This document shows, piece after piece, positions 1 through 64,000 of a stretch of 64,000 nucleotides of DNA (the stretch's first letter is position 1; the number at the start of each line of letters is the position of its first letter). The position numbers and the translations under genes were made by a program. The stretch lies in assembly GCF_000143085.1 (NCBI RefSeq), contig NC_014315.1:248001-312000 (forward strand), written 5' to 3'. The stretch comes from Nitrosococcus watsonii C-113. Lineage in GTDB: Bacteria; Pseudomonadota; Gammaproteobacteria; Nitrosococcales; Nitrosococcaceae. The notes below the pieces were generated by a model, which worked only from the letters and a program-made list of their open reading frames with translations, did not search any database and had not been told where the DNA came from.

Positions 1-56
1 TGAAGTAATGAATTGCGTGCTGATAAAGCCATTCTTATTTGAATGCAAGGAAGCTG

Positions 57-1274
57 ATGGCTGCTGGCCTTGAGCACTTGCAAGCATTGCTACCGGTAGC
101 AGGAGTTGAGCTGGGGGCGATGGCTGCGGGAATTCGCTACCGCGATCGTCCTGATTTAGCGATAATAACAGTGACTGAGGGCAGTACCTGTGCCGCTGTT
201 TTCACTCGTAATGTCTTTTGTGCCGCACCTGTAATCGTAGCTCGTCGTCATTTAGCTGGAAACTCTCCGCGCTTTCTCTTGATTAATGCGGGCAATGCCA
301 ATGCGGGCACCGGCATCCAGGGAATAGTAGATGCTGAGACCTGCTGCGCCACTTTGGCCGAACTGGGTGGAGTGGCTTCCACGGCGGTTCTTCCCTTTTC
401 TACGGGAGTCATTGGTGAGCGGCTACCAGTCTCCCATATACAAGCCGTATTACCTCAAGCCTGGCAAGCGTGCTCGTCGACGGGATGGTTGGCAGCAGCA
501 CATGCCATAATGACTACCGATACCACACCCAAAGGTACCTCCGTCCATTTTATCTATCAAGGTCACCCAGTAACCGTCACGGGTATTGCTAAAGGGTCCG
601 GTATGATCCGACCTGATATGGCTACTATGCTGGCTTTTCTAGCGACTGATGCTCGGGTTTCTAAGGAAGTATTACAGCGTTGTCTCGCCCGAGGAGTGGC
701 AGAGAGCTTTAATCGCATTACCGTCGATGGTGATACTTCCACGAATGACGCCTGTGTCCTTCTGGCCACGGGGCAAAGTGAGGTTTCTATCGCCACGGTT
801 GAGGACCCGGCTTTTGCCGCCTTGCAGCAGGCAGTGAGCGAGGTATGTTTATCTTTGGCCCAGGCTATTGTTCGGGATGGAGAAGGGGCGACTAAGTTTA
901 TTACGATCGAAGTGACTGGAGGGAGGAATATTCAAGAATGCGAGCAGGTAGCTTATACGATTGCTCAATCTCCTTTGGTCAAGACCGCCTGCTTTGCTAG
1001 CGATCCCAATTGGGGCCGGATTCTTGCTGCTATAGGGCGCAGCGGAGTGCCTGACCTTGAAATAAGAGGCGTTTCTCTTTATTTAGGTGAGGTTTGCGTG
1101 ATCCACAGGGGCGTTCCTCATCCCGAGTATACCGAAGAGCAGGGTCGAACAGTCATGGCTCAGGATGATATCACCTTAAAGGTGGAGTTAGGCAGGGGGG
1201 ATTCCCGTGTGCAAATCTGGACCTGCGATCTCTCTTTTGCCTATGTAAAAATTAATGCTGAATACCGCAGTTGA
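57..1274 (+). CDS. argJ: Bifunctional glutamate N-acetyltransferase / N-acetylglutamate synthase ArgJ
   Basis: ArgJ moves the acetyl group from N-acetylornithine to glutamate in the cyclic arginine pathway, and the bifunctional forms also acetylate glutamate from acetyl-CoA. The protein is about 405 residues, the usual length. It carries the self-cleavage site in the motif [15 protein letters not shown]: the precursor is cut between Ala and Thr at about residue 190, leaving Thr as the nucleophile of the beta chain. The frame is open from a TTG at 39, but the ATG at 57 gives the family's typical N-terminus ([17 protein letters not shown]) and has a GGA-type ribosome site just upstream. Whether it is bifunctional or only transfers the acetyl group cannot be told from sequence alone. 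Downstream genes run the other way. Confidence 0.95.
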
Positions 1275-1316
1275 TGATCGGATAGGCATATGCTTGGGGA
1301 AGTTAGCACCATAAAT

Positions 1317-1673
1317 CTAGGAATGAGCAGACATCTTTTTCGTATCGGTGAGATAGAGTTTGTTGCCGATCAGCTTAAATGGTATCGGTTCTAAGCGAGT
1401 TCCAGGACAGGGACCAGCCAAGCAGAGGCCATCATGAAACCGGAATAAGGCCCCGTGAGTTGCACATTGGATATATTGTCCTTCCAAATCGAGGAATTGA
1501 TGAGGGAGCCAGTTGAGAGTCACTCCCGTGTGGGGACAGCGGTTTAGGTAGATCCAGAGCTGGGTAGCTTGGCGAATAACAAAAATTTCCTGCTGGTCAA
1601 GGGTAAAACCGCGGGTGCCGCACTCTGGAAGGTCTTCCAAGTGGCATAAAAATAGGGGTGAAGTCTCTGTCAT
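1317..1673 (-). CDS. Small Rieske [2Fe-2S] protein
   Basis: A 118-residue protein with both halves of the Rieske cluster signature: CPHTGV (Cys-x-His) and, about 26 residues later, CATHGALF (Cys-x-x-His). These ligands bind a [2Fe-2S] centre with two Cys and two His. There is no membrane anchor or catalytic domain, so it resembles stand-alone Rieske ferredoxins and NirD-like proteins. The ATG at 1673 overlaps the stop codon of the upstream sugar kinase as ATGA, which favours this start over one 17 codons further upstream and suggests coupled translation. It is the last gene of the adk / sugar-kinase unit. Its redox partner is unknown. Confidence 0.85.
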   Translation of the reverse strand: MTETSPLFLCHLEDLPECGTRGFTLDQQEIFVIRQATQLWIYLNRCPHTGVTLNWLPHQFLDLEGQYIQCATHGALFRFHDGLCLAGPCPGTRLEPIPFKLIGNKLYLTDTKKMSAHS

Positions 1674-2554
1674 CGTATTGATTGCTGCTGGTTTCCTAGG
1701 TCTTTGAATCCTTGCTGGCCACACTTACGGCCAGCCAGTTGGCACGCCAAAGCAAGACTTTCAGACAGAGAGTGGTTGCGCAGACGGGCATCAAGAAACC
1801 CCGCGTTGAAAGTATCTCCCGCGCCCAGGGTATCTACTACTTGGGGTGGAAAAAAAGCTGGTGCGTGTTTTATCTCCCCTCCATCACCAAGAGCGTAGGC
1901 TCCCTCCTTGCCCCAAGCGCAGACTTTCTCAGTATGGGGCAGGGATGAGTGTAATTCCTGGAGAAAGGTTTGAGCCTCTGCGTAGCCGTGGTAAGCTGCA
2001 TAATGGCGGGAGAATAATAAAATAGTGGCGCCCTCAAAAAGATTTTCAATATTGGCTCTGGGTTTTTCAATCTCTACTGACCAGGGAAGGGATGGAAGTT
2101 TTTCCCGGACGAAGGTTAGCATACGAAGCGTTTCCGTAATATTACGGCCTTCAAAGTGGAGCCAATCGAAAGCAGAGAGCTTAATCTTTGCGAAATCGGC
2201 AAAGCTAAACTCCGGGAGAGTCCGATAGTGGACAATTGTACGGGTGCCTGTAGCGCGGCTTAAGGTAATATAGGATGTGGGTGTCTTTCCTTTCGCAACC
2301 CGGCAATTATTTACCTTGATACCTTCCAGTTTCAATTGCTGGGCAATGAACTGTCCGTCGGGGTCATCCGCTACGATTCCTGCGAAAGCGCATTTGTGGC
2401 CGAGCTGTTGGAGAACAGTAAGGGTATTAGGGCAATTCCCCCCCACGGAGCGGCGTTGCGATAAAGCCCTGCGTTCTTCATCCTCTGTAGGATAATATTC
2501 AACGGTGTTAATAATATCAAGGGTGGCGGTTCCGATACCGAGTATCTTGGCCAT
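1670..2554 (-). CDS. PfkB-family sugar kinase, ketohexokinase-like
   Basis: A 294-residue ribokinase/PfkB-family kinase. The N-terminal glycine motif VGGNCPNTLTVLQQLG and the C-terminal signature DTLGAGDTFNAGF (catalytic Asp and anion hole) are intact. Several internal motifs resemble animal ketohexokinase (fructokinase) rather than bacterial FruK or ribokinase: HFEGRN, VEIEKPR, VCAWGKEGA, FPPQVVDTLGAGDTFNA and CQLAGRKCGQQGF. This suggests phosphorylation of fructose or a similar ketose, but that is inferred from motifs recalled from the family. It lies 10 nt downstream of adk and overlaps the Rieske gene by ATGA, so the three are probably one operon. Confidence 0.85.
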   Translation of the reverse strand: MAKILGIGTATLDIINTVEYYPTEDEERRALSQRRSVGGNCPNTLTVLQQLGHKCAFAGIVADDPDGQFIAQQLKLEGIKVNNCRVAKGKTPTSYITLSRATGTRTIVHYRTLPEFSFADFAKIKLSAFDWLHFEGRNITETLRMLTFVREKLPSLPWSVEIEKPRANIENLFEGATILLFSRHYAAYHGYAEAQTFLQELHSSLPHTEKVCAWGKEGAYALGDGGEIKHAPAFFPPQVVDTLGAGDTFNAGFLDARLRNHSLSESLALACQLAGRKCGQQGFKDLGNQQQSIR

Positions 2555-2564
2555 CGGTTAGTTG

Positions 2565-3218
2565 TTATTTAACGGTTTCTAGAATTTTTCCAATGTTTTT
2601 GGCGATTTTAGTGATATCATCGGCGCCATTAACCCTGTATAGTTTACCTTGAGCTTCGTAATAATCGACCAGGGGAGCGGTTTGGGCTTCGTAAACCCGT
2701 AAGCGGTTGCTGATGGTCTCCTCGTTATCGTCCGAGCGTTGAACGAGTTGATCACTGCTGCATTTATCACAACGTTGGTCCACTTGGGGTGGTGAAAAAT
2801 AAATATTGTAGATAGCCCCGCAGGCTTGGCAAGTGCGCCGCCCAGTGAGCCGCTTCATTAGCACTTCGAATTCCACATCCAGCAGAATTACGGCCTGGAG
2901 AGGTTGTTCTAGAACGGCCAGCACCTCATCGAGCGCCTGGGCCTGGGCAAAATTCCGGGGAAACCCATCGAGGATATAGCCTTTAGCGGCATCAGGCTGG
3001 GTTAGCCGTTCCCGAATAATGCCGATGACAATTTGATCAGATACTAATTCCCCCGCCTCCATGGCTGCTTTTGCCTGTTTTCCCAGCTCGTTACCAGCGG
3101 TTACAGCAGCACGCAGCAAGTCTCCAGTAGAGATCTGAGGGATATTATATTGTTGGGATAGGTGCTCACCCTGGGTACCTTTGCCAGAACCTGGAGCGCC
3201 AAGTAACACTGTTCTCAT
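2565..3218 (-). CDS. adk: Adenylate kinase with zinc-type lid
   Basis: Adenylate kinase interconverts ATP + AMP and 2 ADP. The 217-residue protein has the P-loop GAPGSGKGT near the N-terminus, the AMP-binding ISTGDLLRAA segment and the DGFPRN motif at about residues 84-89. The lid carries four cysteines (C130, C133, C150, C153, pattern C-x2-C-x16-C-x2-C), the zinc-binding lid common in Gram-positives; enterobacterial enzymes use a hydrogen-bond network there. It is the first gene of a leftward unit followed after 10 nt by a sugar kinase. Confidence 0.97.
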   Translation of the reverse strand: MRTVLLGAPGSGKGTQGEHLSQQYNIPQISTGDLLRAAVTAGNELGKQAKAAMEAGELVSDQIVIGIIRERLTQPDAAKGYILDGFPRNFAQAQALDEVLAVLEQPLQAVILLDVEFEVLMKRLTGRRTCQACGAIYNIYFSPPQVDQRCDKCSSDQLVQRSDDNEETISNRLRVYEAQTAPLVDYYEAQGKLYRVNGADDITKIAKNIGKILETVK

Positions 3219-3525
3219 AATAAATGCGCCTCGAAATAGCCCCTTTAAATCAAGTGTAGAAGTAAGTATTAAGAAATTTATTATTCTTTAATCTAACTTA
3301 CTAATCTTCAGACTGGGACTCAAAAAGCTGCTACGCTACCGTGCTGGGCGATAGGAGTCAATTAGCTGGAGCGGAGAGAGAATTAGGAGCCGGCAAGCAG
3401 GGTATAAAGGCAAGATTAAAAGGCCCACTTGGTCTAATATGGGCATTCTCGGCGTCCTAACGCTTACAATCCATACTTTTAGTGGATAAAAGGTTTTGTT
3501 GTTAATCAATTAAGGAGAATAAAGG
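3219..3525. promoter_or_regulatory. Divergent intergenic region between adk and PPi-phosphofructokinase
   Basis: A 307-bp gap that must hold promoters for both genes. No convincing -10/-35 pair was picked out by eye. It contains an AT-rich imperfect inverted repeat at 3261-3302 (arms AGTAAGT / ACTTACT and ATTAAGAA / TTCTTTAAT). A good ribosome site, AAGGAG at 3512-3517, precedes the ATG at 3526. Confidence 0.5.
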
Positions 3526-4791
3526 ATGGCCAAAAAGAATGCATTTTATGCTCAATCTGGCGGCGTGACTGCGGTTATCAATGCTTCTGCCTGCGGCGTT
3601 ATTGAAACGGCGCGGCAGCATCCGGAGGTCATTGGCAAAGTTTATGCCGGGCGTAATGGCATCATTGGGGCCTTAACCGAAGATCTTATCGATACCAGCC
3701 AGGACAGCAATAATGACATTGCTGCTTTACGGCATACGCCGGGAGGAGCTTTTGGGTCTTGCCGGTATAAACTCAAGGGACTCGAGGAAAACAAGGCTGA
3801 GTATGAACGTCTGATTGAGGTGTTCAAGGCACACGATATTGGCTATTTCTTTTATAATGGCGGTGGCGACTCTCAGGACACCGCCCACAAAGTCTCCCAG
3901 CTTGGGGAGCGGCTAGGATATCCCATCACGTGTATTGGGGTTCCTAAGACCGTCGATAATGACTTGCCGATTACTGATAACTGCCCGGGTTTTGGATCTG
4001 TAGCGAAATATGTGGCAGTTTCAGTGCGAGAGGCAGCCTTGGATGTGGTCTCCATGGCCCGAACTTCGACAAAAGTTTTTATCCTTGAAGTGATGGGACG
4101 CCATGCAGGTTGGATTGCCGCTGCGGGCGGGCTAGCAGCAGAGCGGGAAGGAGACGCTCCTCACATCATTTTATTTCCTGAAATCCCCTTCGAGCAAGGG
4201 CAATTCCTAGAGAAGGTGGATGCCAGCGTCAAGGATTATGGCTATTGCGTGGTGGTAGCTTCGGAAGGTGTTCGTAACCAGGAAGGCCAATTTTTATCTG
4301 AAACCGGGTCGCGGGATGCCTTCGGCCATGCCCAGCTGGGTGGGGTAGCTCCTTTTATTGCCCGGATGGTGAAAGAGCAGTTGGGTTATAAATATCATTG
4401 GGCGGTTGCTGATTATTTGCAGCGGGCAGCACGGCATATCGCCTCCCAGGTGGATGTGGAGCAAGCCTATGCGGTGGGCAAAGCGGCTGTAGAATTCGCC
4501 ATCAGAGGTAAAAATGCGGTGATGCCTACTATCCTCCGCGCCTCTCACGATCCCTATCGTTGGGAGATTGGTTCAGCGCCCCTAAAGGACGTAGCCAATG
4601 TGGAGAAAACCCTGCCCCGAAGCTATATCACTCAAGAAGGGTTTGGTATTACGGAAGAGGGGCGGCGCTACCTTGCTCCCTTAATTCAAGGAGAAGATTA
4701 TCCTCCCTATAAAAATGGATTACCCGACTATGTTGAGCTCAAAAATGTTCCGGTTGAGAAGAAACTCAAGGAAGCATTTACCTTACGCTGA
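3526..4791 (+). CDS. pfp: Pyrophosphate-dependent 6-phosphofructokinase
   Basis: A 421-residue phosphofructokinase that uses PPi rather than ATP to interconvert fructose 6-phosphate and fructose 1,6-bisphosphate. The phosphoryl-donor loop reads NGGGDSQDTA; the second Asp where ATP enzymes have Gly is diagnostic of the PPi type. The catalytic loop reads PKTVDNDLP with the Lys found in PPi-dependent enzymes, and MGRHAGW binds the sugar. The reaction is reversible. In some methanotrophs and other autotrophs such enzymes also act on sedoheptulose phosphates and recover PPi, a likely role beside the Calvin-cycle genes here. It is monocistronic and followed by a terminator. Confidence 0.95.
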   Translation: MAKKNAFYAQSGGVTAVINASACGVIETARQHPEVIGKVYAGRNGIIGALTEDLIDTSQDSNNDIAALRHTPGGAFGSCRYKLKGLEENKAEYERLIEVFKAHDIGYFFYNGGGDSQDTAHKVSQLGERLGYPITCIGVPKTVDNDLPITDNCPGFGSVAKYVAVSVREAALDVVSMARTSTKVFILEVMGRHAGWIAAAGGLAAEREGDAPHIILFPEIPFEQGQFLEKVDASVKDYGYCVVVASEGVRNQEGQFLSETGSRDAFGHAQLGGVAPFIARMVKEQLGYKYHWAVADYLQRAARHIASQVDVEQAYAVGKAAVEFAIRGKNAVMPTILRASHDPYRWEIGSAPLKDVANVEKTLPRSYITQEGFGITEEGRRYLAPLIQGEDYPPYKNGLPDYVELKNVPVEKKLKEAFTLR

Positions 4792-4827
4792 ACGCTGAAG
4801 TTCTCCATGGAGGTAAATTTTATAGTC

Positions 4828-4864
4828 CCCCCGGGGAGTTTTATCCGCGGGGGTATTTCTTTTC
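4828..4864 (+). terminator. Rho-independent terminator after the phosphofructokinase gene
   Basis: GC-rich stem CCCCCGGGGA (4828-4837) pairs with TCCGCGGGGG (4844-4853) with one mismatch and a 6-nt loop GTTTTA, followed by TATTTCTTTT. It lies about 36 bases after the stop codon of the phosphofructokinase. Confidence 0.8.
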
Positions 4865-4884
4865 GTGCATCCTGTCTTTGTTGA

Positions 4885-5862
4885 TTATCTTGTACTAGCC
4901 GCAAGGGTGAAGCCGGACAGCATATTAGCAAAGGTAGCTCCAAGCTGGCGAGAGAAACGATCTAGGAGTTTAGGCTTGGGGGTGTAATCGATAATTTTTT
5001 CCGCTCCTATAATCTCGCGGGCCACATAGCTACTGTTTCCCAAGCCATCAATCAAACCTAGATCGATAGCTTGCTCGCCTGTCCAGACCAAGCCGGTGAA
5101 TAGGGAAGAATCGTTCTTGAGTCGATCTCCGCGGTTGTCTTTTACAACTTGAATGAATTGCTTTTGAATATTGTCTAGCATCTTTTGGATATGTTGGGCT
5201 TCGAATTCTTTCATAGGCGAGAATGGATCAAGAAAGCCTTTATAGTCGCCTGCAGTAAAGAGGCGCCGTTCAATCCCTAGTTTTTCCATAGCTTCCACGA
5301 AGCCGAAACTATTGATTAGAGCACCAATGGAACCCACGATACTTGCTTTGTCCGCATAAATTTGATCCGCCGCTACTGCAATGTAATATCCTCCCGAGGC
5401 GCAGATGTCTGTAATAACGGCGTGGATAGGAATATCAGGATGTTTTTTGCGCAGTTGATGAACTTGGTCATTGATTTGACTTGCCTGAACTGGGCTGCCT
5501 CCAGGACTATTGATATGCAGTATTAACCCCGCGATATGCTCGTTTTCAAAGGCGGCTTTTAGTCCTTTTTTTATATTTTCCGCATTTGCAAACGAGTCGG
5601 CGCCAATGATTCCTTCTATGTTCACTAAGGCGGTGTGGGGGGCAGTTATTCCTGGAGCGCTAAGCCCATTGGGAAGATAAAGCAGTAAGAGAGCAAGTAA
5701 ATAGGCCGCAAAGAGTATTTTGAAAAAAATACTCCAACGACGTGCCCGCCGTTGTTCTTTAAGCGCGCTAAAAGCCAAACGTTCCAGGACGTCTCGCTCC
5801 CAGTTGCGTTGGATTTCCTGCGTTTTGCTTAGATCGGTTGTCGGTGCATCTTGGTTTGACAT
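4885..5862 (-). CDS. sppA: S49-family membrane serine peptidase, SppA type
   Basis: A 325-residue single-domain S49 peptidase, the short form of SppA that degrades leftover signal peptides in the cytoplasmic membrane. A cytoplasmic N-terminus is followed by one membrane segment at about residues 48-66 (FKILFAAYLLALLLLYL). The nucleophile Ser lies in ICASGGYYIA and the general base Lys in YADKASIVGSIG, the Ser-Lys dyad of the family; HINSPGGSP forms the oxyanion region. Its gene is followed leftward by the phosphofructokinase terminator region. SohB is an alternative name, but the length and ASGGYY context favour SppA. Confidence 0.9.
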   Translation of the reverse strand: MSNQDAPTTDLSKTQEIQRNWERDVLERLAFSALKEQRRARRWSIFFKILFAAYLLALLLLYLPNGLSAPGITAPHTALVNIEGIIGADSFANAENIKKGLKAAFENEHIAGLILHINSPGGSPVQASQINDQVHQLRKKHPDIPIHAVITDICASGGYYIAVAADQIYADKASIVGSIGALINSFGFVEAMEKLGIERRLFTAGDYKGFLDPFSPMKEFEAQHIQKMLDNIQKQFIQVVKDNRGDRLKNDSSLFTGLVWTGEQAIDLGLIDGLGNSSYVAREIIGAEKIIDYTPKPKLLDRFSRQLGATFANMLSGFTLAASTR

Positions 5863-5962
5863 GGAGTCTCCATAAACGAAAGTTAGGCTAACAGGGTTAA
5901 TCGTAGGGGGCTAATATCATTAAAAATAAAAGTTGCAACATTTACCGCTTTTCAGTTCGAAG

Positions 5963-6937
5963 TTATTTAGTTCCGATTTTGATAGCGTATGCTTCCATGA
6001 CAGCATTTAATTCCTCCGGTAGAGGAGCAATCGTCTTTATCGTTTTTTTCCCCTCGGGTAGGGTGAAGATGAGTTGGCTAGCATGGAGAAATAGCCGACG
6101 CAGTCCCAAGTATCGTAACCGCTTATTGAAGGTGGAATCACCATATTTTTCATCGCCGCCGAGAGGATGCCCAAGGTGGGTGGCGTGTACCCTTATCTGA
6201 TGAGTGCGGCCGGTTTCTAAGGCAACCTCTACAAGAGTCGCTTCATCCCTATAAAACAGCTTGGGGTAGAAACGACTAGCGGCAGGCTTTCCTGCTGGGC
6301 TTACCTTAACTATTCGTTCTTTTGAACGTGATATATTTTTTAGCAGGGGCAAGTCCACCCGCTGGACATTTTTTCGCCAGCGCCCTTTAACGAGGGCAAG
6401 ATAGCGTTTGTGGATAAGCTGTTTTTGCTGCATTGCTTGGAGCGTCAGCAAGGTGCCGCGGGTTTTGGCTATCATGAGACAACCTGAAGTTTCCCGGTCT
6501 AAACGGTGTACTAGCTCCAAAAAAGTCGCCTCTGGACGTAAAGCCCGCAGCACCTCAATAATTCCATAGCTTACACCACTTCCCCCGTGAACTGGGATTC
6601 CAGCTGGTTTGTCGAGTATGAGCAGTTCCTTATCCTCATACAATAAGCTATTTTTAATCAGGAATAAGAGGAAGTGGGCTATCGGTCTCTTAAGGGGGGG
6701 ATGAGATACGCGCAGTGGCGGAATTCTGACTTGGTCGCCTTGTTGTAGGCGGTAGCTACTAGTGATGCGAGATTTATTAACCCGGACCTCTCCTCGGCGG
6801 AGGCAACGGTAAATTCGACTCTTGGGAACCCCCTTGAGATGGGAGAATAAAAAATTGTCGATCCGCTGACCTACCTGCTCTAGGTGTATTTCCAGGATGC
6901 GGACTTGAGCTGCCGGCGGTTTTTTCACAGTATTCAT
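5963..6937 (-). CDS. rluC: 23S rRNA pseudouridine synthase RluC
   Basis: A 324-residue RluA-family enzyme. An S4 RNA-binding domain occupies the first ~90 residues (IDNFLFSHLKGVPKSRIYRCLRRGEVRVN), and the catalytic domain has HRLDRETSGCLMIAK with the active-site Asp. RluC modifies U955, U2504 and U2580 of 23S rRNA in E. coli. The assignment over RluD rests on S4-domain similarity and on context: it diverges from rne exactly as rluC does in enterobacteria. The last residues fall about 100 bp beyond the sppA start. Confidence 0.92.
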   Translation of the reverse strand: MNTVKKPPAAQVRILEIHLEQVGQRIDNFLFSHLKGVPKSRIYRCLRRGEVRVNKSRITSSYRLQQGDQVRIPPLRVSHPPLKRPIAHFLLFLIKNSLLYEDKELLILDKPAGIPVHGGSGVSYGIIEVLRALRPEATFLELVHRLDRETSGCLMIAKTRGTLLTLQAMQQKQLIHKRYLALVKGRWRKNVQRVDLPLLKNISRSKERIVKVSPAGKPAASRFYPKLFYRDEATLVEVALETGRTHQIRVHATHLGHPLGGDEKYGDSTFNKRLRYLGLRRLFLHASQLIFTLPEGKKTIKTIAPLPEELNAVMEAYAIKIGTK

Positions 6938-7941
6938 AAGCCTAGTTATAATACCAAGGAATACACCTATTTGATGCTTAAGGAACAGCCTGATATATTG
7001 CGAAGAGTTAATTCACCGCCCGCGAGTTGCGTGTATAAGTAAAGGGGGTAGTTTGAAGGCACTGTTTTAAAAAAGACTTGTCCAAGTATATTTTGGATGC
7101 GGATGGCGTGGCTGCCCACCGGTGAGAAGGGATATATTTTTATATGTGGTGTTTGACTAATTTAATTAGTAAGGGGATTAGGTTTTTGGGGTCCGAGTGG
7201 CCGGGGCAGCTCCCTATAAGTCATATATCAGCCACTTGTTAGTAGAATATAATGAAGAATTGTTGTGGCTGCGCCGATTCTAACTCTGATGGAAGAGTGT
7301 CTAGGCTGCAGCAGTAAAACAAGGTTTTGCGTAGAGTAACGAGTAGATTTTTTGAGGTTCTTGTGGTGAAAAGCTGGGTCACGATTTATGATAAGAAAGT
7401 TCGGGCGATCCCGCTTTTTCCGGGCTTAGAAAATAAGCGAAATGTGGACGAGCAAAGGCTATTGCCGTGCTTGAAAAAATGATTGATATTCTCCCCGCTC
7501 ATATTATTCATATATGTGCAGAGTGGTGAGGGCTTCTGGCGGAGCAACTTTGCCGATGGGTGGACAGGTGAGGTGGAGCCGTCTCTACAGAGACGGGATG
7601 GCTAGTAGTCGCACAACTAAGGACATGAAGTACGTGTACACTGGTCTACTTCTTTTGTCTCAATGGGAAGAAATCTGATATAGGGGGCGGGTATCTTAAT
7701 TATATTATCAACAGACTAGGTTGCCCGGTCTTTAATTATGTCCTAAATTGTGAAGTTTTCTAGGCCCGAGCACATAGACCCTCATACTAAAATTAGCGTT
7801 TTGATCGCTATTCTCGTTTCTCTCGCGAGTACCCGCAGCATGGCTGCTGCTTATTATATAAGCTTGATGTATTTGAATTTTTGAATAGGCAGGAAGTTGG
7901 CTGAGGGTGTAAATATGCGCAGAAATTAAGGAACGAGACAC
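6938..7941. promoter_or_regulatory. Long rluC-rne intergenic region with probable structured rne leader
   Basis: A 1004-bp gap with no convincing gene on either strand. Near rne it contains several hairpins on the + strand: CCGTCTC-TACA-GAGACGG (7579-7596), TAGCG-N7-CGCTA (7794-7810) and a GCAGC/GCTGC stem (7835-7850). In E. coli the rne leader is long and structured and lets RNase E cut its own mRNA. A comparable autoregulatory leader is likely here, by inference. A TATAAT at 7248-7253 has no good -35 box. AAGGA lies 11 bases before the rne start. Confidence 0.5.
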
Positions 7942-10236
7942 ATGAAGAGAATGCTTATTAATGCGACTCATGCGGAAGAGTTGCGAGTAGCAATGGTCGA
8001 TGGCCAGTACCTGCAAGATCTAGATATTGAAAATCCGGCTCGGGAGCAAAAAAAAGCCAATATTTACAAGGGTAAGATTACCCGAATCGAACCAAGTCTA
8101 GATGCTGTATTTATAGATTATGGCGCTGATCGCCAAGGGTTTTTGCCCCTTAAGGAGGTGACGCGTAGTTATTTTCAATCCCACCAGAGAGAACCTGGAG
8201 ATCGCCCTAAAGTCCAGGAAGTGCTTAAAGAAGGACAAGAATTAGTCGTTCAGGTAGAAAAAGAAGAGCGAGGCAATAAAGGGGCGGCGCTCTCTACTTT
8301 TATTAGCCTAGCTGGGCGGTATCTCGTTTTGATGCCTAATAACCCTAGGGCTGGCGGGGTTTCACGCCGGATCGAAGGAGAAGAGAGAAGCATGCTACTG
8401 GAAGCAATGCGTACGCTTGAAATTCCTGAAGGCATGGGTCTTATTACGCGGACTGCCGCCGTTGGCAAAAACGCTGAGGAATTACAATGGGATCTTAATT
8501 ACTTGCTCCATCTTTGGCGTTCTATCCAGGCGGCCGCTGAGGGGCAGCCCGCGCCTTTTCTTATCTATCAGGAAAGTGATGTTATTATTCGTGCATTACG
8601 GGATTACCTCCGCCTGGATATAGGCGAGATTCTTATTGATACGCCAGATGTTTACCAGCGGGCCTATGATTTCATGCGCCAAGTAATGCCCCCTGAGCTG
8701 CGCAAACTCAAGCTTTACCAAGACAAAGTTTCTCTTTTCACCCGTTTTCAAATCGAGTCTCAAATTGAGACGGCGTTTCAGCATGAGGTTGCACTGCCAT
8801 CGGGTGGCGCGATTGTCGTCGATTATACCGAGGCTTTGACCACCATTGATATTAACTCAGCGCGGGCAAATAAGGGCGAGGATATTGAGGAGACGGCCCT
8901 CTCCACTAACCTAGAGGCTGCTGAGGAAATAGCACGTCAACTAAGGCTGCGTGATTTAGGGGGATTGATCGTTATCGATTTTATCGATATGGCGCCGCTG
9001 CGCAATCAACGGGCGGTTGAAAATCGGTTGCGCGAGTGTTTGCGCGAGGATCGGGCGCGGGTGCAAATAGGCCGTATTTCCAGATTCGGGCTGTTAGAGA
9101 TGTCGCGGCAGCGATTGCGGCCCTCCCTAGGGGAGGCCCATCAAGTAGTATGCCCGCGTTGTAATGGTCGGGGCCAAGTCCGGGGAGTGGAATCTCTGGG
9201 GCTATCAGTCTTACGCCTTATCGAAGAAGGGGCAGCTAAAGAAAAGACTGCCCGTATGGTGATCCAGCTTCCTATTTCGGTAGCTTCCTTTTTGCTCAAT
9301 GAAAAGCGGGCTAACCTTGCCGCCATTGAAAAGCGATACGGGGCTCACTTGTTTGTAGTTCCTAATTCTCATCTGGAAACCCCGACTTTTGAGATTGAGC
9401 GTATTAAAGACGCAAGGAAAGGGGAGAGTCGAATGGATAAACGGATTGAGATGCAAAGTTACCAGATGGCAAATGAGCCCAATCCCAAAAAGCCAGCACT
9501 TTTACCACCTAGCGCTATCCCCGATGAGCCCTTGGTTAGAGCAGGTTCCCCTTTATTTCCTGCGCCTGAGCCCCAACCGGTAACCACAGAAGCCCAGCCT
9601 GATTTTTTAAGGCGTTTTTGGACGACATTCATGGATGGGAACCAAGCATTAGGTGTGGCAGAAGGGGTGACTCAAGAAACAAAAGTAGTTTCTGAAGAAG
9701 CGGGTGAACGGGGGCGTGCGGTTCCCCGCCGCGGGCGTTCTCAAGGTAGAGGGCGACGCGGTTCAGGTCGGCAGCCCAATCGTAAGGAAAGCACACAGGG
9801 CAATGAGAGCACTACTGGCCTTTCTTCTGAGGCAGAGAGCGGGCAGGTGGCATCGGAAGCGAAGGAAACTCAGGATATGCAAGACGGTACGGAGAGTTCC
9901 GCCGCCCCATCTTCAAGGACGACTGCCCGAGGCCGACGGGGAGGCCGACGCCGCCGCGTCAATGCCACTGGCCGATATCGCCGCGGCAGCGGTAGAAAAG
10001 AAGAGGGAGAAGCAAAGCGGCCAGAAGAAGCGCAGCATCTCGAAAGAGACTCCTTATCCTCTTCAACGGCGTTAACAACTTCCCCAAAATCATCTCCAGA
10101 AGAGACGGCTTCTGATAGAAAAAAGGCTCCATTGGAAGAAAGCCGAGAAGGAATTTCCCAGGAACCGGAATCCTCTGGACCGACCAAGGTAGGCGCTGAG
10201 GGGGAGCGGGTAGCCGCCGTGAAAGAGCCGCTATAA
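7942..10236 (+). CDS. rne: Ribonuclease E (short C-terminal region)
   Basis: Endoribonuclease E makes single-strand cuts in mRNA decay and in rRNA/tRNA processing. The 764-residue protein starts with the typical [17 protein letters not shown], followed by the S1 domain (about 35-120), the 5'-sensor/RNase H region and the DNase-I-like domain with catalytic aspartates in [13 protein letters not shown] and IVIDFIDM. The zinc-link CPRCNGRGQ at about residue 404 is present. After about residue 500 it becomes low-complexity with two Arg-rich patches (about 585-620 and 660-690), likely RNA-binding. E. coli RNase E is about 1060 residues, so the degradosome scaffold is shorter. Confidence 0.97.
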
Positions 10237-10367
10237 CGATACAAGCATCGAAATTACAGAGTACGCCAAGGGGGAAGCGGGAGCCAATTTTTCCCTTTTG
10301 GGTAGTAATAGAAAAATACGATTTTTCCACGGTAATGGAATAAGAAGCGAGTATTAGCTTGAAGGGG

Positions 10368-10922
10368 TTAAGGGGGGCTTAAATGCCGTTGGCGAATTTC
10401 ATTGAGGAGGCTATGAGCAGCCTCCTCAATGAGGTCCAAGACCGCCTCAAATTCGCTGGGGGGGCCATAATAGGGATCGGGCACGTCTCGTCTTTTTAAA
10501 TGAGGGGCAAGTTCAAGTAGTAATCGGATTTTTTCTGTTTGGTTATTATTGGGTGCTAGCTTTTGTAATATAGCTAAGTTCGAGCAGTCCATGGCAATCA
10601 GGTAATCAAAATTTATGAAGTCAATAGGTTGAATTTGCCGGGCGCGGTAGCGATCGATATCAATACCACGCCGCCGACAGCATGCCCGAGCCCGCGGATC
10701 TGGACGCTCCCCAGCAAAGTGACCGTGGGTGCCAGCAGCATCAACAAAAATGGCCTGGTTAAGACGATGGTGCGTTACTAATTGTTGGAAGAGACCCTTA
10801 GCCATGGGGGAACGGCAGAAGTTAGCCATACAAACAAAAAGTACTCCGATCTTATTCTCCGGGGGGCGAAGCCCTGGTTGTTGGTTGCCCTGGAGCCATT
10901 CTTTTAGAACCATCATCTTCAT
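10368..10922 (-). CDS. Low-molecular-weight protein tyrosine phosphatase family protein
   Basis: A 184-residue LMW-PTP family protein. The phosphate-binding loop is VCMANFCRSPMA, matching the C-x4-C-R-S pattern with the nucleophile as the first Cys. The general-acid loop DPYYG appears near residue 152. The protein has about 25 extra residues before the first strand, so translation might begin later than the ATG at 10922, although only weak alternatives exist. Such enzymes dephosphorylate tyrosine residues, often of exopolysaccharide kinases, or act on arsenate. No kinase, exopolysaccharide or ars gene is adjacent, so the substrate is open. Confidence 0.87.
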   Translation of the reverse strand: MKMMVLKEWLQGNQQPGLRPPENKIGVLFVCMANFCRSPMAKGLFQQLVTHHRLNQAIFVDAAGTHGHFAGERPDPRARACCRRRGIDIDRYRARQIQPIDFINFDYLIAMDCSNLAILQKLAPNNNQTEKIRLLLELAPHLKRRDVPDPYYGPPSEFEAVLDLIEEAAHSLLNEIRQRHLSPP

Positions 10923-10963
10923 ACGATTTTAAAAGTTAAAAATGAAATTAGGTTTCAAACACG

Positions 10964-11005
10964 GGAGGCGTTTTTTTAATGCAAAGCCGCTGTAAAAACA
11001 CCTCC
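10964..11005. repeat. Inverted repeat in a divergent promoter region
   Basis: Arms GGAGGCGTTTTT (10964-10975) and AAAAACACCTCC (10994-11005) pair over 12 bp with one mismatch and an 18-nt loop. It lies between the divergent phosphatase gene and the small hypothetical gene, so it could be an operator or a leader hairpin. Confidence 0.55.
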
Positions 11006-11023
11006 TAAAGGGTTGCATCACTG

Positions 11024-11302
11024 ATGATTCCCCCTCCCATCACCGTTACTTGCCTACGGCACCTTATTGGCTGCCGAGTCCAGTATCAAGGAATTCCTTG
11101 CCGAATTATTGAGGTCTTAGAGGAAGGCCCCATACTGGTGCTGCAGGAAGCAGTTTGCCATCAGGCAATCCAACCTGATCAGTTTGGCAAGGCGCGCCGC
11201 CGAGCGCCGCAAACCTTAGAAGTTAATGTTCAAGATTCATCCGGCCGGATAAGTCCCGCCTTCCTGGCCTTGGGAGTTTTACCTTTGTTATCCTCTCCTT
11301 AA
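11024..11302 (+). CDS. Small hypothetical protein, 92 aa
   Basis: A 92-residue protein that I do not recognise. It has no signal peptide or membrane segment. The middle resembles a short beta-rich domain (RVQYQGIPCRIIEVLEEGPILVLQE), suggesting an SH3-like barrel, but this is only an impression. AAAGGG precedes the ATG by 11 bases. The reading frame ends four bases into the 3' end of kdsB on the other strand, and codon use looks like that of its neighbours, which supports a real gene. The N-terminal MIPPPITV could be trimmed if translation starts later. Confidence 0.6.
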   Translation: MIPPPITVTCLRHLIGCRVQYQGIPCRIIEVLEEGPILVLQEAVCHQAIQPDQFGKARRRAPQTLEVNVQDSSGRISPAFLALGVLPLLSSP

Positions 11303-12108
11303 ATAATATCGCTGGATTGTGCTTCATTTTTAGTTGTAATTTTTTCTTGGGCTAGTAGTTGCCTCACCCGTTCCAAATCAGCCAGGGTGTCCACCCCTGG
11401 AGGAGGAATTGTACCGGCGATAGCCACATGAATGCGACCTCCATGGTATAAAACCCGCAATTGCTCCAAGCATTCGGCCTGTTCCAAGGGGGAGGCAGGA
11501 AGTCGGGGATAGCGCCGTAAGAAACCCGCGCGATAAGCGTAAAGTCCGATATGGCGATAATAAGGACAGGAGGTAGGCCAACTGCTTTCAGTGGTTTTAG
11601 CGGCAAAGTCTTCTCTTGCCCAAGGAATGGGAGCCCGGCTGAAGTAAAGGGCATAGCCTTGTGTATCCCGAACTACTTTGACGATATTAGGATCAAACAA
11701 CTCCTCTTGGTTAGCAATAGGTACACATAAGGTAGCAATATCCGCCTCGGGATGGGTCTCTAGGTCTTCTGCTGTCTGAGCAATCAGCGAAGGAGGTAAA
11801 AGAGGCTCATCACCCTGAACATTGATGATAATGGTTTGATCTGGATAGTCTTTATGCGTTACTACTTCCGCCAAGCGGTTAGTCCCAGAGTCATGTTGGA
11901 TTGAGGTCATACAGACTTGTACACCATGGCCTTGGGCAATTGCTTCTATACGCCTATCATCAGTGGCAACCAAGACTTCTCCAGCACCGCTTTTCTGAGC
12001 TTTTTCCACAACATACAGCAACATGGGTTTACCCGCTAAATCGAGCAGTGGCTTACCTGGTAGGCGGCTAGCGCCATAACGGGCGGGAATAATGACTTTG
12101 TAGGACAT
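11299..12108 (-). CDS. kdsB: CMP-KDO synthetase KdsB
   Basis: 3-deoxy-manno-octulosonate cytidylyltransferase activates KDO with CTP for lipopolysaccharide inner-core synthesis. The 269-residue protein begins with the nucleotide-binding motif VIIPARYGASRLPGKPL and has the conserved NVQGDEPLLP and CYFSRAP-like segments (ALYFSRAPIPWARE). It is slightly longer than E. coli KdsB (248 residues) because of a C-terminal tail. It is immediately downstream of the LOG-family gene with no gap between the two reading frames, so they are probably cotranscribed. The other KDO genes, kdsC and kdsD, are near the right end of the window. Confidence 0.96.
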   Translation of the reverse strand: MSYKVIIPARYGASRLPGKPLLDLAGKPMLLYVVEKAQKSGAGEVLVATDDRRIEAIAQGHGVQVCMTSIQHDSGTNRLAEVVTHKDYPDQTIIINVQGDEPLLPPSLIAQTAEDLETHPEADIATLCVPIANQEELFDPNIVKVVRDTQGYALYFSRAPIPWAREDFAAKTTESSWPTSCPYYRHIGLYAYRAGFLRRYPRLPASPLEQAECLEQLRVLYHGGRIHVAIAGTIPPPGVDTLADLERVRQLLAQEKITTKNEAQSSDII

Positions 12109-12924
12109 TTAAAGAATTGCTCCTCGCTCCTCAATTGCATACCGGGCGAGATGATCGATGAGAAAGGCATAAGCTTCGTTGACCGAATCAGTCTGATAAA
12201 ATAAATCTAAATCTTGGGGATCAATGTTACTGTACTGGACCAGAGCATTAAAATTAATAACTTCATTCCAGTAGGCCTTTCCGAAGAGGATAATAGGAAG
12301 GTGTTTGCGGATTTTACCGGTCTGCATTAGAGTGAGGAGTTCAAATAATTCATCAAGCGTGCCAAATCCACCTGGAAAGACGATAATGGCTTTTGCTAAA
12401 TAAGCGAACCAAAACTTGCGCATAAAAAAATAGTGAAAGTGAAAGGAAAGTTCGCGAGTGATATAGAGGTTATCAAACTCCTCAATGGGGATGGAGATGG
12501 TTAACCCAATATTCATCCCCTTTGCTTCGGAGGCTCCTCGGTTAGCAGCTTCCATGATCCCTGGCCCGCCCCCCGTGCATACTACAAAACGCCGTTCCTC
12601 ATCGCTTAATGCCTTGGACCATTCCGTTAGGCGGCGCGCCAATTCCCTTGCAGCCTCATAGTATTTCGACATTTCAAGCTGTAGTTCTGCTTTACTGATA
12701 TCACCTTTGCTTTCTTTGGCTTCCTTAAGTGCCTGTTCAGCTTGTGCTTGTGGAAGAGTGCGAGCCGAACCCATGAAAACCACGGTATCGTCTACCTTAT
12801 AGCGCGCGAAACGGCGTTGAGGCTCCAAGTACTCGGAAAGAATCCGAAGTGATCGCGCCTCGCGGCTGGAGAGAAATTCCTCATTCCGATAGCTTTCTGG
12901 TAAAGGGCGGCGTTTTTGGGGCAT
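12109..12924 (-). CDS. LOG-family Rossmann-fold protein (nucleotide 5'-monophosphate nucleosidase-like)
   Basis: A 271-residue member of the TIGR00730/LOG superfamily. The signature GGGPGIMEAANRGA and the downstream PGGFGTLDELFELL are complete, including the Arg and Glu residues important for phosphoribohydrolase activity in cytokinin-activating LOG proteins. The N-terminal ~80 residues are charged and probably helical, as in the longer proteobacterial forms related to PpnN. The likely reaction is release of a base from a nucleoside monophosphate; the physiological substrate is unknown. It abuts kdsB. Confidence 0.85.
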   Translation of the reverse strand: MPQKRRPLPESYRNEEFLSSREARSLRILSEYLEPQRRFARYKVDDTVVFMGSARTLPQAQAEQALKEAKESKGDISKAELQLEMSKYYEAARELARRLTEWSKALSDEERRFVVCTGGGPGIMEAANRGASEAKGMNIGLTISIPIEEFDNLYITRELSFHFHYFFMRKFWFAYLAKAIIVFPGGFGTLDELFELLTLMQTGKIRKHLPIILFGKAYWNEVINFNALVQYSNIDPQDLDLFYQTDSVNEAYAFLIDHLARYAIEERGAIL

Positions 12925-13377
12925 GATAGGTGGGCTAATCCTTGAGACTGTTATAGATTATAAGCGAAAACAATAATTTATCCTAAATTCTAATCCAAAT
13001 GAAGGCTCCGTAAAGTGCTCACGGCAGGGATTTAAAAAATTGCCGAATGCCAGGTATTTGGTGGAAAACCAGTATTAAAGTGAATTAAGCGATTGTCCTT
13101 ATTATCTCATACTTAAAATATTAAGCGCTTTCCGTGGGGGTTAAATTATGAGCTATTTGTTCGCAGCAGGGCTTGAGAGGAGCGGGCGCAGCTAGATGGG
13201 TTGATTCCGGTAATCAGACCGCGAGAAAAAGCAGGGTTGGATTCAACGTTTCTTTAAGTATCGCCTTCTGAGCATATGAGGGTGGATACTCTCGGCGAGA
13301 CTGGCCACAATTCCGTTGCCTGATTAAATCGGCTACCCTATGTGTTTTTTATAAGCACAACCAATAAGGAGCGTTTT
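12925..13377. other. Intergenic region, no gene seen
   Basis: About 450 bp between the divergent LOG-family and nitroreductase genes. Reading frames here are broken by stops on both strands. The only clear element is the ribosome site AAGGAG about 9 bases before the ATG at 13378. A stretch around 13240-13340 reads like degraded coding sequence but could not be matched to any family. Confidence 0.5.
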
Positions 13378-13962
13378 ATGAATCGCAACGCCCCCGTCGA
13401 TTATCCCGTTCACGATTTGCTTGTCCAACGCTGGAGCCCTTACGCTTTTGATCCAAGCCGTGAGGTCAGCAGAGATGATCTGCGCGCTGCGTTCGAGGCG
13501 GCCCGCTGGGCTATGTCGTCCTATAATGCTCAACCTTGGCGGTATATTGTCGGTGTCCGGGAGCGTAGCCAGGAAATTTGGGAGCAAATACTTAGCGTGC
13601 TTACGGAAGGTAACCAGCCGTGGGCGAAAAATGCACCAGTACTTGCCCTAGGCTTGGTTGAACATAAATTTGAGCATAATGGTAGGCAGAACAAAGCGGC
13701 GATCCATGACTTAGGTGCTGCATCGGCTTGCCTCACCTTCGAAGCAACCGCGCGTGGTTTAAGTGTGCATCAGATGATCGGTATTGAACCTGATAAGGCG
13801 CGGCAGGTATTTAGCTTCACTGGTTCGCTGGAGCCTTTTACAGGATTAGCAATCGGCTATGCCGGTAAATCTTCTCTGGTACCAGAGAAATACGCGCAGC
13901 GGGATTCCCGTGAGCGGCAACGTAAGACACTGGATGAGATTATTATCCATGGCGAACTTTAA
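13378..13962 (+). CDS. Nitroreductase-family oxidoreductase
   Basis: A 194-residue FMN-dependent nitroreductase-like protein. The N-terminal RWSPYAFDP followed by SSYNAQPWRYIV is the family's flavin-binding region. An AAGGAG ribosome site upstream supports the ATG at 13378 rather than the ATG 36 bases earlier that also opens the frame. Family members reduce nitro groups, quinones or malonic semialdehyde with NAD(P)H; the substrate cannot be read from the sequence. It appears to be monocistronic and ends just before a strong bidirectional terminator. Confidence 0.88.
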   Translation: MNRNAPVDYPVHDLLVQRWSPYAFDPSREVSRDDLRAAFEAARWAMSSYNAQPWRYIVGVRERSQEIWEQILSVLTEGNQPWAKNAPVLALGLVEHKFEHNGRQNKAAIHDLGAASACLTFEATARGLSVHQMIGIEPDKARQVFSFTGSLEPFTGLAIGYAGKSSLVPEKYAQRDSRERQRKTLDEIIIHGEL

Positions 13963-13987
13963 ATCAGGGCTTTTTGGTGTAGAGATC

Positions 13988-14028
13988 AAAAACAAAGACC
14001 CGCAGTAATACTACCGGTCTTTGTTTTT
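13988..14028. terminator. Perfect bidirectional terminator
   Basis: AAAAACAAAGACC (13988-14000) and GGTCTTTGTTTTT (14016-14028) form a perfect 13-bp stem with a 15-nt loop. T-runs flank it in both directions, so it can end the nitroreductase transcript on + and the rplM-rpsI-tRNA transcript on -. Confidence 0.92.
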
Positions 14029-14102
14029 TGGCTGGGGGACTAGGATTCGAACCTAGGTTGACGGAGTCAGAGTCCGCTGTCCTACCACTAGACGATCCCC
14101 CA
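14029..14102 (-). tRNA. tRNA-Gln (anticodon CUG)
   Basis: The minus strand reads TGGGGGA, a D-arm GTCT...GGAC, an anticodon arm with loop CTCTGAC (anticodon CTG), and a T-arm with GGTTCGAATCC. The acceptor closes as TCCCCCA with G as discriminator and an encoded CCA. The 5' UGGGG start is typical of bacterial tRNA-Gln. The gene begins only 11 bases after the rpsI stop codon and has no visible promoter of its own, so it is probably cut from the ribosomal-protein transcript. A perfect terminator follows at once. Confidence 0.95.
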
Positions 14103-14113
14103 ACAAAAAACCA

Positions 14114-14503
14114 TTAACGCTTCGAGTATTGAGGTGCTTTGCGGGCTTTATGAAGGCCGATTTTCTTGCGCTCCACGGCTCGGGGGTCTCGGGTAATAAA
14201 TCCTGCTTTGCGAAGCGGGGGCTTAAGTATTTCATCGTAGCTGACGAGTGCCCGGGCAATACCATGGCGAATGGCGCCGGCTTGACCGCTATTCCCACCT
14301 CCGCGAACGAAAATCCGCACATCTAGCTTCTCGTTTAATTCCACTAATTCCAGTGGCTGGCGGACGATCATCCGTGAAGTTTCCCTGCCAAAGTACTCTT
14401 CTATGCTACGGTTATTGATTAAAATATTGCCACTTCCACTACTCAGATAGACCCGGGCGGTGGAAGTTTTGCGGCGGCCGGTAGCGTAATATGTCTCTGC
14501 CAT
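14114..14503 (-). CDS. rpsI: 30S ribosomal protein S9
   Basis: S9 contacts the P-site tRNA through its basic C-terminal tail, seen here as [17 protein letters not shown]. The start is the ATG at 14503 ([18 protein letters not shown]), giving the normal 129 residues; the frame is open a further 25 codons upstream but those residues do not belong to S9. It follows rplM by about 20 nt, the usual rplM-rpsI operon, and is itself followed by tRNA-Gln. Confidence 0.98.
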
Positions 14504-14522
14504 GATTGAGATGCTCGTGAAC

Positions 14523-14951
14523 TTAGATCTTGAGAGGTTGAGGTTGTTGCGCAGTATGGGGATGGCTGGTTCCCCCATAAACGTTTAGCTTGCGAAACAT
14601 TGCACGGCCTAAGGTATTTTTGGGTAACATTCCTTTGACGGCAAGCTCTATTGCCCGTTCGGGGGCGCGTTCAAGGAGTTTCTCCAAGGTAAGGGATTTA
14701 ATCCCGCCAGGATAGCCTGAGTGCCGGTAGTAATGCTTCTGCGCCATTTTCTTACCCGTGGCGCGGATTTTTTCTGCATTGACCACCACAATGTAATCTC
14801 CAGTATCGATATGGGGGGTGTAGATAGCTTTATGCTTTCCCCGCAGGCGCCGGGCGATCTCGCTTGCTAAGCGCCCTAGGGTTACCCCATTAGCATCCAC
14901 AAGATACCAGTCGCGCCGGACTTCTTTGGGTTTGGCACTGAAGGTTTTCAT
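14523..14951 (-). CDS. rplM: 50S ribosomal protein L13
   Basis: The 142-residue L13 has the family's features: [16 protein letters not shown] near the start, the [17 protein letters not shown] core and [31 protein letters not shown] split over residues 85-115. L13 is an early-assembly protein of the large subunit and in E. coli represses its own operon through the leader. A near-consensus promoter lies about 40 bases upstream of the start. Confidence 0.98.
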
Positions 14952-14995
14952 CCGTTATTGCTCCAGCAATTGGCTGAGTGTCTAAAAAGCTGTTA

Positions 14996-15024
14996 ATTCT
15001 ACGGATTGCCGAGTGAACTGTCAA
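14996..15024 (-). promoter_or_regulatory. Near-consensus sigma-70 promoter for rplM-rpsI-tRNA-Gln
   Basis: On the minus strand a perfect -35 TTGACA (15019-15024) and -10 TAGAAT (14996-15001) are separated by 17 bases. The predicted start near 14989 leaves a leader of about 38 nt before rplM. Confidence 0.85.
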
Positions 15025-15043
15025 TTTGGAGTTGGAAGCTATG

Positions 15044-15841
15044 TTATGAAAATAGATAAAATAACAAAGCGCCCAGCAGCACCCGGTATACCGCGAAGGG
15101 AAGCATGCCGATATGCTGAAGAAATTTAAGGAAGTAGTGAATACAGGCATAGGCGCAAAGCCCGGAAATTAGGGCACCAAGGGCGAGGGCGTTCCAATCT
15201 ACGGTTTCGGTATGATTCAACAGCTCCAAAACGGCTAGCCCGCCGGCAAGGAGGATAACCGGGATGGCCAGCAAGAAGGAAAACCGAGCGGCTCCTTCCC
15301 GGGTGAGTCCTAATATTAGGCCGGCGGTGATGGTGATGCCGGAACGAGAAGTGCCGGGAATGAGGGCCAAGGCTTGAGCGAGGCCAATAAAGAGCACATC
15401 GCGCCAGGTGAGGGTATGCTCGTTTCGTTGTTGCTTGCCGGCCCAGTCCGCATAGGCGAGAAGGAAGCCGAATCCCACCGTGCTCCAGGCGATGATCAAG
15501 GGGGAGCGGAGTGCTTCCTGGGTGGACTCGTTGAGCATAATGCCCACTAATCCGACCGGTAGGGTGCCAAGGAGCACAGCCCAGGCTAGGCGGCTTTCTC
15601 CTTGCTGTTGGCCTGAAGCGAGGGATTGGAGCCAATCTCTCGCCATCCTTGCTAGTTCTAGCCGGAAATAGCCGATGACCGCGGCTAAAGTTCCCAGGTG
15701 AACCGCCACGTCAAAAGCAAGCCCTTGATCGGTCCAGCCAGCGAGAACCGGCAGGAGGATAAGATGGGCGGAGCTGGAGATGGGAAGAAACTCGGTGAGT
15801 CCTTGCAAAATAGCCAGTGCCAGAATATGGATAAAATCCAC
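15044..15841 (-). CDS. uppP: Undecaprenyl-diphosphatase UppP
   Basis: UppP (BacA) dephosphorylates undecaprenyl diphosphate in the membrane to recycle the lipid carrier for peptidoglycan and LPS O-antigen; extra copies give bacitracin resistance. The 265-residue protein is a multi-span membrane protein with both active-site motifs: LQGLTEFLPISSSAHL near the start (catalytic Glu) and PGTSRSGITITAGL around residue 170. It begins 203 bases upstream of rplM on the same strand and 30 bases after the stop of the unknown gene before it, so it may be cotranscribed with that gene. Confidence 0.96.
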   Translation of the reverse strand: MDFIHILALAILQGLTEFLPISSSAHLILLPVLAGWTDQGLAFDVAVHLGTLAAVIGYFRLELARMARDWLQSLASGQQQGESRLAWAVLLGTLPVGLVGIMLNESTQEALRSPLIIAWSTVGFGFLLAYADWAGKQQRNEHTLTWRDVLFIGLAQALALIPGTSRSGITITAGLILGLTREGAARFSFLLAIPVILLAGGLAVLELLNHTETVDWNALALGALISGLCAYACIHYFLKFLQHIGMLPFAVYRVLLGALLFYLFS

Positions 15842-15870
15842 GAGAAAATTCCTTCTAATTAAGCCGTTGA

Positions 15871-16704
15871 TTAAAGCGTTTGCATAAGCCGCGCGGCGAC
15901 CAAGGCGATTTTTAGTGCCTCGGAGTCCAGAACTTCGGGGAGCATGAGATGGCTTTCTAGCAGCATATCGGGCCTCTTCCGGGCAGCTTGCTCCAGCCGC
16001 TGCCGGGTATTCCGTAGCAAATTTCCATGGGCTAGGAGCAGAGCCCCGTGCCAGTTATGATAGCCTTGGACTAAGCGGGCGGCTTCCTCACTCTCCCAGT
16101 GCTCATCCAGCAAGAGCTCCGGGAAGGCCAAGGCTGGCAAAATTCGTCCTTGCCATTGAGGCGCAATCCGGAGTCCGTCTAATCCCTTACCCCTCCCGTT
16201 AGAGTCGCGCTGGAACCATTGGGCGGCGGGCAGTGGCCGGGCTGCATCGTTGATCCACCATTCCAGCATATTCTGGTGGCGTGCCCCGCGAGTAGTCGCT
16301 AGGCCAGGTACTTCAAAGTCGGTTACGCCAGGGGGGAATGCTCGCCAGGTTGGATCGGTGACAGCTGCCATATCCTGCGGCCAGTGGCAGCTATTGAGCA
16401 GCGCCAAGGGTAAGCCAGTTGCTTTGCGCAGCAGCCATAGCTCAAAGCGATCGCCGACTGGAAAAGGGAGCGGGGGGTGATGCTCGATGGCTTTGGCGAG
16501 GGCGTTTTTAGAAACCTCGGCGCGGCCATAGCCATTACCGCCGGTATCCATTTCGGGCCAAAAACGCTCGCTACCTGCAACCCGCCGTGGCCGCCAGGTT
16601 TTACCTTCACTGGAATAGACTCGCACCTTACCGGCATCAATGACCTGCAGAATGCCCAGATAGGGGTTTAAACGCCGGACAGTATAATAGTCGAAGGGAT
16701 ACAT
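15871..16704 (-). CDS. Hypothetical protein, 277 aa
   Basis: I do not recognise this family. The protein is soluble, without signal peptide or membrane spans. It is rich in Trp, Arg and Pro, and contains SCHWPQDMAAVTDPTWRAF and a C-terminal helical part rich in Leu, Arg and Glu. The N-terminus MYPFDYYTVRRLNPYLGILQVID looks like a beta-rich lead-in. It lies 26 bases after the ABC permease gene on the same strand and just before uppP, so it is probably in an operon with the exporter. The consistent reading frame and codon use support a real gene. Confidence 0.7.
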   Translation of the reverse strand: MYPFDYYTVRRLNPYLGILQVIDAGKVRVYSSEGKTWRPRRVAGSERFWPEMDTGGNGYGRAEVSKNALAKAIEHHPPLPFPVGDRFELWLLRKATGLPLALLNSCHWPQDMAAVTDPTWRAFPPGVTDFEVPGLATTRGARHQNMLEWWINDAARPLPAAQWFQRDSNGRGKGLDGLRIAPQWQGRILPALAFPELLLDEHWESEEAARLVQGYHNWHGALLLAHGNLLRNTRQRLEQAARKRPDMLLESHLMLPEVLDSEALKIALVAARLMQTL

Positions 16705-16730
16705 GGAATTGCCTACTGGAAGGGTATGGT

Positions 16731-17507
16731 TTAGGTTTTTATCCCTACTCCCTTGCGCAGTAAATAGAGAGCCAAGGCCGTTAGCCCTATCAGGAATACT
16801 GAGATAAGGGCGAAAGCCATCCAGATATTGATATCCGATACCCCTAAAATGCCGTAGCGGAAGGCATTAACCATATAGAGAATAGGGTTAAAGAGGGAAA
16901 GGGTTTGGCCAAATTCCGGCATCAGATTGATGGAATAAAAAACGCCCCCCAGATAAGTCAGGGGGGTCAGGATGAAATTGGGGACGATAGAAATATCGTC
17001 AAAGTTATTAGCAAACGTGGCGTTAATAAATCCCCCCAGGGCAAAGACAATGGCAGTCAATATGGCAACGGCGCAGGTAATGAGGGGATGTTCTACCTTT
17101 AAGTGGGTAAAAAAAAGCGCTATAAACAGCACAAGCAAGCCGACCATCAGACCTCGCACCGCGCCGCCTACCACGTAGCCTGCCAGAATAATGCTAGGGG
17201 GGGTCGGTGAAATCAGCAGCTCTTCCACATAGCGTTGGAATTTAGCGCTGAAAAAGGAGGACACCACATTGGAATAAGAATGGGTAATGACCGCCATCAT
17301 GATCAGGCCGGGGGCGATGTATTCCATGTAGCTAAAACCTTCCATGGGGCCAATGCGGGCGCCGATGAGGCTGCCAAAGATAATGAAATACAATGTCATG
17401 GTCACCGCTGGCGGCAGCAGGGTTTGGACCCAAATGCGAGCGAATCGCCGGACCTCCTTAATAACTAGGGTCTTAAAGGCAATGTAATGACGTTGTGCGC
17501 GGCTCAT
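16731..17507 (-). CDS. ABC-2 type exporter permease (YadH-like)
   Basis: A 258-residue ABC-2 permease with about six membrane segments. The start (IAFKTLVIKEVRRFARIWVQTLLPPAVTMTLYFI, split here for reading at residues 10-43) and the SYSNVVSSFFSAKFQRYVEELL region resemble YadH of the YadGH exporter. Its start codon overlaps the stop of the ATPase gene by ATGA (17504-17507), so the two are coupled. The transported substrate is unknown. Confidence 0.88.
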   Translation of the reverse strand: MSRAQRHYIAFKTLVIKEVRRFARIWVQTLLPPAVTMTLYFIIFGSLIGARIGPMEGFSYMEYIAPGLIMMAVITHSYSNVVSSFFSAKFQRYVEELLISPTPPSIILAGYVVGGAVRGLMVGLLVLFIALFFTHLKVEHPLITCAVAILTAIVFALGGFINATFANNFDDISIVPNFILTPLTYLGGVFYSINLMPEFGQTLSLFNPILYMVNAFRYGILGVSDINIWMAFALISVFLIGLTALALYLLRKGVGIKT

Positions 17508-18430
17508 GCGGCAAGGGTATCGCTGGAAGTGATAAGGTCTATAAAGAGTTCTTCCAACCGGTTGGCTTTATTCCGCATGCTTAGTACCCGAATCCCTTCC
17601 TTGGAAAGGGCTGCAAAGAGGGTATTGAGATCCTCTTCCTTGCGAACTTCCGCTTCCAAGGTCGTGTCATCCACGCGATGGAGAGGGTAGTCAGGAAGAG
17701 TGGGGGTAAATTTCAGTGGTTCTTTAAGGTAGAGGATGAAAGTTTCCCGGTTGAGTTTGGTCAGTAAGGTTTTCATGGAGTTATGCTCAATGATAGCGCC
17801 GCGGTCAATAATGGCAATGTTGCGGCAGAGTCTTTCAGCTTCTTCCAGGTAGTGGGTTGTTAAAATAATCGTAGTTCCCTTAGCGTTGGTTTCCTGAAGA
17901 AATTGCCACATGGAGCGGCGCAATTCGATATCGACTCCGGCCGTGGGCTCATCTAGGATCAGGAGGCGGGGGTTATGCACGAGGGCACGGGCAATCATCA
18001 GGCGACGCTTCATTCCTCCGGAAAGGTTGCGGGCGCACTCGTTGCGTTTGTCCCACAGGCCCAGCTGTTTTAGCCGTTGTTCAGCGCGAGTGCGGGCGAT
18101 TCTGGGTTCGATCCCGTAATACCCAGCCTGGGTGATCAAGATGTTGAAAATTTTCTCAAAGCCGTTACAGTTGAATTCTTGGGGAACGAGGCCAATGATC
18201 CGCTTGGCCTCTTCTGGCTCCTGGTCCAGGTCCATGCCAAAGACCGAGACCTTTCCGGCGCTTTTGGTAATTAGGGAAGAAATGATGCCAATAGTGGTGG
18301 ATTTTCCCGCCCCATTGGGACCTAGCAGAGCAAAAAAATCCCCTTGTTTTACCTCTAAAGTGATTCCCTTCAGGGCTACGAAATGGTTGCCGTAGGTTTT
18401 TTGTAGATTTTCGATGACCAGTGCTTTCAT
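17504..18430 (-). CDS. ABC exporter ATP-binding protein (YadG-like)
   Basis: A 308-residue ATPase with Walker A GPNGAGKST, the Q-loop, the ABC signature LSGGMKRRLMIARAL, Walker B LLILDEPTAGVD and the H-loop TTHYLEEAE. It resembles YadG and other DrrA/CcmA-type ATPases. The C-terminal ~80 residues form the extra domain of this type. It is the first gene of a leftward unit with the permease and the 277-residue unknown. It diverges from mutH with 94 bp between starts. Confidence 0.92.
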   Translation of the reverse strand: MKALVIENLQKTYGNHFVALKGITLEVKQGDFFALLGPNGAGKSTTIGIISSLITKSAGKVSVFGMDLDQEPEEAKRIIGLVPQEFNCNGFEKIFNILITQAGYYGIEPRIARTRAEQRLKQLGLWDKRNECARNLSGGMKRRLMIARALVHNPRLLILDEPTAGVDIELRRSMWQFLQETNAKGTTIILTTHYLEEAERLCRNIAIIDRGAIIEHNSMKTLLTKLNRETFILYLKEPLKFTPTLPDYPLHRVDDTTLEAEVRKEEDLNTLFAALSKEGIRVLSMRNKANRLEELFIDLITSSDTLAA

Positions 18431-18524
18431 TGCTCATGAACAGCCGTTGCTTGGAGTAAACATCCTATCATGTACGGTAAGGTCTCGACAGGGTGCTAGT
18501 TGTTGCCCATAATTGGATTTTACT

Positions 18525-19220
18525 ATGGCAGTATTTTCGATGCCTCCCCCCGCTGATGAGCGTGAGCTATTAGCACGGGCCCAGGCATTAGCGGGATTGT
18601 CTTTTGCGCAGATTGCTGCCCACCTTGGCCGGCAGGTACCCCGGGATTTACGGCGTGCTAAAGGGTGGGTTGGGGAATTGCTGGAATTGGCCCTAGGGGC
18701 AACTTCCGGCTCCCAAGCCGCGCCTGATTTTCCCGCGCTTGGTGTAGAGATGAAAACCCTCCCGCTGTGGGCAGATGGCCGACCTAAAGAATCCACCTAT
18801 GTTTGTACCGTGCCACTAACGGATTTCGATGCCTGTTGGGAGACTAGCTGGATTCGGCGTAAACTTAACCGGGTATTGTGGTTGCCTGTGGAAGCCCAGA
18901 CAGGAGTGCCCCTATCGGTGCGCCGGGTAGGGATGGCCTTGCTTTGGAGTCCTAATTCTGAGGAAGAAGCAATGCTAAGAGCGGATTGGGAAGAGTTGAT
19001 GGATATGGTGTGCCTCGGGCAGTTAGAAATGATTACCGCGCACTATGGGGTTTGCCTCCAGATACGTCCCAAGGCGGCCAATGGAGATGCCCTATGTGAA
19101 GGAATCGGAGAAGATGGCGCGCGAGTTCGGACTCTCCCCCGTGGTTTCTATTTACGTTCCACCTTTACGGCCGCCCTGCTAGGGCGTTATTACGCTAGTT
19201 GGTCTTTTTCCGAGAATTAA
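18525..19220 (+). CDS. mutH: DNA mismatch repair endonuclease MutH
   Basis: MutH nicks the unmethylated strand of hemimethylated GATC sites when activated by MutS-MutL. The 231-residue protein has the restriction-like active site in DFPALGVEMKTLP (Asp, then Glu-x-Lys) and the typical RDLRRAKGWVGELLE upstream. The ATG at 18525 is chosen because it gives the normal length; an in-frame TTG at 18513 is possible. MutH implies a Dam-methylation-directed repair system, which is confined mainly to gammaproteobacteria. The VanZ-like gene starts directly after its stop. Confidence 0.95.
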   Translation: MAVFSMPPPADERELLARAQALAGLSFAQIAAHLGRQVPRDLRRAKGWVGELLELALGATSGSQAAPDFPALGVEMKTLPLWADGRPKESTYVCTVPLTDFDACWETSWIRRKLNRVLWLPVEAQTGVPLSVRRVGMALLWSPNSEEEAMLRADWEELMDMVCLGQLEMITAHYGVCLQIRPKAANGDALCEGIGEDGARVRTLPRGFYLRSTFTAALLGRYYASWSFSEN

Positions 19221-19610
19221 ATGAAATTAAAGTTTATATGGTTTTGGCGTTTACTAGGATGGTTATTGGTAGCTGTCGTGGTTTATTTAAGCCTTACCTC
19301 GTCTCTACCGGATGTAAAACTGGACATCCAGGATCAGGATAAGTTGGGACATTTTACAGCTTATGCGCTGCTAGCATGGTGGTTTAGCCAAGTTTATCCT
19401 GCCCGGCTACATGTTTTTTGGGGTCTTTTTTTGGTGGTTTTGGGGATTACTCTGGAATTTTTGCAAGATCTCGTGGGCCGTGACTTCGAATATGGAGATA
19501 TGCTTGCCGATATAATGGGAATAGTGGGCGGATACCTGTTAGCCCGTACTCCCGCCGGGACGGCCTTAAGGCGCTTAGAATGCTTTTGGGAAGCCCGGGG
19601 GGCGTCGTAG
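19221..19610 (+). CDS. VanZ-like membrane protein
   Basis: A 129-residue protein with about four membrane segments. DKLGHFTAYALLAWWF and GDMLADIMGIVGGYL are the typical VanZ-family motifs (Asp-Lys-x-x-His-Phe and Gly-Asp-x-x-x-Asp). The first codon follows the mutH stop codon directly, so the two are cotranscribed. The family is named after a glycopeptide-resistance accessory protein, but most members, including this one, have no known role in resistance. Confidence 0.82.
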   Translation: MKLKFIWFWRLLGWLLVAVVVYLSLTSSLPDVKLDIQDQDKLGHFTAYALLAWWFSQVYPARLHVFWGLFLVVLGITLEFLQDLVGRDFEYGDMLADIMGIVGGYLLARTPAGTALRRLECFWEARGAS

Positions 19611-19757
19611 GGGAGCGGCATGGCGCTTCATCCAGCTTGGGCGTTGTGATCAATCAAAACCTATGGCTTCTGTCTCGCGTACTGGAGGCCAGGCTATAAG
19701 CACTGGAAAGTAGGGCGGGATTACTCGCGACGATACCGAGAAGATTGAGGGAATTGT

Positions 19758-21311
19758 CTACAATAACCACTCGATGGGCATGATTGACAGAAGCCGAACA
19801 CCCATGCGTTTCCAAATACTGGTGTAAGGCTCTTCGTCGTGGCGCAATGTTTTACCGTCGCATTGTTCGAGCCAGTACACGTTGCCATCGTTCGATAGCA
19901 TAACGCGATACGCGTATTGCGGCGCGGTATTGAATTGCGCGGCGATACGTTGCGCGAGTATGGCGCTTTCAATGACGAAACCCAGCTCAGTATTGAGCTG
20001 CGCCGAACGCGGATCGAAGTTAAATGAGCCGACAAACACGCGCTCGCCATCAATGCTGAAGGTCTTGGCATGCAAGCTGGCGGCTGAACTGCCGAACACG
20101 GCCATGTTGGTTTTAGCATTACCGCTGCGCATCTCATACAGCACGATACCTGCTTCAAGCAGCGTCTTGCGGTAGCGCGCATAACCGGCATGCACTGCGG
20201 CGACGTCAGTCGCCTCGAGCGAATTGGTAAGAATCGTGATATCAACACCTCTGCGGGCCAGGGCCACGAGGGCGTCGGTTCCAGCCTGGGTCGGTACAAA
20301 ATAGGCGGATATCAACGTGAAGCGTCCGACAGCGGCACCGATGATCTTGCTTAAGCGCGTGACTAGCAATGCCTCGGGTGATGCCTTACCAACACCCTTG
20401 GCCGGATCGTCGCTGAGCATCTGGGTCGGCGCCCAGATGAAGGGTAGATTATGTGTGAGCAGCGCATCAATGGTGCCATCCTCGTGTAGTGCATCGAGAT
20501 ACTTATTTGCCTCGGGTCCGTTTGCGACGCGCGCGGCCGCGCCGAAGATTTCCGCCTGCGCCGAGGCGGAAGACGGCGGCAATAAGGAGGCCGCTGGATA
20601 GGCCGAGGCGCTGGCCCAGTAACGGTCGAAATCCCATGATACAGCTTTGACTACGGGGCCAATTGCAAGCACGTCGGCATCGGCGAACATGAGATGCTCA
20701 CTGGCGCCGAAATATTCATCGCCGATGTTGCGCCCGCCCACGATGGTGGCGCTGTTGTCCGCCGTAAACGATTTATTGTGCATGCGTCGGTTGGCACGCG
20801 CAAATGCGGTGATGAAATCGATAAAGCGAAACTTGCGATGCACGAAGGGATTGAATAGCCGTACCTCGACGTTTTCATGCGTATCGAGCGCGGCGAGCAT
20901 GGGATCAAGGCTGGCGGTGGTCATATCATCGAGCAGCAGCCGCACGCGCACGCCACGACGCGCCGCTTCGAGCAATGCCTTGAGCATGAGCGTACCAGTG
21001 ATGTCGTGGCGCCAGATGTAATACTGCACATCCAGCGTGTGCTCGGCAGTTGCGGCAAGCATGGCGCGCGCGGCAAACGCGCCGCGCGGTTCGGTGAGCG
21101 CAAACACGCCACTCTCATCCGGATGTGCCGCCGTGTCGCGCGCAATTTCGCGGCCGAGCGCAGTGTTGGGTACCTCATCGCGACCAAAGGCGTGTGAAGG
21201 GATGCGTGTATCAAGTGGTGGCAGTTCTTGGCATCCCATCAAAAGACTGGTACTTAAAATTATTGCTTTGTAGGCAGATAGAAATATTTTCCAGGGATTT
21301 AAAGTGTGCAT
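19758..21311 (-). CDS. Phospholipase-D family lipoprotein, cardiolipin synthase C-like
   Basis: A 517-residue protein with two HxKxxxxD motifs, HNKSFTADNSATIVGGRNIG and HAKTFSIDGERVFVGSFN, which form the shared active site of PLD-type enzymes. The overall layout resembles ClsC, which makes cardiolipin from phosphatidylglycerol and phosphatidylethanolamine. The ATG at 21311 gives a signal peptide ending in LLMGC, a lipobox, so the protein may be lipid-anchored; an upstream TTG at 21353 is less likely. Codons are noticeably richer in G and C at third positions than in neighbouring genes, which suggests acquisition by transfer. No ymdB-like partner is adjacent. Confidence 0.85.
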   Translation of the reverse strand: MHTLNPWKIFLSAYKAIILSTSLLMGCQELPPLDTRIPSHAFGRDEVPNTALGREIARDTAAHPDESGVFALTEPRGAFAARAMLAATAEHTLDVQYYIWRHDITGTLMLKALLEAARRGVRVRLLLDDMTTASLDPMLAALDTHENVEVRLFNPFVHRKFRFIDFITAFARANRRMHNKSFTADNSATIVGGRNIGDEYFGASEHLMFADADVLAIGPVVKAVSWDFDRYWASASAYPAASLLPPSSASAQAEIFGAAARVANGPEANKYLDALHEDGTIDALLTHNLPFIWAPTQMLSDDPAKGVGKASPEALLVTRLSKIIGAAVGRFTLISAYFVPTQAGTDALVALARRGVDITILTNSLEATDVAAVHAGYARYRKTLLEAGIVLYEMRSGNAKTNMAVFGSSAASLHAKTFSIDGERVFVGSFNFDPRSAQLNTELGFVIESAILAQRIAAQFNTAPQYAYRVMLSNDGNVYWLEQCDGKTLRHDEEPYTSIWKRMGVRLLSIMPIEWLL

Positions 21312-21568
21312 GGAGTAGTAAAAAAACCGAGGCCGTGGAAAAACCACCGCCAAAAACTACTAAGAAATGCAAATTGGTCAGGTGAATAAAATTTTGCAGG
21401 AACAAAATTAAAATCAGCCTCGATGAAACCCCAAAGCGATTGATGCCGTCTCTTGGTCCCCACAATATAGCATGTTGCCTGGCTCTTTGCTGAGCGCGCC
21501 GTACTGTACGGGTGTTATTGAAAGACTGTTTGCTTGGTTGCCAGCTTTCTTGCTCGCTTGTAGGGGGT

Positions 21569-21715
21569 TATAATATCCTTGTTAATTAGTCACCCCCCCC
21601 TTTATTGGTTTGCGAGCAATATCAGTGCTGAACGCAGCGGAAGTAGAGGTTAAGAAAAGATTTCTGGATAGTGCTTAAGAAGTAGGGGGCCTTTTAGAGG
21701 CCCCCTGTTTTTCTA
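21569..21715 (+). ncRNA. Candidate small RNA or leader, unannotated
   Basis: On + a perfect -10 box TATAAT (21569-21574; -35 weak) is followed about 110 bases later by a strong terminator: AGGGGGCC (21684-21691) pairs with GGCCCCCT (21699-21706), then GTTTTTC. No gene on + uses it, since thiC is on -. The interval contains a run of eight C (21593-21600) and a tiny open frame ending at about 21679. It could be a small RNA. The hairpin might also serve the 3' end of thiC, although the T-run on that side is poor. Confidence 0.4.
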
Positions 21716-21738
21716 TACTTTTGATAAAAGCAAAGAGA

Positions 21739-23640
<1,902 letters not shown>

Positions 23641-23660
23641 CTAATGACCGGCGGCATTGA

Positions 23661-23760
23661 GGACGTAGGCGCCTAGGCTTTCTCAGCTTCCCTACGCCGG
23701 TACCAACCGGATCAGGTTCAGAGGGACTCTCTCAGCCGGGTAATTCCACGGCACCCCTAG
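23661..23760 (-). promoter_or_regulatory. TPP riboswitch (THI element) of thiC
   Basis: The minus strand carries the conserved thiamine aptamer: GGGGTGCC at 23750-23757, GGCTGAGAGAG at 23727-23737, CCCTCTGAACCTGATCC about 23710-23726 and GGTACCGGCGTAGGGAAGC ending at 23686. Binding of thiamine diphosphate represses the gene. In the expression platform, CCTACGTC (mRNA, 23662-23669) could pair with GGCGTAGG of the aptamer's 3' side, a possible switch; this is inferred from complementarity. Confidence 0.95.
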
Positions 23761-23773
23761 CTACTGTCCCGTG

Positions 23774-23802
23774 ACCATAAAGGATCGCGCGGATTCTTGC
23801 AA
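23774..23802 (-). promoter_or_regulatory. Probable thiC promoter
   Basis: On the minus strand, TTGCAA (23797-23802) and TATGGT (23774-23779) are 17 bases apart. The predicted start near 23767 lies just before the 5' edge of the TPP aptamer. Each box matches four of six consensus bases. Confidence 0.6.
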
Positions 23803-23964
23803 CGGCTTGCCGCCATTTGAATTCATTTTTGTGCCTCGAATGCGGAGCGCTTTCGAAAAACGTCAGTTTATATCAATTAGGCAGAATTAGGATCGCTTAT
23901 TTGGGCTTTAAGCTTTCCTAGGCTATTATTTGAGCATTTTTTTACATGCAGTGCAGTTAAAAAT

Positions 23965-25278
23965 ATGAAAGTTTTGGTGATTGGAGGAGGAGGCCGGGAG
24001 CATGCTCTGGCTTGGAAATTAGCCCAGTCGCCCCTGGTTGATCGAGTTTATGTAGCGCCGGGTAACGCTGGTACCGCAAGGGAGCCTAAAGCGGAAAATA
24101 TTCCTATCAAATCGGATAATATTTCCGCTTTGGTGGCTTTTGCCTTGGCGGAGCAAATCGAGTTGACCGTGGTGGGCCCGGAAGCTCCCTTAGTGCTGGG
24201 TATCGTAGATGCTTTCGAAGAAGCAGGGTTGCCCTGCTGGGGGCCTCGGCGTGGAGCTGCACACCTTGAAGGGTCTAAGTCCTTTGCCAAGGAGTTTTTA
24301 ACTCGTTGGGGGATACCCACTGCCCGTTACCAGACGTTTAGCCAGGTGGAGCCGGCTATTGCCTATATTAAAACCGAAGGCGCTCCCATCGTCGTGAAAG
24401 CTGATGGTTTAGCCGCAGGCAAAGGGGTGGTGGTTGCCCGGACTGAGGAGGAAGCTATTGCCGCTGTTCATAGTATGCTAGGGGATGGTGTCTTTGGCGA
24501 AGCTGGATGCCAAGTGGTAGTGGAAGAGTTTTTGAGGGGAGAAGAAGCCAGTTTTATTGTCATGAGCGATGGTGAGCACGTTTTACCTCTGGCCAGCTCT
24601 CAGGACCATAAAGCTCTCGAGGAGGGAGATAGGGGACTTAATACGGGAGGGATGGGGGCTTATTCCCCTGCGCCAGTACTGGCAGAGGCGGTCCATGAAC
24701 GCGTCATGCAAGAAGTCATCGTGCCCACGGTGCGTGGGATGGCGGAGGAAGGTTATCCCTACCGGGGGTTTTTATATGCTGGCCTGATGATTGCCGAGAA
24801 TGGCTCTCCCAAGGTCCTAGAGTATAATTGCCGTTTTGGCGATCCGGAAGCCCAACCCATTCTGATGCGGCTGCGATCAGATTTAGTTGCCTTGTGCCAG
24901 GCTGCCTTGGCAGGGCGCTTGCATGAGGTTAGTGTGGATTGGGATCCCCGCGCTGCCTTGGGGGTAGTGATGGCGGCGAAGGGCTACCCAGGGTCTTATT
25001 CCTTTGGCGATCCTATTTATGGGCTGCCTGCCCCGGAACGTGAAGATCGTAAAGTATTTCATGGGGGGACGGCTGAAGAGCAAGGCCGCATTGTAACTGC
25101 CGGAGGCCGGGTGCTTTGTGCCTGTGGTCTTGGCAATTCCGTCACCGAGGCCCAAGCAACGGCTTATGGCCTTGTTCAGCAGATTACCTGGAAAGAAGCC
25201 TACTACCGGAGTGATATTGGTTATCGCGCCATCGCTCGGGAAGCAGATTCGATGGCGGAGAGCGGGTATCCGAAGTAG
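23965..25278 (+). CDS. purD: Phosphoribosylamine-glycine ligase PurD
   Basis: PurD (GAR synthetase) joins glycine to phosphoribosylamine in the second step of purine synthesis. The 437-residue protein has the N-terminal VLVIGGGGREHALAW motif, an ATP-grasp core (KADGLAAGKGVVVA) and the GDPEAQ signature in NCRFGDPEAQPILMRL. It is of normal length. The gene diverges from thiC with 351 bp between start codons, which includes the riboswitch. Phosphoribulokinase follows 87 bp later on the same strand. Confidence 0.98.
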   Translation: MKVLVIGGGGREHALAWKLAQSPLVDRVYVAPGNAGTAREPKAENIPIKSDNISALVAFALAEQIELTVVGPEAPLVLGIVDAFEEAGLPCWGPRRGAAHLEGSKSFAKEFLTRWGIPTARYQTFSQVEPAIAYIKTEGAPIVVKADGLAAGKGVVVARTEEEAIAAVHSMLGDGVFGEAGCQVVVEEFLRGEEASFIVMSDGEHVLPLASSQDHKALEEGDRGLNTGGMGAYSPAPVLAEAVHERVMQEVIVPTVRGMAEEGYPYRGFLYAGLMIAENGSPKVLEYNCRFGDPEAQPILMRLRSDLVALCQAALAGRLHEVSVDWDPRAALGVVMAAKGYPGSYSFGDPIYGLPAPEREDRKVFHGGTAEEQGRIVTAGGRVLCACGLGNSVTEAQATAYGLVQQITWKEAYYRSDIGYRAIAREADSMAESGYPK

Positions 25279-25365
25279 CAGGTAAAATTTTGTAAGCATA
25301 AGTTTTCACTGATCTCGATTCAAATTAAAGCAATTTTCAATAAAATTAGTACTGAGGAGAGCGCA

Positions 25366-26238
25366 ATGTCCGTAGCACATCCTATTATTGCAGTAACTGG
25401 CTCGTCTGGGGCCGGTACTTCTACAGTTAAACAGGCCTTCAGCGATATGTTCCGGCGTGAAGGTATTCGGCCGGTAGTCATCGAGGGAGATAGTTTCCAC
25501 CGTTATGACCGTCAGACCATGAAGGAGAAGACAGCGGAGTATGAAGCTCAGGGCAAGATTTTGACTCATTTCGGTCCAGAGGCCAATGAGTTAGAGAAGC
25601 TAGAAGCTCTATTCCGCGAATATTCGGAACAGGGTACAGGGAAAAAGCGGCTTTATATTCACAGCGAGGAAGAGGGCGAGCCTTACAATCAGGCGCCAGG
25701 CACCTTTACGCCTTGGGAGCCTATCGACTCAAATAGTCATTTACTTTTTTATGAAGGACTCCACGGAGGGGTGGTGACGGATCAGGTCAACGTTGCCCGA
25801 TATGTGGATTTACTGGTAGGCGTGGTGCCGGTAGTAAATTTGGAATGGATTCAGAAAATTCACCGGGATTGTCTCAACCGGGGCTATTCCTCAGAAGCGG
25901 TGGTTCAGATTATTCTCAAGCGTATGCCGGATTACGTGCATTATATTTCTCCTCAGTTCTCCCATACCCATATTAATTTTCAGCGGGTGCCCTTGGTCGA
26001 TACCTCCAATCCTTTTATTGCCCGGGATATTCCAACGCCTGATGAGAGCAAAGTGGTTATCCGTTTCCGCGATCCTCATATGGCGGATTTTCCCTATTAT
26101 TTAAATATGTTGAAAGATTCGTTCATGTCGCGGGCCAATACTTTGGTGGTGCCTGGGGGTAAAATGGGGCTGGCCATGGAGATTGTACTCACCCCGGTTA
26201 TTCATGGCATCATGGAGAAAAAGCGCGCCCGTGGCTAA
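25366..26238 (+). CDS. prk: Phosphoribulokinase
   Basis: Phosphoribulokinase makes ribulose 1,5-bisphosphate from ribulose 5-phosphate and ATP, a reaction specific to the Calvin cycle, so this gene marks the organism as an autotroph. The 290-residue protein is the proteobacterial class I type, with P-loop GSSGAGTST, the catalytic Asp in VIEGDSFHRYDR and the YEGLHGG motif. A strong GAGGAG ribosome site lies 7 bases before the ATG. Rubisco genes are not in the window. It is probably cotranscribed with tsaC, which starts after a few bases. Confidence 0.97.
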   Translation: MSVAHPIIAVTGSSGAGTSTVKQAFSDMFRREGIRPVVIEGDSFHRYDRQTMKEKTAEYEAQGKILTHFGPEANELEKLEALFREYSEQGTGKKRLYIHSEEEGEPYNQAPGTFTPWEPIDSNSHLLFYEGLHGGVVTDQVNVARYVDLLVGVVPVVNLEWIQKIHRDCLNRGYSSEAVVQIILKRMPDYVHYISPQFSHTHINFQRVPLVDTSNPFIARDIPTPDESKVVIRFRDPHMADFPYYLNMLKDSFMSRANTLVVPGGKMGLAMEIVLTPVIHGIMEKKRARG

Positions 26239-26247
26239 GGATTGTTG

Positions 26248-26805
26248 ATGGCTTGCCCCAACTGGCGAGTGCGGTTCGCTGCCCGCATTATCCACAGGGG
26301 CGGCGTGATCGCTTACCCGACGGAAGGGGTCTTTGGCCTTGGTTGCGATCCGCGGCAAAAGGCGGCCATTGAGCGTATCCTTCAACTCAAGGGGCGTTCT
26401 GTTCATAAAGGCTTCATCTTGATCGCGGCCGATTTTACCCAGCTACAGCCATATTTATTGCCGTTGACTGCCTCAACCCGGAGCCGCCTTGAAGAGACCT
26501 GGCCAGGGCCAGTTACTTGGTTATTGCCAGCCCGAGGGGATGTTCCTCCTTGGCTGAGAGGCCGCCATGATACTCTTGCTGTTCGAGTCACCGCGTATCC
26601 ACTAGCAGCGTGTCTTTGCCAAACGGCGGGTCATGCGCTAGTATCCACGAGCGCTAATCGTGCCGGTCGTCCTCCGGCACAGACGACTTTACAGGTACGC
26701 CGATCCTTTGGAGCGAGCCTCGATTATATTCTCCCCGGCATTACGGGAGGCCGGACTGGTCCCAGCGAGATCCGCGATGGAAGCACTGGTCGGCGGCTTC
26801 GATAA
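26248..26805 (+). CDS. tsaC: Threonylcarbamoyl-AMP synthase TsaC
   Basis: TsaC (RimN/YrdC) makes threonylcarbamoyl-AMP from threonine, bicarbonate and ATP, the first step of t6A37 modification in ANN-decoding tRNAs. The 185-residue protein has the YrdC core: AYPTEGVFGLGCDP, KGRSVHKGFILI (the KRxxxKPxxxL-like site), PGPVTWLLPA and STSANRAGRPP. The ATG at 26248 follows two in-frame TTG codons at 26242. It comes nine bases after phosphoribulokinase and 44 bases before hemF, so the three may be transcribed together. Confidence 0.93.
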   Translation: MACPNWRVRFAARIIHRGGVIAYPTEGVFGLGCDPRQKAAIERILQLKGRSVHKGFILIAADFTQLQPYLLPLTASTRSRLEETWPGPVTWLLPARGDVPPWLRGRHDTLAVRVTAYPLAACLCQTAGHALVSTSANRAGRPPAQTTLQVRRSFGASLDYILPGITGGRTGPSEIRDGSTGRRLR

Positions 26806-26831
26806 GGTCAGTTAGTATATATCCGCGCTAA

Positions 26832-27782
<951 letters not shown>

Positions 27783-27812
27783 ATCGCTGCCTGGGCGTTT
27801 TATCCTTTGAAA

Positions 27813-28298
27813 TTAAGTTTTTTGGGTAGCTGGCTTACGGCTACTAGCAAAACCTTGCTGCCGCCAGGCTTCATAGAGTACAACCGCAACCGCATTGGAA
27901 AGATTAAGGCTGCGGCTAGTGGGTTCCATGGGAATTCGCAGTACTTGTTGTGGGGGCAAAATTCCAAGTAATTCCCTGGGGAGACCGCGGGTCTCTGGGC
28001 CAAACAAGAGGGCGTCACCAGGGCGGAAGTTAGCCTTATCGTAGGAGTGTCGCCCCCGGGTAGAGCAGGCCCACAGTTGTCTCGGCTGAGTTTGAACCAA
28101 AAAATGTTCCAGGCTGGGATGCACCTTAACTTTCGCCCATTCATGGTAATCTAGCCCGGCGCGACGCAGACGCCTATCGTCCAACTCAAACCCCAACGGC
28201 TGTACTAAGTGGAGCATAGCCCCTGTGTTGGCGCAAAGGCGTATGATATTGCCCGTATTGGGCGGTATTTCAGGTTCAAGTAATATGACATGGAACAT
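27813..28298 (-). CDS. trmL: tRNA (cytidine/uridine-34 2'-O)-methyltransferase TrmL
   Basis: TrmL is a SPOUT-fold methyltransferase that methylates the wobble ribose of tRNA-Leu isoacceptors. The 161-residue protein, starting at the ATG at 28298 (MFHVILLEPEIPPNTGNI), shows the SPOUT knot motifs NTGNIIRLCANTG, LLFGPETRGLP and IPMEPTSRSLNLSNAVAVVLYE (split). The frame extends upstream to 28502 over the start of the divergent dihydroorotate dehydrogenase gene, but those residues do not belong to the family. Only 16 bp separate the two divergent start codons. Confidence 0.93.
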   Translation of the reverse strand: MFHVILLEPEIPPNTGNIIRLCANTGAMLHLVQPLGFELDDRRLRRAGLDYHEWAKVKVHPSLEHFLVQTQPRQLWACSTRGRHSYDKANFRPGDALLFGPETRGLPRELLGILPPQQVLRIPMEPTSRSLNLSNAVAVVLYEAWRQQGFASSRKPATQKT

Positions 28299-28314
28299 TG
28301 CGGTAGGGTAAGAA

Positions 28315-29310
28315 ATGGCTGAGACATTCAATACTGACTTAAGCGATACCGATAGGGCAAGGCTAAAGGTTGATTTCTGTGGGCTGGCGTTGCAAAGTCC
28401 CTTAGTGTTGCTTTCAGGTTGCGTCGGTTTTGGGGAAGAATATACGCGGGTAGTAGGTTTCTCCAACCGGGAGGTGGGCGCGGTATGTCTTAAGGGAACC
28501 ACGGCAGCTCCCCGTTTGGGAAATGCCCCCCATCGTATTTATGAGACGCCCATGGGCATGCTTAATGCCATTGGCTTGCAAAATCCCGGCATGGATTATG
28601 TGGTCGATCATATTTTGCCGACGCTTGATTTTAGCGAAACTTATTATATCGCCAACGTTTCTGGCTCCACTATTGAAGAGTATGTGGCGGTCACCCGCCG
28701 CTTTGATGATTCCCCCATTGATGCCATAGAAATCAATATTTCCTGTCCTAATGTAAAAGAAGGGGGTGTTGCTTTTGGCAATGATCCCGATATGTCGGCG
28801 CGGGTGGTAGAAGTTTGTCGGAAAGTGACTCGTAAACCCCTGATCACCAAGCTTTCCCCTAACCAAACCTCGATAGAGGAAAATGCCCGTCGCTGTATCG
28901 AAGCGGGAACGGATGCATTTGCCGTCATCAATACCCTTATGGGAATGGCCATTGATATAGAGCAGCGCACCCCGCTGCTCGGGAATATCCAGGGGGGATT
29001 GTCGGGACCCGCCATAAAGCCAATCGCCTTACTCAAGGTACGCCAAGTCTATCAGGTATGCCGGGAGCATGGTATTCCGATTATTGGGCAGGGAGGAGTT
29101 GCTTCTGGCAAGGATGCTCTGGAATTTCTCATTGCGGGCGCTACTACCGTGGGAGTAGGTACCGCCTTGTTTTATGATCCTTTGCTTTGCGCCAAAATCA
29201 ACACGGAAATCGTGGCTTACCTTAAGCGCCATGACTTAGCGACAGTAGCGCAATTAACAGGGAGCTTACGCTTAAATGAAGAAGTTTCGGGTTGCGCCGT
29301 GAGTGGCTAA
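28315..29310 (+). CDS. Dihydroorotate dehydrogenase, class 1B-like
   Basis: A 331-residue FMN enzyme that oxidises dihydroorotate to orotate in pyrimidine synthesis. The active-site segment NISCPNVKEGG has Cys (C144) as the catalytic base, as in class 1 enzymes, and matches the 1B type; class 2 quinone-linked enzymes have Ser. Other motifs are AIGLQNPG near residue 85 and GQGGVASGKDALEFLIAG. Class 1B enzymes usually pair with PyrK, an FAD and [2Fe-2S] protein, but no pyrK is adjacent, so the electron acceptor is unclear. Its stop overlaps the convergent gene by four bases. Confidence 0.85.
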   Translation: MAETFNTDLSDTDRARLKVDFCGLALQSPLVLLSGCVGFGEEYTRVVGFSNREVGAVCLKGTTAAPRLGNAPHRIYETPMGMLNAIGLQNPGMDYVVDHILPTLDFSETYYIANVSGSTIEEYVAVTRRFDDSPIDAIEINISCPNVKEGGVAFGNDPDMSARVVEVCRKVTRKPLITKLSPNQTSIEENARRCIEAGTDAFAVINTLMGMAIDIEQRTPLLGNIQGGLSGPAIKPIALLKVRQVYQVCREHGIPIIGQGGVASGKDALEFLIAGATTVGVGTALFYDPLLCAKINTEIVAYLKRHDLATVAQLTGSLRLNEEVSGCAVSG

Positions 29311-30356
29311 GTATCAGAGGTTGCAAGCAATTGGCGTAGTTTCCAGCGAGAGTCTCGTGCTTGGCGGCAGCCTCCATAACGAAAGGGTGGGGTGAGGCCA
29401 GGGTGGATAAAGCGCAAGTCCACAAACCAAACACACAGGTGGTGAGCGTTACGTTCAATGGCGTAAAGCGCCGGGAGCTGAGCAAATTGGCGGTAATCCT
29501 GTAAAATTTCCTGCTGCCAAACGGTACGAGCTAAAGATTCCTCGTTGAAATTTCCGTAAAGTCGGTATCGTTTCCACTTCATCGCACTCAGTGGGGGATA
29601 GGCTGTATAGAGGCGAACCCAAAAAGGAGGGTTGGGGGAAGCAGGAACCGCGAGTTGTTGGCGCAGAAGGTTAACTTGGCTGACGTAATAGATCTGAGGC
29701 GCCGCTACCACGATCTTCCAATTAAATGGGGATAGGGGTTGGGGCAAGGCATGGACTTGGATGTTGGCTAGTGATTGTTGGCGGGCATATTCATAGCCCA
29801 AGGCTAATGCCTGGGTTCGGAGTATTCCCTGAAAGCCCACATAGGCTATCAACATAGCTAAACCTGCTACCGCCGGCAGGCGGGAGCGGCGCCAATACCA
29901 GCAGCCTAATAATCCAAGGGCAATAATACCGGTAAACCAAGGATCAATGACGAAGGTAGTAGGCCAGGCGGCTTTGTAGCTGGAAAAAGGGGCAAAGATC
30001 TGGGTGCCGTAGGCGGTAATCACGTCCCCGGCGATATGAATACTGATTCCTAAGAGGGACACGCCGAAATAGGCTTTCCAGGGTTTTTGTTTTCCCCGAA
30101 ACCACCAAAACAAGGTAGCCAGCAGCGCCCCCCATAAGGGTAGCATGATCACGGAATGGGTGATTCCCCGGTGCAGGTTAAGATAAGTAAGTAAGTTGGT
30201 GGTCCAGCGAAGGATAAAATCGCTATCCGGAAAAGCGGCAGCTAAAGCGCCCAGTACCATTCGTTCCCCGGATTCGAGCTGGATGGCCCGTCGCTTGGAA
30301 GAAGCAGTGGCGCGAGCTAGCAGCGCACCGCTTAAAGCATGGGTAAGGGTATCCAT
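29307..30356 (-). CDS. YdjM-type membrane metal-dependent hydrolase family protein
   Basis: A 349-residue inner-membrane protein of the DUF457/YdjM family. The N-terminal MDTLTHALSGALLARA with its conserved His, PDSD, NLHRGITHS and the later HIAGDVITAYGTQIFAPF hold the His/Asp residues thought to bind metal. About four to five membrane segments occupy the first two-thirds; the last ~150 residues are soluble. The biochemical role of this family is poorly known. It may be cotranscribed with the TetR gene upstream. Confidence 0.8.
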   Translation of the reverse strand: MDTLTHALSGALLARATASSKRRAIQLESGERMVLGALAAAFPDSDFILRWTTNLLTYLNLHRGITHSVIMLPLWGALLATLFWWFRGKQKPWKAYFGVSLLGISIHIAGDVITAYGTQIFAPFSSYKAAWPTTFVIDPWFTGIIALGLLGCWYWRRSRLPAVAGLAMLIAYVGFQGILRTQALALGYEYARQQSLANIQVHALPQPLSPFNWKIVVAAPQIYYVSQVNLLRQQLAVPASPNPPFWVRLYTAYPPLSAMKWKRYRLYGNFNEESLARTVWQQEILQDYRQFAQLPALYAIERNAHHLCVWFVDLRFIHPGLTPPFRYGGCRQARDSRWKLRQLLATSDT

Positions 30357-30420
30357 TGCAATGGTAGTGGAGCGCCAAATTAGTTCTGTTTTGTCGCAAA
30401 GAGGAAGAGCATTGATTTCC

Positions 30421-31068
30421 TTATTCTTTAGGTACCTTTTGGGGTGGAGTTGCTGTGAAATTTGGTTCTTGCCGGCGGGACTGCAGGAACGAGGGCTTGC
30501 GGGACTCTATGACTTCACCTAGATACAGCATTCTATCGAGTAATCGGCGGGTTCTTTCATAATTTTGGGTGGGATCATTGAGCCAGCAGAGAAAAGTAGC
30601 CAGGTAGGTGGAAGTCAAAGCCGTTTCATCAAGCGCCCGAAACAGAAAAGTTTGCTCCCGCTGGGCGGCCTCCCGAGCCCATTGTACCGTACGGCTGATG
30701 CGCAGCAGGCTTGCCATTTGCATATGGAGGTGCCCTGGTTCAAGCCGGTTAAATACCATTTGACGCATCACTGAGCGGTGCGGAGAGAAAGCTTCCAGCC
30801 ATGCCATAAACAGTTGATTGAGGCGCTCCCGAGGAGAGAAGGACGAGAAGTGAGGACGGTTCGCCTCATTCAGCATGGCCTCATCGGCCCGGTCTAGCCA
30901 TGCGTCCACCAGTTCTTCCTTTTCCCTGAAATAGTGACGAATATGGTTTAAGGTCAATCCTGTCCGTTGGGCAATGTGGTATAAACGCACATTTTCCCAA
31001 GAAGTTTCCTCGGCTAATTCCAAGGCAGCATCAAGAATGATATCGGGGGCGCTCGTTGTTTTCTCCAT
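30421..31068 (-). CDS. TetR-family transcriptional regulator
   Basis: A 215-residue regulator. The N-terminal 60 residues form the TetR helix-turn-helix (WENVRLYHIAQRTGLTLNHIRHYF, split over residues 20-43), with an alpha-helical C-terminal ligand or dimer domain. It diverges from the beta-barrel outer-membrane gene with about 130 bp between starts. It may therefore control that gene or the YdjM-like gene downstream. The ligand is unknown. Confidence 0.85.
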   Translation of the reverse strand: MEKTTSAPDIILDAALELAEETSWENVRLYHIAQRTGLTLNHIRHYFREKEELVDAWLDRADEAMLNEANRPHFSSFSPRERLNQLFMAWLEAFSPHRSVMRQMVFNRLEPGHLHMQMASLLRISRTVQWAREAAQREQTFLFRALDETALTSTYLATFLCWLNDPTQNYERTRRLLDRMLYLGEVIESRKPSFLQSRRQEPNFTATPPQKVPKE

Positions 31069-31197
31069 GGTGAATTTTCTTACTGTAGGCTTTAGTAAAC
31101 AGTATAGCGCGTTTTACGAGAACTGCAGTTTCAATTTTACTGGCTACTATATGTACAGTAGGCAAACAGTCGGGTGCATAAACAAAGAGAGAGTATC

Positions 31198-32442
31198 GTG
31201 GATAGTAAACGTAATCTACTTTTCGTAAAAATCTTGCTTTTTATGCTTGTATCACTAAACGTTCAGGCTAATGGGTTAGCTGATATTCGCCCTTATTTAC
31301 AACCTCGGTTTGGGTTCGAAAACTCTTTTTATAATTATACGAAACCCGATACGGTCTCTGATGTGCGTCTTGAATCTCCCTCGGAAGAACCCCATATTGG
31401 CGCCACCTTAGGCGCTGATCTAGGGCGCTACTGGGGCATTGAACTTGCCTACGATTATATTAAAACCAACCTTTTGCAGACCTCTGGCAAAAAAGCAGGT
31501 GATTACGCTGCAACGACTTGGCTTGGCCAGCTAAGATTCCGCTACCCGTTACTCCAGGAGCGACTGGTTCCCTACCTACTGGCCGGTGGTGGTATCGGTA
31601 TCGGAGAGTTTAGCGGCCGCGAGGATTTTTCCTTTACGGGGGGCGGTAGCGACACAGTGCCTCTGGGTGTGGTTGGTGGCGGCGCTGAATATTTTATAAC
31701 AGATAATATTGCCCTTGGAGTCGAAGCGAAATATTATTTCGGCTTTCATCCTGACATCTGGGTTGGCACTAAGGAGCGGGAACTTACCCTGGACGCTGTT
31801 GGTGTCACCGCGAACATGCGTGTTTATTTGGATGAGTTAGCGACAGGTAAGTATGCTCGTCTTGGACAGCAACGACCGGCTCGGGACAAGGATGCCATGC
31901 GAGGTTATCTTAGCTTGCGAGGCGGGGTTGCGTTTCTTACGGATAGAAATGCTGTTCCAGAGGCTAGTTTCGATAGTACTTCTGGACCGTGGCCCAGTGG
32001 CTCAATAGGCATGAATTTCAACAAGCATTGGGGCATGGAGCTTGCCGGTGATTATGGCCGCACCCAGTTGCGATCACCTACTTTTGGAAAAATTACGGGC
32101 TATCCTATCTGGACCATCTCGGTCCTGGGACGTTTTCGTTACCCTTTGCTTGATGATAAACTTAGCCCCTATATATTAGCTGGCCCCGGCCTTGGTTTTG
32201 CCGAGATAGGCGATCCGGATCAGCCACTTTCTGTCACTGGATTAGGCGGTGGTCAGGATAATTCCATTGTGGCCATCTTCGGTGCTGGCGTTGATTACTT
32301 TGTCGGCTATAATATAGCGCTTAACCTTGAAGTCAAACGGGCTGCTTTTTTCAACACCCAGGTCAAGATCAATGGCCAATCCGAAACGTTATCGCCAGAG
32401 TTTGTTTCCCTGACGGCGGGCATCCGTGTTTTTTTTCCTTGA
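31198..32442 (+). CDS. Outer-membrane beta-barrel protein with tandem duplicated barrel
   Basis: A 414-residue exported protein (GTG start at 31198 or at 31174). A signal peptide ends around LNVQA-NG. Two similar halves follow: residues of the first half (WGIELAYDYIKTNL, FRYPLLQERLVPYLLAGGG, EYFITDNIALGVEAKYYF) reappear in the second (WGMELAGDYGRTQL, FRYPLLDDKLSPYILAGPG, DYFVGYNIALNLEVKRA). Each half looks like an OmpA-like/OmpW-like 8-strand barrel, and the protein ends in FFP, with a terminal aromatic near the end. A TetR gene is divergent to it. Its function is unknown. Confidence 0.8.
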   Translation: MDSKRNLLFVKILLFMLVSLNVQANGLADIRPYLQPRFGFENSFYNYTKPDTVSDVRLESPSEEPHIGATLGADLGRYWGIELAYDYIKTNLLQTSGKKAGDYAATTWLGQLRFRYPLLQERLVPYLLAGGGIGIGEFSGREDFSFTGGGSDTVPLGVVGGGAEYFITDNIALGVEAKYYFGFHPDIWVGTKERELTLDAVGVTANMRVYLDELATGKYARLGQQRPARDKDAMRGYLSLRGGVAFLTDRNAVPEASFDSTSGPWPSGSIGMNFNKHWGMELAGDYGRTQLRSPTFGKITGYPIWTISVLGRFRYPLLDDKLSPYILAGPGLGFAEIGDPDQPLSVTGLGGGQDNSIVAIFGAGVDYFVGYNIALNLEVKRAAFFNTQVKINGQSETLSPEFVSLTAGIRVFFP

Positions 32443-32503
32443 CCTAAATAAGCATTAAAAATAATCCTGCTTGTTCAGGCGTTCACTTGCGAGAGGATTA
32501 TCG

Positions 32504-33286
32504 ATGAAAGAGATGGATGATACCGATCCGACGGCTGATAGAGTGGGCGAAGAGTCCAGTGTATTGCACGATCAGCTATTTGCGGAAAGTAACGCGGCTA
32601 TTGAAGATTTTCGTTTTGACGAGGCCACGGCCTCCGTGTTCGATGATATGGTATATCGTTCTGTTCCCTTCTATGATGAAATGCAGCGGATGACCGAAGA
32701 AATTGCCGCTGATTTTGCCGTACCAGGGACTAATCTCTTTGATTTAGGATGCGCGACCGGAACTACGCTTTTAAGATTAGATGCAGCCATAGATCCTGGC
32801 GTCCACTTCATCGGCGTGGATAATTCCCTGGAAATGTTGGAGAAAGGGCGGCAAAAGTTCTTGGCGCGGAAAAGTGCTCGCCGCTGTGAATTTATGGCGG
32901 CTGATTTGCACCGCGAGCGGATTGTCGAAGATGCTTCTGTAGTCATCATGATACTGACCCTGCAGTTTATCCGCCCACTGCACCGTACCCGGATGCTTCA
33001 GAGTCTTATTGCGGGAATGAATGAGCAGGCTTGCCTTATTATCTTTGAGAAAGTGACTTTGAACGATAGCCTGTTTAATCGCCTGTTTATCCGCTACTAT
33101 TATAATATGAAAAAGCGCCAGGGCTATTCCGATGTGGAAATTACTCGGAAGCGGGAAGCCTTAGAGAATGTGCTCATCCCTTACCGTCCCGAGGAAAACC
33201 ATGAGCTATTGACGAGCGTTGGGTTTACCCACATTGAGGAGTTTTTTCGCTGGTATAATTTCACTGGCATCCTGGCGGTTAAATGA
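32504..33286 (+). CDS. cmoA: CmoA-like SAM enzyme (carboxy-SAM synthase family)
   Basis: A 260-residue Rossmann-fold protein resembling CmoA, which makes carboxy-SAM from SAM and prephenate for wobble uridine modification (cmo5U34). Shared features are [21 protein letters not shown] (near residues 40-60), the SAM-binding [14 protein letters not shown] and [22 protein letters not shown]-like ribosome site precedes the ATG at 32504; the frame opens 33 bases earlier. CmoB is not adjacent in this window, so a different substrate is possible. An isoprenylcysteine-methyltransferase-like gene starts 13 bp later. Confidence 0.72.
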
Positions 33287-33299
33287 GGCCAAATTTGCC

Positions 33300-34052
33300 A
33301 TGAAATTATCTTGCCAATCATCTCTTATCCATTATGGCAATTTTCTCTTTAAGTACCGTAATATTGTTTTCCCTTTGGTTTTAGTGGTCTTGCTGTTTGG
33401 TTTTCGCCCCTTGCCGCTATCAGATAATACGAGTTATAGCTTGGGAACGAGTATGCTTGGATTTTTCATCTCTGCTATGGGAGAGGGCATTCGTGTTGCC
33501 GTGATTGGTTTAGCTTATATTAAGCGGGGAGGACTTAATAAACGAGTCCATGCCGATACCCTGGTGCAGGAAGGAATCTTCGCCCACTGCCGAAACCCCC
33601 TTTACCTAGGCAATTTGCTGATACTATTTGGACTGTTTCTTATCCACAATAACCCCTGGGTCTACTTTTTAGGGCTTGGTTTTTTTCTGACCGCCTATAC
33701 CGCCATTGTGATGGCTGAAGAGGCCTACCTAGAAGCAAAATTTGGTGCTGATTACCAGAGTTATTGTCGTCGGGTAAACCGCTGGCTTCCGCGACTAAGA
33801 GGGCTAGGGAAGACCCTGGGGAGCATGCAGTTTAACTGGCGCCGGGTTATTGCCAAGGATTATGCTAGTGCTTATAGCTGGATGGTGTTAGCCTTGCTGA
33901 TAATGGGCTATAAAGCGCTTCTGTTTCCTTTAACCGAGCAAGCTGCCCTTTGGCTCAAGGAGTTAGGAATTTTATTTATTCTCCTGACCACGGTTTTTAT
34001 CATTGCGCGGTATTTAAAAAAGAGCGGTTGCCTGGCAGAAAAAAAGGGATAG
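33300..34052 (+). CDS. Membrane methyltransferase, isoprenylcysteine/phospholipid methyltransferase family
   Basis: A 250-residue integral membrane protein with about five to six hydrophobic segments. RNPLYLGNLLILFG and the following EEAYLEAKFGADYQSYCRRVNRWLP form the SAM-binding signature of the ICMT/PEMT family. The start is the ATG at 33300; the frame runs back to 33219 but overlaps the CmoA-like gene and loses the family's start. Members methylate isoprenylcysteines, phospholipids or unknown membrane substrates. It follows the CmoA-like gene by 13 bp, so they are probably in one transcript. Confidence 0.8.
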   Translation: MKLSCQSSLIHYGNFLFKYRNIVFPLVLVVLLFGFRPLPLSDNTSYSLGTSMLGFFISAMGEGIRVAVIGLAYIKRGGLNKRVHADTLVQEGIFAHCRNPLYLGNLLILFGLFLIHNNPWVYFLGLGFFLTAYTAIVMAEEAYLEAKFGADYQSYCRRVNRWLPRLRGLGKTLGSMQFNWRRVIAKDYASAYSWMVLALLIMGYKALLFPLTEQAALWLKELGILFILLTTVFIIARYLKKSGCLAEKKG

Positions 34053-34365
34053 TTCATTTTATGCCTAAAGCTGCCTTGCTGGCTTGTTCCGGTGGGGAGC
34101 ATAGCTTAATTTTTATCGCTATCAGCCCTGGTCAGCACAGCTTAACTGATTACCCTAATGATCAAAAACGAGGTTGGAAAACACCTTCCCGGATTACTTC
34201 CGCAATTTTCATATCCTCTAACGTTATAAAAGCTTAAATCTGCTTCGGCAGTTTAAAGCTTGTTGATAGAAAAATAATTCATGATGATGGCTATTCTCGC
34301 CGCCTATTCATTTCAAGAGGGCTTATGTAAGCACAGTTAGTTTTTTATCTCTTCATATTCCAAAA
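34053..34365. other. Intergenic region with a UUCG-capped hairpin
   Basis: About 310 bp without a convincing gene. The only clear structure is a hairpin at 34230-34261: arms AAGCTTAAATCTGC and GCAGTTTAAAGCTT pair at 12 of 14 positions around the stable tetraloop TTCG. It lacks a strong T-run, so it may be a weak terminator or a processing signal. Confidence 0.55.
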
Positions 34366-35136
34366 ATGAACACTTTATATAAGTGGGGCTATCCGTCCCG
34401 CCAAGCTTTTTGCGTTTGGTTGGGCGAGTCCCTTGGAAGGCACCTGCTGAAAATCGAGCAGGCGGAGCTGGAAAAAGTTCTGCCTGATCTATTTGGCTAT
34501 CACCTAGTCCAGCTAGGATCTGTGCGCAGAGGAATGGATTTGCTATCCTCTAGCTGCATTTGGCACCGAGTAGTATTGGAGGCAGAGATTTGGCCAGAGG
34601 CTCAGGCGCCTAGTTTACTGTCCCACGTAGATGCTCTGCCCTTTGCCAGCGCAACTGTGGATGGGATAATTTTACCTCATGTGCTGGAGTATGAAGAGAA
34701 CCCCCATCAGGTGCTACGAGAGGTCCAACGGGTGTTGGTGCCCTATGGCACGCTAGCTATTTTAGGTTTCAATCCCTGGAGTTTTTGGGGTTTTTGGCGA
34801 TTTATTTTATATCGACGGGGAAGCATGCCTTGGTGTGGCCGTTTCTATAGTCCCACGCGTATTCAGGATTGGTTGGCCTTATTGGGTTTCAAGACAGTGG
34901 AGTTACGGTATTTTTTATTTCGCCCCCCTTTGCGGCAGCCACGATTGATGCGGCGCTTACGCTTCCTAGAGTTGATAGGGCGGCGTTGGTGCCCTTTTTT
35001 TGCGGGAGGCTACTTGGTGGTGGCTAAAAAGCAGGTGGTGCGCCTAAATCCGATAGACTCTCTTTGGTGCGAGAAGGAAAGTTTAGATATGCCTGTCCTG
35101 GCGGAACCGACGACCCGGGAGCGCTGCCGTGACTGA
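34366..35136 (+). CDS. Class I SAM-dependent methyltransferase (YafS-like)
   Basis: A 256-residue Methyltransf_11-type protein. The motif [23 protein letters not shown] is a divergent motif II/IV region (residues split), and [20 protein letters not shown] follows. The gene order methyltransferase - rnhA - dnaQ matches yafS-rnhA-dnaQ in enterobacteria, so this is the YafS counterpart by position. The reading frame overlaps rnhA by eight bases. Substrate unknown. Confidence 0.85.
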
Positions 35137-35572
35137 GATCGTGGAGATTTTTACGGATGGGGCGTGCCGCGGGAATCCCGGTCCGGGGGGCTGGGGCGCC
35201 CTGCTGCGCTACCAGGGGCATGAAAAAACTCTAGCGGGCGCCGCACCGAAGACGACTAATAACCGAATGGAGTTGATGGCTGCTATCCGAGCTCTAGAGA
35301 CGCTCAAGCGGCCGTGCCGGGTTCATCTGACCACGGATTCGCAATATTTGCGCCAGGGCATTACTTGTTGGCTGACGAATTGGAAGCGGCGGGGATGGAA
35401 AACAGCTAATCGGCAACCTGTCAAGAACATAGATTTGTGGCAGCGTTTGGATCAGGCCGCCGCCCAGCATCGGATAGAATGGTTTTGGGTCCGGGGACAT
35501 GAGGGACACTCAGAAAACGAGCGTGCTGATGCTTTGGCCCGGGGCGCGATAATCAATGGGGAGGAAGGGTGA
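35129..35572 (+). CDS. rnhA: Ribonuclease HI
   Basis: RNase HI cuts the RNA strand of RNA-DNA hybrids. The 147-residue protein has all four metal-binding acidic residues: Asp in [15 protein letters not shown], Glu in [10 protein letters not shown], Asp in TTDSQYL and the last Asp in NERADALA, plus the WVRGHEGH loop with the conserved His. It overlaps the methyltransferase gene upstream and its stop overlaps the dnaQ start as TGATG, so all three are translated together. The divergence of rnhA and dnaQ seen in E. coli is replaced here by codirectional genes. Confidence 0.97.
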
Positions 35573-36303
35573 TGCGCCAGATTATACTTGATACCGAAAC
35601 TACCGGGTTGGAGCCGAAGGAGGGGCATCGAATCATTGAAATTGGCGGTGTTGAATTAAACTGTCGACGCCGCACTGGCCAGACTTTTCATTGTTATCTA
35701 AACCCGGAACGGGAGGTGGATGAAGGGGCTTTGAAAGTCCATGGCCTGAGCAATGAGTTTTTGTCCGATAAACCCCGTTTTATAGAGATTGCCGAGGAAT
35801 TTCTGGCGTTTATTAAAGGGGCAGAATTAGTGATTCATAACGCGCCTTTTGATGTTGGTTTTTTGGATCATGAGTTGTATTTGCTCGGTTCTAACTGGGG
35901 GAAGGTAAGCGTTAATTGCCAAGTGCTGGACACATTGCAGCTAGCGCGGCAGCGTCATCCTGGCCAAAAAAATAATTTAGATGCTCTTTGCAAACGCTAT
36001 GGGATCGACAACTCTCGCCGGGATCTGCATGGCGCTCTCCTCGATGCGGAAATCCTGGCCGGAGTGTATTTAGCCATGACGGGTGGCCAGGTTAGTTTAA
36101 GCCTGCATGAGTATGGTGACAATAGCACTTCATCTCGCTCAGGAGAGGGGAATTATCGGCCTGTCTCTGCTGAGCGAGCACCGCTTAAGATAGCGCGGGC
36201 AAGCAGGGAGGAACAGAGGGCTCATGAGGCTTGTCTGACTGCTATTGATAAGACAAGTGCTGGTGCTTGCGTGTGGCATCAGCTCGATTCGCTGCCAGAT
36301 TAA
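35572..36303 (+). CDS. dnaQ: DNA polymerase III epsilon subunit, proofreading exonuclease
   Basis: The 3'-5' proofreading exonuclease of the replicase. The 243-residue protein has the DEDDh motifs: ILDTETTGLEP (Exo I), LVIHNAPFDVGFLDHE (Exo II) and HGALLDAEILAGVY (Exo IIIepsilon). The C-terminal ~55 residues contain the flexible linker and the segment that binds the alpha subunit. The ATG at 35572 overlaps the rnhA stop as TGATG; an in-frame GTG precedes it. Confidence 0.96.
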   Translation: MRQIILDTETTGLEPKEGHRIIEIGGVELNCRRRTGQTFHCYLNPEREVDEGALKVHGLSNEFLSDKPRFIEIAEEFLAFIKGAELVIHNAPFDVGFLDHELYLLGSNWGKVSVNCQVLDTLQLARQRHPGQKNNLDALCKRYGIDNSRRDLHGALLDAEILAGVYLAMTGGQVSLSLHEYGDNSTSSRSGEGNYRPVSAERAPLKIARASREEQRAHEACLTAIDKTSAGACVWHQLDSLPD

Positions 36304-36489
36304 CGCGCTATAGGCATGAGTGCTAGCCTGAGTGAAATTCTTATGTCCTGAAGTGGCAGTTAACTCTGCTTGGTGAGTTAGATACTGGAGGCTAAATTTT
36401 ACATGGCCCTTGCGCAAGGCGTACTAATTCGCGGACTCGTTCAGGAATCATGCAACATTCATGTTTAACTCCAAAGTGTTATCCAGTTC

Positions 36490-37539
36490 ATGACGCAATC
36501 CAATAACCCACTAGTATTAAACGAGCGTTCCCAACACCTGCTCAAGGCCATGGTGGAGTGCTATATTCGTGATGGAGAACCCGTGGGTTCCCGGACTTTA
36601 TCTCGAGAAAGCCGGTTGGACCTTAGTCCCGCGACTATTCGCAATGTCATGGCCGATCTGGAAGAGCTAGGGTTAGTGTTTTCTCCCCATACTTCAGCGG
36701 GTAGAGTGCCGACAGTTCAAGGCTATCGCTTTTTTATTGACGCTTTGCTAAGACCTAAGCAATTAGGGGTAACCGCCATTCGCGAGCTAGCAATCCAGTT
36801 TGATGTTGAAGCGGAGCCCCGAGCCTTGCTGACTACAGCCTCCCATTTATTGTCTGAAATCAGCCGCTTTGCAGGGGTAGTCATGCTACCGCGGCGAGAG
36901 TGCCGGGCCCTGCGTCAGGTGGAGTTCTTGCCGCTATCGGAGGATCGCATACTGGCAATTCTAGTATTGAATGAGCAAGAAGTGCAAAATCGTATTATCC
37001 ATCCCAGCCGCGCCTATTCTGCTTCAGAATTGCAGCAGGCGGCTAACTATCTTAACGCTATGTTTAAAGGTAAAGATCTTCATGCCGTTCGTAGCCGTCT
37101 TTTGGCCGAGATGGGTGAGGTACGTGAAGATATGGACCGAATCATGCAAACGGCGTTGGAAATTGCTAAACAGGCTTTTATTCCTGGAGAAGAAGCAGAA
37201 GATTGCGTCGTGGCAGGACAGACCAATTTATTGGACTATTTGGATTTATCGGATAAAGAATGTTTGCGCCTATTGTTTGATGCCTTCAATGAGAAACAGG
37301 ATATTTTGCATTTACTTGATCAGTGTCTAAATGCGGGGGGGATACAAATTTTTATTGGTGAAGAATCAGGTTACCAGGTCTTTGATAACTGCAGTGTAGT
37401 CACCGCCCGTTATGGCTCTTCCGAAGGGGCATTGGGGGTGCTTGGGGTGATTGGCCCCACGCGGATGAATTATGAACAGGTAATTTCCCTAGTAGATGTC
37501 ACAGCCCGATTATTGGGCGCAGCCTTGAATTCAAAGTAA
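36490..37539 (+). CDS. hrcA: Heat-inducible transcription repressor HrcA
   Basis: HrcA represses heat-shock operons by binding CIRCE elements and is itself folded by GroEL. The 349-residue protein begins with a winged helix (GEPVGSRTLSRESRLDLSP near residues 22-42) and continues with the HrcA-specific domain. It leads the hrcA-grpE-dnaK-dnaJ cluster. No complete CIRCE (TTAGCACTC-N9-GAGTGCTAA) was found upstream in the window, so its targets, probably groESL, lie elsewhere. Confidence 0.96.
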   Translation: MTQSNNPLVLNERSQHLLKAMVECYIRDGEPVGSRTLSRESRLDLSPATIRNVMADLEELGLVFSPHTSAGRVPTVQGYRFFIDALLRPKQLGVTAIRELAIQFDVEAEPRALLTTASHLLSEISRFAGVVMLPRRECRALRQVEFLPLSEDRILAILVLNEQEVQNRIIHPSRAYSASELQQAANYLNAMFKGKDLHAVRSRLLAEMGEVREDMDRIMQTALEIAKQAFIPGEEAEDCVVAGQTNLLDYLDLSDKECLRLLFDAFNEKQDILHLLDQCLNAGGIQIFIGEESGYQVFDNCSVVTARYGSSEGALGVLGVIGPTRMNYEQVISLVDVTARLLGAALNSK

Positions 37540-37599
37540 ACAATCCCCAACTGTTGTGGTTTTAGGTAGAAGCCTCTAGCAATTTTGGAGAATATCGGT

Positions 37600-38232
37600 A
37601 TGGCCAACGAAGAGAGAACTATTCCGGAGACTAATGTTGCGTCTGAACGGCCGGAAGATCCGGTAGAATCCCAGACGCAAGCCGAGGGCGGCGAGCAAAT
37701 CCAGGAGGCAGCCCCCGAGACTGCTGAGCTGGAGGCTGTCCAGCAACTTTTGGAGGATGCCCGCAGCAAGGCAGACGAACATTGGAATGAGCTACTGCGC
37801 GCCCGAGCTGAGCTGGAGAATCAGCGCCGACGCCATGAGCGGGAATTAGACAAGGGCCGCAAGTATGCCTTGGAGAAATTTGCCCAGGATTTATTACCGG
37901 TTAAGGATAGCCTAGAGATGGGATTAGCGGCAGCCCAGGCTGAAGATGCCAATGTAACCGCTTTACGGGAAGGAACCGAATTAATTCTTAAGATGTTCAA
38001 TGAAGTTGTAGCCCGATTTGGCATCGAAACGATTGATCCCCAAGGCGAAGCCTTTAACCCTGACTTTCACCAGGCCATATCTACCCAGGAGAGCAGTGAG
38101 GCTGCTCCTGACACTGTGCTTACCGTTGTTCGTAAAGGCTATGCTTTAAATGGTCGCCTGTTACGTCCGGCCATGGTCGTAGTTTCCAAACCGGGTGAAC
38201 AAACCACAGCAGGGGTAGATACTCAAGCTTGA
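37600..38232 (+). CDS. grpE: Nucleotide exchange factor GrpE
   Basis: GrpE releases ADP from DnaK and thereby drives the chaperone cycle. The 210-residue protein has the expected acidic, disordered N-terminus (residues 1-50), a long coiled-coil (ARAELENQRRRHERELDKG, 70-90) and a beta domain ending in GYALNGRLLRPAMVVV. The ATG at 37600 has GGAGA nine bases upstream; the frame begins with a TTG 15 bases earlier. A sigma-32-like promoter for dnaK overlaps its stop codon. Confidence 0.96.
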   Translation: MANEERTIPETNVASERPEDPVESQTQAEGGEQIQEAAPETAELEAVQQLLEDARSKADEHWNELLRARAELENQRRRHERELDKGRKYALEKFAQDLLPVKDSLEMGLAAAQAEDANVTALREGTELILKMFNEVVARFGIETIDPQGEAFNPDFHQAISTQESSEAAPDTVLTVVRKGYALNGRLLRPAMVVVSKPGEQTTAGVDTQA

Positions 38233-38254
38233 AATTAGTGAGTATGCCCCAATA
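38228..38254 (+). promoter_or_regulatory. Candidate sigma-32 heat-shock promoter for dnaK
   Basis: CTTGAAA (38228-38234) is a perfect match to the sigma-32 -35 element. CCCCAATA (38247-38254), 12 bases downstream, keeps the CCCC core of the -10 element. The predicted start near 38262 leaves about 77 bases before dnaK. The -35 overlaps the grpE stop codon. Confidence 0.6.
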
Positions 38255-38338
38255 GTCAGACGTAGCGTACAGCATAAGGTGCCGGTGGGAGCAGCCGCCG
38301 GTGGAAAATGAATACCAAGTTTTTGGAGTAGAGTAATC

Positions 38339-40261
38339 ATGGGAAAGATTATCGGCATTGATCTGGGGACCACCAACTCCTGCGTGGCGCTTATGGAAGG
38401 GAATAAACCCCGGGTGATTGAGAATGCGGAAGGCGACCGGACCACCCCCTCGGTAGTGGCCTTTACCAAAGAGGGTGAAACATTGGTGGGCCAGTCTGCT
38501 AAGCGGCAGGCAATCACTAATCCTCAAAATACGCTTTATGCGATTAAGCGCCTGATTGGCCGTCGCTTTGATGAGGAAGTGGTGCAGCGGGACATTAAAA
38601 TGGTGCCCTATAAAATTGTTAAGGCCGACAATGGAGACGCTTGGGTGGAAGCCACGGGTAAAAAAATGGCCCCACCGGAAGTCTCGGCCAACGTGCTCCG
38701 CAAAATGAAGAAAACGGCGGAAGACTATTTGGGCGAAGAAGTGGAAGCAGCTGTTATTACGGTTCCCGCTTATTTTAATGATTCCCAGCGTCAAGCCACT
38801 AAGGATGCGGGCCGGATTGCCGGTCTTGAAGTCAAGCGCATTATTAATGAACCTACGGCGGCGGCTTTGGCCTATGGTCTGGATAAAAAGCGGGGCGATC
38901 AAAAAATCGCAGTCTATGACTTAGGCGGCGGCACTTTTGACGTTTCTATTATTGAGATCGCAGAGGTGGAAGGAGAGCATCAGTTTGAGGTGCTATCCAC
39001 CAATGGGGATACCTTCCTTGGCGGCGAGGACTTCGATAAGCGGATTATCGACTATATCGCTGAAGAATTTAAGAAAGAGCAAAGTATCGACTTGCGGGGC
39101 GATCCGTTAGCGATGCAACGCCTTAAGGATGCGGCAGAAAAGGCTAAAATCGAACTTTCTTCTAGTCAACAAACGGAAGTTAATTTACCCTACGTCACGG
39201 CGGATGCCAGCGGTCCCAAGCATCTCAATGTCCGAATCACCAGGGCTAAGCTGGAATCGTTGGTGGAGGATCTGATTAACCGCACTATCGGACCTTGCAA
39301 AACCGCGCTTCAGGATGCCAAGCTCAGCGCCTCTGAAATCGACGAAGTCATCTTGGTAGGTGGCCAAACCCGGATGCCCAAGGTGCAGGAGGCAGCTAAA
39401 GAATTCTTTGGCAAGGAGCCTCGTAAAGATGTCAATCCCGATGAAGCAGTTGCCGTGGGTGCAGCCATTCAGGCAGGAGTCCTGGGGGGTGAGGTCAAGG
39501 AAGTGTTGTTGCTGGATGTGACGCCCCTGTCTCTGGGTATCGAGACTTTGGGAGGCGTCATGACCAAGCTAATTGAGAAGAATACCACCATCCCTACCCG
39601 GAAAACGCAAGTGTTTTCTACCGCGGAGGATAATCAAACGGCTGTAACTGTGCATGTGCTCCAGGGTGAGCGGGAGCAAGCAGTGGGTAATAAATCCCTC
39701 GGTCGTTTTGACCTAGTAGGCATTCCGCCTGCTCATCGCGGTATGCCCCAAATTGAGGTCACCTTCGATATCGATGCCAATGGCATCCTGAATGTTTCTG
39801 CCAAAGACAAGGCTACGGGTAAGGAGCAATCCATTGTTATTAAGGCCTCCAGCGGGTTGGCGGAAGATGAAATCGAGCGCATGGTTTCGGATGCCGAGGC
39901 TCATGTGGAAGAAGATCGCAAATTCCGGGAATTAGTTGATCTCCGTAACCAAGGCGATAACTTAATTCATGCTACGGAAAAATCCATGGAGGAATTGGGC
40001 GATAAGCTTGAGGCCAACGAGAAAAGCGAGATTGAGAAAACGATTGGAGAACTCAAGACCGCCATGAAGGAGGATAACAAAGAGGTTATTGAGGCTCGAA
40101 TAAAGGATTTGACCGATGCTTCTGCTAAGATGGCCGAACGCCTTTATACGCAACAAGCCGAAGAGGAGCCCCAGCCTCAAAAAGAAGAAGGCAAGGCAGC
40201 GGAGGAGGTTGTAGACGCTGAGTTTGAAGAAGTCAAGGAAGATAAGAATAAGGCATCATAA
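38339..40261 (+). CDS. dnaK: Molecular chaperone DnaK
   Basis: Hsp70 chaperone that binds exposed hydrophobic segments under ATP control. The 640-residue protein has the start [16 protein letters not shown], the ATPase loop [14 protein letters not shown] and the interdomain linker [14 protein letters not shown], and ends in a charged Glu/Lys-rich lid tail ([11 protein letters not shown]). It is of normal length. It follows grpE by 106 bp and precedes dnaJ by 163 bp. Confidence 0.99.
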
Positions 40262-40285
40262 CTTAAGACGATACTCAATGAGGAG

Positions 40286-40325
40286 GGCTCAGGCTAATCT
40301 TAAGGGGGCCTGGGCCTTGGTATAT
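40286..40325 (+). other. Possible attenuator hairpin between dnaK and dnaJ
   Basis: GGCTCAGGC (40286-40294) can pair with GCCTGGGCC (40308-40316), 9 bp with one G-U pair and a 13-nt loop. The following bases TTGGTATATT are only weakly T-rich, so it could be a partial terminator that lowers dnaJ expression. Confidence 0.35.
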
Positions 40326-40424
40326 TAGGCCATCCCAGGGCGGGTACGACGGTGCGCACTTGAGTGCAGGTTCGTGGTGCCAAGGTAAGTTGATGGCACA
40401 AAGGCGGATAGCTGAATTCGGAGA

Positions 40425-41567
40425 ATGGCAAAGCGAGATTACTATGAGACTTTAGGGGTTGCGCGGAATACCTCTGACGCTGAAATTAAGAAGGCCTATC
40501 GGCGTCTGGCGATGAAATATCACCCGGATCGCAACCCTGATGACAAGGCGGCCGAGGAAAACTTTAAAGAGATTCAAGAGGCTTACGATGTTCTTTCTGA
40601 CGCGAGAAAGCGTACAGCCTATGATCAGTTCGGGCACGCTGGCGTAGGGGCGGGTGCAGGCCCTGGCCCCGGGGGGCATGGTTTTGAGGGCGGCGCTAAT
40701 TTTGGTGATATTTTTGGCGACGTTTTTAATGATATCTTTGGTGCTGCCGCAGGCCGTGGAAGTAGGCGGCAAGCCTACCGGGGGGCTGATCTTCGCTATA
40801 ATTTAGATTTGACTTTGGAAGAAGCGGTTGCAGGTACCACGGCCAAGATCCGTATTCCCACTTATGTGGCTTGCAAGGTTTGTGAGGGGAGTGGCGCCAA
40901 GCCGGGAACCTCACCCATTACTTGTCCTACTTGTGGTGGGCACGGTCAGGTCCGAATGCAGCAGGGCTTTTTTTCTCTGCAACAGACTTGCCCACGCTGC
41001 CATGGCAATGGTCAGATTGTCGATTCTCCTTGCTCTACATGCCGTGGTGAAGGGCGAGTCCGGGAGCATAAAACGCTCTCGGTAAAGATTCCACCTGGAG
41101 TGGATACGGGAGATCGAATCCGTTTAACTGGCGAAGGAGAAGCCGGCGAAAGCGGTGGTCCACCGGGTGATCTGTATGTTCAGGTACAAACTAAAGCCCA
41201 TTCAATTTTTTCCCGCGAGGGAGATTCTCTACACTGCGAAGTACCGGTTAGTTTCGTCGCTGCGGCTTTAGGCGGGGAGTTAGATGTACCGACTTTAACA
41301 GGCCGGGCAAAGCTAAAAATTCCTGCAGGAACCCAGTCAGGACAGGTTTTTCGTTTAAAAGGCAAGGGTGTATCGCCTGTTCGCGGCGGTTCGGTAGGCG
41401 ATCTTCTATGTCGGGTCATGGTGGAAACGCCGGTGAATTTAAACCAAGAGCAAAAGGAGTTGCTGGAAAAATTCGAAGCCTCCATGAATCGGAATAAAAA
41501 GCATAGTCCTAAACATCATTCCTGGCTGGAAGGGGTAAAACGCTTCTTTGAAGACATGAAGTTTTGA
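40425..41567 (+). CDS. dnaJ: Co-chaperone DnaJ
   Basis: Hsp40 partner of DnaK. The 380-residue protein has the J domain with HPD (KYHPDRNP), a Gly/Phe-rich segment (about 75-115), four zinc-finger repeats ([36 protein letters not shown]) and the C-terminal substrate-binding domain. It is full length. A probable terminator follows, and dapB starts 112 bp downstream. Confidence 0.98.
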
Positions 41568-41608
41568 TACCCTTATCTTCACACCACTAAAGCAGGGTAA
41601 ATCTTATC

Positions 41609-42495
<887 letters not shown>

Positions 42496-42686
42496 GAGTT
42501 TTTTCGCGTTTTTGGCGCTTCTCTGCTAGAGTATCGCGCCCTGTTACGTTAAGGGCAAGGGCATTTTAGAAAGTTTAGGCTTATAGAATTCTTGAAACAC
42601 TGCCTGGTAGGTGAGCGCAGTAGGGTAAATTCGCGTTGCCAGAGCAAGTTTTGAGACAAGGTTAATCAACAATTAGGAGGTAAATA

Positions 42687-44684
42687 ATGCCTTCTCGCAG
42701 AGAACTGGCTAATGCTATCCGTGCGCTTAGTATGGACGCAGTGCAAAAGGCGAAATCCGGCCACCCTGGGGCACCTATGGGGATGGCAGACATCGCTGAA
42801 GTATTATGGAATAATTTTCTCACGCATAATCCTAACAACCCCCACTGGGTGAACCGGGATCGATTCGTGCTTTCCAATGGGCATGGTTCCATGCTGCTCT
42901 ATTCCTTACTCCACTTGAGCGGTTATGACGTCAGTATGGAAGACCTCAAGCAGTTCCGGCAGCTTCATTCCAAGACGCCGGGCCATCCAGAATATGGGTA
43001 TGCCCCCGGTATCGAGACGACCACTGGGCCTTTGGGTCAAGGTCTTAGTAATGCCGTTGGCATGGCCCTGGCTGAAAAAGTATTGGCAGGCCAGTTCAAC
43101 CGCGATGGCCATGAAATCGTTGATCATTACACCTACGTATTTCTCGGAGACGGCTGCTTGATGGAAGGGATTTCTCATGAGTCCTGCGCCTTGGCGGGTA
43201 CTTGGGGATTAGGGAAGCTGGTTGCATTCTATGACGACAATGGTATTTCCATTGATGGAGATGTAGCGGGATGGTTTACTGACGACACGCCAAAGCGTTT
43301 TGATGCCTACGGTTGGCACGTTATACGGGATGTAGATGGGCATGATTCAGAGGCCGTACGCCGAGCTACCGAAGAAGCACGCTCAGTTATCGATAAACCT
43401 ACCCTTATTTGCTGTAAGACATTAATTGGCTACGGCGCTCCTAATTTGGCGGGAAGTGGTGATTGTCATGGAGCACCGCTTGGAGAGGACGAAATATTTG
43501 CTACCCGTGACAAATTAGGCTGGTCCTACCCTCCTTTTGAAATTCCAGAAGAGATTTATGAGGGTTGGGATGGGACTGAAAAAGGCAAAGCGGCAGAGGC
43601 AGCTTGGGATAAAAAGCTTGTTGCCTATCAAGCTGCTTATCCAGAATTGGCGGCGGAATTTAAGCGTCGTCTCCAGCATAAACTGCCTGAAAATTGGGAA
43701 GCCACTGTTGCTGAAGCTATTCAGGCGGCTGCTGTCAAGGCCGAAAAAATTGCTACTCGCAAGGCATCTCAAAACGCCCTTGAAGCCTATGCGCCAGTCT
43801 TGCCGGAGCTATTGGGCGGATCGGCTGATTTGACTGGTTCCAACCTGACCCATTGGTCCGGTTCAAAAGTGATCAGTAAAACTGCCCCGGAAGGTAATTA
43901 CATCCACTATGGCGTGCGGGAGTTTGGGATGTCGGCCATTATGAATGGCATTGCCCTGCATGGCGGCTTTATTCCCTATGGCGGAACCTTTCTAATGTTC
44001 TCCGAGTATGCCCGTAACGCGGTGCGGATGGCGGCGCTCATGGGGGTGCAAAGTATTTTTGTTTATACCCATGATTCTATTGGCTTAGGCGAAGATGGAC
44101 CTACTCATCAAGCGGTGGAGCAAGCGGCAACCTTGCGCTATATTCCCCGCATGTCAGTATGGCGCCCTTGTGATGCGGTAGAAAGCCTGGTTGCTTGGAG
44201 AGCGGCTATCGAGCGCCAAGAGGGGCCAACGTCCTTGCTGTTTTCCCGCCAGGGGTTGCCTCCCCAGAAGCGAACCCCCGAGCAAATTGAAAATATTCGC
44301 CGCGGCGGCTATATCCTGCGCGATACGGAGGATAAGCCCGATGTCATTATGGTGGCTACTGGTTCCGAAGTGGCGCTGGCGATGGAGGCGGCTGAAACTT
44401 TGGGGAGCAAGGGTATCCAGGCGCGGGTGGTTTCTATGCCTTGCACGGATGTCTTCGATGCTCAGAGTAAGGCCTACCGGGAAGCGATTCTGCCCTCTGA
44501 AGTGCGGGCTCGCGTGGCGGTGGAGGCGGGAATCACTGATTACTGGCGGAAGTATGTAGGGCTTGAGGGCAAAGTGTCAGGCATTGATACCTTTGGAGAA
44601 TCGGCTCCAGCTGAGGATGTATACCGGCATTTTGGCCTAACTGCGGAGAACTTGGCTAAGATCGCCGAAGATATGGTTTCTTAA
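42687..44684 (+). CDS. tkt: Transketolase
   Basis: Transketolase transfers two-carbon units between sugar phosphates with thiamine diphosphate in the pentose and Calvin pathways. The 665-residue protein has the ThDP-binding GDGCLMEG...DDNGISIDG region, the [11 protein letters not shown] start and the central [14 protein letters not shown] motif. A perfect AGGAGG ribosome site lies six bases before the ATG. It leads a codirectional set of gap, pgk, pyk and fba genes, the cbb-type carbon cluster. Confidence 0.98.
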
Positions 44685-44784
44685 ACGAGTGAGTTTTTTA
44701 TTTAGTCATGCTGCTGTCTGGAAAAGTAGTTAGGTTATTTCCTGCAGCGCTGGCGTAATTTTTTGAAACAATGGAGATAGAACC

Positions 44785-45798
44785 ATGGCGATTAAAGTCG
44801 CAATCAATGGTTATGGTCGTATTGGCCGCAATGTTTTGCGGGCTTTGTATGAGCATAACCGCAATAGCGAGATTCAGATTGTTGCCATTAACGATCTAGG
44901 AGATGCCAATACCAATGCCTATTTAACCCAGTATGATACCGTACACGGTAAATTTCCGGGAGAGGTTTCCGTCGATGGCGATTACCTGATCGTCAATGGC
45001 GACAAAATTCGTGTGTTGGCCGAAAGAGACCCGGCTAAATTACCCTGGGATCAGCTAGGGGTGGATGTAGTACACGAATGTACGGGGTTATTCACTAGCA
45101 AGGGAAAAGCCTCAGCTCACCTTCAAGCAGGAGCGAAAAAAGTAATTATCTCGGCCCCGGGGGGCGGGGATGTTGATGCCACTATTGTCTACGGCGTTAA
45201 TCATGATTCTTTAAAAGCTTCCCATGCCGTCATTTCCAACGCTTCTTGTACCACCAATTGCTTGGCGCCCGTGGTAAAGGTGCTCCAGGATAACATTGGA
45301 GTTGAGCATGGTTTGATGACCACGATCCACTCCTACACCAACGATCAGGTACTTACGGACGTTTATCATACGGATCTCCGCCGGGCTCGGTCCGCCACTC
45401 AGTCAATGATCCCAACTAAAACAGGTGCAGCCGCAGCGGTCGGGTTGGTGTTGCCGGAACTTAATGGCAAGCTGGATGGATTCGCGATTCGAGTGCCAAC
45501 TATTAACGTTTCCCTGGTTGATCTTACTTTTGTGGCTTCCCGTAATACCACTAAAGAAAACGTTGACGGAATGATGCGAGAGGCGGCTGAGGGTGACTTG
45601 CAGGGAGTGCTTGCCTACAATGACAAACCACTTGTCTCTATGGACTTCAATCATGATCCCTCGTCGTCTATTTATGAGGCTAGCTTGACCAAGGTAATGG
45701 GAGGTAATTTGGTCAAGGTTTTGGCATGGTATGATAATGAATGGGGCTTTTCCAATCGCATGCTGGATGCCACTGTGGCCCTTATGAATGCCAAGTAA
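44785..45798 (+). CDS. gap: Glyceraldehyde-3-phosphate dehydrogenase
   Basis: The 337-residue enzyme has the NAD-binding [14 protein letters not shown] and the catalytic [12 protein letters not shown] with the active-site Cys. In the Calvin cycle it runs in the reductive direction. The Asp in AINDLG after the Rossmann fold suggests preference for NAD over NADP. It starts 100 bp after tkt and is followed by its own terminator, so pgk onward needs a second promoter or read-through. Confidence 0.98.
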
Positions 45799-45819
45799 AG
45801 CAAAATAGCCGGAATGCAG

Positions 45820-45853
45820 GGCCGCCTTGTTGGACGGGCGGCCTAACTTTTTT
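45820..45853 (+). terminator. Rho-independent terminator after gap
   Basis: GGCCGCC (45820-45826) and GGCGGCC (45837-45843) form a perfect 7-bp GC stem with a 10-nt loop, followed by TAACTTTTTTC. Confidence 0.85.
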
Positions 45854-45946
45854 CATCCCATTGTAAAGCGAGAGGCGCCTGGGTTTAGCCTAGCTAGGCG
45901 GGCGGCTCGCCTTTAGATAAAAAGCTCTACCGAAGGAGTAAGTTCC

Positions 45947-47125
45947 ATGCCTATTTTAAAGATGTCCGAGCTGGATCTTGCCGGGAAGCGTGTCCTTATC
46001 CGTGAAGACCTTAATGTACCCTTGAAAAATGGTGAAATTGCCGATGATACCCGTATCCGGGCATCGTTGCCCTCGATTCAACAGGCGATGGAGGCAGGGG
46101 CTAAGGTCATGGTGATGTCCCACCTTGGGCGCCCCACCGAGGGGGAATTCGATACCGCTTTTTCTCTGGCGCCAGTAGCGGAATATTTATCTCGCCTATT
46201 AAGCCAAGAGGTTCGTTTGGCCCGGGATTGGCTGGAGGGGATAACGGTTGAGAAGGGCCAGGTCGTGTTGTGCGAGAACGTCCGGTTTAACCGGGGAGAG
46301 AAAAAGAACGATGAGGCTCTGGCCAAAAAGATGGCCGCTCTTTGTGATGTTTATGTGATGGATGCCTTTGGCAGTGCTCACCGGGCTCAGGCCTCAACCC
46401 ATGGGGTGGCAAAGTATGCTCCAGTTGCTTGCGCGGGACCTTTACTGGCGGGAGAATTGGAGGCTTTGGGTAAGGCTTTGGAGAATCCTGCCCGGCCTCT
46501 AGTGGCTATTGTAGGTGGTTCCAAAGTTTCCACTAAATTAACCGTACTGGAAAGCCTATCCCAAGTGGTGGATCAGTTGATTGTAGGCGGCGGCATCGCT
46601 AATACCTTTATTGCAGCCGCGGGTTACAATGTAGGTAAATCTCTTTATGAGGCAGATTTAGTGGGAACCGCCAAGCAGCTTAGAACTGCGGCGCAGGAAG
46701 GGGGAGGGGATATCCCACTGCCGGTGGATGTGGTTTGTGGCCAGGAATTTTCCGAGAGCGCAGAAGCTGCTCTTAAGCGGATTAGCAAGGTTACGGATGA
46801 TGATATGATTTTCGATATCGGGCCTGAGACTTCGAAGCATTTTGCAGAAATATTGAAGAGTGCGGGGACGATTGTCTGGAATGGACCGGTAGGTGTATTT
46901 GAATTCGATCAATTTGGGGAAGGCACCAAGGCTCTGGCATTGGCAATTGCTGAAAGCCCCGCCTTTTCTATCGCCGGTGGCGGCGATACCTTAGCCGCTG
47001 TAGCGAAATATGGAGTAGGCGATCAGGTTTCTTATATTTCCACCGGTGGAGGGGCGTTTTTGGAGTTTCTGGAAGGAAAGCAACTGCCTGCGGTTGCCAT
47101 TCTTGAAGAACGAGCCAGCCAATAA
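45947..47125 (+). CDS. pgk: Phosphoglycerate kinase
   Basis: The 392-residue kinase interconverts 1,3-bisphosphoglycerate and 3-phosphoglycerate. It has the typical [15 protein letters not shown] start, the basic sugar-phosphate site MVMSHLGRP, the nucleotide loop [10 protein letters not shown] and the C-terminal GGGDTLAAV. In this organism it probably runs mainly in the Calvin-cycle direction, using ATP. A 12-base palindrome GCCTAGCTAGGC (45888-45899) lies in the upstream gap. Confidence 0.98.
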
Positions 47126-47200
47126 CCAGCATGCTGTTTTTAGCACTCTCGAGGGTTTTGCTCGGTTGCGAACAGTATCGGGGAGGACCTCGCAAAAACT

Positions 47201-48652
47201 ATGCAAAGACGAACTAAAATCGTCGCAACCCTAGGTCCGGCAACAGATGATCCAAAAGTCTTAGACCAGGTTATCGAAGCTGGAGTGGATGTGGTTCGTT
47301 TGAATTTTTCCCATGGTTCCCATGAATTACACCGGGAGCGAGCAGAGATTCTACGGAATCGGGCTCAAGCCTATGGGCGGCAGGTAGGCGTACTGGCCGA
47401 TTTGCAAGGGCCAAAAATCCGTATCGCCAAGTTCAAAGCCGGTAAGGCAAACTTGGAGGATAAGGCCCATTTTATCCTAGACGTTAGCCTGCCGGAGACT
47501 GCGGGTGATGAAAACCAAGTAGGGGTTGCCTACAAAGCGCTGGTGAATGATGTCAATCGAGGCGATACTTTACTCCTAGACGATGGCCGGATTGTCCTGT
47601 GGGTTGAAGATGTCATAGGCTCGAAGATCGTTTGCCGCGTGGTGATTGGTGGTATTTTGTTAAACAACAAAGGTATTAACCGCCAAGGGGGGGGGCTTTC
47701 GGCCAAGGCACTGACTGCCAAGGATCGCCAAGATATCCAATGCGCTGCTGAGATGCAGGCAGATTACTTAGCAGTCTCTTTCCCTCGTAGTGCCGCCGAC
47801 TTAAACGAGGCCCGGGAGTTATTTCAGGCTGCTGGTGGAAGGGGCGGAATTGTAGCGAAAATCGAGCGCGCCGAAGCCTTGGATACTTTGGAAGAGATGA
47901 TTGCCGCCTCTGAGGCAGTTATGGTAGCACGGGGAGATCTTGGCGTTGAAATTGGAGATGCAGCTTTGCCTCCAGTGCAGAAAAACATCATTCAATTAGC
48001 ACGGAAAATGAATCGGGTTGTGATTACGGCCACCCAGATGATGGAGACAATGATTACAAACCCCATCCCCACCCGGGCTGAAGTGTTTGATGTTGCCAAT
48101 GCAGTTTTGGATGGCACGGATGCGGTGATGCTCTCGGCTGAAACAGCTTCAGGAGATTTTCCAGGTAAAGCGGTTGCAGCAATGGATCGGATTTGCCGTG
48201 AAGCGGAGAAGCAATACCAAATCACCGTCTCTAGTCATCGCATTAGTACCCATTTTAGCCGGGTGGATGAGGGGATTGCGATGGCTGCCATGTATTTGGC
48301 TAATCATTCTGATATTAAGGCAATCGCAGCACTTACCGAGTCCGGTTCTACCCCTCTATGGATGTCCCGTATCAGTTCCGCTATCCCTATTTATGCCTTG
48401 ACGCGGCATGTGGAGACGCGTAGAAAGGTAACCCTGTATCGCGGTGTTTGCCCGGTAAGTTTTGCCATGGATTCTTCCGACCATGTGCTTATTCACCGCG
48501 AGGCAATCGGTGAATTAAAACGCCGAGGAGCGGTACGGGATGGAGATTGGGTCATCATTACCAAAGGGGATCTTACGGGTGTGCAGGGAGGCACTAACGC
48601 GCTGAAAGTTGTTCAGGTCGGTAATATGGTAGAACCTGGGGGCACGAATTAA
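47201..48652 (+). CDS. pyk: Pyruvate kinase
   Basis: The 483-residue pyruvate kinase converts phosphoenolpyruvate and ADP into pyruvate and ATP. Diagnostic motifs are RRTKIVATLGPAT at the start, VRLNFSHGSHELH, the metal- and PEP-binding IVAKIERAEAL and the signature MVARGDLGVEIG. It is of normal type II length. Its presence inside a Calvin-cycle-type gene order links fixed carbon to pyruvate. It starts 75 bp after pgk. Confidence 0.97.
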   Translation: MQRRTKIVATLGPATDDPKVLDQVIEAGVDVVRLNFSHGSHELHRERAEILRNRAQAYGRQVGVLADLQGPKIRIAKFKAGKANLEDKAHFILDVSLPETAGDENQVGVAYKALVNDVNRGDTLLLDDGRIVLWVEDVIGSKIVCRVVIGGILLNNKGINRQGGGLSAKALTAKDRQDIQCAAEMQADYLAVSFPRSAADLNEARELFQAAGGRGGIVAKIERAEALDTLEEMIAASEAVMVARGDLGVEIGDAALPPVQKNIIQLARKMNRVVITATQMMETMITNPIPTRAEVFDVANAVLDGTDAVMLSAETASGDFPGKAVAAMDRICREAEKQYQITVSSHRISTHFSRVDEGIAMAAMYLANHSDIKAIAALTESGSTPLWMSRISSAIPIYALTRHVETRRKVTLYRGVCPVSFAMDSSDHVLIHREAIGELKRRGAVRDGDWVIITKGDLTGVQGGTNALKVVQVGNMVEPGGTN

Positions 48653-48785
48653 AGAAAATGATAGCCTTCATGCTATCGGCGGTTAAAAATTATTCAAACT
48701 ATCTATTAAGATAGTCCTTTAAAGAATATGAATAAAAATCGTCATTTAACATCAGATTATGTCGCTAACTGTATGAGGAAAAAAT

Positions 48786-49850
48786 ATGGCCTTAATAACC
48801 TTGCGTCAATTGCTTGATTATGCCGCAGAGCATAGCTTTGGTATTCCTGCCTTTAACGTCAATAATATGGAGCAGGTTCATTCAATCATGCAAGCGGCCG
48901 ATGCCGTTGATAGCCCCGCCATCATGCAAGCTTCGGCGGGGGCTCGTTCCTATGCTGGCGAACCGTTCTTACGCCATTTGATTGAGGCGGCGGTAGAGCA
49001 ATACCCTCACATTCCAATCTGCATGCACCAGGATCACGGGGCGGAGCCTGCGGTTTGCCTGCGTTCCATCCAGTCTGGTTTTAGTTCGGTAATGATGGAT
49101 GGTTCGTTGATGGCAGATATGAAAACTCCGTCAAGTTACGAATACAATGTCAATGTAACCCGGCAAGTAGTGGATATGGCCCACAGCGGCGGGGTTTCCG
49201 TGGAAGGCGAGCTAGGTTGCTTGGGGTCTCTGGAAACGGGTATGGCGGGCGAGGAAGATGGATCGGGCGCTGAAGGCCAGCTTAGCCATGATCAATTACT
49301 TACTAATCCCGAGGAGGCTGCGGATTTTGTTAAAAAAACGAAGGTGGATGCTTTAGCTATCGCCATTGGTACTAGCCATGGAGCCTATAAATTTACCCGG
49401 CCTCCAACGGGCGATATTTTAGCCATTGAGCGAATTAAGGAAATCCATGCCCGTATTCCTGATACTCATCTGGTCATGCATGGTTCCAGCTCCGTGCCCC
49501 AGGACTGGTTGAAGATCATCCATGAGTTTGGCGGTGATATCGGTGAAACTTACGGCGTGCCCGTAAAAGAAATTCAAGAGGGAATTCGGCATGGAGTGCG
49601 AAAGGTTAATGTGGATACGGATCTGCGGCTTGCCTCAACCGGTGCTATCCGCAAGAATTTAGCTGAGAATCCGAAAAACTTCGATCCTCGTAAATACCTT
49701 AAGGCATCAACGGCGGCTATGAAGGATATCTGCCAGGCCCGTTTCGAAGCTTTTGGTTGTGCCGGGCATGCCTCTAAGATTAAACCGCTTTCCCTGGAAG
49801 CCATGTTTAAGCGTTATGCTAGCGGGGAACTGGACCCCAGGGTTAACTAA
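48786..49850 (+). CDS. fba: Class II fructose-bisphosphate aldolase
   Basis: A 354-residue zinc-dependent aldolase of the CbbA type. Zinc ligands are visible in [12 protein letters not shown], in the [10 protein letters not shown] region and in [10 protein letters not shown]. It condenses dihydroxyacetone phosphate with glyceraldehyde 3-phosphate or erythrose 4-phosphate, giving the fructose and sedoheptulose bisphosphates of the Calvin cycle. The start has a GAGG ribosome site seven bases upstream. A strong bidirectional terminator closes the cluster. Confidence 0.97.
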
Positions 49851-49913
49851 GCATTAATTAACCTTTATCCTTAATTTCTAAGGCATAGGGGATTTTGGAT
49901 AGAAGTACTCAAG

Positions 49914-49947
49914 AAAAAAAGGGTGGGCTAAACTCCGCCCTTTTTTT
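49914..49947. terminator. Bidirectional terminator between fba and the MFS gene
   Basis: AAAAAAAGGGTGG (49914-49926) pairs with CCGCCCTTTTTTT (49935-49947): a 13-bp stem with one G-U pair and an 8-nt loop. The flanking A and T runs make it work for both converging genes. Confidence 0.92.
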
Positions 49948-49958
49948 ATGGGCTCGAC

Positions 49959-51113
49959 CTATCTTGGCGGACGGTTAATGATAGGATAGGCAAGGCAAAA
50001 GGCGGCAATCCCAATGGCAGCGGCAGTTAGATAGGCGCTGCGAGGTTCCACGGCCCATAGCTGACCGCTGTAAAAACTTCCAAAAGCTCCCCCTGCGCCA
50101 AAGCCAAGGCTGCTGTAAAGAGCTTGCCCTCGGCCTTGGTGGGCACCGGTAAAGCGGTGGTGAATCCAATCGATGGCCGCGGCGTGGAAAGAACCGAAAG
50201 TGGCGGCATGCAAGATTTGCGCAAAGACCATCAAGGAAAATTGGGTGGGGAATAAGCCCACTAGCAGCCAACGGAGGCTTGCAAGCAGCAAGCTCCCGAG
50301 CAGCATCCAGCGGACGCCTAATGTTAGCAGCAAACGGTGCATAATAAGAAATAATCCTACCTCGGCGATGACTCCTAGGGCCCATAAATAACCGATGAGG
50401 CTACGGCTGTAACCATATCCTTCCATATATAGGGTATAAAAGGTGTAATAGGGGCCATGGCTGGCTTGCATCAGAAAAGCCGCCGCGAAGAAGGTCAGAA
50501 CTTCCGGTTTTTGCAACACTTCCCACAGGGAGCGGCAATCTTTGCGAGGGAGATTCATGTTACTTTCTGGCACCGTAAGGCTCACTAACCAAATACTAGC
50601 CATTAAGGTCAAAATTACGGTCGGCAAAAGATCTATACTCGCACGATCCAAGATAGCGCCAAGTAATGCCACGCTGAGGATAAAGCCCACCGAACCCCAG
50701 AGGCGAATCCGGCTGTAATGGTGGGTTTTCTTTCCAAGATGAGTTAGGGTAGTGACTTCAACTTGGGCTAATGTTCCATTCCAGAAGAAGCTAAAGACCA
50801 CCATTATCCCTGCTAGAGTCCAATAATCGTGATTTAGGTACACGGCGCTGAAGGCAAGAGCGGCCAGCAAAGAGGCCATACGGACGATCAACATACGTTT
50901 GCCGCTATAATCGGCAATATAGCTCCAGATATTAGGCGCTAAAACCCTAGTCGCCATAAGTAGAGCCATGAGTTCGCCAATCTTCTGGGGAGCAAATCCT
51001 AGAGACTGCAGGTAGAGGCTCCAATAGGGGAGCAGCGCACCTAGCGTTGCAAAGTAGAACAAATAGAACCCGGAGAGGCGCCAGTAGGGAGGCGTAGGAG
51101 TTTTTATTTGCAT
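49959..51113 (-). CDS. MFS transporter, HcaT-like (PPP family)
   Basis: A 384-residue twelve-helix transporter. The start (LSGFYLFYFATLGALLPYW) and the RIRLWGSVGFI motif between helices four and five match the MFS_1_like group that includes HcaT (3-phenylpropionate) and related carriers. Close functional assignment is not possible: many members in unrelated bacteria have unknown substrates. It is monocistronic and convergent with fba. The N-terminus has a short basic/Pro-rich lead. Confidence 0.8.
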   Translation of the reverse strand: MQIKTPTPPYWRLSGFYLFYFATLGALLPYWSLYLQSLGFAPQKIGELMALLMATRVLAPNIWSYIADYSGKRMLIVRMASLLAALAFSAVYLNHDYWTLAGIMVVFSFFWNGTLAQVEVTTLTHLGKKTHHYSRIRLWGSVGFILSVALLGAILDRASIDLLPTVILTLMASIWLVSLTVPESNMNLPRKDCRSLWEVLQKPEVLTFFAAAFLMQASHGPYYTFYTLYMEGYGYSRSLIGYLWALGVIAEVGLFLIMHRLLLTLGVRWMLLGSLLLASLRWLLVGLFPTQFSLMVFAQILHAATFGSFHAAAIDWIHHRFTGAHQGRGQALYSSLGFGAGGAFGSFYSGQLWAVEPRSAYLTAAAIGIAAFCLAYPIINRPPR

Positions 51114-51308
51114 GAGTTAGGAGAAAATCCAGCGGTTGGTGTGCTGGACTAAACAAAGATTAAACACCATGGAAAGGAAAGATCTACGCTATTTATAATG
51201 ATGAGTTATTGTACCAATACAAAATCAGATCGGCATTTACTCGGACAGGAGCCTGTCCAGGGACTAGAATTTGATCTAATCTAACTAGCCGAAATGGAGG
51301 AGTAGACC

Positions 51309-52244
51309 ATGGCGATAAAGAAAATCACCATTGTAGGCGCGGGTCGGGTAGGTGAAGCAACGGCTCAGTTCCTTGTCAAAAATGAGCTTTGCCAAGAATT
51401 GGTGTTACTTGATGTACAAGAGGGAGTCGCCCAAGGGGCTGCTCTGGATATTCAACAATCAGCACCCTTATTTGGTTTTGATGCTTGGGTAACGGGCTCA
51501 ACTAACTATGAGTTAATTGCAGACTCGGATTTAGTTGTGATCACGGCGGGTAAGCCAAGAAAACCAGGGATGTCCCGTTCTGATGTTTTGGATTCTAATC
51601 TTCCCATTATTACCGACATCATGAATAACGTGATGCGTTTTGCCCCGCAATCTTTAGTGATGATTGTAACTAACCCTGTGGATGTACTGACCTATCATGC
51701 CTGGCGTCACTGCGGTTGGGATCGAGCGCGGGTATTTGGCCAAGCAGGCGTATTGGACTCGGCACGGATGGCCAGTTTTATTGCCGGCGAGACGGGTTTA
51801 TCAGTTAAAGACATTTCGGCGATGGTACTAGGCGGGCATGGGGATACCATGCTGCCGCTTATTCGCTACACAACGATTGGTGGAATACCCTTGACTCATT
51901 TCCTTGAGCAAGAGGTCATTGAAAAAATTATCGATCGAACTCGCCATGGAGGCTTTGAAATTCTCCGCCTGCGGCAGACCAGCAGCGCCTACGATGCACC
52001 AGCAGCAGCTATTGCAGGGATGGTCGATGCAATTCGCCATAACCGCAAGCGTATCCTACCCTGCGTGGCGATCCTGGAAGGCGAGTATGGTGAAAACGAA
52101 GTGGCGATGGGAGTTCCCAGCATCCTGGGAGGGGACGGCTTAGAGCGTATTGTGGAATTACCCCTGACCGAAGAAGAACAAGGGCAATTTAAGCGCTCGG
52201 TAGAGGCTATTCGGTCTGATCTTACTCACCTTACAAGGACTTAA
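51309..52244 (+). CDS. mdh: Malate dehydrogenase
   Basis: A 311-residue NAD-dependent dehydrogenase of the lactate/malate family (type 3 malate dehydrogenase). The Rossmann motif is VGAGRVGEATA with a following Asp (LLDVQEG) selecting NAD. The substrate loop TAGKPRKPGMSRSD has the Arg typical of malate enzymes, and the catalytic His is in LGGHGDTM. It interconverts malate and oxaloacetate in the TCA cycle. A strong GGAGGAG ribosome site is present. It is convergent with mgtE. Confidence 0.92.
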   Translation: MAIKKITIVGAGRVGEATAQFLVKNELCQELVLLDVQEGVAQGAALDIQQSAPLFGFDAWVTGSTNYELIADSDLVVITAGKPRKPGMSRSDVLDSNLPIITDIMNNVMRFAPQSLVMIVTNPVDVLTYHAWRHCGWDRARVFGQAGVLDSARMASFIAGETGLSVKDISAMVLGGHGDTMLPLIRYTTIGGIPLTHFLEQEVIEKIIDRTRHGGFEILRLRQTSSAYDAPAAAIAGMVDAIRHNRKRILPCVAILEGEYGENEVAMGVPSILGGDGLERIVELPLTEEEQGQFKRSVEAIRSDLTHLTRT

Positions 52245-52308
52245 GGAGGGAACGGGGGATAGATAATGTCTCCTTTAAAACATTGATCGTTTGGTTTTCC
52301 TGGCCCTG

Positions 52309-52400
52309 AATGGCGCCATAAGCTTCGGACCGCCTTCAGACCAGGAAGGGGGCAAAAGGCCGGCAATAGGCAAGGACCAGAGTAGTTTTATAGCGCCATT
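52309..52400. other. Inverted repeat around a possible structured RNA
   Basis: AATGGCGCCATA (52309-52320) and TATAGCGCCATT (52389-52400) match at 11 of 12 positions and could close a ~92-base element between mdh and mgtE. The interior is G-rich with smaller complementary pieces. It might be a terminator region for either convergent gene or an unannotated RNA. Confidence 0.35.
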
Positions 52401-52429
52401 ATTTCCCTAACCCTAGATTAGGTTCTTAG

Positions 52430-53788
52430 TCAAACTAAAAAAAGCGTTGCAAACCCTAGAAAGGCCATGAAGCCCACTACATCGGTGATGGTGGTAAGGA
52501 GGACGCCTCCAGCCAGGGCCGGGTCAGCCCCTATCCGCCGTAAAAAAAGCGGAACAACAACCCCTGAAAGGGCAGCGAAAATTAGATTGATAATGATGGC
52601 GGACCCAATCAAAATACCTAATCCAATTCCTTCAAACCAGATAGCAGAGACTACGCCTATGACCGCTGCCCACAGGAGACCATTAAGGGCTCCCAAGGCT
52701 AGCTCTTTGCCTAGAAGCCAGCGGATATTGCTTTGATTAAGATAGCCAAGGGCAGTAGCGCGGATGATCAAGGTAAGCGTTTGACTGCCAGCAATGCCTC
52801 CCATGCTGGCCACGATGGGCATGAGTACCGCCAGGGCCACTTGCTTCTGGATAGTTGCCTCAAACAGTCCAATAACCCAGGCTGCGAGGAAGGCGGTCAT
52901 CAGATTGATCCCCAACCAGAGGGAACGTCGCCGCAGGCTGATCAGCGCCGGGGCAAATGTATCCTCATCCTCAGTAAATCCCGCCATATTCATCAAGGAG
53001 CGATCCGCCTCGTCTCGAATCACGTCAACCACGTCATCAATAGTGATTCGGCCCAGTAATTTTCCCTTCTCATCCACAATAGGCGCCGAAATCAAGTCTT
53101 GTTTCTCAAAGCGTTGGGCTACCTCAGCAGCAGGCAGCAAGGCAGGAATGCTTTCTACGCCATGGGACATTACTTCCGTTACTGTCAGTTCCCGTTTTCG
53201 CGTTAGCAGCGTAGTAAGCTGTAATATTCCTTGGTATTTATCTTCCCGGTCCACGACGAACAAGCTGTCTGTGGCGTCGGGTAGCGTTCCTAGGAGACGC
53301 AGGTAGCGATGGACGACATCTAGGGTGACATCAGCGCGAACGGTGATGGTATCGGTATTCATGAGGCCGCCTGCGGTATCTTCCGGGTAGGAGAGTACGG
53401 TTTCCAAGCGGTGCCGATTCTGAGCATCCATAGTATGCAAAACCTGTTCGATTGCTGCTTCGGGCAGATCCCGAAGAATGCTAGCCAAATCGTCGGGGTC
53501 CAGGTCCTCTGTCAGCGAAGCCAGATCTGCTACCGCAATATTGTCCATGAGATCGGAACGCACCTCATCGCCAACATAGCTTAAAACTTCACCCCGATGG
53601 TCGGTGCTCACGAACCGCCAGGCTAAATGCCGGGTTGAGGGCGGCAGTGACTCTAGTAAATGAGCAACTTCAGCAGGATGCAGGCTGCTGAGCAGGCGCC
53701 GTAGGCGCACCATGCGGCCGCTTTCAAGTGCCGCTGCCAGGGCATTTAAGTGCTCGTTTCCCCTTCCTGGGGAGGTGGATTGCAGCAT
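52430..53788 (-). CDS. mgtE: Magnesium transporter MgtE
   Basis: MgtE is a magnesium channel gated by cytoplasmic magnesium. The 452-residue protein has an N-terminal helical domain (residues 1-130), two CBS domains (about 135-255, with YPEDTAGGLMNTD linking) and five C-terminal membrane segments containing PIVASMGGIAGSQ, the ion-pathway signature. It lies 169 bp after ptsI on the same strand, an arrangement also found in other proteobacterial rpoN-pts clusters. No magnesium riboswitch was recognised. Confidence 0.95.
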   Translation of the reverse strand: MLQSTSPGRGNEHLNALAAALESGRMVRLRRLLSSLHPAEVAHLLESLPPSTRHLAWRFVSTDHRGEVLSYVGDEVRSDLMDNIAVADLASLTEDLDPDDLASILRDLPEAAIEQVLHTMDAQNRHRLETVLSYPEDTAGGLMNTDTITVRADVTLDVVHRYLRLLGTLPDATDSLFVVDREDKYQGILQLTTLLTRKRELTVTEVMSHGVESIPALLPAAEVAQRFEKQDLISAPIVDEKGKLLGRITIDDVVDVIRDEADRSLMNMAGFTEDEDTFAPALISLRRRSLWLGINLMTAFLAAWVIGLFEATIQKQVALAVLMPIVASMGGIAGSQTLTLIIRATALGYLNQSNIRWLLGKELALGALNGLLWAAVIGVVSAIWFEGIGLGILIGSAIIINLIFAALSGVVVPLFLRRIGADPALAGGVLLTTITDVVGFMAFLGFATLFLV

Positions 53789-53957
53789 GAGTAACTCCTC
53801 GTATTGAATTAATGAGGATAGAGGAAACAGGTTTGAAGTATTTTATATTCTACAGAGGGATGGGAGGAGTTGGACACCATTATAGTTTAAGCAGAGTAAA
53901 AATTTGGAGAAGCGAGTTTAATGGATTAGAGGAAAAGGTGTTTGCTCTTAAGAGGAA

Positions 53958-55706
53958 TTAATTGGGTAGGTCTTCATTAATTTGTTCTAATAGCACTTGC
54001 ATTTCCGAGAGATCGCAGCATTCTAAAATCTGCTGAGTTAATTTCTTTAGCTTGCGTTGATCGCTTTCGGTAATCACCTGTTTGACCTCCAATAGGGAGG
54101 CGGGGTGCATACTAAAATCTCGCAATCCTAACGCTAACAGCAGTCGAGTATAGTGAATGTCTCCCGCCATTTCTCCGCAGAGGGAGACTGCCGTGCCTGT
54201 TTTTTCTCCGGCAGCGATGGTGTGATGGATGAGATGCAGGACTGCTGGATGCAAGGGACTATAGAGGTAGTTCACCTCATCATCAATACGGTCAATGGCA
54301 AGCGTATATTGAGTGAGATCATTGGTACCGATGGAAAGGAAATCCAGGTGGCGGGCGAAAGCCTCGGCACAAATAGCCGTAGCGGGAACTTCAATCATAG
54401 CGCCTACTGGCAAGGCGGGGTCATATTTCAGTCCTTGGTGTTTAAGTTCCCGTTTGCAGTCCTCTAATAATGCCATGACCTGGGTCAGTTCCTGGAGGGT
54501 GCAGATCATCGGTAATAGCAACCGCACGGGACCCTGTGCCGAGGCCCGGAGAATGGCCCGTAATTGGGGGCGAAATAGCCCTGGTTTTCGCAAGCATAGG
54601 CGAATAGCACGCAGTCCTAAGGCGGGGTTAGTGGCAATCGAGGCATTACTATGGCTTCCATCCACCGTCTTGTCAGCACCCAGATCGACCGTACGAATGT
54701 TTACCGGTCCTCCCTTCATGGCTTCCACCACCCGCGCATAGGCTTTTAGCTGTTCTTCTTCGTCGGGAAGAGTAGTACGATTCATGTATAAAAATTCAGT
54801 GCGGTAGAGGCCGATTCCCTCGGCGCCAGAATCAGCCACGAGAGGTAAATCTTCCGGCAATTCAATGTTAGCCTCCAGCGTAATGGGTTGTCCTTCAAGG
54901 GTAACCGCAGGCTGACTCCGAAATGCTGCTAGAGCTGCTAACCGGTGTTGTTGGTTGGCCCGTCTTTGCTGAAATTTCTTAATAAGGGAGTCATCGACTC
55001 CTGCAAGCAAGATTCCTTGTCCGCCATCGATGATGAGTAATTCATCATCTTGGATGTAACGGCGTGCGCTGCGTAGGCCAACGATAGCAGGAATACCCAA
55101 GCTACGAGCAAGAATACTGGTATGAGAATTAGCACCGCCACGTTCAGTGGCAAAACCACCTACTTGCTGTTGCTGCATCAGGACAATATCCGCCGGGGTT
55201 AAGTCGTCGGCTAATAAAATATATCCTTTAAGGCGGCCGCTAGGGGCTTCGTGGTAGGGGCTTTCCTGATTAGTGAGTGTGCGTAGAATGCGGTTAACGA
55301 CATGATCTACATCGTTTTTGCGGGTACGAAGATAAGAATCGTCCATTTCATCAAAGACGCTGACCAGAGCGTCACGCTGTAGTTTAAGCGCCCATTCGGC
55401 ATTGCAGTGCCTGGTTATTATAAGTTCCACAGGTACAGTAGCCAGTGCTTTGTCTTCGAGCATGAGCAGGTGGGTGCTGATAAAAGCAGCGATATCGGTC
55501 GAGATATTATTCGGAATTTGCTCTTGGATAGACTGTAGCTGCACCTTGGCAGTAGCCAGTGCCGCTTGGTACCGTTGAACTTCACTTTCGATAAGATTCG
55601 ATGGCAGGATGTACTCACTGACTTCGGGTTGATCGCGGGAAAGCATATGGACTTTACCGATAGCAACGCCTCGGGAGACACCGATCCCATGCAGTTCAAG
55701 GGTCAT
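53958..55706 (-). CDS. ptsI: Phosphoenolpyruvate-protein phosphotransferase (enzyme I)
   Basis: Enzyme I takes phosphate from phosphoenolpyruvate and passes it to HPr. The 582-residue protein has the phosphorylated His in TERGGANSHTSILAR (about residue 194), the PEP-binding GAEGIGLYRTEFLYM and the C-terminal FLSIGTNDLTQYTLAIDR. It lacks a GAF domain, so it is the ptsI type, not PtsP. It follows HPr by 51 bases. With no sugar permease nearby, it probably feeds a regulatory chain. Confidence 0.96.
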   Translation of the reverse strand: MTLELHGIGVSRGVAIGKVHMLSRDQPEVSEYILPSNLIESEVQRYQAALATAKVQLQSIQEQIPNNISTDIAAFISTHLLMLEDKALATVPVELIITRHCNAEWALKLQRDALVSVFDEMDDSYLRTRKNDVDHVVNRILRTLTNQESPYHEAPSGRLKGYILLADDLTPADIVLMQQQQVGGFATERGGANSHTSILARSLGIPAIVGLRSARRYIQDDELLIIDGGQGILLAGVDDSLIKKFQQRRANQQHRLAALAAFRSQPAVTLEGQPITLEANIELPEDLPLVADSGAEGIGLYRTEFLYMNRTTLPDEEEQLKAYARVVEAMKGGPVNIRTVDLGADKTVDGSHSNASIATNPALGLRAIRLCLRKPGLFRPQLRAILRASAQGPVRLLLPMICTLQELTQVMALLEDCKRELKHQGLKYDPALPVGAMIEVPATAICAEAFARHLDFLSIGTNDLTQYTLAIDRIDDEVNYLYSPLHPAVLHLIHHTIAAGEKTGTAVSLCGEMAGDIHYTRLLLALGLRDFSMHPASLLEVKQVITESDQRKLKKLTQQILECCDLSEMQVLLEQINEDLPN

Positions 55707-55757
55707 TGCAAGACCCTAAAGCAATTTTGTCCCCTAATAAGAGGATGGGGCTTGCTA

Positions 55758-56027
55758 TTATTCATGCTCTCCAAATCGCTTATTGACCAGCGCCTGTAAC
55801 TGTTCTAGCGCTTCCTTCTCATCTGGCCCCGAGGCGACAATAGACAGGCGCGTTCCCTGAGAGGCGGCTAGCATCATTACCCCCATGATGCTTTTTCCAT
55901 TGACTTCCTTTGTTCCCCGTTGAATACGTATCTCGCTTTTAAAGCGTGATGCTAGCGTGACGAATTTGGCTGCGGCGCGGGCATGTAGTCCCAGTTTATT
56001 AATAATAGTCACCTCATTTTGTGTCAT
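55758..56027 (-). CDS. ptsH: Phosphocarrier protein HPr
   Basis: The 89-residue HPr carries phosphate on His15, in NKLGLHARAAAKF. Ser46 in VNGKSIMGVMML is the regulatory site phosphorylated by HPr kinase in bacteria that have one, and an hprK homologue is three genes upstream. Length and motifs are complete. Its start overlaps the end of the EIIA gene by 14 bases, so translation is coupled. Confidence 0.97.
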   Translation of the reverse strand: MTQNEVTIINKLGLHARAAAKFVTLASRFKSEIRIQRGTKEVNGKSIMGVMMLAASQGTRLSIVASGPDEKEALEQLQALVNKRFGEHE

Positions 56028-56430
56028 CCTGTGTCCTCATTGTGGTGGGGCAGGCGCAAACTCCTTCACGCCCACCGCTTACTGCCTTTTCTGTCAGTTT
56101 AGTGAGGCTCAAACGAGGGTAATTTAGCACCCGTATTAGCATCGGTAAGTTCAGACCCGTAACGACCTGCACCTGCTGTTCATTCGCCACGTAGCAGGCG
56201 ATATTGCTGGGGGTGGAACCGTACATATCGGTGAGCACCAAAACTCCTTGGCCCATGTTCAGGCAGTTTATCATCTCTTTTGCTTGCCGCTGTAAGGCAT
56301 CGGGGTGAGAAGCACGGGTAACTCGGAGTATTTTGAGCTGGAGGGGACAGCTTCCCAGCATGTCATTGGCCGTATCTAATAAGGATGAGCCAATATTGCC
56401 GTGAGTGATGATCAGCACGCCAACGGTCAT
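56014..56430 (-). CDS. PTS mannose-family EIIA protein
   Basis: A 138-residue single-domain EIIA of the mannose/sorbose family. MTVGVLIITHGNIGSSLL carries the phosphorylated His10, and LTDMYGSTPSNIA is the second conserved site. It has no fused EIIB and no membrane partner in the window, as in the regulatory PTS clusters of other beta- and gammaproteobacteria. The start is the ATG at 56430, which overlaps the rapZ stop as ATGA; the frame runs further upstream inside rapZ but lacks homology there. Confidence 0.92.
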   Translation of the reverse strand: MTVGVLIITHGNIGSSLLDTANDMLGSCPLQLKILRVTRASHPDALQRQAKEMINCLNMGQGVLVLTDMYGSTPSNIACYVANEQQVQVVTGLNLPMLIRVLNYPRLSLTKLTEKAVSGGREGVCACPTTMRTQDDTK

Positions 56431-57272
56431 GATAACTCCCGGTGGCGGCAAAGTACTCGAGCATGCAAGGAGTGGAAATGGGCTTTGAGCTGCTCGGCTA
56501 AATAAACTGAACGATGCTGCCCCCCTGTGCATCCGATAGCCACAGTCAAGTAACTGCGATTGGTGTTTTGAAACCGCTGCAGCCAATGTTGTAGGAAGGT
56601 AATCAAGTCCCGCTGCATTTGGGTGACTGTCTTATGACGCTTGAGGTAGGCAATTACTTCTGAGTCACGACCACTTAAAGGACGCAAATGAGGTTCCCAG
56701 TGGGGGTTGGGAAGACAGCGAACATCAAACACAAAGTCAGCGTCGAGGGGAACCCCATGTTTGTAGCCAAAAGATTGGAATAGTAGCGACATCCCTGGAC
56801 GTACGCTGTCGTCAATCCGCTCACTGATTAAGTCCCGGAGTTGATGTACTGTGGTACAGGTAGTGTCGATCCTGAGATCGGCCTTTTCAGCAATGGTTTC
56901 TAATAAGGCCCGCTCGCAGCGAATTGCCTCGGCTAGGGGAATATGGCTCAGTGGATGCTTGCGGCGAGTTTCGCTAAAGCGTTTAAGAAGCGTCGCATCA
57001 CTGGCATCAAGGAAAATGATATGGCAGTGGATTCCCGCCTTTTCTATTTCCTCCAGAATCTGCGGAAACTGCTGTAATTCCTGAGGAAGATTGCGGGCAT
57101 CAATACCGACGGCGGCACGGAGCTGGCGGGCGTCCTGCTGCATCTTCTTGGCAAAGGTGGGAAGGAGGTAAATAGGCAGGTTATCAATGCAGTAGTAATC
57201 CCGATCTTCTAAGGCGTGGAGGGCAATACTTTTGCCTGATCCTGATACACCACTGATAATAAGCAATTTCAT
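56427..57272 (-). CDS. rapZ: RNase adapter RapZ
   Basis: RapZ is a nucleotide-binding RNA-binding protein that in E. coli brings the small RNA GlmZ to RNase E and so controls glucosamine-6-phosphate synthase. The 281-residue protein has Walker A GVSGSGKS at the start, IGIDARN-like VGIDARNLP, and the C-terminal IGCTGGQHRSVYLAEQL. It sits in the usual rpoN-hpf-ptsN-rapZ order. RNase E is also encoded in this window, although GlmZ was not found. Confidence 0.96.
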   Translation of the reverse strand: MKLLIISGVSGSGKSIALHALEDRDYYCIDNLPIYLLPTFAKKMQQDARQLRAAVGIDARNLPQELQQFPQILEEIEKAGIHCHIIFLDASDATLLKRFSETRRKHPLSHIPLAEAIRCERALLETIAEKADLRIDTTCTTVHQLRDLISERIDDSVRPGMSLLFQSFGYKHGVPLDADFVFDVRCLPNPHWEPHLRPLSGRDSEVIAYLKRHKTVTQMQRDLITFLQHWLQRFQNTNRSYLTVAIGCTGGQHRSVYLAEQLKAHFHSLHARVLCRHRELS

Positions 57273-57331
57273 GAGTACTTTGCCGGTTCTCCTTCATCAA
57301 ATGATCAAATCCCTAAGGCGCTCTCCTGCTT

Positions 57332-57889
57332 TTACCTGGATGAGAGGGGGGTGAGTAGCTCTTGTTGCCGCTGCTGCAGCTCAAGTAATGCATCGTAACC
57401 TTTAATCCGCAGTTGATGGTCTTGGACCGCCGTTTCTATCACTGTGGCTGGCTGCATAGTACCCATTAGAGGCAGGGTGATCTCAGGTACTTTCACCTTT
57501 AACCGCTCCCACTGGCCTAGGTTGCGGGTGAGGGGTTCGATGGGTTTGCTAGGGATAAGGTGGATGACGAGATCAAGAAGGTGCTGCACGGCAATAGCTT
57601 GCTCGCCGTAGATAGCACGAATATTGATAGCCCCCAAACCAGGTACAGCTAGAAAATCCTGCAATAGATGGGGACAGCTACCCACTAATCGGGCCGCTGA
57701 CGTGCGTTGAAAGAGAGGGGCATCGTCTGCTATTAAACGATGCCCCCGCCTGATTAATTCTAGAGCTAGGCTGCTTTTACCAACGCTGTTTTCTCCCGTT
57801 AATAGAACGCCACAGTCAAATATTATGAGCAGTACGCCGTGGCTTGTCATCTTATTTTCATTAGGGTTGCTCACGCCCTGCAATCTCAC
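57332..57889 (-). CDS. hprK: Truncated HPr kinase/phosphorylase homologue
   Basis: A 185-residue homologue of the C-terminal half of HPr kinase, which phosphorylates HPr on Ser46. Walker A is TGENSVGKSS and the catalytic ADD motif is in HRLIADDAP. The second signature is changed: PGLGAINIRAIYG without the usual Glu-x-Arg before GLG, and the GRN motif near the end reads MQP. The N-terminal domain of full-length enzymes (about 310 residues) is absent, as in alphaproteobacterial short forms. A GTG at 57889 overlaps the ptsN stop as GTGA and is the preferred start; ATG at 57850 is an alternative. Activity is therefore uncertain. Confidence 0.8.
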   Translation of the reverse strand: MRLQGVSNPNENKMTSHGVLLIIFDCGVLLTGENSVGKSSLALELIRRGHRLIADDAPLFQRTSAARLVGSCPHLLQDFLAVPGLGAINIRAIYGEQAIAVQHLLDLVIHLIPSKPIEPLTRNLGQWERLKVKVPEITLPLMGTMQPATVIETAVQDHQLRIKGYDALLELQQRQQELLTPLSSR

Positions 57890-58371
57890 TTGGTAGCAAC
57901 ATTCGAGGGAGTGGAGTTCTGCTCCCATTCTTTCAGAGTTTCCAGGAGAACATTTGGGTCTTTAGCTTTCCGCAGGTAGGCACATAGCTCCGGATCACGA
58001 AACATTTCTGCTAACCGGGCGAGCAATTGCACGTGGATTTGCGTTGATTCTTCAGGTACCAGCAGAGCGCAGAATATATCCACCGGCTGCTGATCCATGG
58101 CATCGAAATCAATTCCCTGGTCTAGGCAGATTAAAGCCGCTAACGTGTGTTGATTGCCTTTCATGCGGGCATGGGGAATGGCGATTCCATGTCCTAAACC
58201 TGTGCTGCCAAGTCGTTCCCTAGCAAGCAGGCAATCAAAGATATCCGTTGAATTCAGGTTATCCGCGCCTCGGGCGAGCAGTTCACTAAGCTGTTCTAGA
58301 ACCCGCTTTTTGCTGCTTGCAAGGGTGCCAGCAGCAACTTGATCGGGACCAAGGAGCTTGGTAATTTGCAT
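57886..58371 (-). CDS. ptsN: PTS-Ntr EIIA protein PtsN
   Basis: PtsN is the phosphate-accepting EIIA of the regulatory PTS, which affects potassium uptake and other processes rather than sugar transport. The 161-residue protein has the active His67 in GHGIAIPHARM. It is in the usual position after hpf (13-base gap). Its stop codon TGA overlaps a GTG start of the hprK homologue, so both are probably translated together. Confidence 0.95.
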   Translation of the reverse strand: MQITKLLGPDQVAAGTLASSKKRVLEQLSELLARGADNLNSTDIFDCLLARERLGSTGLGHGIAIPHARMKGNQHTLAALICLDQGIDFDAMDQQPVDIFCALLVPEESTQIHVQLLARLAEMFRDPELCAYLRKAKDPNVLLETLKEWEQNSTPSNVATK

Positions 58372-58384
58372 AACCTTGGTTGGC

Positions 58385-58711
58385 CTATCCTTGCTGCTGT
58401 TTTTTTATTATGCCCTCGCTCCGGCGATGGTCGGTTAGCTTTTCCCGGTGTTTTTTTATTTGCCGATCTAGTTTGTCTGTCAGATCATCTATGGCTGCAT
58501 ACATATCCTCATCCTCAGCAGAGGCGAATACATTGGCGCCACTAAGATGCAGGGTTGCTTCCGCTTTCTGCCTCATTTTTTCTACACTGAGGACTATATG
58601 AAGGTGAATCAATTGGTCAAAGTGGCGTTCTAAACGCTCGCACTTATTTTCTATATAGTTGCGTAGTGCTTGCGTAATCTCAATGCGATTGCCAGTGATA
58701 TTGACTTGCAT
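58385..58711 (-). CDS. hpf: Ribosome hibernation promoting factor (short HPF)
   Basis: The 108-residue protein is the short HPF/YfiA-like type, which binds 30S subunits and helps form inactive 100S ribosomes in resting cells. The MQVNITGNRIEITQALRNYI start and the EDMYAAIDDLTDKLDRQIKKHREKL helix are typical. It lies 29 bases after rpoN and 13 before ptsN, the conserved rpoN operon order. Confidence 0.95.
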   Translation of the reverse strand: MQVNITGNRIEITQALRNYIENKCERLERHFDQLIHLHIVLSVEKMRQKAEATLHLSGANVFASAEDEDMYAAIDDLTDKLDRQIKKHREKLTDHRRSEGIIKKQQQG

Positions 58712-58740
58712 GGGCTGCTCCCTATTTTGTTTGCCGTTAT

Positions 58741-60189
58741 CTAGATCAAGCGTTTTCGCTCGTTGGAAGGGGGTATGCTTAGGTTTTCCCGATATTTGGC
58801 AATAGTACGCCGTGCCACTTTGATGCCTTGTTCGGCCAGGGTTTGGGCGATTTTACTATCGCTTAGAGGTTGGCGAGGTTTTTCCGCAGCGATTAATTTC
58901 TTGATAAGAGCACGGATAGCCGTTGCGGAGCACTCTCCCCCACTGCTGGTAGCCACATGGCTGGAAAAAAAGTATTTTAGCTCATAAATTCCCCGTGGAG
59001 TATGCATGTATTTGTTGGTGGTGACCCGAGAAACCGTAGATTCATGCATGGAGACCGCTTCCGCAATATCGTGTAACACTAAAGGACGCATGGCTTCTTC
59101 ACCGTGCTCCAAAAAACCCTGCTGCCGCTCAACAATACAACAGGTGACTTTAAGTAAGGTTTCATTGCGGCTGTGCAGGCTTTTAAGAAACCAGCGGGCT
59201 TCTTGGAGTTGGTTTTTGAGATAGCTGTTAGCGAGACTATCGTCAGCCCGTTTAATAAGACTAGCATATTGAGCATTGACCCGTAAGCGCGGGGCGGTAT
59301 CGGGATTAAGTTCGACTTGCCAACAGCCTTTGTGTTTAGTGACATAGATATCAGGTACGACGTATTCGGTTTTACTCGGCTGTATTTGATGACCCGGCCG
59401 CGGATTGAGCGATTGAATTAAATGGATAACTGCTTGTAGTTCTTGTTCCGATAATTTCATCACCCGCATCAATTGCATATAGTCCCGTTTCCCCAGTGTT
59501 ATGAGATGTTGGGATAGGAGCAGTTTGGCTTCTTTTAGCCAAGGGGTAGTGGGAGGATACTGTTTCAGTTGTAGCAACAGACACTCAGCTAAGTCACGTG
59601 CGCCAACCCCAGAAGGCTCGAAATTCTGTATCTGGTGCAATATGGTTTTGATTTCATCAAGCTCGACCTCTATGTCCTTTCCTAGGCTTGCTTGTATTTC
59701 TTCGAAGGTACTGCATAGATAGCCTTCTTCATTAATCGAATCGATAATAGTGGCTGCGATGGCAAAATCTTTCTCGTTGGTGGTAGCCAAATGTGCCTGC
59801 CATAGCAAGTGTTCTTGCAAGGTTTCTCCCCCCTTGTCCTGATTTTCTAGATCGGGTGAGGATTCGCTTCCAGAGGTACCCGGCAACGGTGAGCTGTCAT
59901 AGATATCGTTCCAGTTAGTGTCTACGGGTAATTCCTCTGGGATTGTCTCTTGGGCCAGTGAAGCTGTTAGCTCACTGCCTTCAGGATCAAGAACTTCGTT
60001 CTTTAAGCCATCGGTTTCTAAAGGCTCCTGCCTCTCTTCGTTTTGCTCAAGCAGTGGATTAGACTCTAATGCCTGTTGGATCTCAGTTTGCAGTTCCAAG
60101 GTTGAAAGCTGCAGCAAACGAATGGCTTGCTGCAACTGGGGCGTCATCGTTAGTTGCTGCCCAAGGCGTAATTGAAGAGATGTTTTCAT
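58741..60189 (-). CDS. rpoN: RNA polymerase sigma-54 factor RpoN
   Basis: Sigma-54 directs transcription from -24/-12 promoters with enhancer-binding activators. The 482-residue protein starts with [20 protein letters not shown] (the activator-responsive region I), has an acidic region II (about 60-130) and ends in the RpoN box ([17 protein letters not shown]). The ATG at 60189 is chosen for homology; the frame opens ten codons earlier. It follows lptB by 77 bp. Confidence 0.97.
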
Positions 60190-60266
60190 GCCTGAGATTT
60201 GCCTGCCATTATACTGCAATCTATCTTACGATATATTATTTAGCAAGAAACATACCATAATAGAAG

Positions 60267-60992
60267 TTAAAGATAAAAATTGTACCCCAGATACACTTCC
60301 TTTACTCGCTCGTTATCAAGGATTTCCTGGGGCTTACCTTTAGCAATTACTTCACCTTCATTAACAATGTAAGCATATTGGCAAATTCCCAAGGTTTCCC
60401 GGACGTTGTGATCGGTAATCAAAACACCAATCTCTCGTTCTGTTAAGTGTCTAATAATACCCTGAATATCGAGCACTGAAATAGGATCAACACCAGCAAA
60501 AGGTTCGTCTAGCAGTATAAACTGTGGTTCCACCGCCAGCGCACGAGCAATTTCAACACGCCGCCGCTCTCCGCCTGAGAGGCTCATGCCCAAGGTATTT
60601 TTTATATGGGTGATATTGAGTTCGCGCAATAATTGGTCCACAAGGTGTTTGCGAGCCGATTTTGTAAGATCCCGTCGAGTTTCCGCGATGGCCATAATAT
60701 TGTTGGCTACCGTCAACTTGCGGAAAACTGAGGCTTCTTGGGGAAGATAGCTGATCCCTAGTCGAGCACGGCGGTGAATGGGATAAGAGGTAATATCATG
60801 ATGGTCTAGAGAAATAAGCCCCCTATCGGCTGGTATTAAGCCAACCAGCATGTAGAAACACGTCGTTTTACCCGCGCCGTTAGGGCCTAGCAGGCCTACG
60901 ATCTGACTGCTTGAAATCTCTAACGAAACATCTTTGACTACCCAGCGGGATTGGTAGCACTTAGCAAGGCGATGGGCTGACAGCTTGCTCAT
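60267..60992 (-). CDS. lptB: LPS export ATPase LptB
   Basis: LptB is the ATPase of the LptB2FG complex that pulls lipopolysaccharide out of the inner membrane. The 241-residue protein has Walker [10 protein letters not shown], the ABC signature [17 protein letters not shown] and Walker [14 protein letters not shown]. Its start overlaps the lptA stop by four bases (ATGA), so the two are coupled. LptF and LptG are not in the window. Confidence 0.97.
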
Positions 60993-61807
60993 GGGGCGAT
61001 GCGGTTATCTTCACGCTCGACGGGCAATCGAATAAAATCTATATGGCTCCAGCCTTCGACCGATTCGCCCTTGATAAGGATAGCAATGTGTAACCATTTA
61101 TCTTGCCGCCCTAAGATTGCCACCTGAGTTCGAGGCGGGAGAAGCGCTACTTTAGGGTACTCGGTACCGGGACCAGTACGCAGCTTGAGCCAAGTCGTGG
61201 TTCTCCCATCCGTGAATGGCTGGCGGTCATTCTTTTCATTTTCCGAGAGTGGGGTAGGGGTTGTATTTTCAGGAGTGGATTCGCTGGTTGGTGGGCCGTC
61301 ATCGGCCGGATGTATCGTCACATGGATGCGCCCCACTCCCGTTTCGGAGCCTTCACCCCTCACAATATCACGTTCCGTATTATAGACGATGCGATCACCC
61401 GTGAACTCGTTTGTACCCTGCCAAATATGGGCTTTCTGCAGTAGATGGATGGTTGTAGTATCGGCATGGTATTCCATTCGCAGCGCCTTGGCCCGGATAT
61501 CCTCCTTACTGTTGTCGGGCCGTTGCCGATACCAGGCGGGCTGCCCCTCGGCAACGGCCTTTTCAAGTTTTTTATCTAGCGTGTAGTAGATAGTAAGCGT
61601 ATCAGAGTCAATTCGCAGGGTTCCTTGGGTGAGGTGGACATTGCCACTATAAACAGCAACTTGCTCGCGGTCATCAAGTTCCCCTCGATCAGCTTCAATA
61701 TGAATGGGTTGCTCAGAATCGCTAGATAGGGCCAGGGCGGTTTCAATACTTAGGCTACCGATGATAAACCAAGCAGCCGTTAATTTAAGGCTTAGGCGCC
61801 AGATCAT
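60989..61807 (-). CDS. lptA: LPS bridge protein LptA with fused C-terminal SH3b domain
   Basis: LptA forms the periplasmic bridge that carries lipopolysaccharide from LptC to LptD. This protein is 272 residues, against about 185 in E. coli. After a signal peptide (cleavage near ALALSS) the OstA/LptA jellyroll spans about 30-165, followed by a Pro/Thr/Glu linker (166-200). Residues about 201-262 look like a bacterial SH3 domain: [20 protein letters not shown], then [17 protein letters not shown] and [11 protein letters not shown]. Such domains often bind peptidoglycan, which would anchor the bridge to the wall. The fusion is in one frame; its function is inferred. Confidence 0.9.
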
Positions 61808-62420
61808 AGTTCCCTCTTACCTGCGATAATAATTCTATACGGCCCTCTTTTAGATAGACTCGAGCACCTATGGAGTGGGTTTTGCCGAAGCTATTGAGCA
61901 GGGTGACCGGTTGTTGGGTTTCGGCGTACTTTGCTTGTGGTTTAACCCGTACATTTCGGGTTAATATTTTCATATTAATGGTTTTTGAATCAGCTCCTAA
62001 TTGGTGAATAATAACTTCTCCCAGAAGATCAATTTCATCACCTTGGCTATTGGTTAACCCTTGTTCGGCCACGACTTTCCAACGGGCTTTAGCCTGTTGA
62101 TAAAAAACGGCATCTGGTGCCGTAATCTCTATAGTGTCGTTATCTAGGTAGTGGGCCATATGAGTACCTGCTAGCCGGTAAAGAGGTAGGCCTTGTGGGT
62201 CCATTAGCGTCGAGGTGAATTCCTCCATGAAGTAATCGGTGGTGCGTCTATTCAGATCGCCCCCAGGAGCATATGCGGATTCTTCCTGTAATAATTCCCA
62301 GGCTGTCACAGTAGCGATAAGCGTTAGTATCACCATTCCCCAAAAGCGGGTTAGTTTAATAATATTTCTCCAGCTGGGCTTTAAGCGTTCCTTGAGCCTC
62401 CATAATAAGCTCGCAGACAT
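61785..62420 (-). CDS. lptC: LPS export protein LptC
   Basis: LptC is an inner-membrane protein that hands lipopolysaccharide to LptA. A single N-terminal membrane segment (RFWGMVILTLIATVTAWELL) is followed by a periplasmic beta-jellyroll. The C-terminal part overlaps the lptA start by 23 bases. The start is uncertain: ATG at 62420 gives 211 residues with positive charges before the membrane helix, and overlaps kdsC; ATG at 62336 gives 183 residues but no basic lead. I prefer 62420. Confidence 0.85.
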   Translation of the reverse strand: MSASLLWRLKERLKPSWRNIIKLTRFWGMVILTLIATVTAWELLQEESAYAPGGDLNRRTTDYFMEEFTSTLMDPQGLPLYRLAGTHMAHYLDNDTIEITAPDAVFYQQAKARWKVVAEQGLTNSQGDEIDLLGEVIIHQLGADSKTINMKILTRNVRVKPQAKYAETQQPVTLLNSFGKTHSIGARVYLKEGRIELLSQVRGNYDLAPKP

Positions 62421-62877
62421 CACGCGCAGCACCTTTGCCACCGAGGTGGGGAGTAATCCAGTGAGCGTGTTGCTTGACGAGCGGATGAGCATCTTGGACC
62501 GCGATGGCAAGCCCCACTCGCCGCATAATAGCCAAATCTACGACATCATCGCCCACATAGGCAGTCTCATGGGGTTGAAGGTTAAGCTGTTCAAGCAGAT
62601 GTTCGTAGGCGGGGAGCTTAATCTTTTGTCCTTGGTACACCAAAGTAATTCCAAGGTTTTCCATGCGGTATTCGACTACACGGGAAGTTCGGCCCGTAAT
62701 GATTCCAATTTTAACGCCTGTATGTTGTAGCATTTTCATGCCATGGCCATCACGAGAATGAAAAACTTTGTACTCCTGACCATTATCGTCAAGATAAAGG
62801 CCGCCATCGGTGAGTACGCCATCCACATCGAAAAGAGCAAGTTTTATAGCCGAGGCTTTGGCAAATACCTCACGCAT
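62356..62877 (-). CDS. kdsC: KDO-8-phosphate phosphatase KdsC
   Basis: KdsC removes the phosphate from KDO 8-phosphate. The 173-residue HAD-family protein has the nucleophile motif LALFDVDGVLTDGGLYL, the second motif GIITGRTS and the DVVDLAIMRRVG loop. The C-terminal HPLVKQHAHWITPHLGGKGA is typical of KdsC. It follows kdsD by 20 bp and leads into lptC. Confidence 0.97.
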   Translation of the reverse strand: MREVFAKASAIKLALFDVDGVLTDGGLYLDDNGQEYKVFHSRDGHGMKMLQHTGVKIGIITGRTSRVVEYRMENLGITLVYQGQKIKLPAYEHLLEQLNLQPHETAYVGDDVVDLAIMRRVGLAIAVQDAHPLVKQHAHWITPHLGGKGAARDVCELIMEAQGTLKAQLEKYY

Positions 62878-62897
62878 GGCGCTTATCCCATTATTTT

Positions 62898-63890
62898 TTA
62901 CAAGACACCGGCTCGAAGTAAATCATGCATATTGAGAGCGCCGATTAAGCGTTGCTCAGTGTCTACTACAAGGAGGGCATTAATACGATAACGCTGCATT
63001 ATTTGCAATGCTTCAGCGGCGAGTAGATTGGGGCCTAGGGTTTTGCAATTAGCAGTCATAATTTCGGTAATCGGGGTAGCATGGACATCAATCCCTTGGT
63101 CAAGGGCGCGGCGCAAATCACCGTCGGTAAAGATTCCTACGGCATGGTTTTGCGCGTTGACGACAGCCGTCATTCCTAGCCCTTTACGGGTCATTTCTAG
63201 CAAAGCGGCGCTTAGCAGTACATTCTCTAGAATGGCTGGTATTTCTTCACCTTTGTGCATGATATCGCTAATGCGAAGCAAAAGACGTCGCCCCAGGCGG
63301 CCACCTGGGTGGGAACGGGCAAAGTCTTCCGCTGTGAACCCTCGGCTTTCCAACAAGGCAATAGCTAGAGCATCGCCCATGACCAGGGTTGCCGTGCTGC
63401 TGGCCGTCGGCGCCAGTCCGAGGGGGCAGGCTTCTTTTTCGACACTAATATCAATGTGGACGTCAGCAACCCTTCCTAGAGTCGACTGGGGTTGACCAGT
63501 CAGGGCAATCAGTGGAACGCTTAGGCGTTTGATAAGAGGGAGAATAGTACAGATTTCTTCGGTCTCTCCGGAATTTGAAAGTGCTAGTACCACATCCTTT
63601 TCGGTAATCATGCCCAGATCCCCGTGGCTGGCCTCACCAGGGTGGACAAAAAAAGCTGGCGTACCCGTACTGGCAAGAGTAGCGGCAATTTTGCCGCCAA
63701 TATGGCCTGATTTGCCCATTCCTAGAATAACGATACGGCCTTCGCAGGCCAGCATATATTTACAGGCGGCAGCAAAGTTTTCATTGATTCGAGTTCGTAG
63801 CGCTGCTACCGCCCGGGCCTCAGTGTCGATAACAGCGGCTCCTAGTTGAAGCAGCCGCTTATCCGTATCATCATTGTGGGCAATAGACAT
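62898..63890 (-). CDS. kdsD: Arabinose-5-phosphate isomerase KdsD
   Basis: KdsD makes arabinose 5-phosphate from ribulose 5-phosphate, the first committed step to KDO. The 330-residue protein has a SIS domain (GMGKSGHIGGKIAATLASTG split over 57-76) with the SHGDLGMI loop, and two CBS domains in the C-terminal half (about 205-330). The ATG at 63890 is preceded by an in-frame TTG and no clear ribosome site. It is the most upstream visible gene of the leftward KDO/LPS/sigma-54 block. Confidence 0.96.
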   Translation of the reverse strand: MSIAHNDDTDKRLLQLGAAVIDTEARAVAALRTRINENFAAACKYMLACEGRIVILGMGKSGHIGGKIAATLASTGTPAFFVHPGEASHGDLGMITEKDVVLALSNSGETEEICTILPLIKRLSVPLIALTGQPQSTLGRVADVHIDISVEKEACPLGLAPTASSTATLVMGDALAIALLESRGFTAEDFARSHPGGRLGRRLLLRISDIMHKGEEIPAILENVLLSAALLEMTRKGLGMTAVVNAQNHAVGIFTDGDLRRALDQGIDVHATPITEIMTANCKTLGPNLLAAEALQIMQRYRINALLVVDTEQRLIGALNMHDLLRAGVL

Positions 63891-64000
63891 CAAGGGAGGT
63901 TATAGCTCTTGAGCGACAGCTAGGTTAACGTTAACGATAATCGTAGGTAGAAGCCGAGAATTTCCCCATTTCAAGGATCTAAAGCAGGCCCACCTATTCG

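Follow-up and report, generated by a model that had tools for sequence, protein, structure and literature searches.

LptA spans the periplasm as part of the Lpt bridge, along which lipopolysaccharide (LPS) is carried outward. In the known LptA, the next subunit of the bridge stacks near the end of the jellyroll. The Discussion of a 2025 mBio article states that the mechanism coordinating LPS export with wall growth “remains to be determined” and likely operates through the control of Lpt bridge formation, and it calls for factors promoting bridges where peptidoglycan grows (PMC11898776). Bacterial SH3 domains, a kind of module that often binds the cell wall, have been described on other envelope proteins. 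The SH3 domain of Csd5 of Helicobacter pylori binds peptidoglycan, according to the available section of PMC9507126, which cites Blair 2018. In Serratia marcescens, the SH3b domain of TagV has been proposed as an anchor of the T6SS at the wall, and the effect of a Trp mutant was partial, the residue contributing to activity without being essential (PMC7614798, available portion). CpAcp carries ten SH3b domains, and for its SH3b6, docking rather than experiment points to N481, R483 and Y527, among other residues, with N481 and R483 touching a peptidoglycan peptide in the docked complex (PMC8470621, available portion).

The stretch of DNA analysed here (the window) comprises 64,000 nucleotides of Nitrosococcus watsonii C-113 (GCF_000143085.1, contig NC_014315.1, positions 248,001-312,000), the genome of which has 3,373,286 bases in three contigs. 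The species is placed in Chromatiales by NCBI, and its order in GTDB is Nitrosococcales. An open reading frame of 272 amino acids with an ATG start and a TGA stop occupies window positions 60989-61807 and encodes LptA fused to a C-terminal SH3b domain. Both the fusion and the interval had been pointed out in an earlier note made from the letters of the DNA, and both are borne out, with the qualification that the gene lies on the minus strand; the plus-strand reading of the interval is interrupted by several stops. The product scores 154.9 bits against the NCBIfam equivalog TIGR03002 (cut-off 71.7). Its residues 36-146 match Pfam LptD_N (PF03968; E 6.6e-31, 107.3 bits vs 20.4), and residues 207-255 match SH3_3 (PF08239; E 5e-7, 30.2 bits, cut-off 27).

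The domains follow one another in one frame, all on the minus strand. A probable signal peptide (residues 1-26, 61730-61807) was recognised by eye and in the AF2 model as a hydrophobic helix at residues 7-17 together with ETALA. It is followed by the LptA/OstA jellyroll (residues 27-167, 61307-61729), assigned from the LptD_N match, pLDDT and Foldseek, and by a linker of 32 amino acids (residues 168-199, 61211-61306) whose middle is predicted to be disordered, described by pLDDT, its length range and dN/dS. The SH3b domain (residues 200-260, 61028-61210) was assigned from the SH3_3 match, the predicted fold and the alignment. The C-terminal tail (residues 261-272, 60992-61027) has lower pLDDT and is poorly conserved, with 14-71% identity over 7-12 comparable sites. 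Residues 168-272 thus account for the extra segment of about 100 residues described in the earlier note, as 32 residues of linker, 61 of SH3b and 12 of tail. The 15-residue motif quoted there begins at residue 204, and GWSHIDFI at residue 252.

The gene stands in an lpt operon on the minus strand. Upstream lies lptC (61785-62510; Pfam LptC, E 1.1e-45; TIGR04409), the listed frame of which overlaps lptA by 23 bases; the real lptC start is probably inside this frame. The next gene upstream of lptC is kdsC, encoding KDO-8-phosphate phosphatase (62356-62877; NF007019, 218.3 bits vs 208). Downstream, lptB (60267-60992; TIGR04406, 378.9 bits) starts within the lptA stop in a 4-base overlap, ATGA. 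The frames beyond lptB are presumably rpoN, hpf and ptsN. A frame of 198 amino acids at window positions 57332-57928 of the minus strand, which overlaps the presumed ptsN frame by 43 bases, was also noted; of HPr kinase, it has just the C-terminal domain (PF07475, 171 bits). LptC and LptB matches were present in all 39 loci of the order that were read. The genome encodes a second LptD_N protein, and since this one lies in a frame of 742 amino acids, the size of LptD, the protein of the window is considered the sole LptA of the genome. Judging by its family and operon, it probably works as LptA.

The distribution of the fusion was followed with a profile built from 12 fusion proteins (A1). A match was found in 59 of 63 genomes of the order, and in 57 of these 59, single-contig genomes included, it runs through the SH3b domain. 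This rules out an oddity of a single species. The fusion is present in all seven genera and is thus conserved in the order, a point that the earlier note had proposed to check in related gammaproteobacteria. Among the 39 loci of the order, the SH3b profile matches the lptA frame in 38. Outside the order, it matched none of 40 lptA loci in genomes of other orders of the same class (39 genomes, G266 being represented twice) and none of 11 lptA loci from named records without an order label; these 51 loci correspond to 50 distinct frames. Their proteins extend 1-29 residues past the match to the profile, with a median of 3 in one set and of 4 in the other. The suspicion that the architecture is not usual for LptA was therefore well founded in the sample examined. 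In the class sample (369 genomes, 311 matching), only four members of the order reach the SH3b domain among the matches listed, and in the phylum sample (299 genomes, 171 matching), which shares genomes with the class sample, only the window genome does so among the matches listed. Unlisted fusions of the same type are unlikely, because an SH3b domain would raise the score. A standalone SH3b gene was not found near lptA in the other LptA loci with the LptA-SH3b profile (E <= 1, frames of at least 60 amino acids), a search that a distant SH3b could escape.

The Pfam model gives a similar picture. Of the 51 sequences in the alignment used below (A2), 31 have an SH3_3 match with E <= 0.01; its fusion rows also number 31, the matching members being counted and not named. 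In a check by name, all three fusions matched and none of six other proteins did. Two exceptions are found among the 59 genomes. In G479, a frame of 101 amino acids matches positions 1-98 of the model, and outside the 59, G033, G045, G478 and G058 have no LptA match. None of these five genomes yields LptB at E <= 1e-60, and the missing full LptA is therefore read as an assembly gap, which is our inference. The other exception, G009 (L076, G009:C6:154600-156400), is a genome of 1.1 Mb rated 100% complete, in which the LptA frame stops just after the jellyroll and Pfam finds no SH3_3 match in the protein. It is a probable case of natural SH3b loss. The SH3b domain is evidently not always needed, since a complete genome has LptA without it.

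Structures were predicted with AlphaFold, and all models discussed here are predictions. In the full-length model, made on the 51-row alignment, block means of pLDDT are 93-97 for residues 31-150, about 80 for residues 151-170 and 92-97 for residues 201-260. When the SH3b part is modelled alone (residues 195-272), the block means in its core are 90-96. Foldseek placed the full model close to LptH (4uu4, E 4.8e-13) and LptA (2r1a), with the SH3b structure 2krs at rank 35; with the SH3b part alone, 2krs was at the top with 1.3e-3, and none was below 1e-3. In a second structure comparison of the SH3b part, with 998 chains, the top rows were SH3b domains of bacterial type, most of them from wall enzymes: YrvJ (Z 11.3, an integrative model), NlpC2 (11.0), DPP VI (10.3), Psm endolysin (10.2, rmsd 1.5 over 63 residues), 2krs (10.1) and LytB (9.4), where rows within 1 of each other are regarded as tied. 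YrvJ is counted here as a wall enzyme by our own assumption. TagH, which is not a hydrolase, follows with Z 8.8. Fungal muramidases come next with their wall-binding domains (8.1-8.4), and then the SH3 domains of eukaryotic signalling proteins (8.0 and below). The structure prediction suggested in the earlier note thus returned an SH3 fold with block means of 90-97 and bacterial SH3b domains as the nearest PDB folds. A common fold shows no function, and SH3_3 is a broad fold class, which counts against assigning a wall-binding role.

Alignment A2 takes in 31 of the 38 fusions that were read; L007 and L008, which have several SH3b copies, and L015, L018, L025, L029 and L082 were left out. In the 31 fusions, the SH3b domain is exactly 61 residues long in 30 and 62 in one, and the linker measures 26-55 residues (median 36). 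Residues L207, R210, P213, W238, G252 and W253 are identical in all 31. The RT-loop LxxRTGPG and GWV..Y motifs, which we regard as typical of SH3_3 domains, are present in the alignment. The conserved residues could be purely structural. For five Nitrosococcus pairs, dN/dS by the Nei-Gojobori method was 0.05-0.09 in the jellyroll, 0.06-0.17 in the SH3b domain and 0.15-0.39 in the linker; only four species supply these pairs, which are non-independent, and dS exceeds 1 in three of the five in both domains. At the level of codon comparison, the SH3b domain is under purifying selection. Distances in the LptA part and in the SH3b part are correlated, with r = 0.885 for 31 sequences and 0.79 for the 27 of family f2 (presumably Methylophagaceae), and neither value was reached in 2000 label permutations. 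The mean distance is 0.49 for the SH3b and 0.37 for the LptA part, making the SH3b the faster part. One ancestral fusion inherited vertically would give such a correlation; occasional exchange would also be compatible with it.

Two genomes have multiplied the SH3b domain. The LptA of G004 (L007, G004:C1:1765610-1766986) contains three SH3b copies with 65-74% mutual identity, and that of G005 (L008, G005:C1:1653733-1654992) contains two copies that are 38% identical and that Pfam counts as one stretch. These identities suggest that the expansions were separate. The Trp at position 238 and the GW at 252-253 are kept in all five copies. The RTGPG motif is altered in all five, and R210 is missing in four of them, namely in all three G004 copies and in copy 2 of G005. 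The altered RT-loop motif may mean a changed ligand or weaker sites offset by copy number; a changed ligand, if true, would make it less likely that the domain always binds peptidoglycan.

The reading we put first, with about an even chance of being right, is that the protein is a working and sole LptA whose SH3b domain holds the bridge subunit against peptidoglycan. The C-terminal SH3b, attached through a flexible tether some 32 residues long, would grip peptidoglycan, with stem peptides as its probable target. The tether would leave the edges of the jellyroll available for stacking with LptC, LptD or a further LptA. Every bridge would then contain at least one wall-binding module, which may position LPS export at the wall, stabilise it there or set its timing. 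Binding to peptidoglycan is suggested here by the fold and by precedent, and an effect on bridge placement would be a further consequence. The earlier note had spoken of a covalently linked SH3b; the expression suits the two domains as one polypeptide and does not suit the wall, with which the contact would be non-covalent. By motif register, the CpAcp residues N481, R483 and Y527 probably correspond to K208, R210 and F258 of the window protein. At these putative pocket positions, the aligned fusions have N208 in 28 of 31, R210 in 31 of 31 and Y258 in 24 of 31, and the window protein carries Lys208 in place of Asn and Phe258 in place of Tyr. The retention of the fusion in the order, the low dN/dS of the SH3b, its constant length next to linkers of varying length and the copy gain in G004 and G005 also favour this reading. 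Against it stand Lys208 and Phe258 of the window protein, the loss of R210 and the altered RTGPG motif in the multiplied copies, the lack of the domain in G009 and its faster evolution compared with the jellyroll.

A broader version is possible, and we would not count on it: the Lpt bridge of the whole order may be anchored to the wall through peptidoglycan-binding SH3b domains, and bridges may arise or last only at sites where suitable stem peptides are available in the sacculus, which would couple LPS export to wall growth. The extra copies in G004 and G005, which are probably acid-tolerant genera, would then be an adaptation of the anchor.

The main rival is that the SH3b domain binds a protein, such as an enzyme of the Rod system or of the divisome or some other protein of the envelope, and so recruits the bridge to the wall-synthesis machinery. 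SH3 folds generally bind peptides, and the RT-loop changes in G004 and G005 would fit a shifting partner. For the A. baumannii protein ElsS, of the SH3_and_anchor family, two-hybrid assays gave a signal with PBP2 and also for self-interaction (PMC7481262, available portion). Against a protein ligand speak the closest PDB folds, which are mostly SH3b domains of wall enzymes, and the distance from the ElsS-type family: the window LptA scores 12.8 bits with TIGR04211 (SH3_and_anchor), below the cut-off of 65, and of six ElsS-type loci of the order, the LptA-SH3b profile gives 12-14 bits for five and no match for the sixth. Recruitment through a protein partner seems to us rather unlikely.

The family TIGR04211, to which we assume YgiM belongs together with ElsS, is over its cut-off in 53 of 63 genomes of the order and in 160 of 276 genomes of the class; the ten genomes of the order where it is not include the window genome, G002, G004 and G005. 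The idea that the SH3b domain moved from, or replaced, an ElsS/YgiM-type protein is unsupported: most genomes of the order have both, and a simple exchange with this family finds no backing because 53 of 63 keep that protein too. The only other SH3_3 match in the window genome is a frame of 316 amino acids (L074, G000:C1:405139-405354, minus strand) with a C-terminal SH3_3 domain and N-terminal near-repeats (SPAMRAIRALEDSP...). Its SH3_3 domain is 22% identical to the window SH3b and 30-31% identical to two SH3b copies of f2, values that do not support L074 as the source of the LptA SH3b.

The SH3b domain might also act inside the Lpt machine, docking on LptA, LptC, LptD or LPS and controlling stacking or the stability of LptA. 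It is attached past the end of the jellyroll, near the stacking site of the next subunit, and lptC and lptB adjoin lptA, all of which would suit such a role. The model points the other way: pLDDT is below 50 at residues 174-195 of the linker and pTM is 0.57, so no packing of the two domains is predicted. The twofold variation of linker length also suits reach better than a fixed dock. A role within the machine is distinctly unlikely on these grounds.

It is less probable still that the domain is a passenger, an ancestral addition now merely tolerated or helping folding. Its absence from G009, the drift of motifs in G004 and G005 and the stronger constraint on the jellyroll would agree with this. 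However, purifying selection acts on the SH3b, six of its residues are identical in every aligned fusion, it is kept nearly throughout the order and in every genus, and G004 and G005 gained copies rather than decayed. That a frameshift or an assembly error fused two genes, one of the two refutations foreseen in the earlier note, has found no support and has next to no chance of being true: of the 59 genomes of the order with an LptA match, 57 encode both domains in a single frame, and lptC and lptB matches lie alongside in every locus of the order that was read.

A description of an LptA-SH3 fusion was not found in the literature searched, the coverage of which leaves out preprints and most subscription journals, and the available portions of PMC7481262, PMC8341153, PMC8159010 and PMC10119676 do not describe one. 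LptA and SH3b wall modules were each known already; what is new is their combination, kept through an order. LptA fused to a domain of wall-binding type offers a ready hypothesis for tying Lpt bridges to peptidoglycan growth, and the fusion may link the building of the outer membrane to the wall. The SH3b is a simple handle, a separable domain of 61 residues with a conserved Trp and Arg, and a natural part for asking whether wall tethering shifts the site where LPS appears.

Compared with known systems, the SH3b part resembles in its predicted fold the SH3_3 domains of cell-wall enzymes such as Psm (4krt), DPP VI (3npf) and LytB (4q2w). Unlike these proteins, LptA-SH3b has no catalytic domain, and its SH3b sits on a lipid-transport bridge protein. 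The multiplication of SH3b in G004 and G005 is reminiscent of CpAcp with its ten domains (PMC8470621, available portion). Csd5 likewise belongs to the envelope of a Gram-negative bacterium and carries its SH3 domain at the C-terminus, a likeness drawn from its description in the accessible text of PMC9507126 and not from its sequence; it differs in being a transmembrane cell-shape scaffold outside the Lpt system. TagV, as far as the available text of PMC7614798 describes it, also brings an SH3b domain to a trans-envelope machine, but it is a separate lipoprotein of another machine. The ElsS/YgiM type (TIGR04211) is likewise a gammaproteobacterial SH3 protein, one tied to wall synthesis (PMC7481262, available portion), and differs as a separate anchored protein. 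The protein agrees with LptA/LptH (YhbN; TIGR03002, PF03968) in the jellyroll, the single copy, the lptC-lptA-lptB order and the equivalog score, and departs from them in the linker and the SH3b domain that follow the jellyroll.
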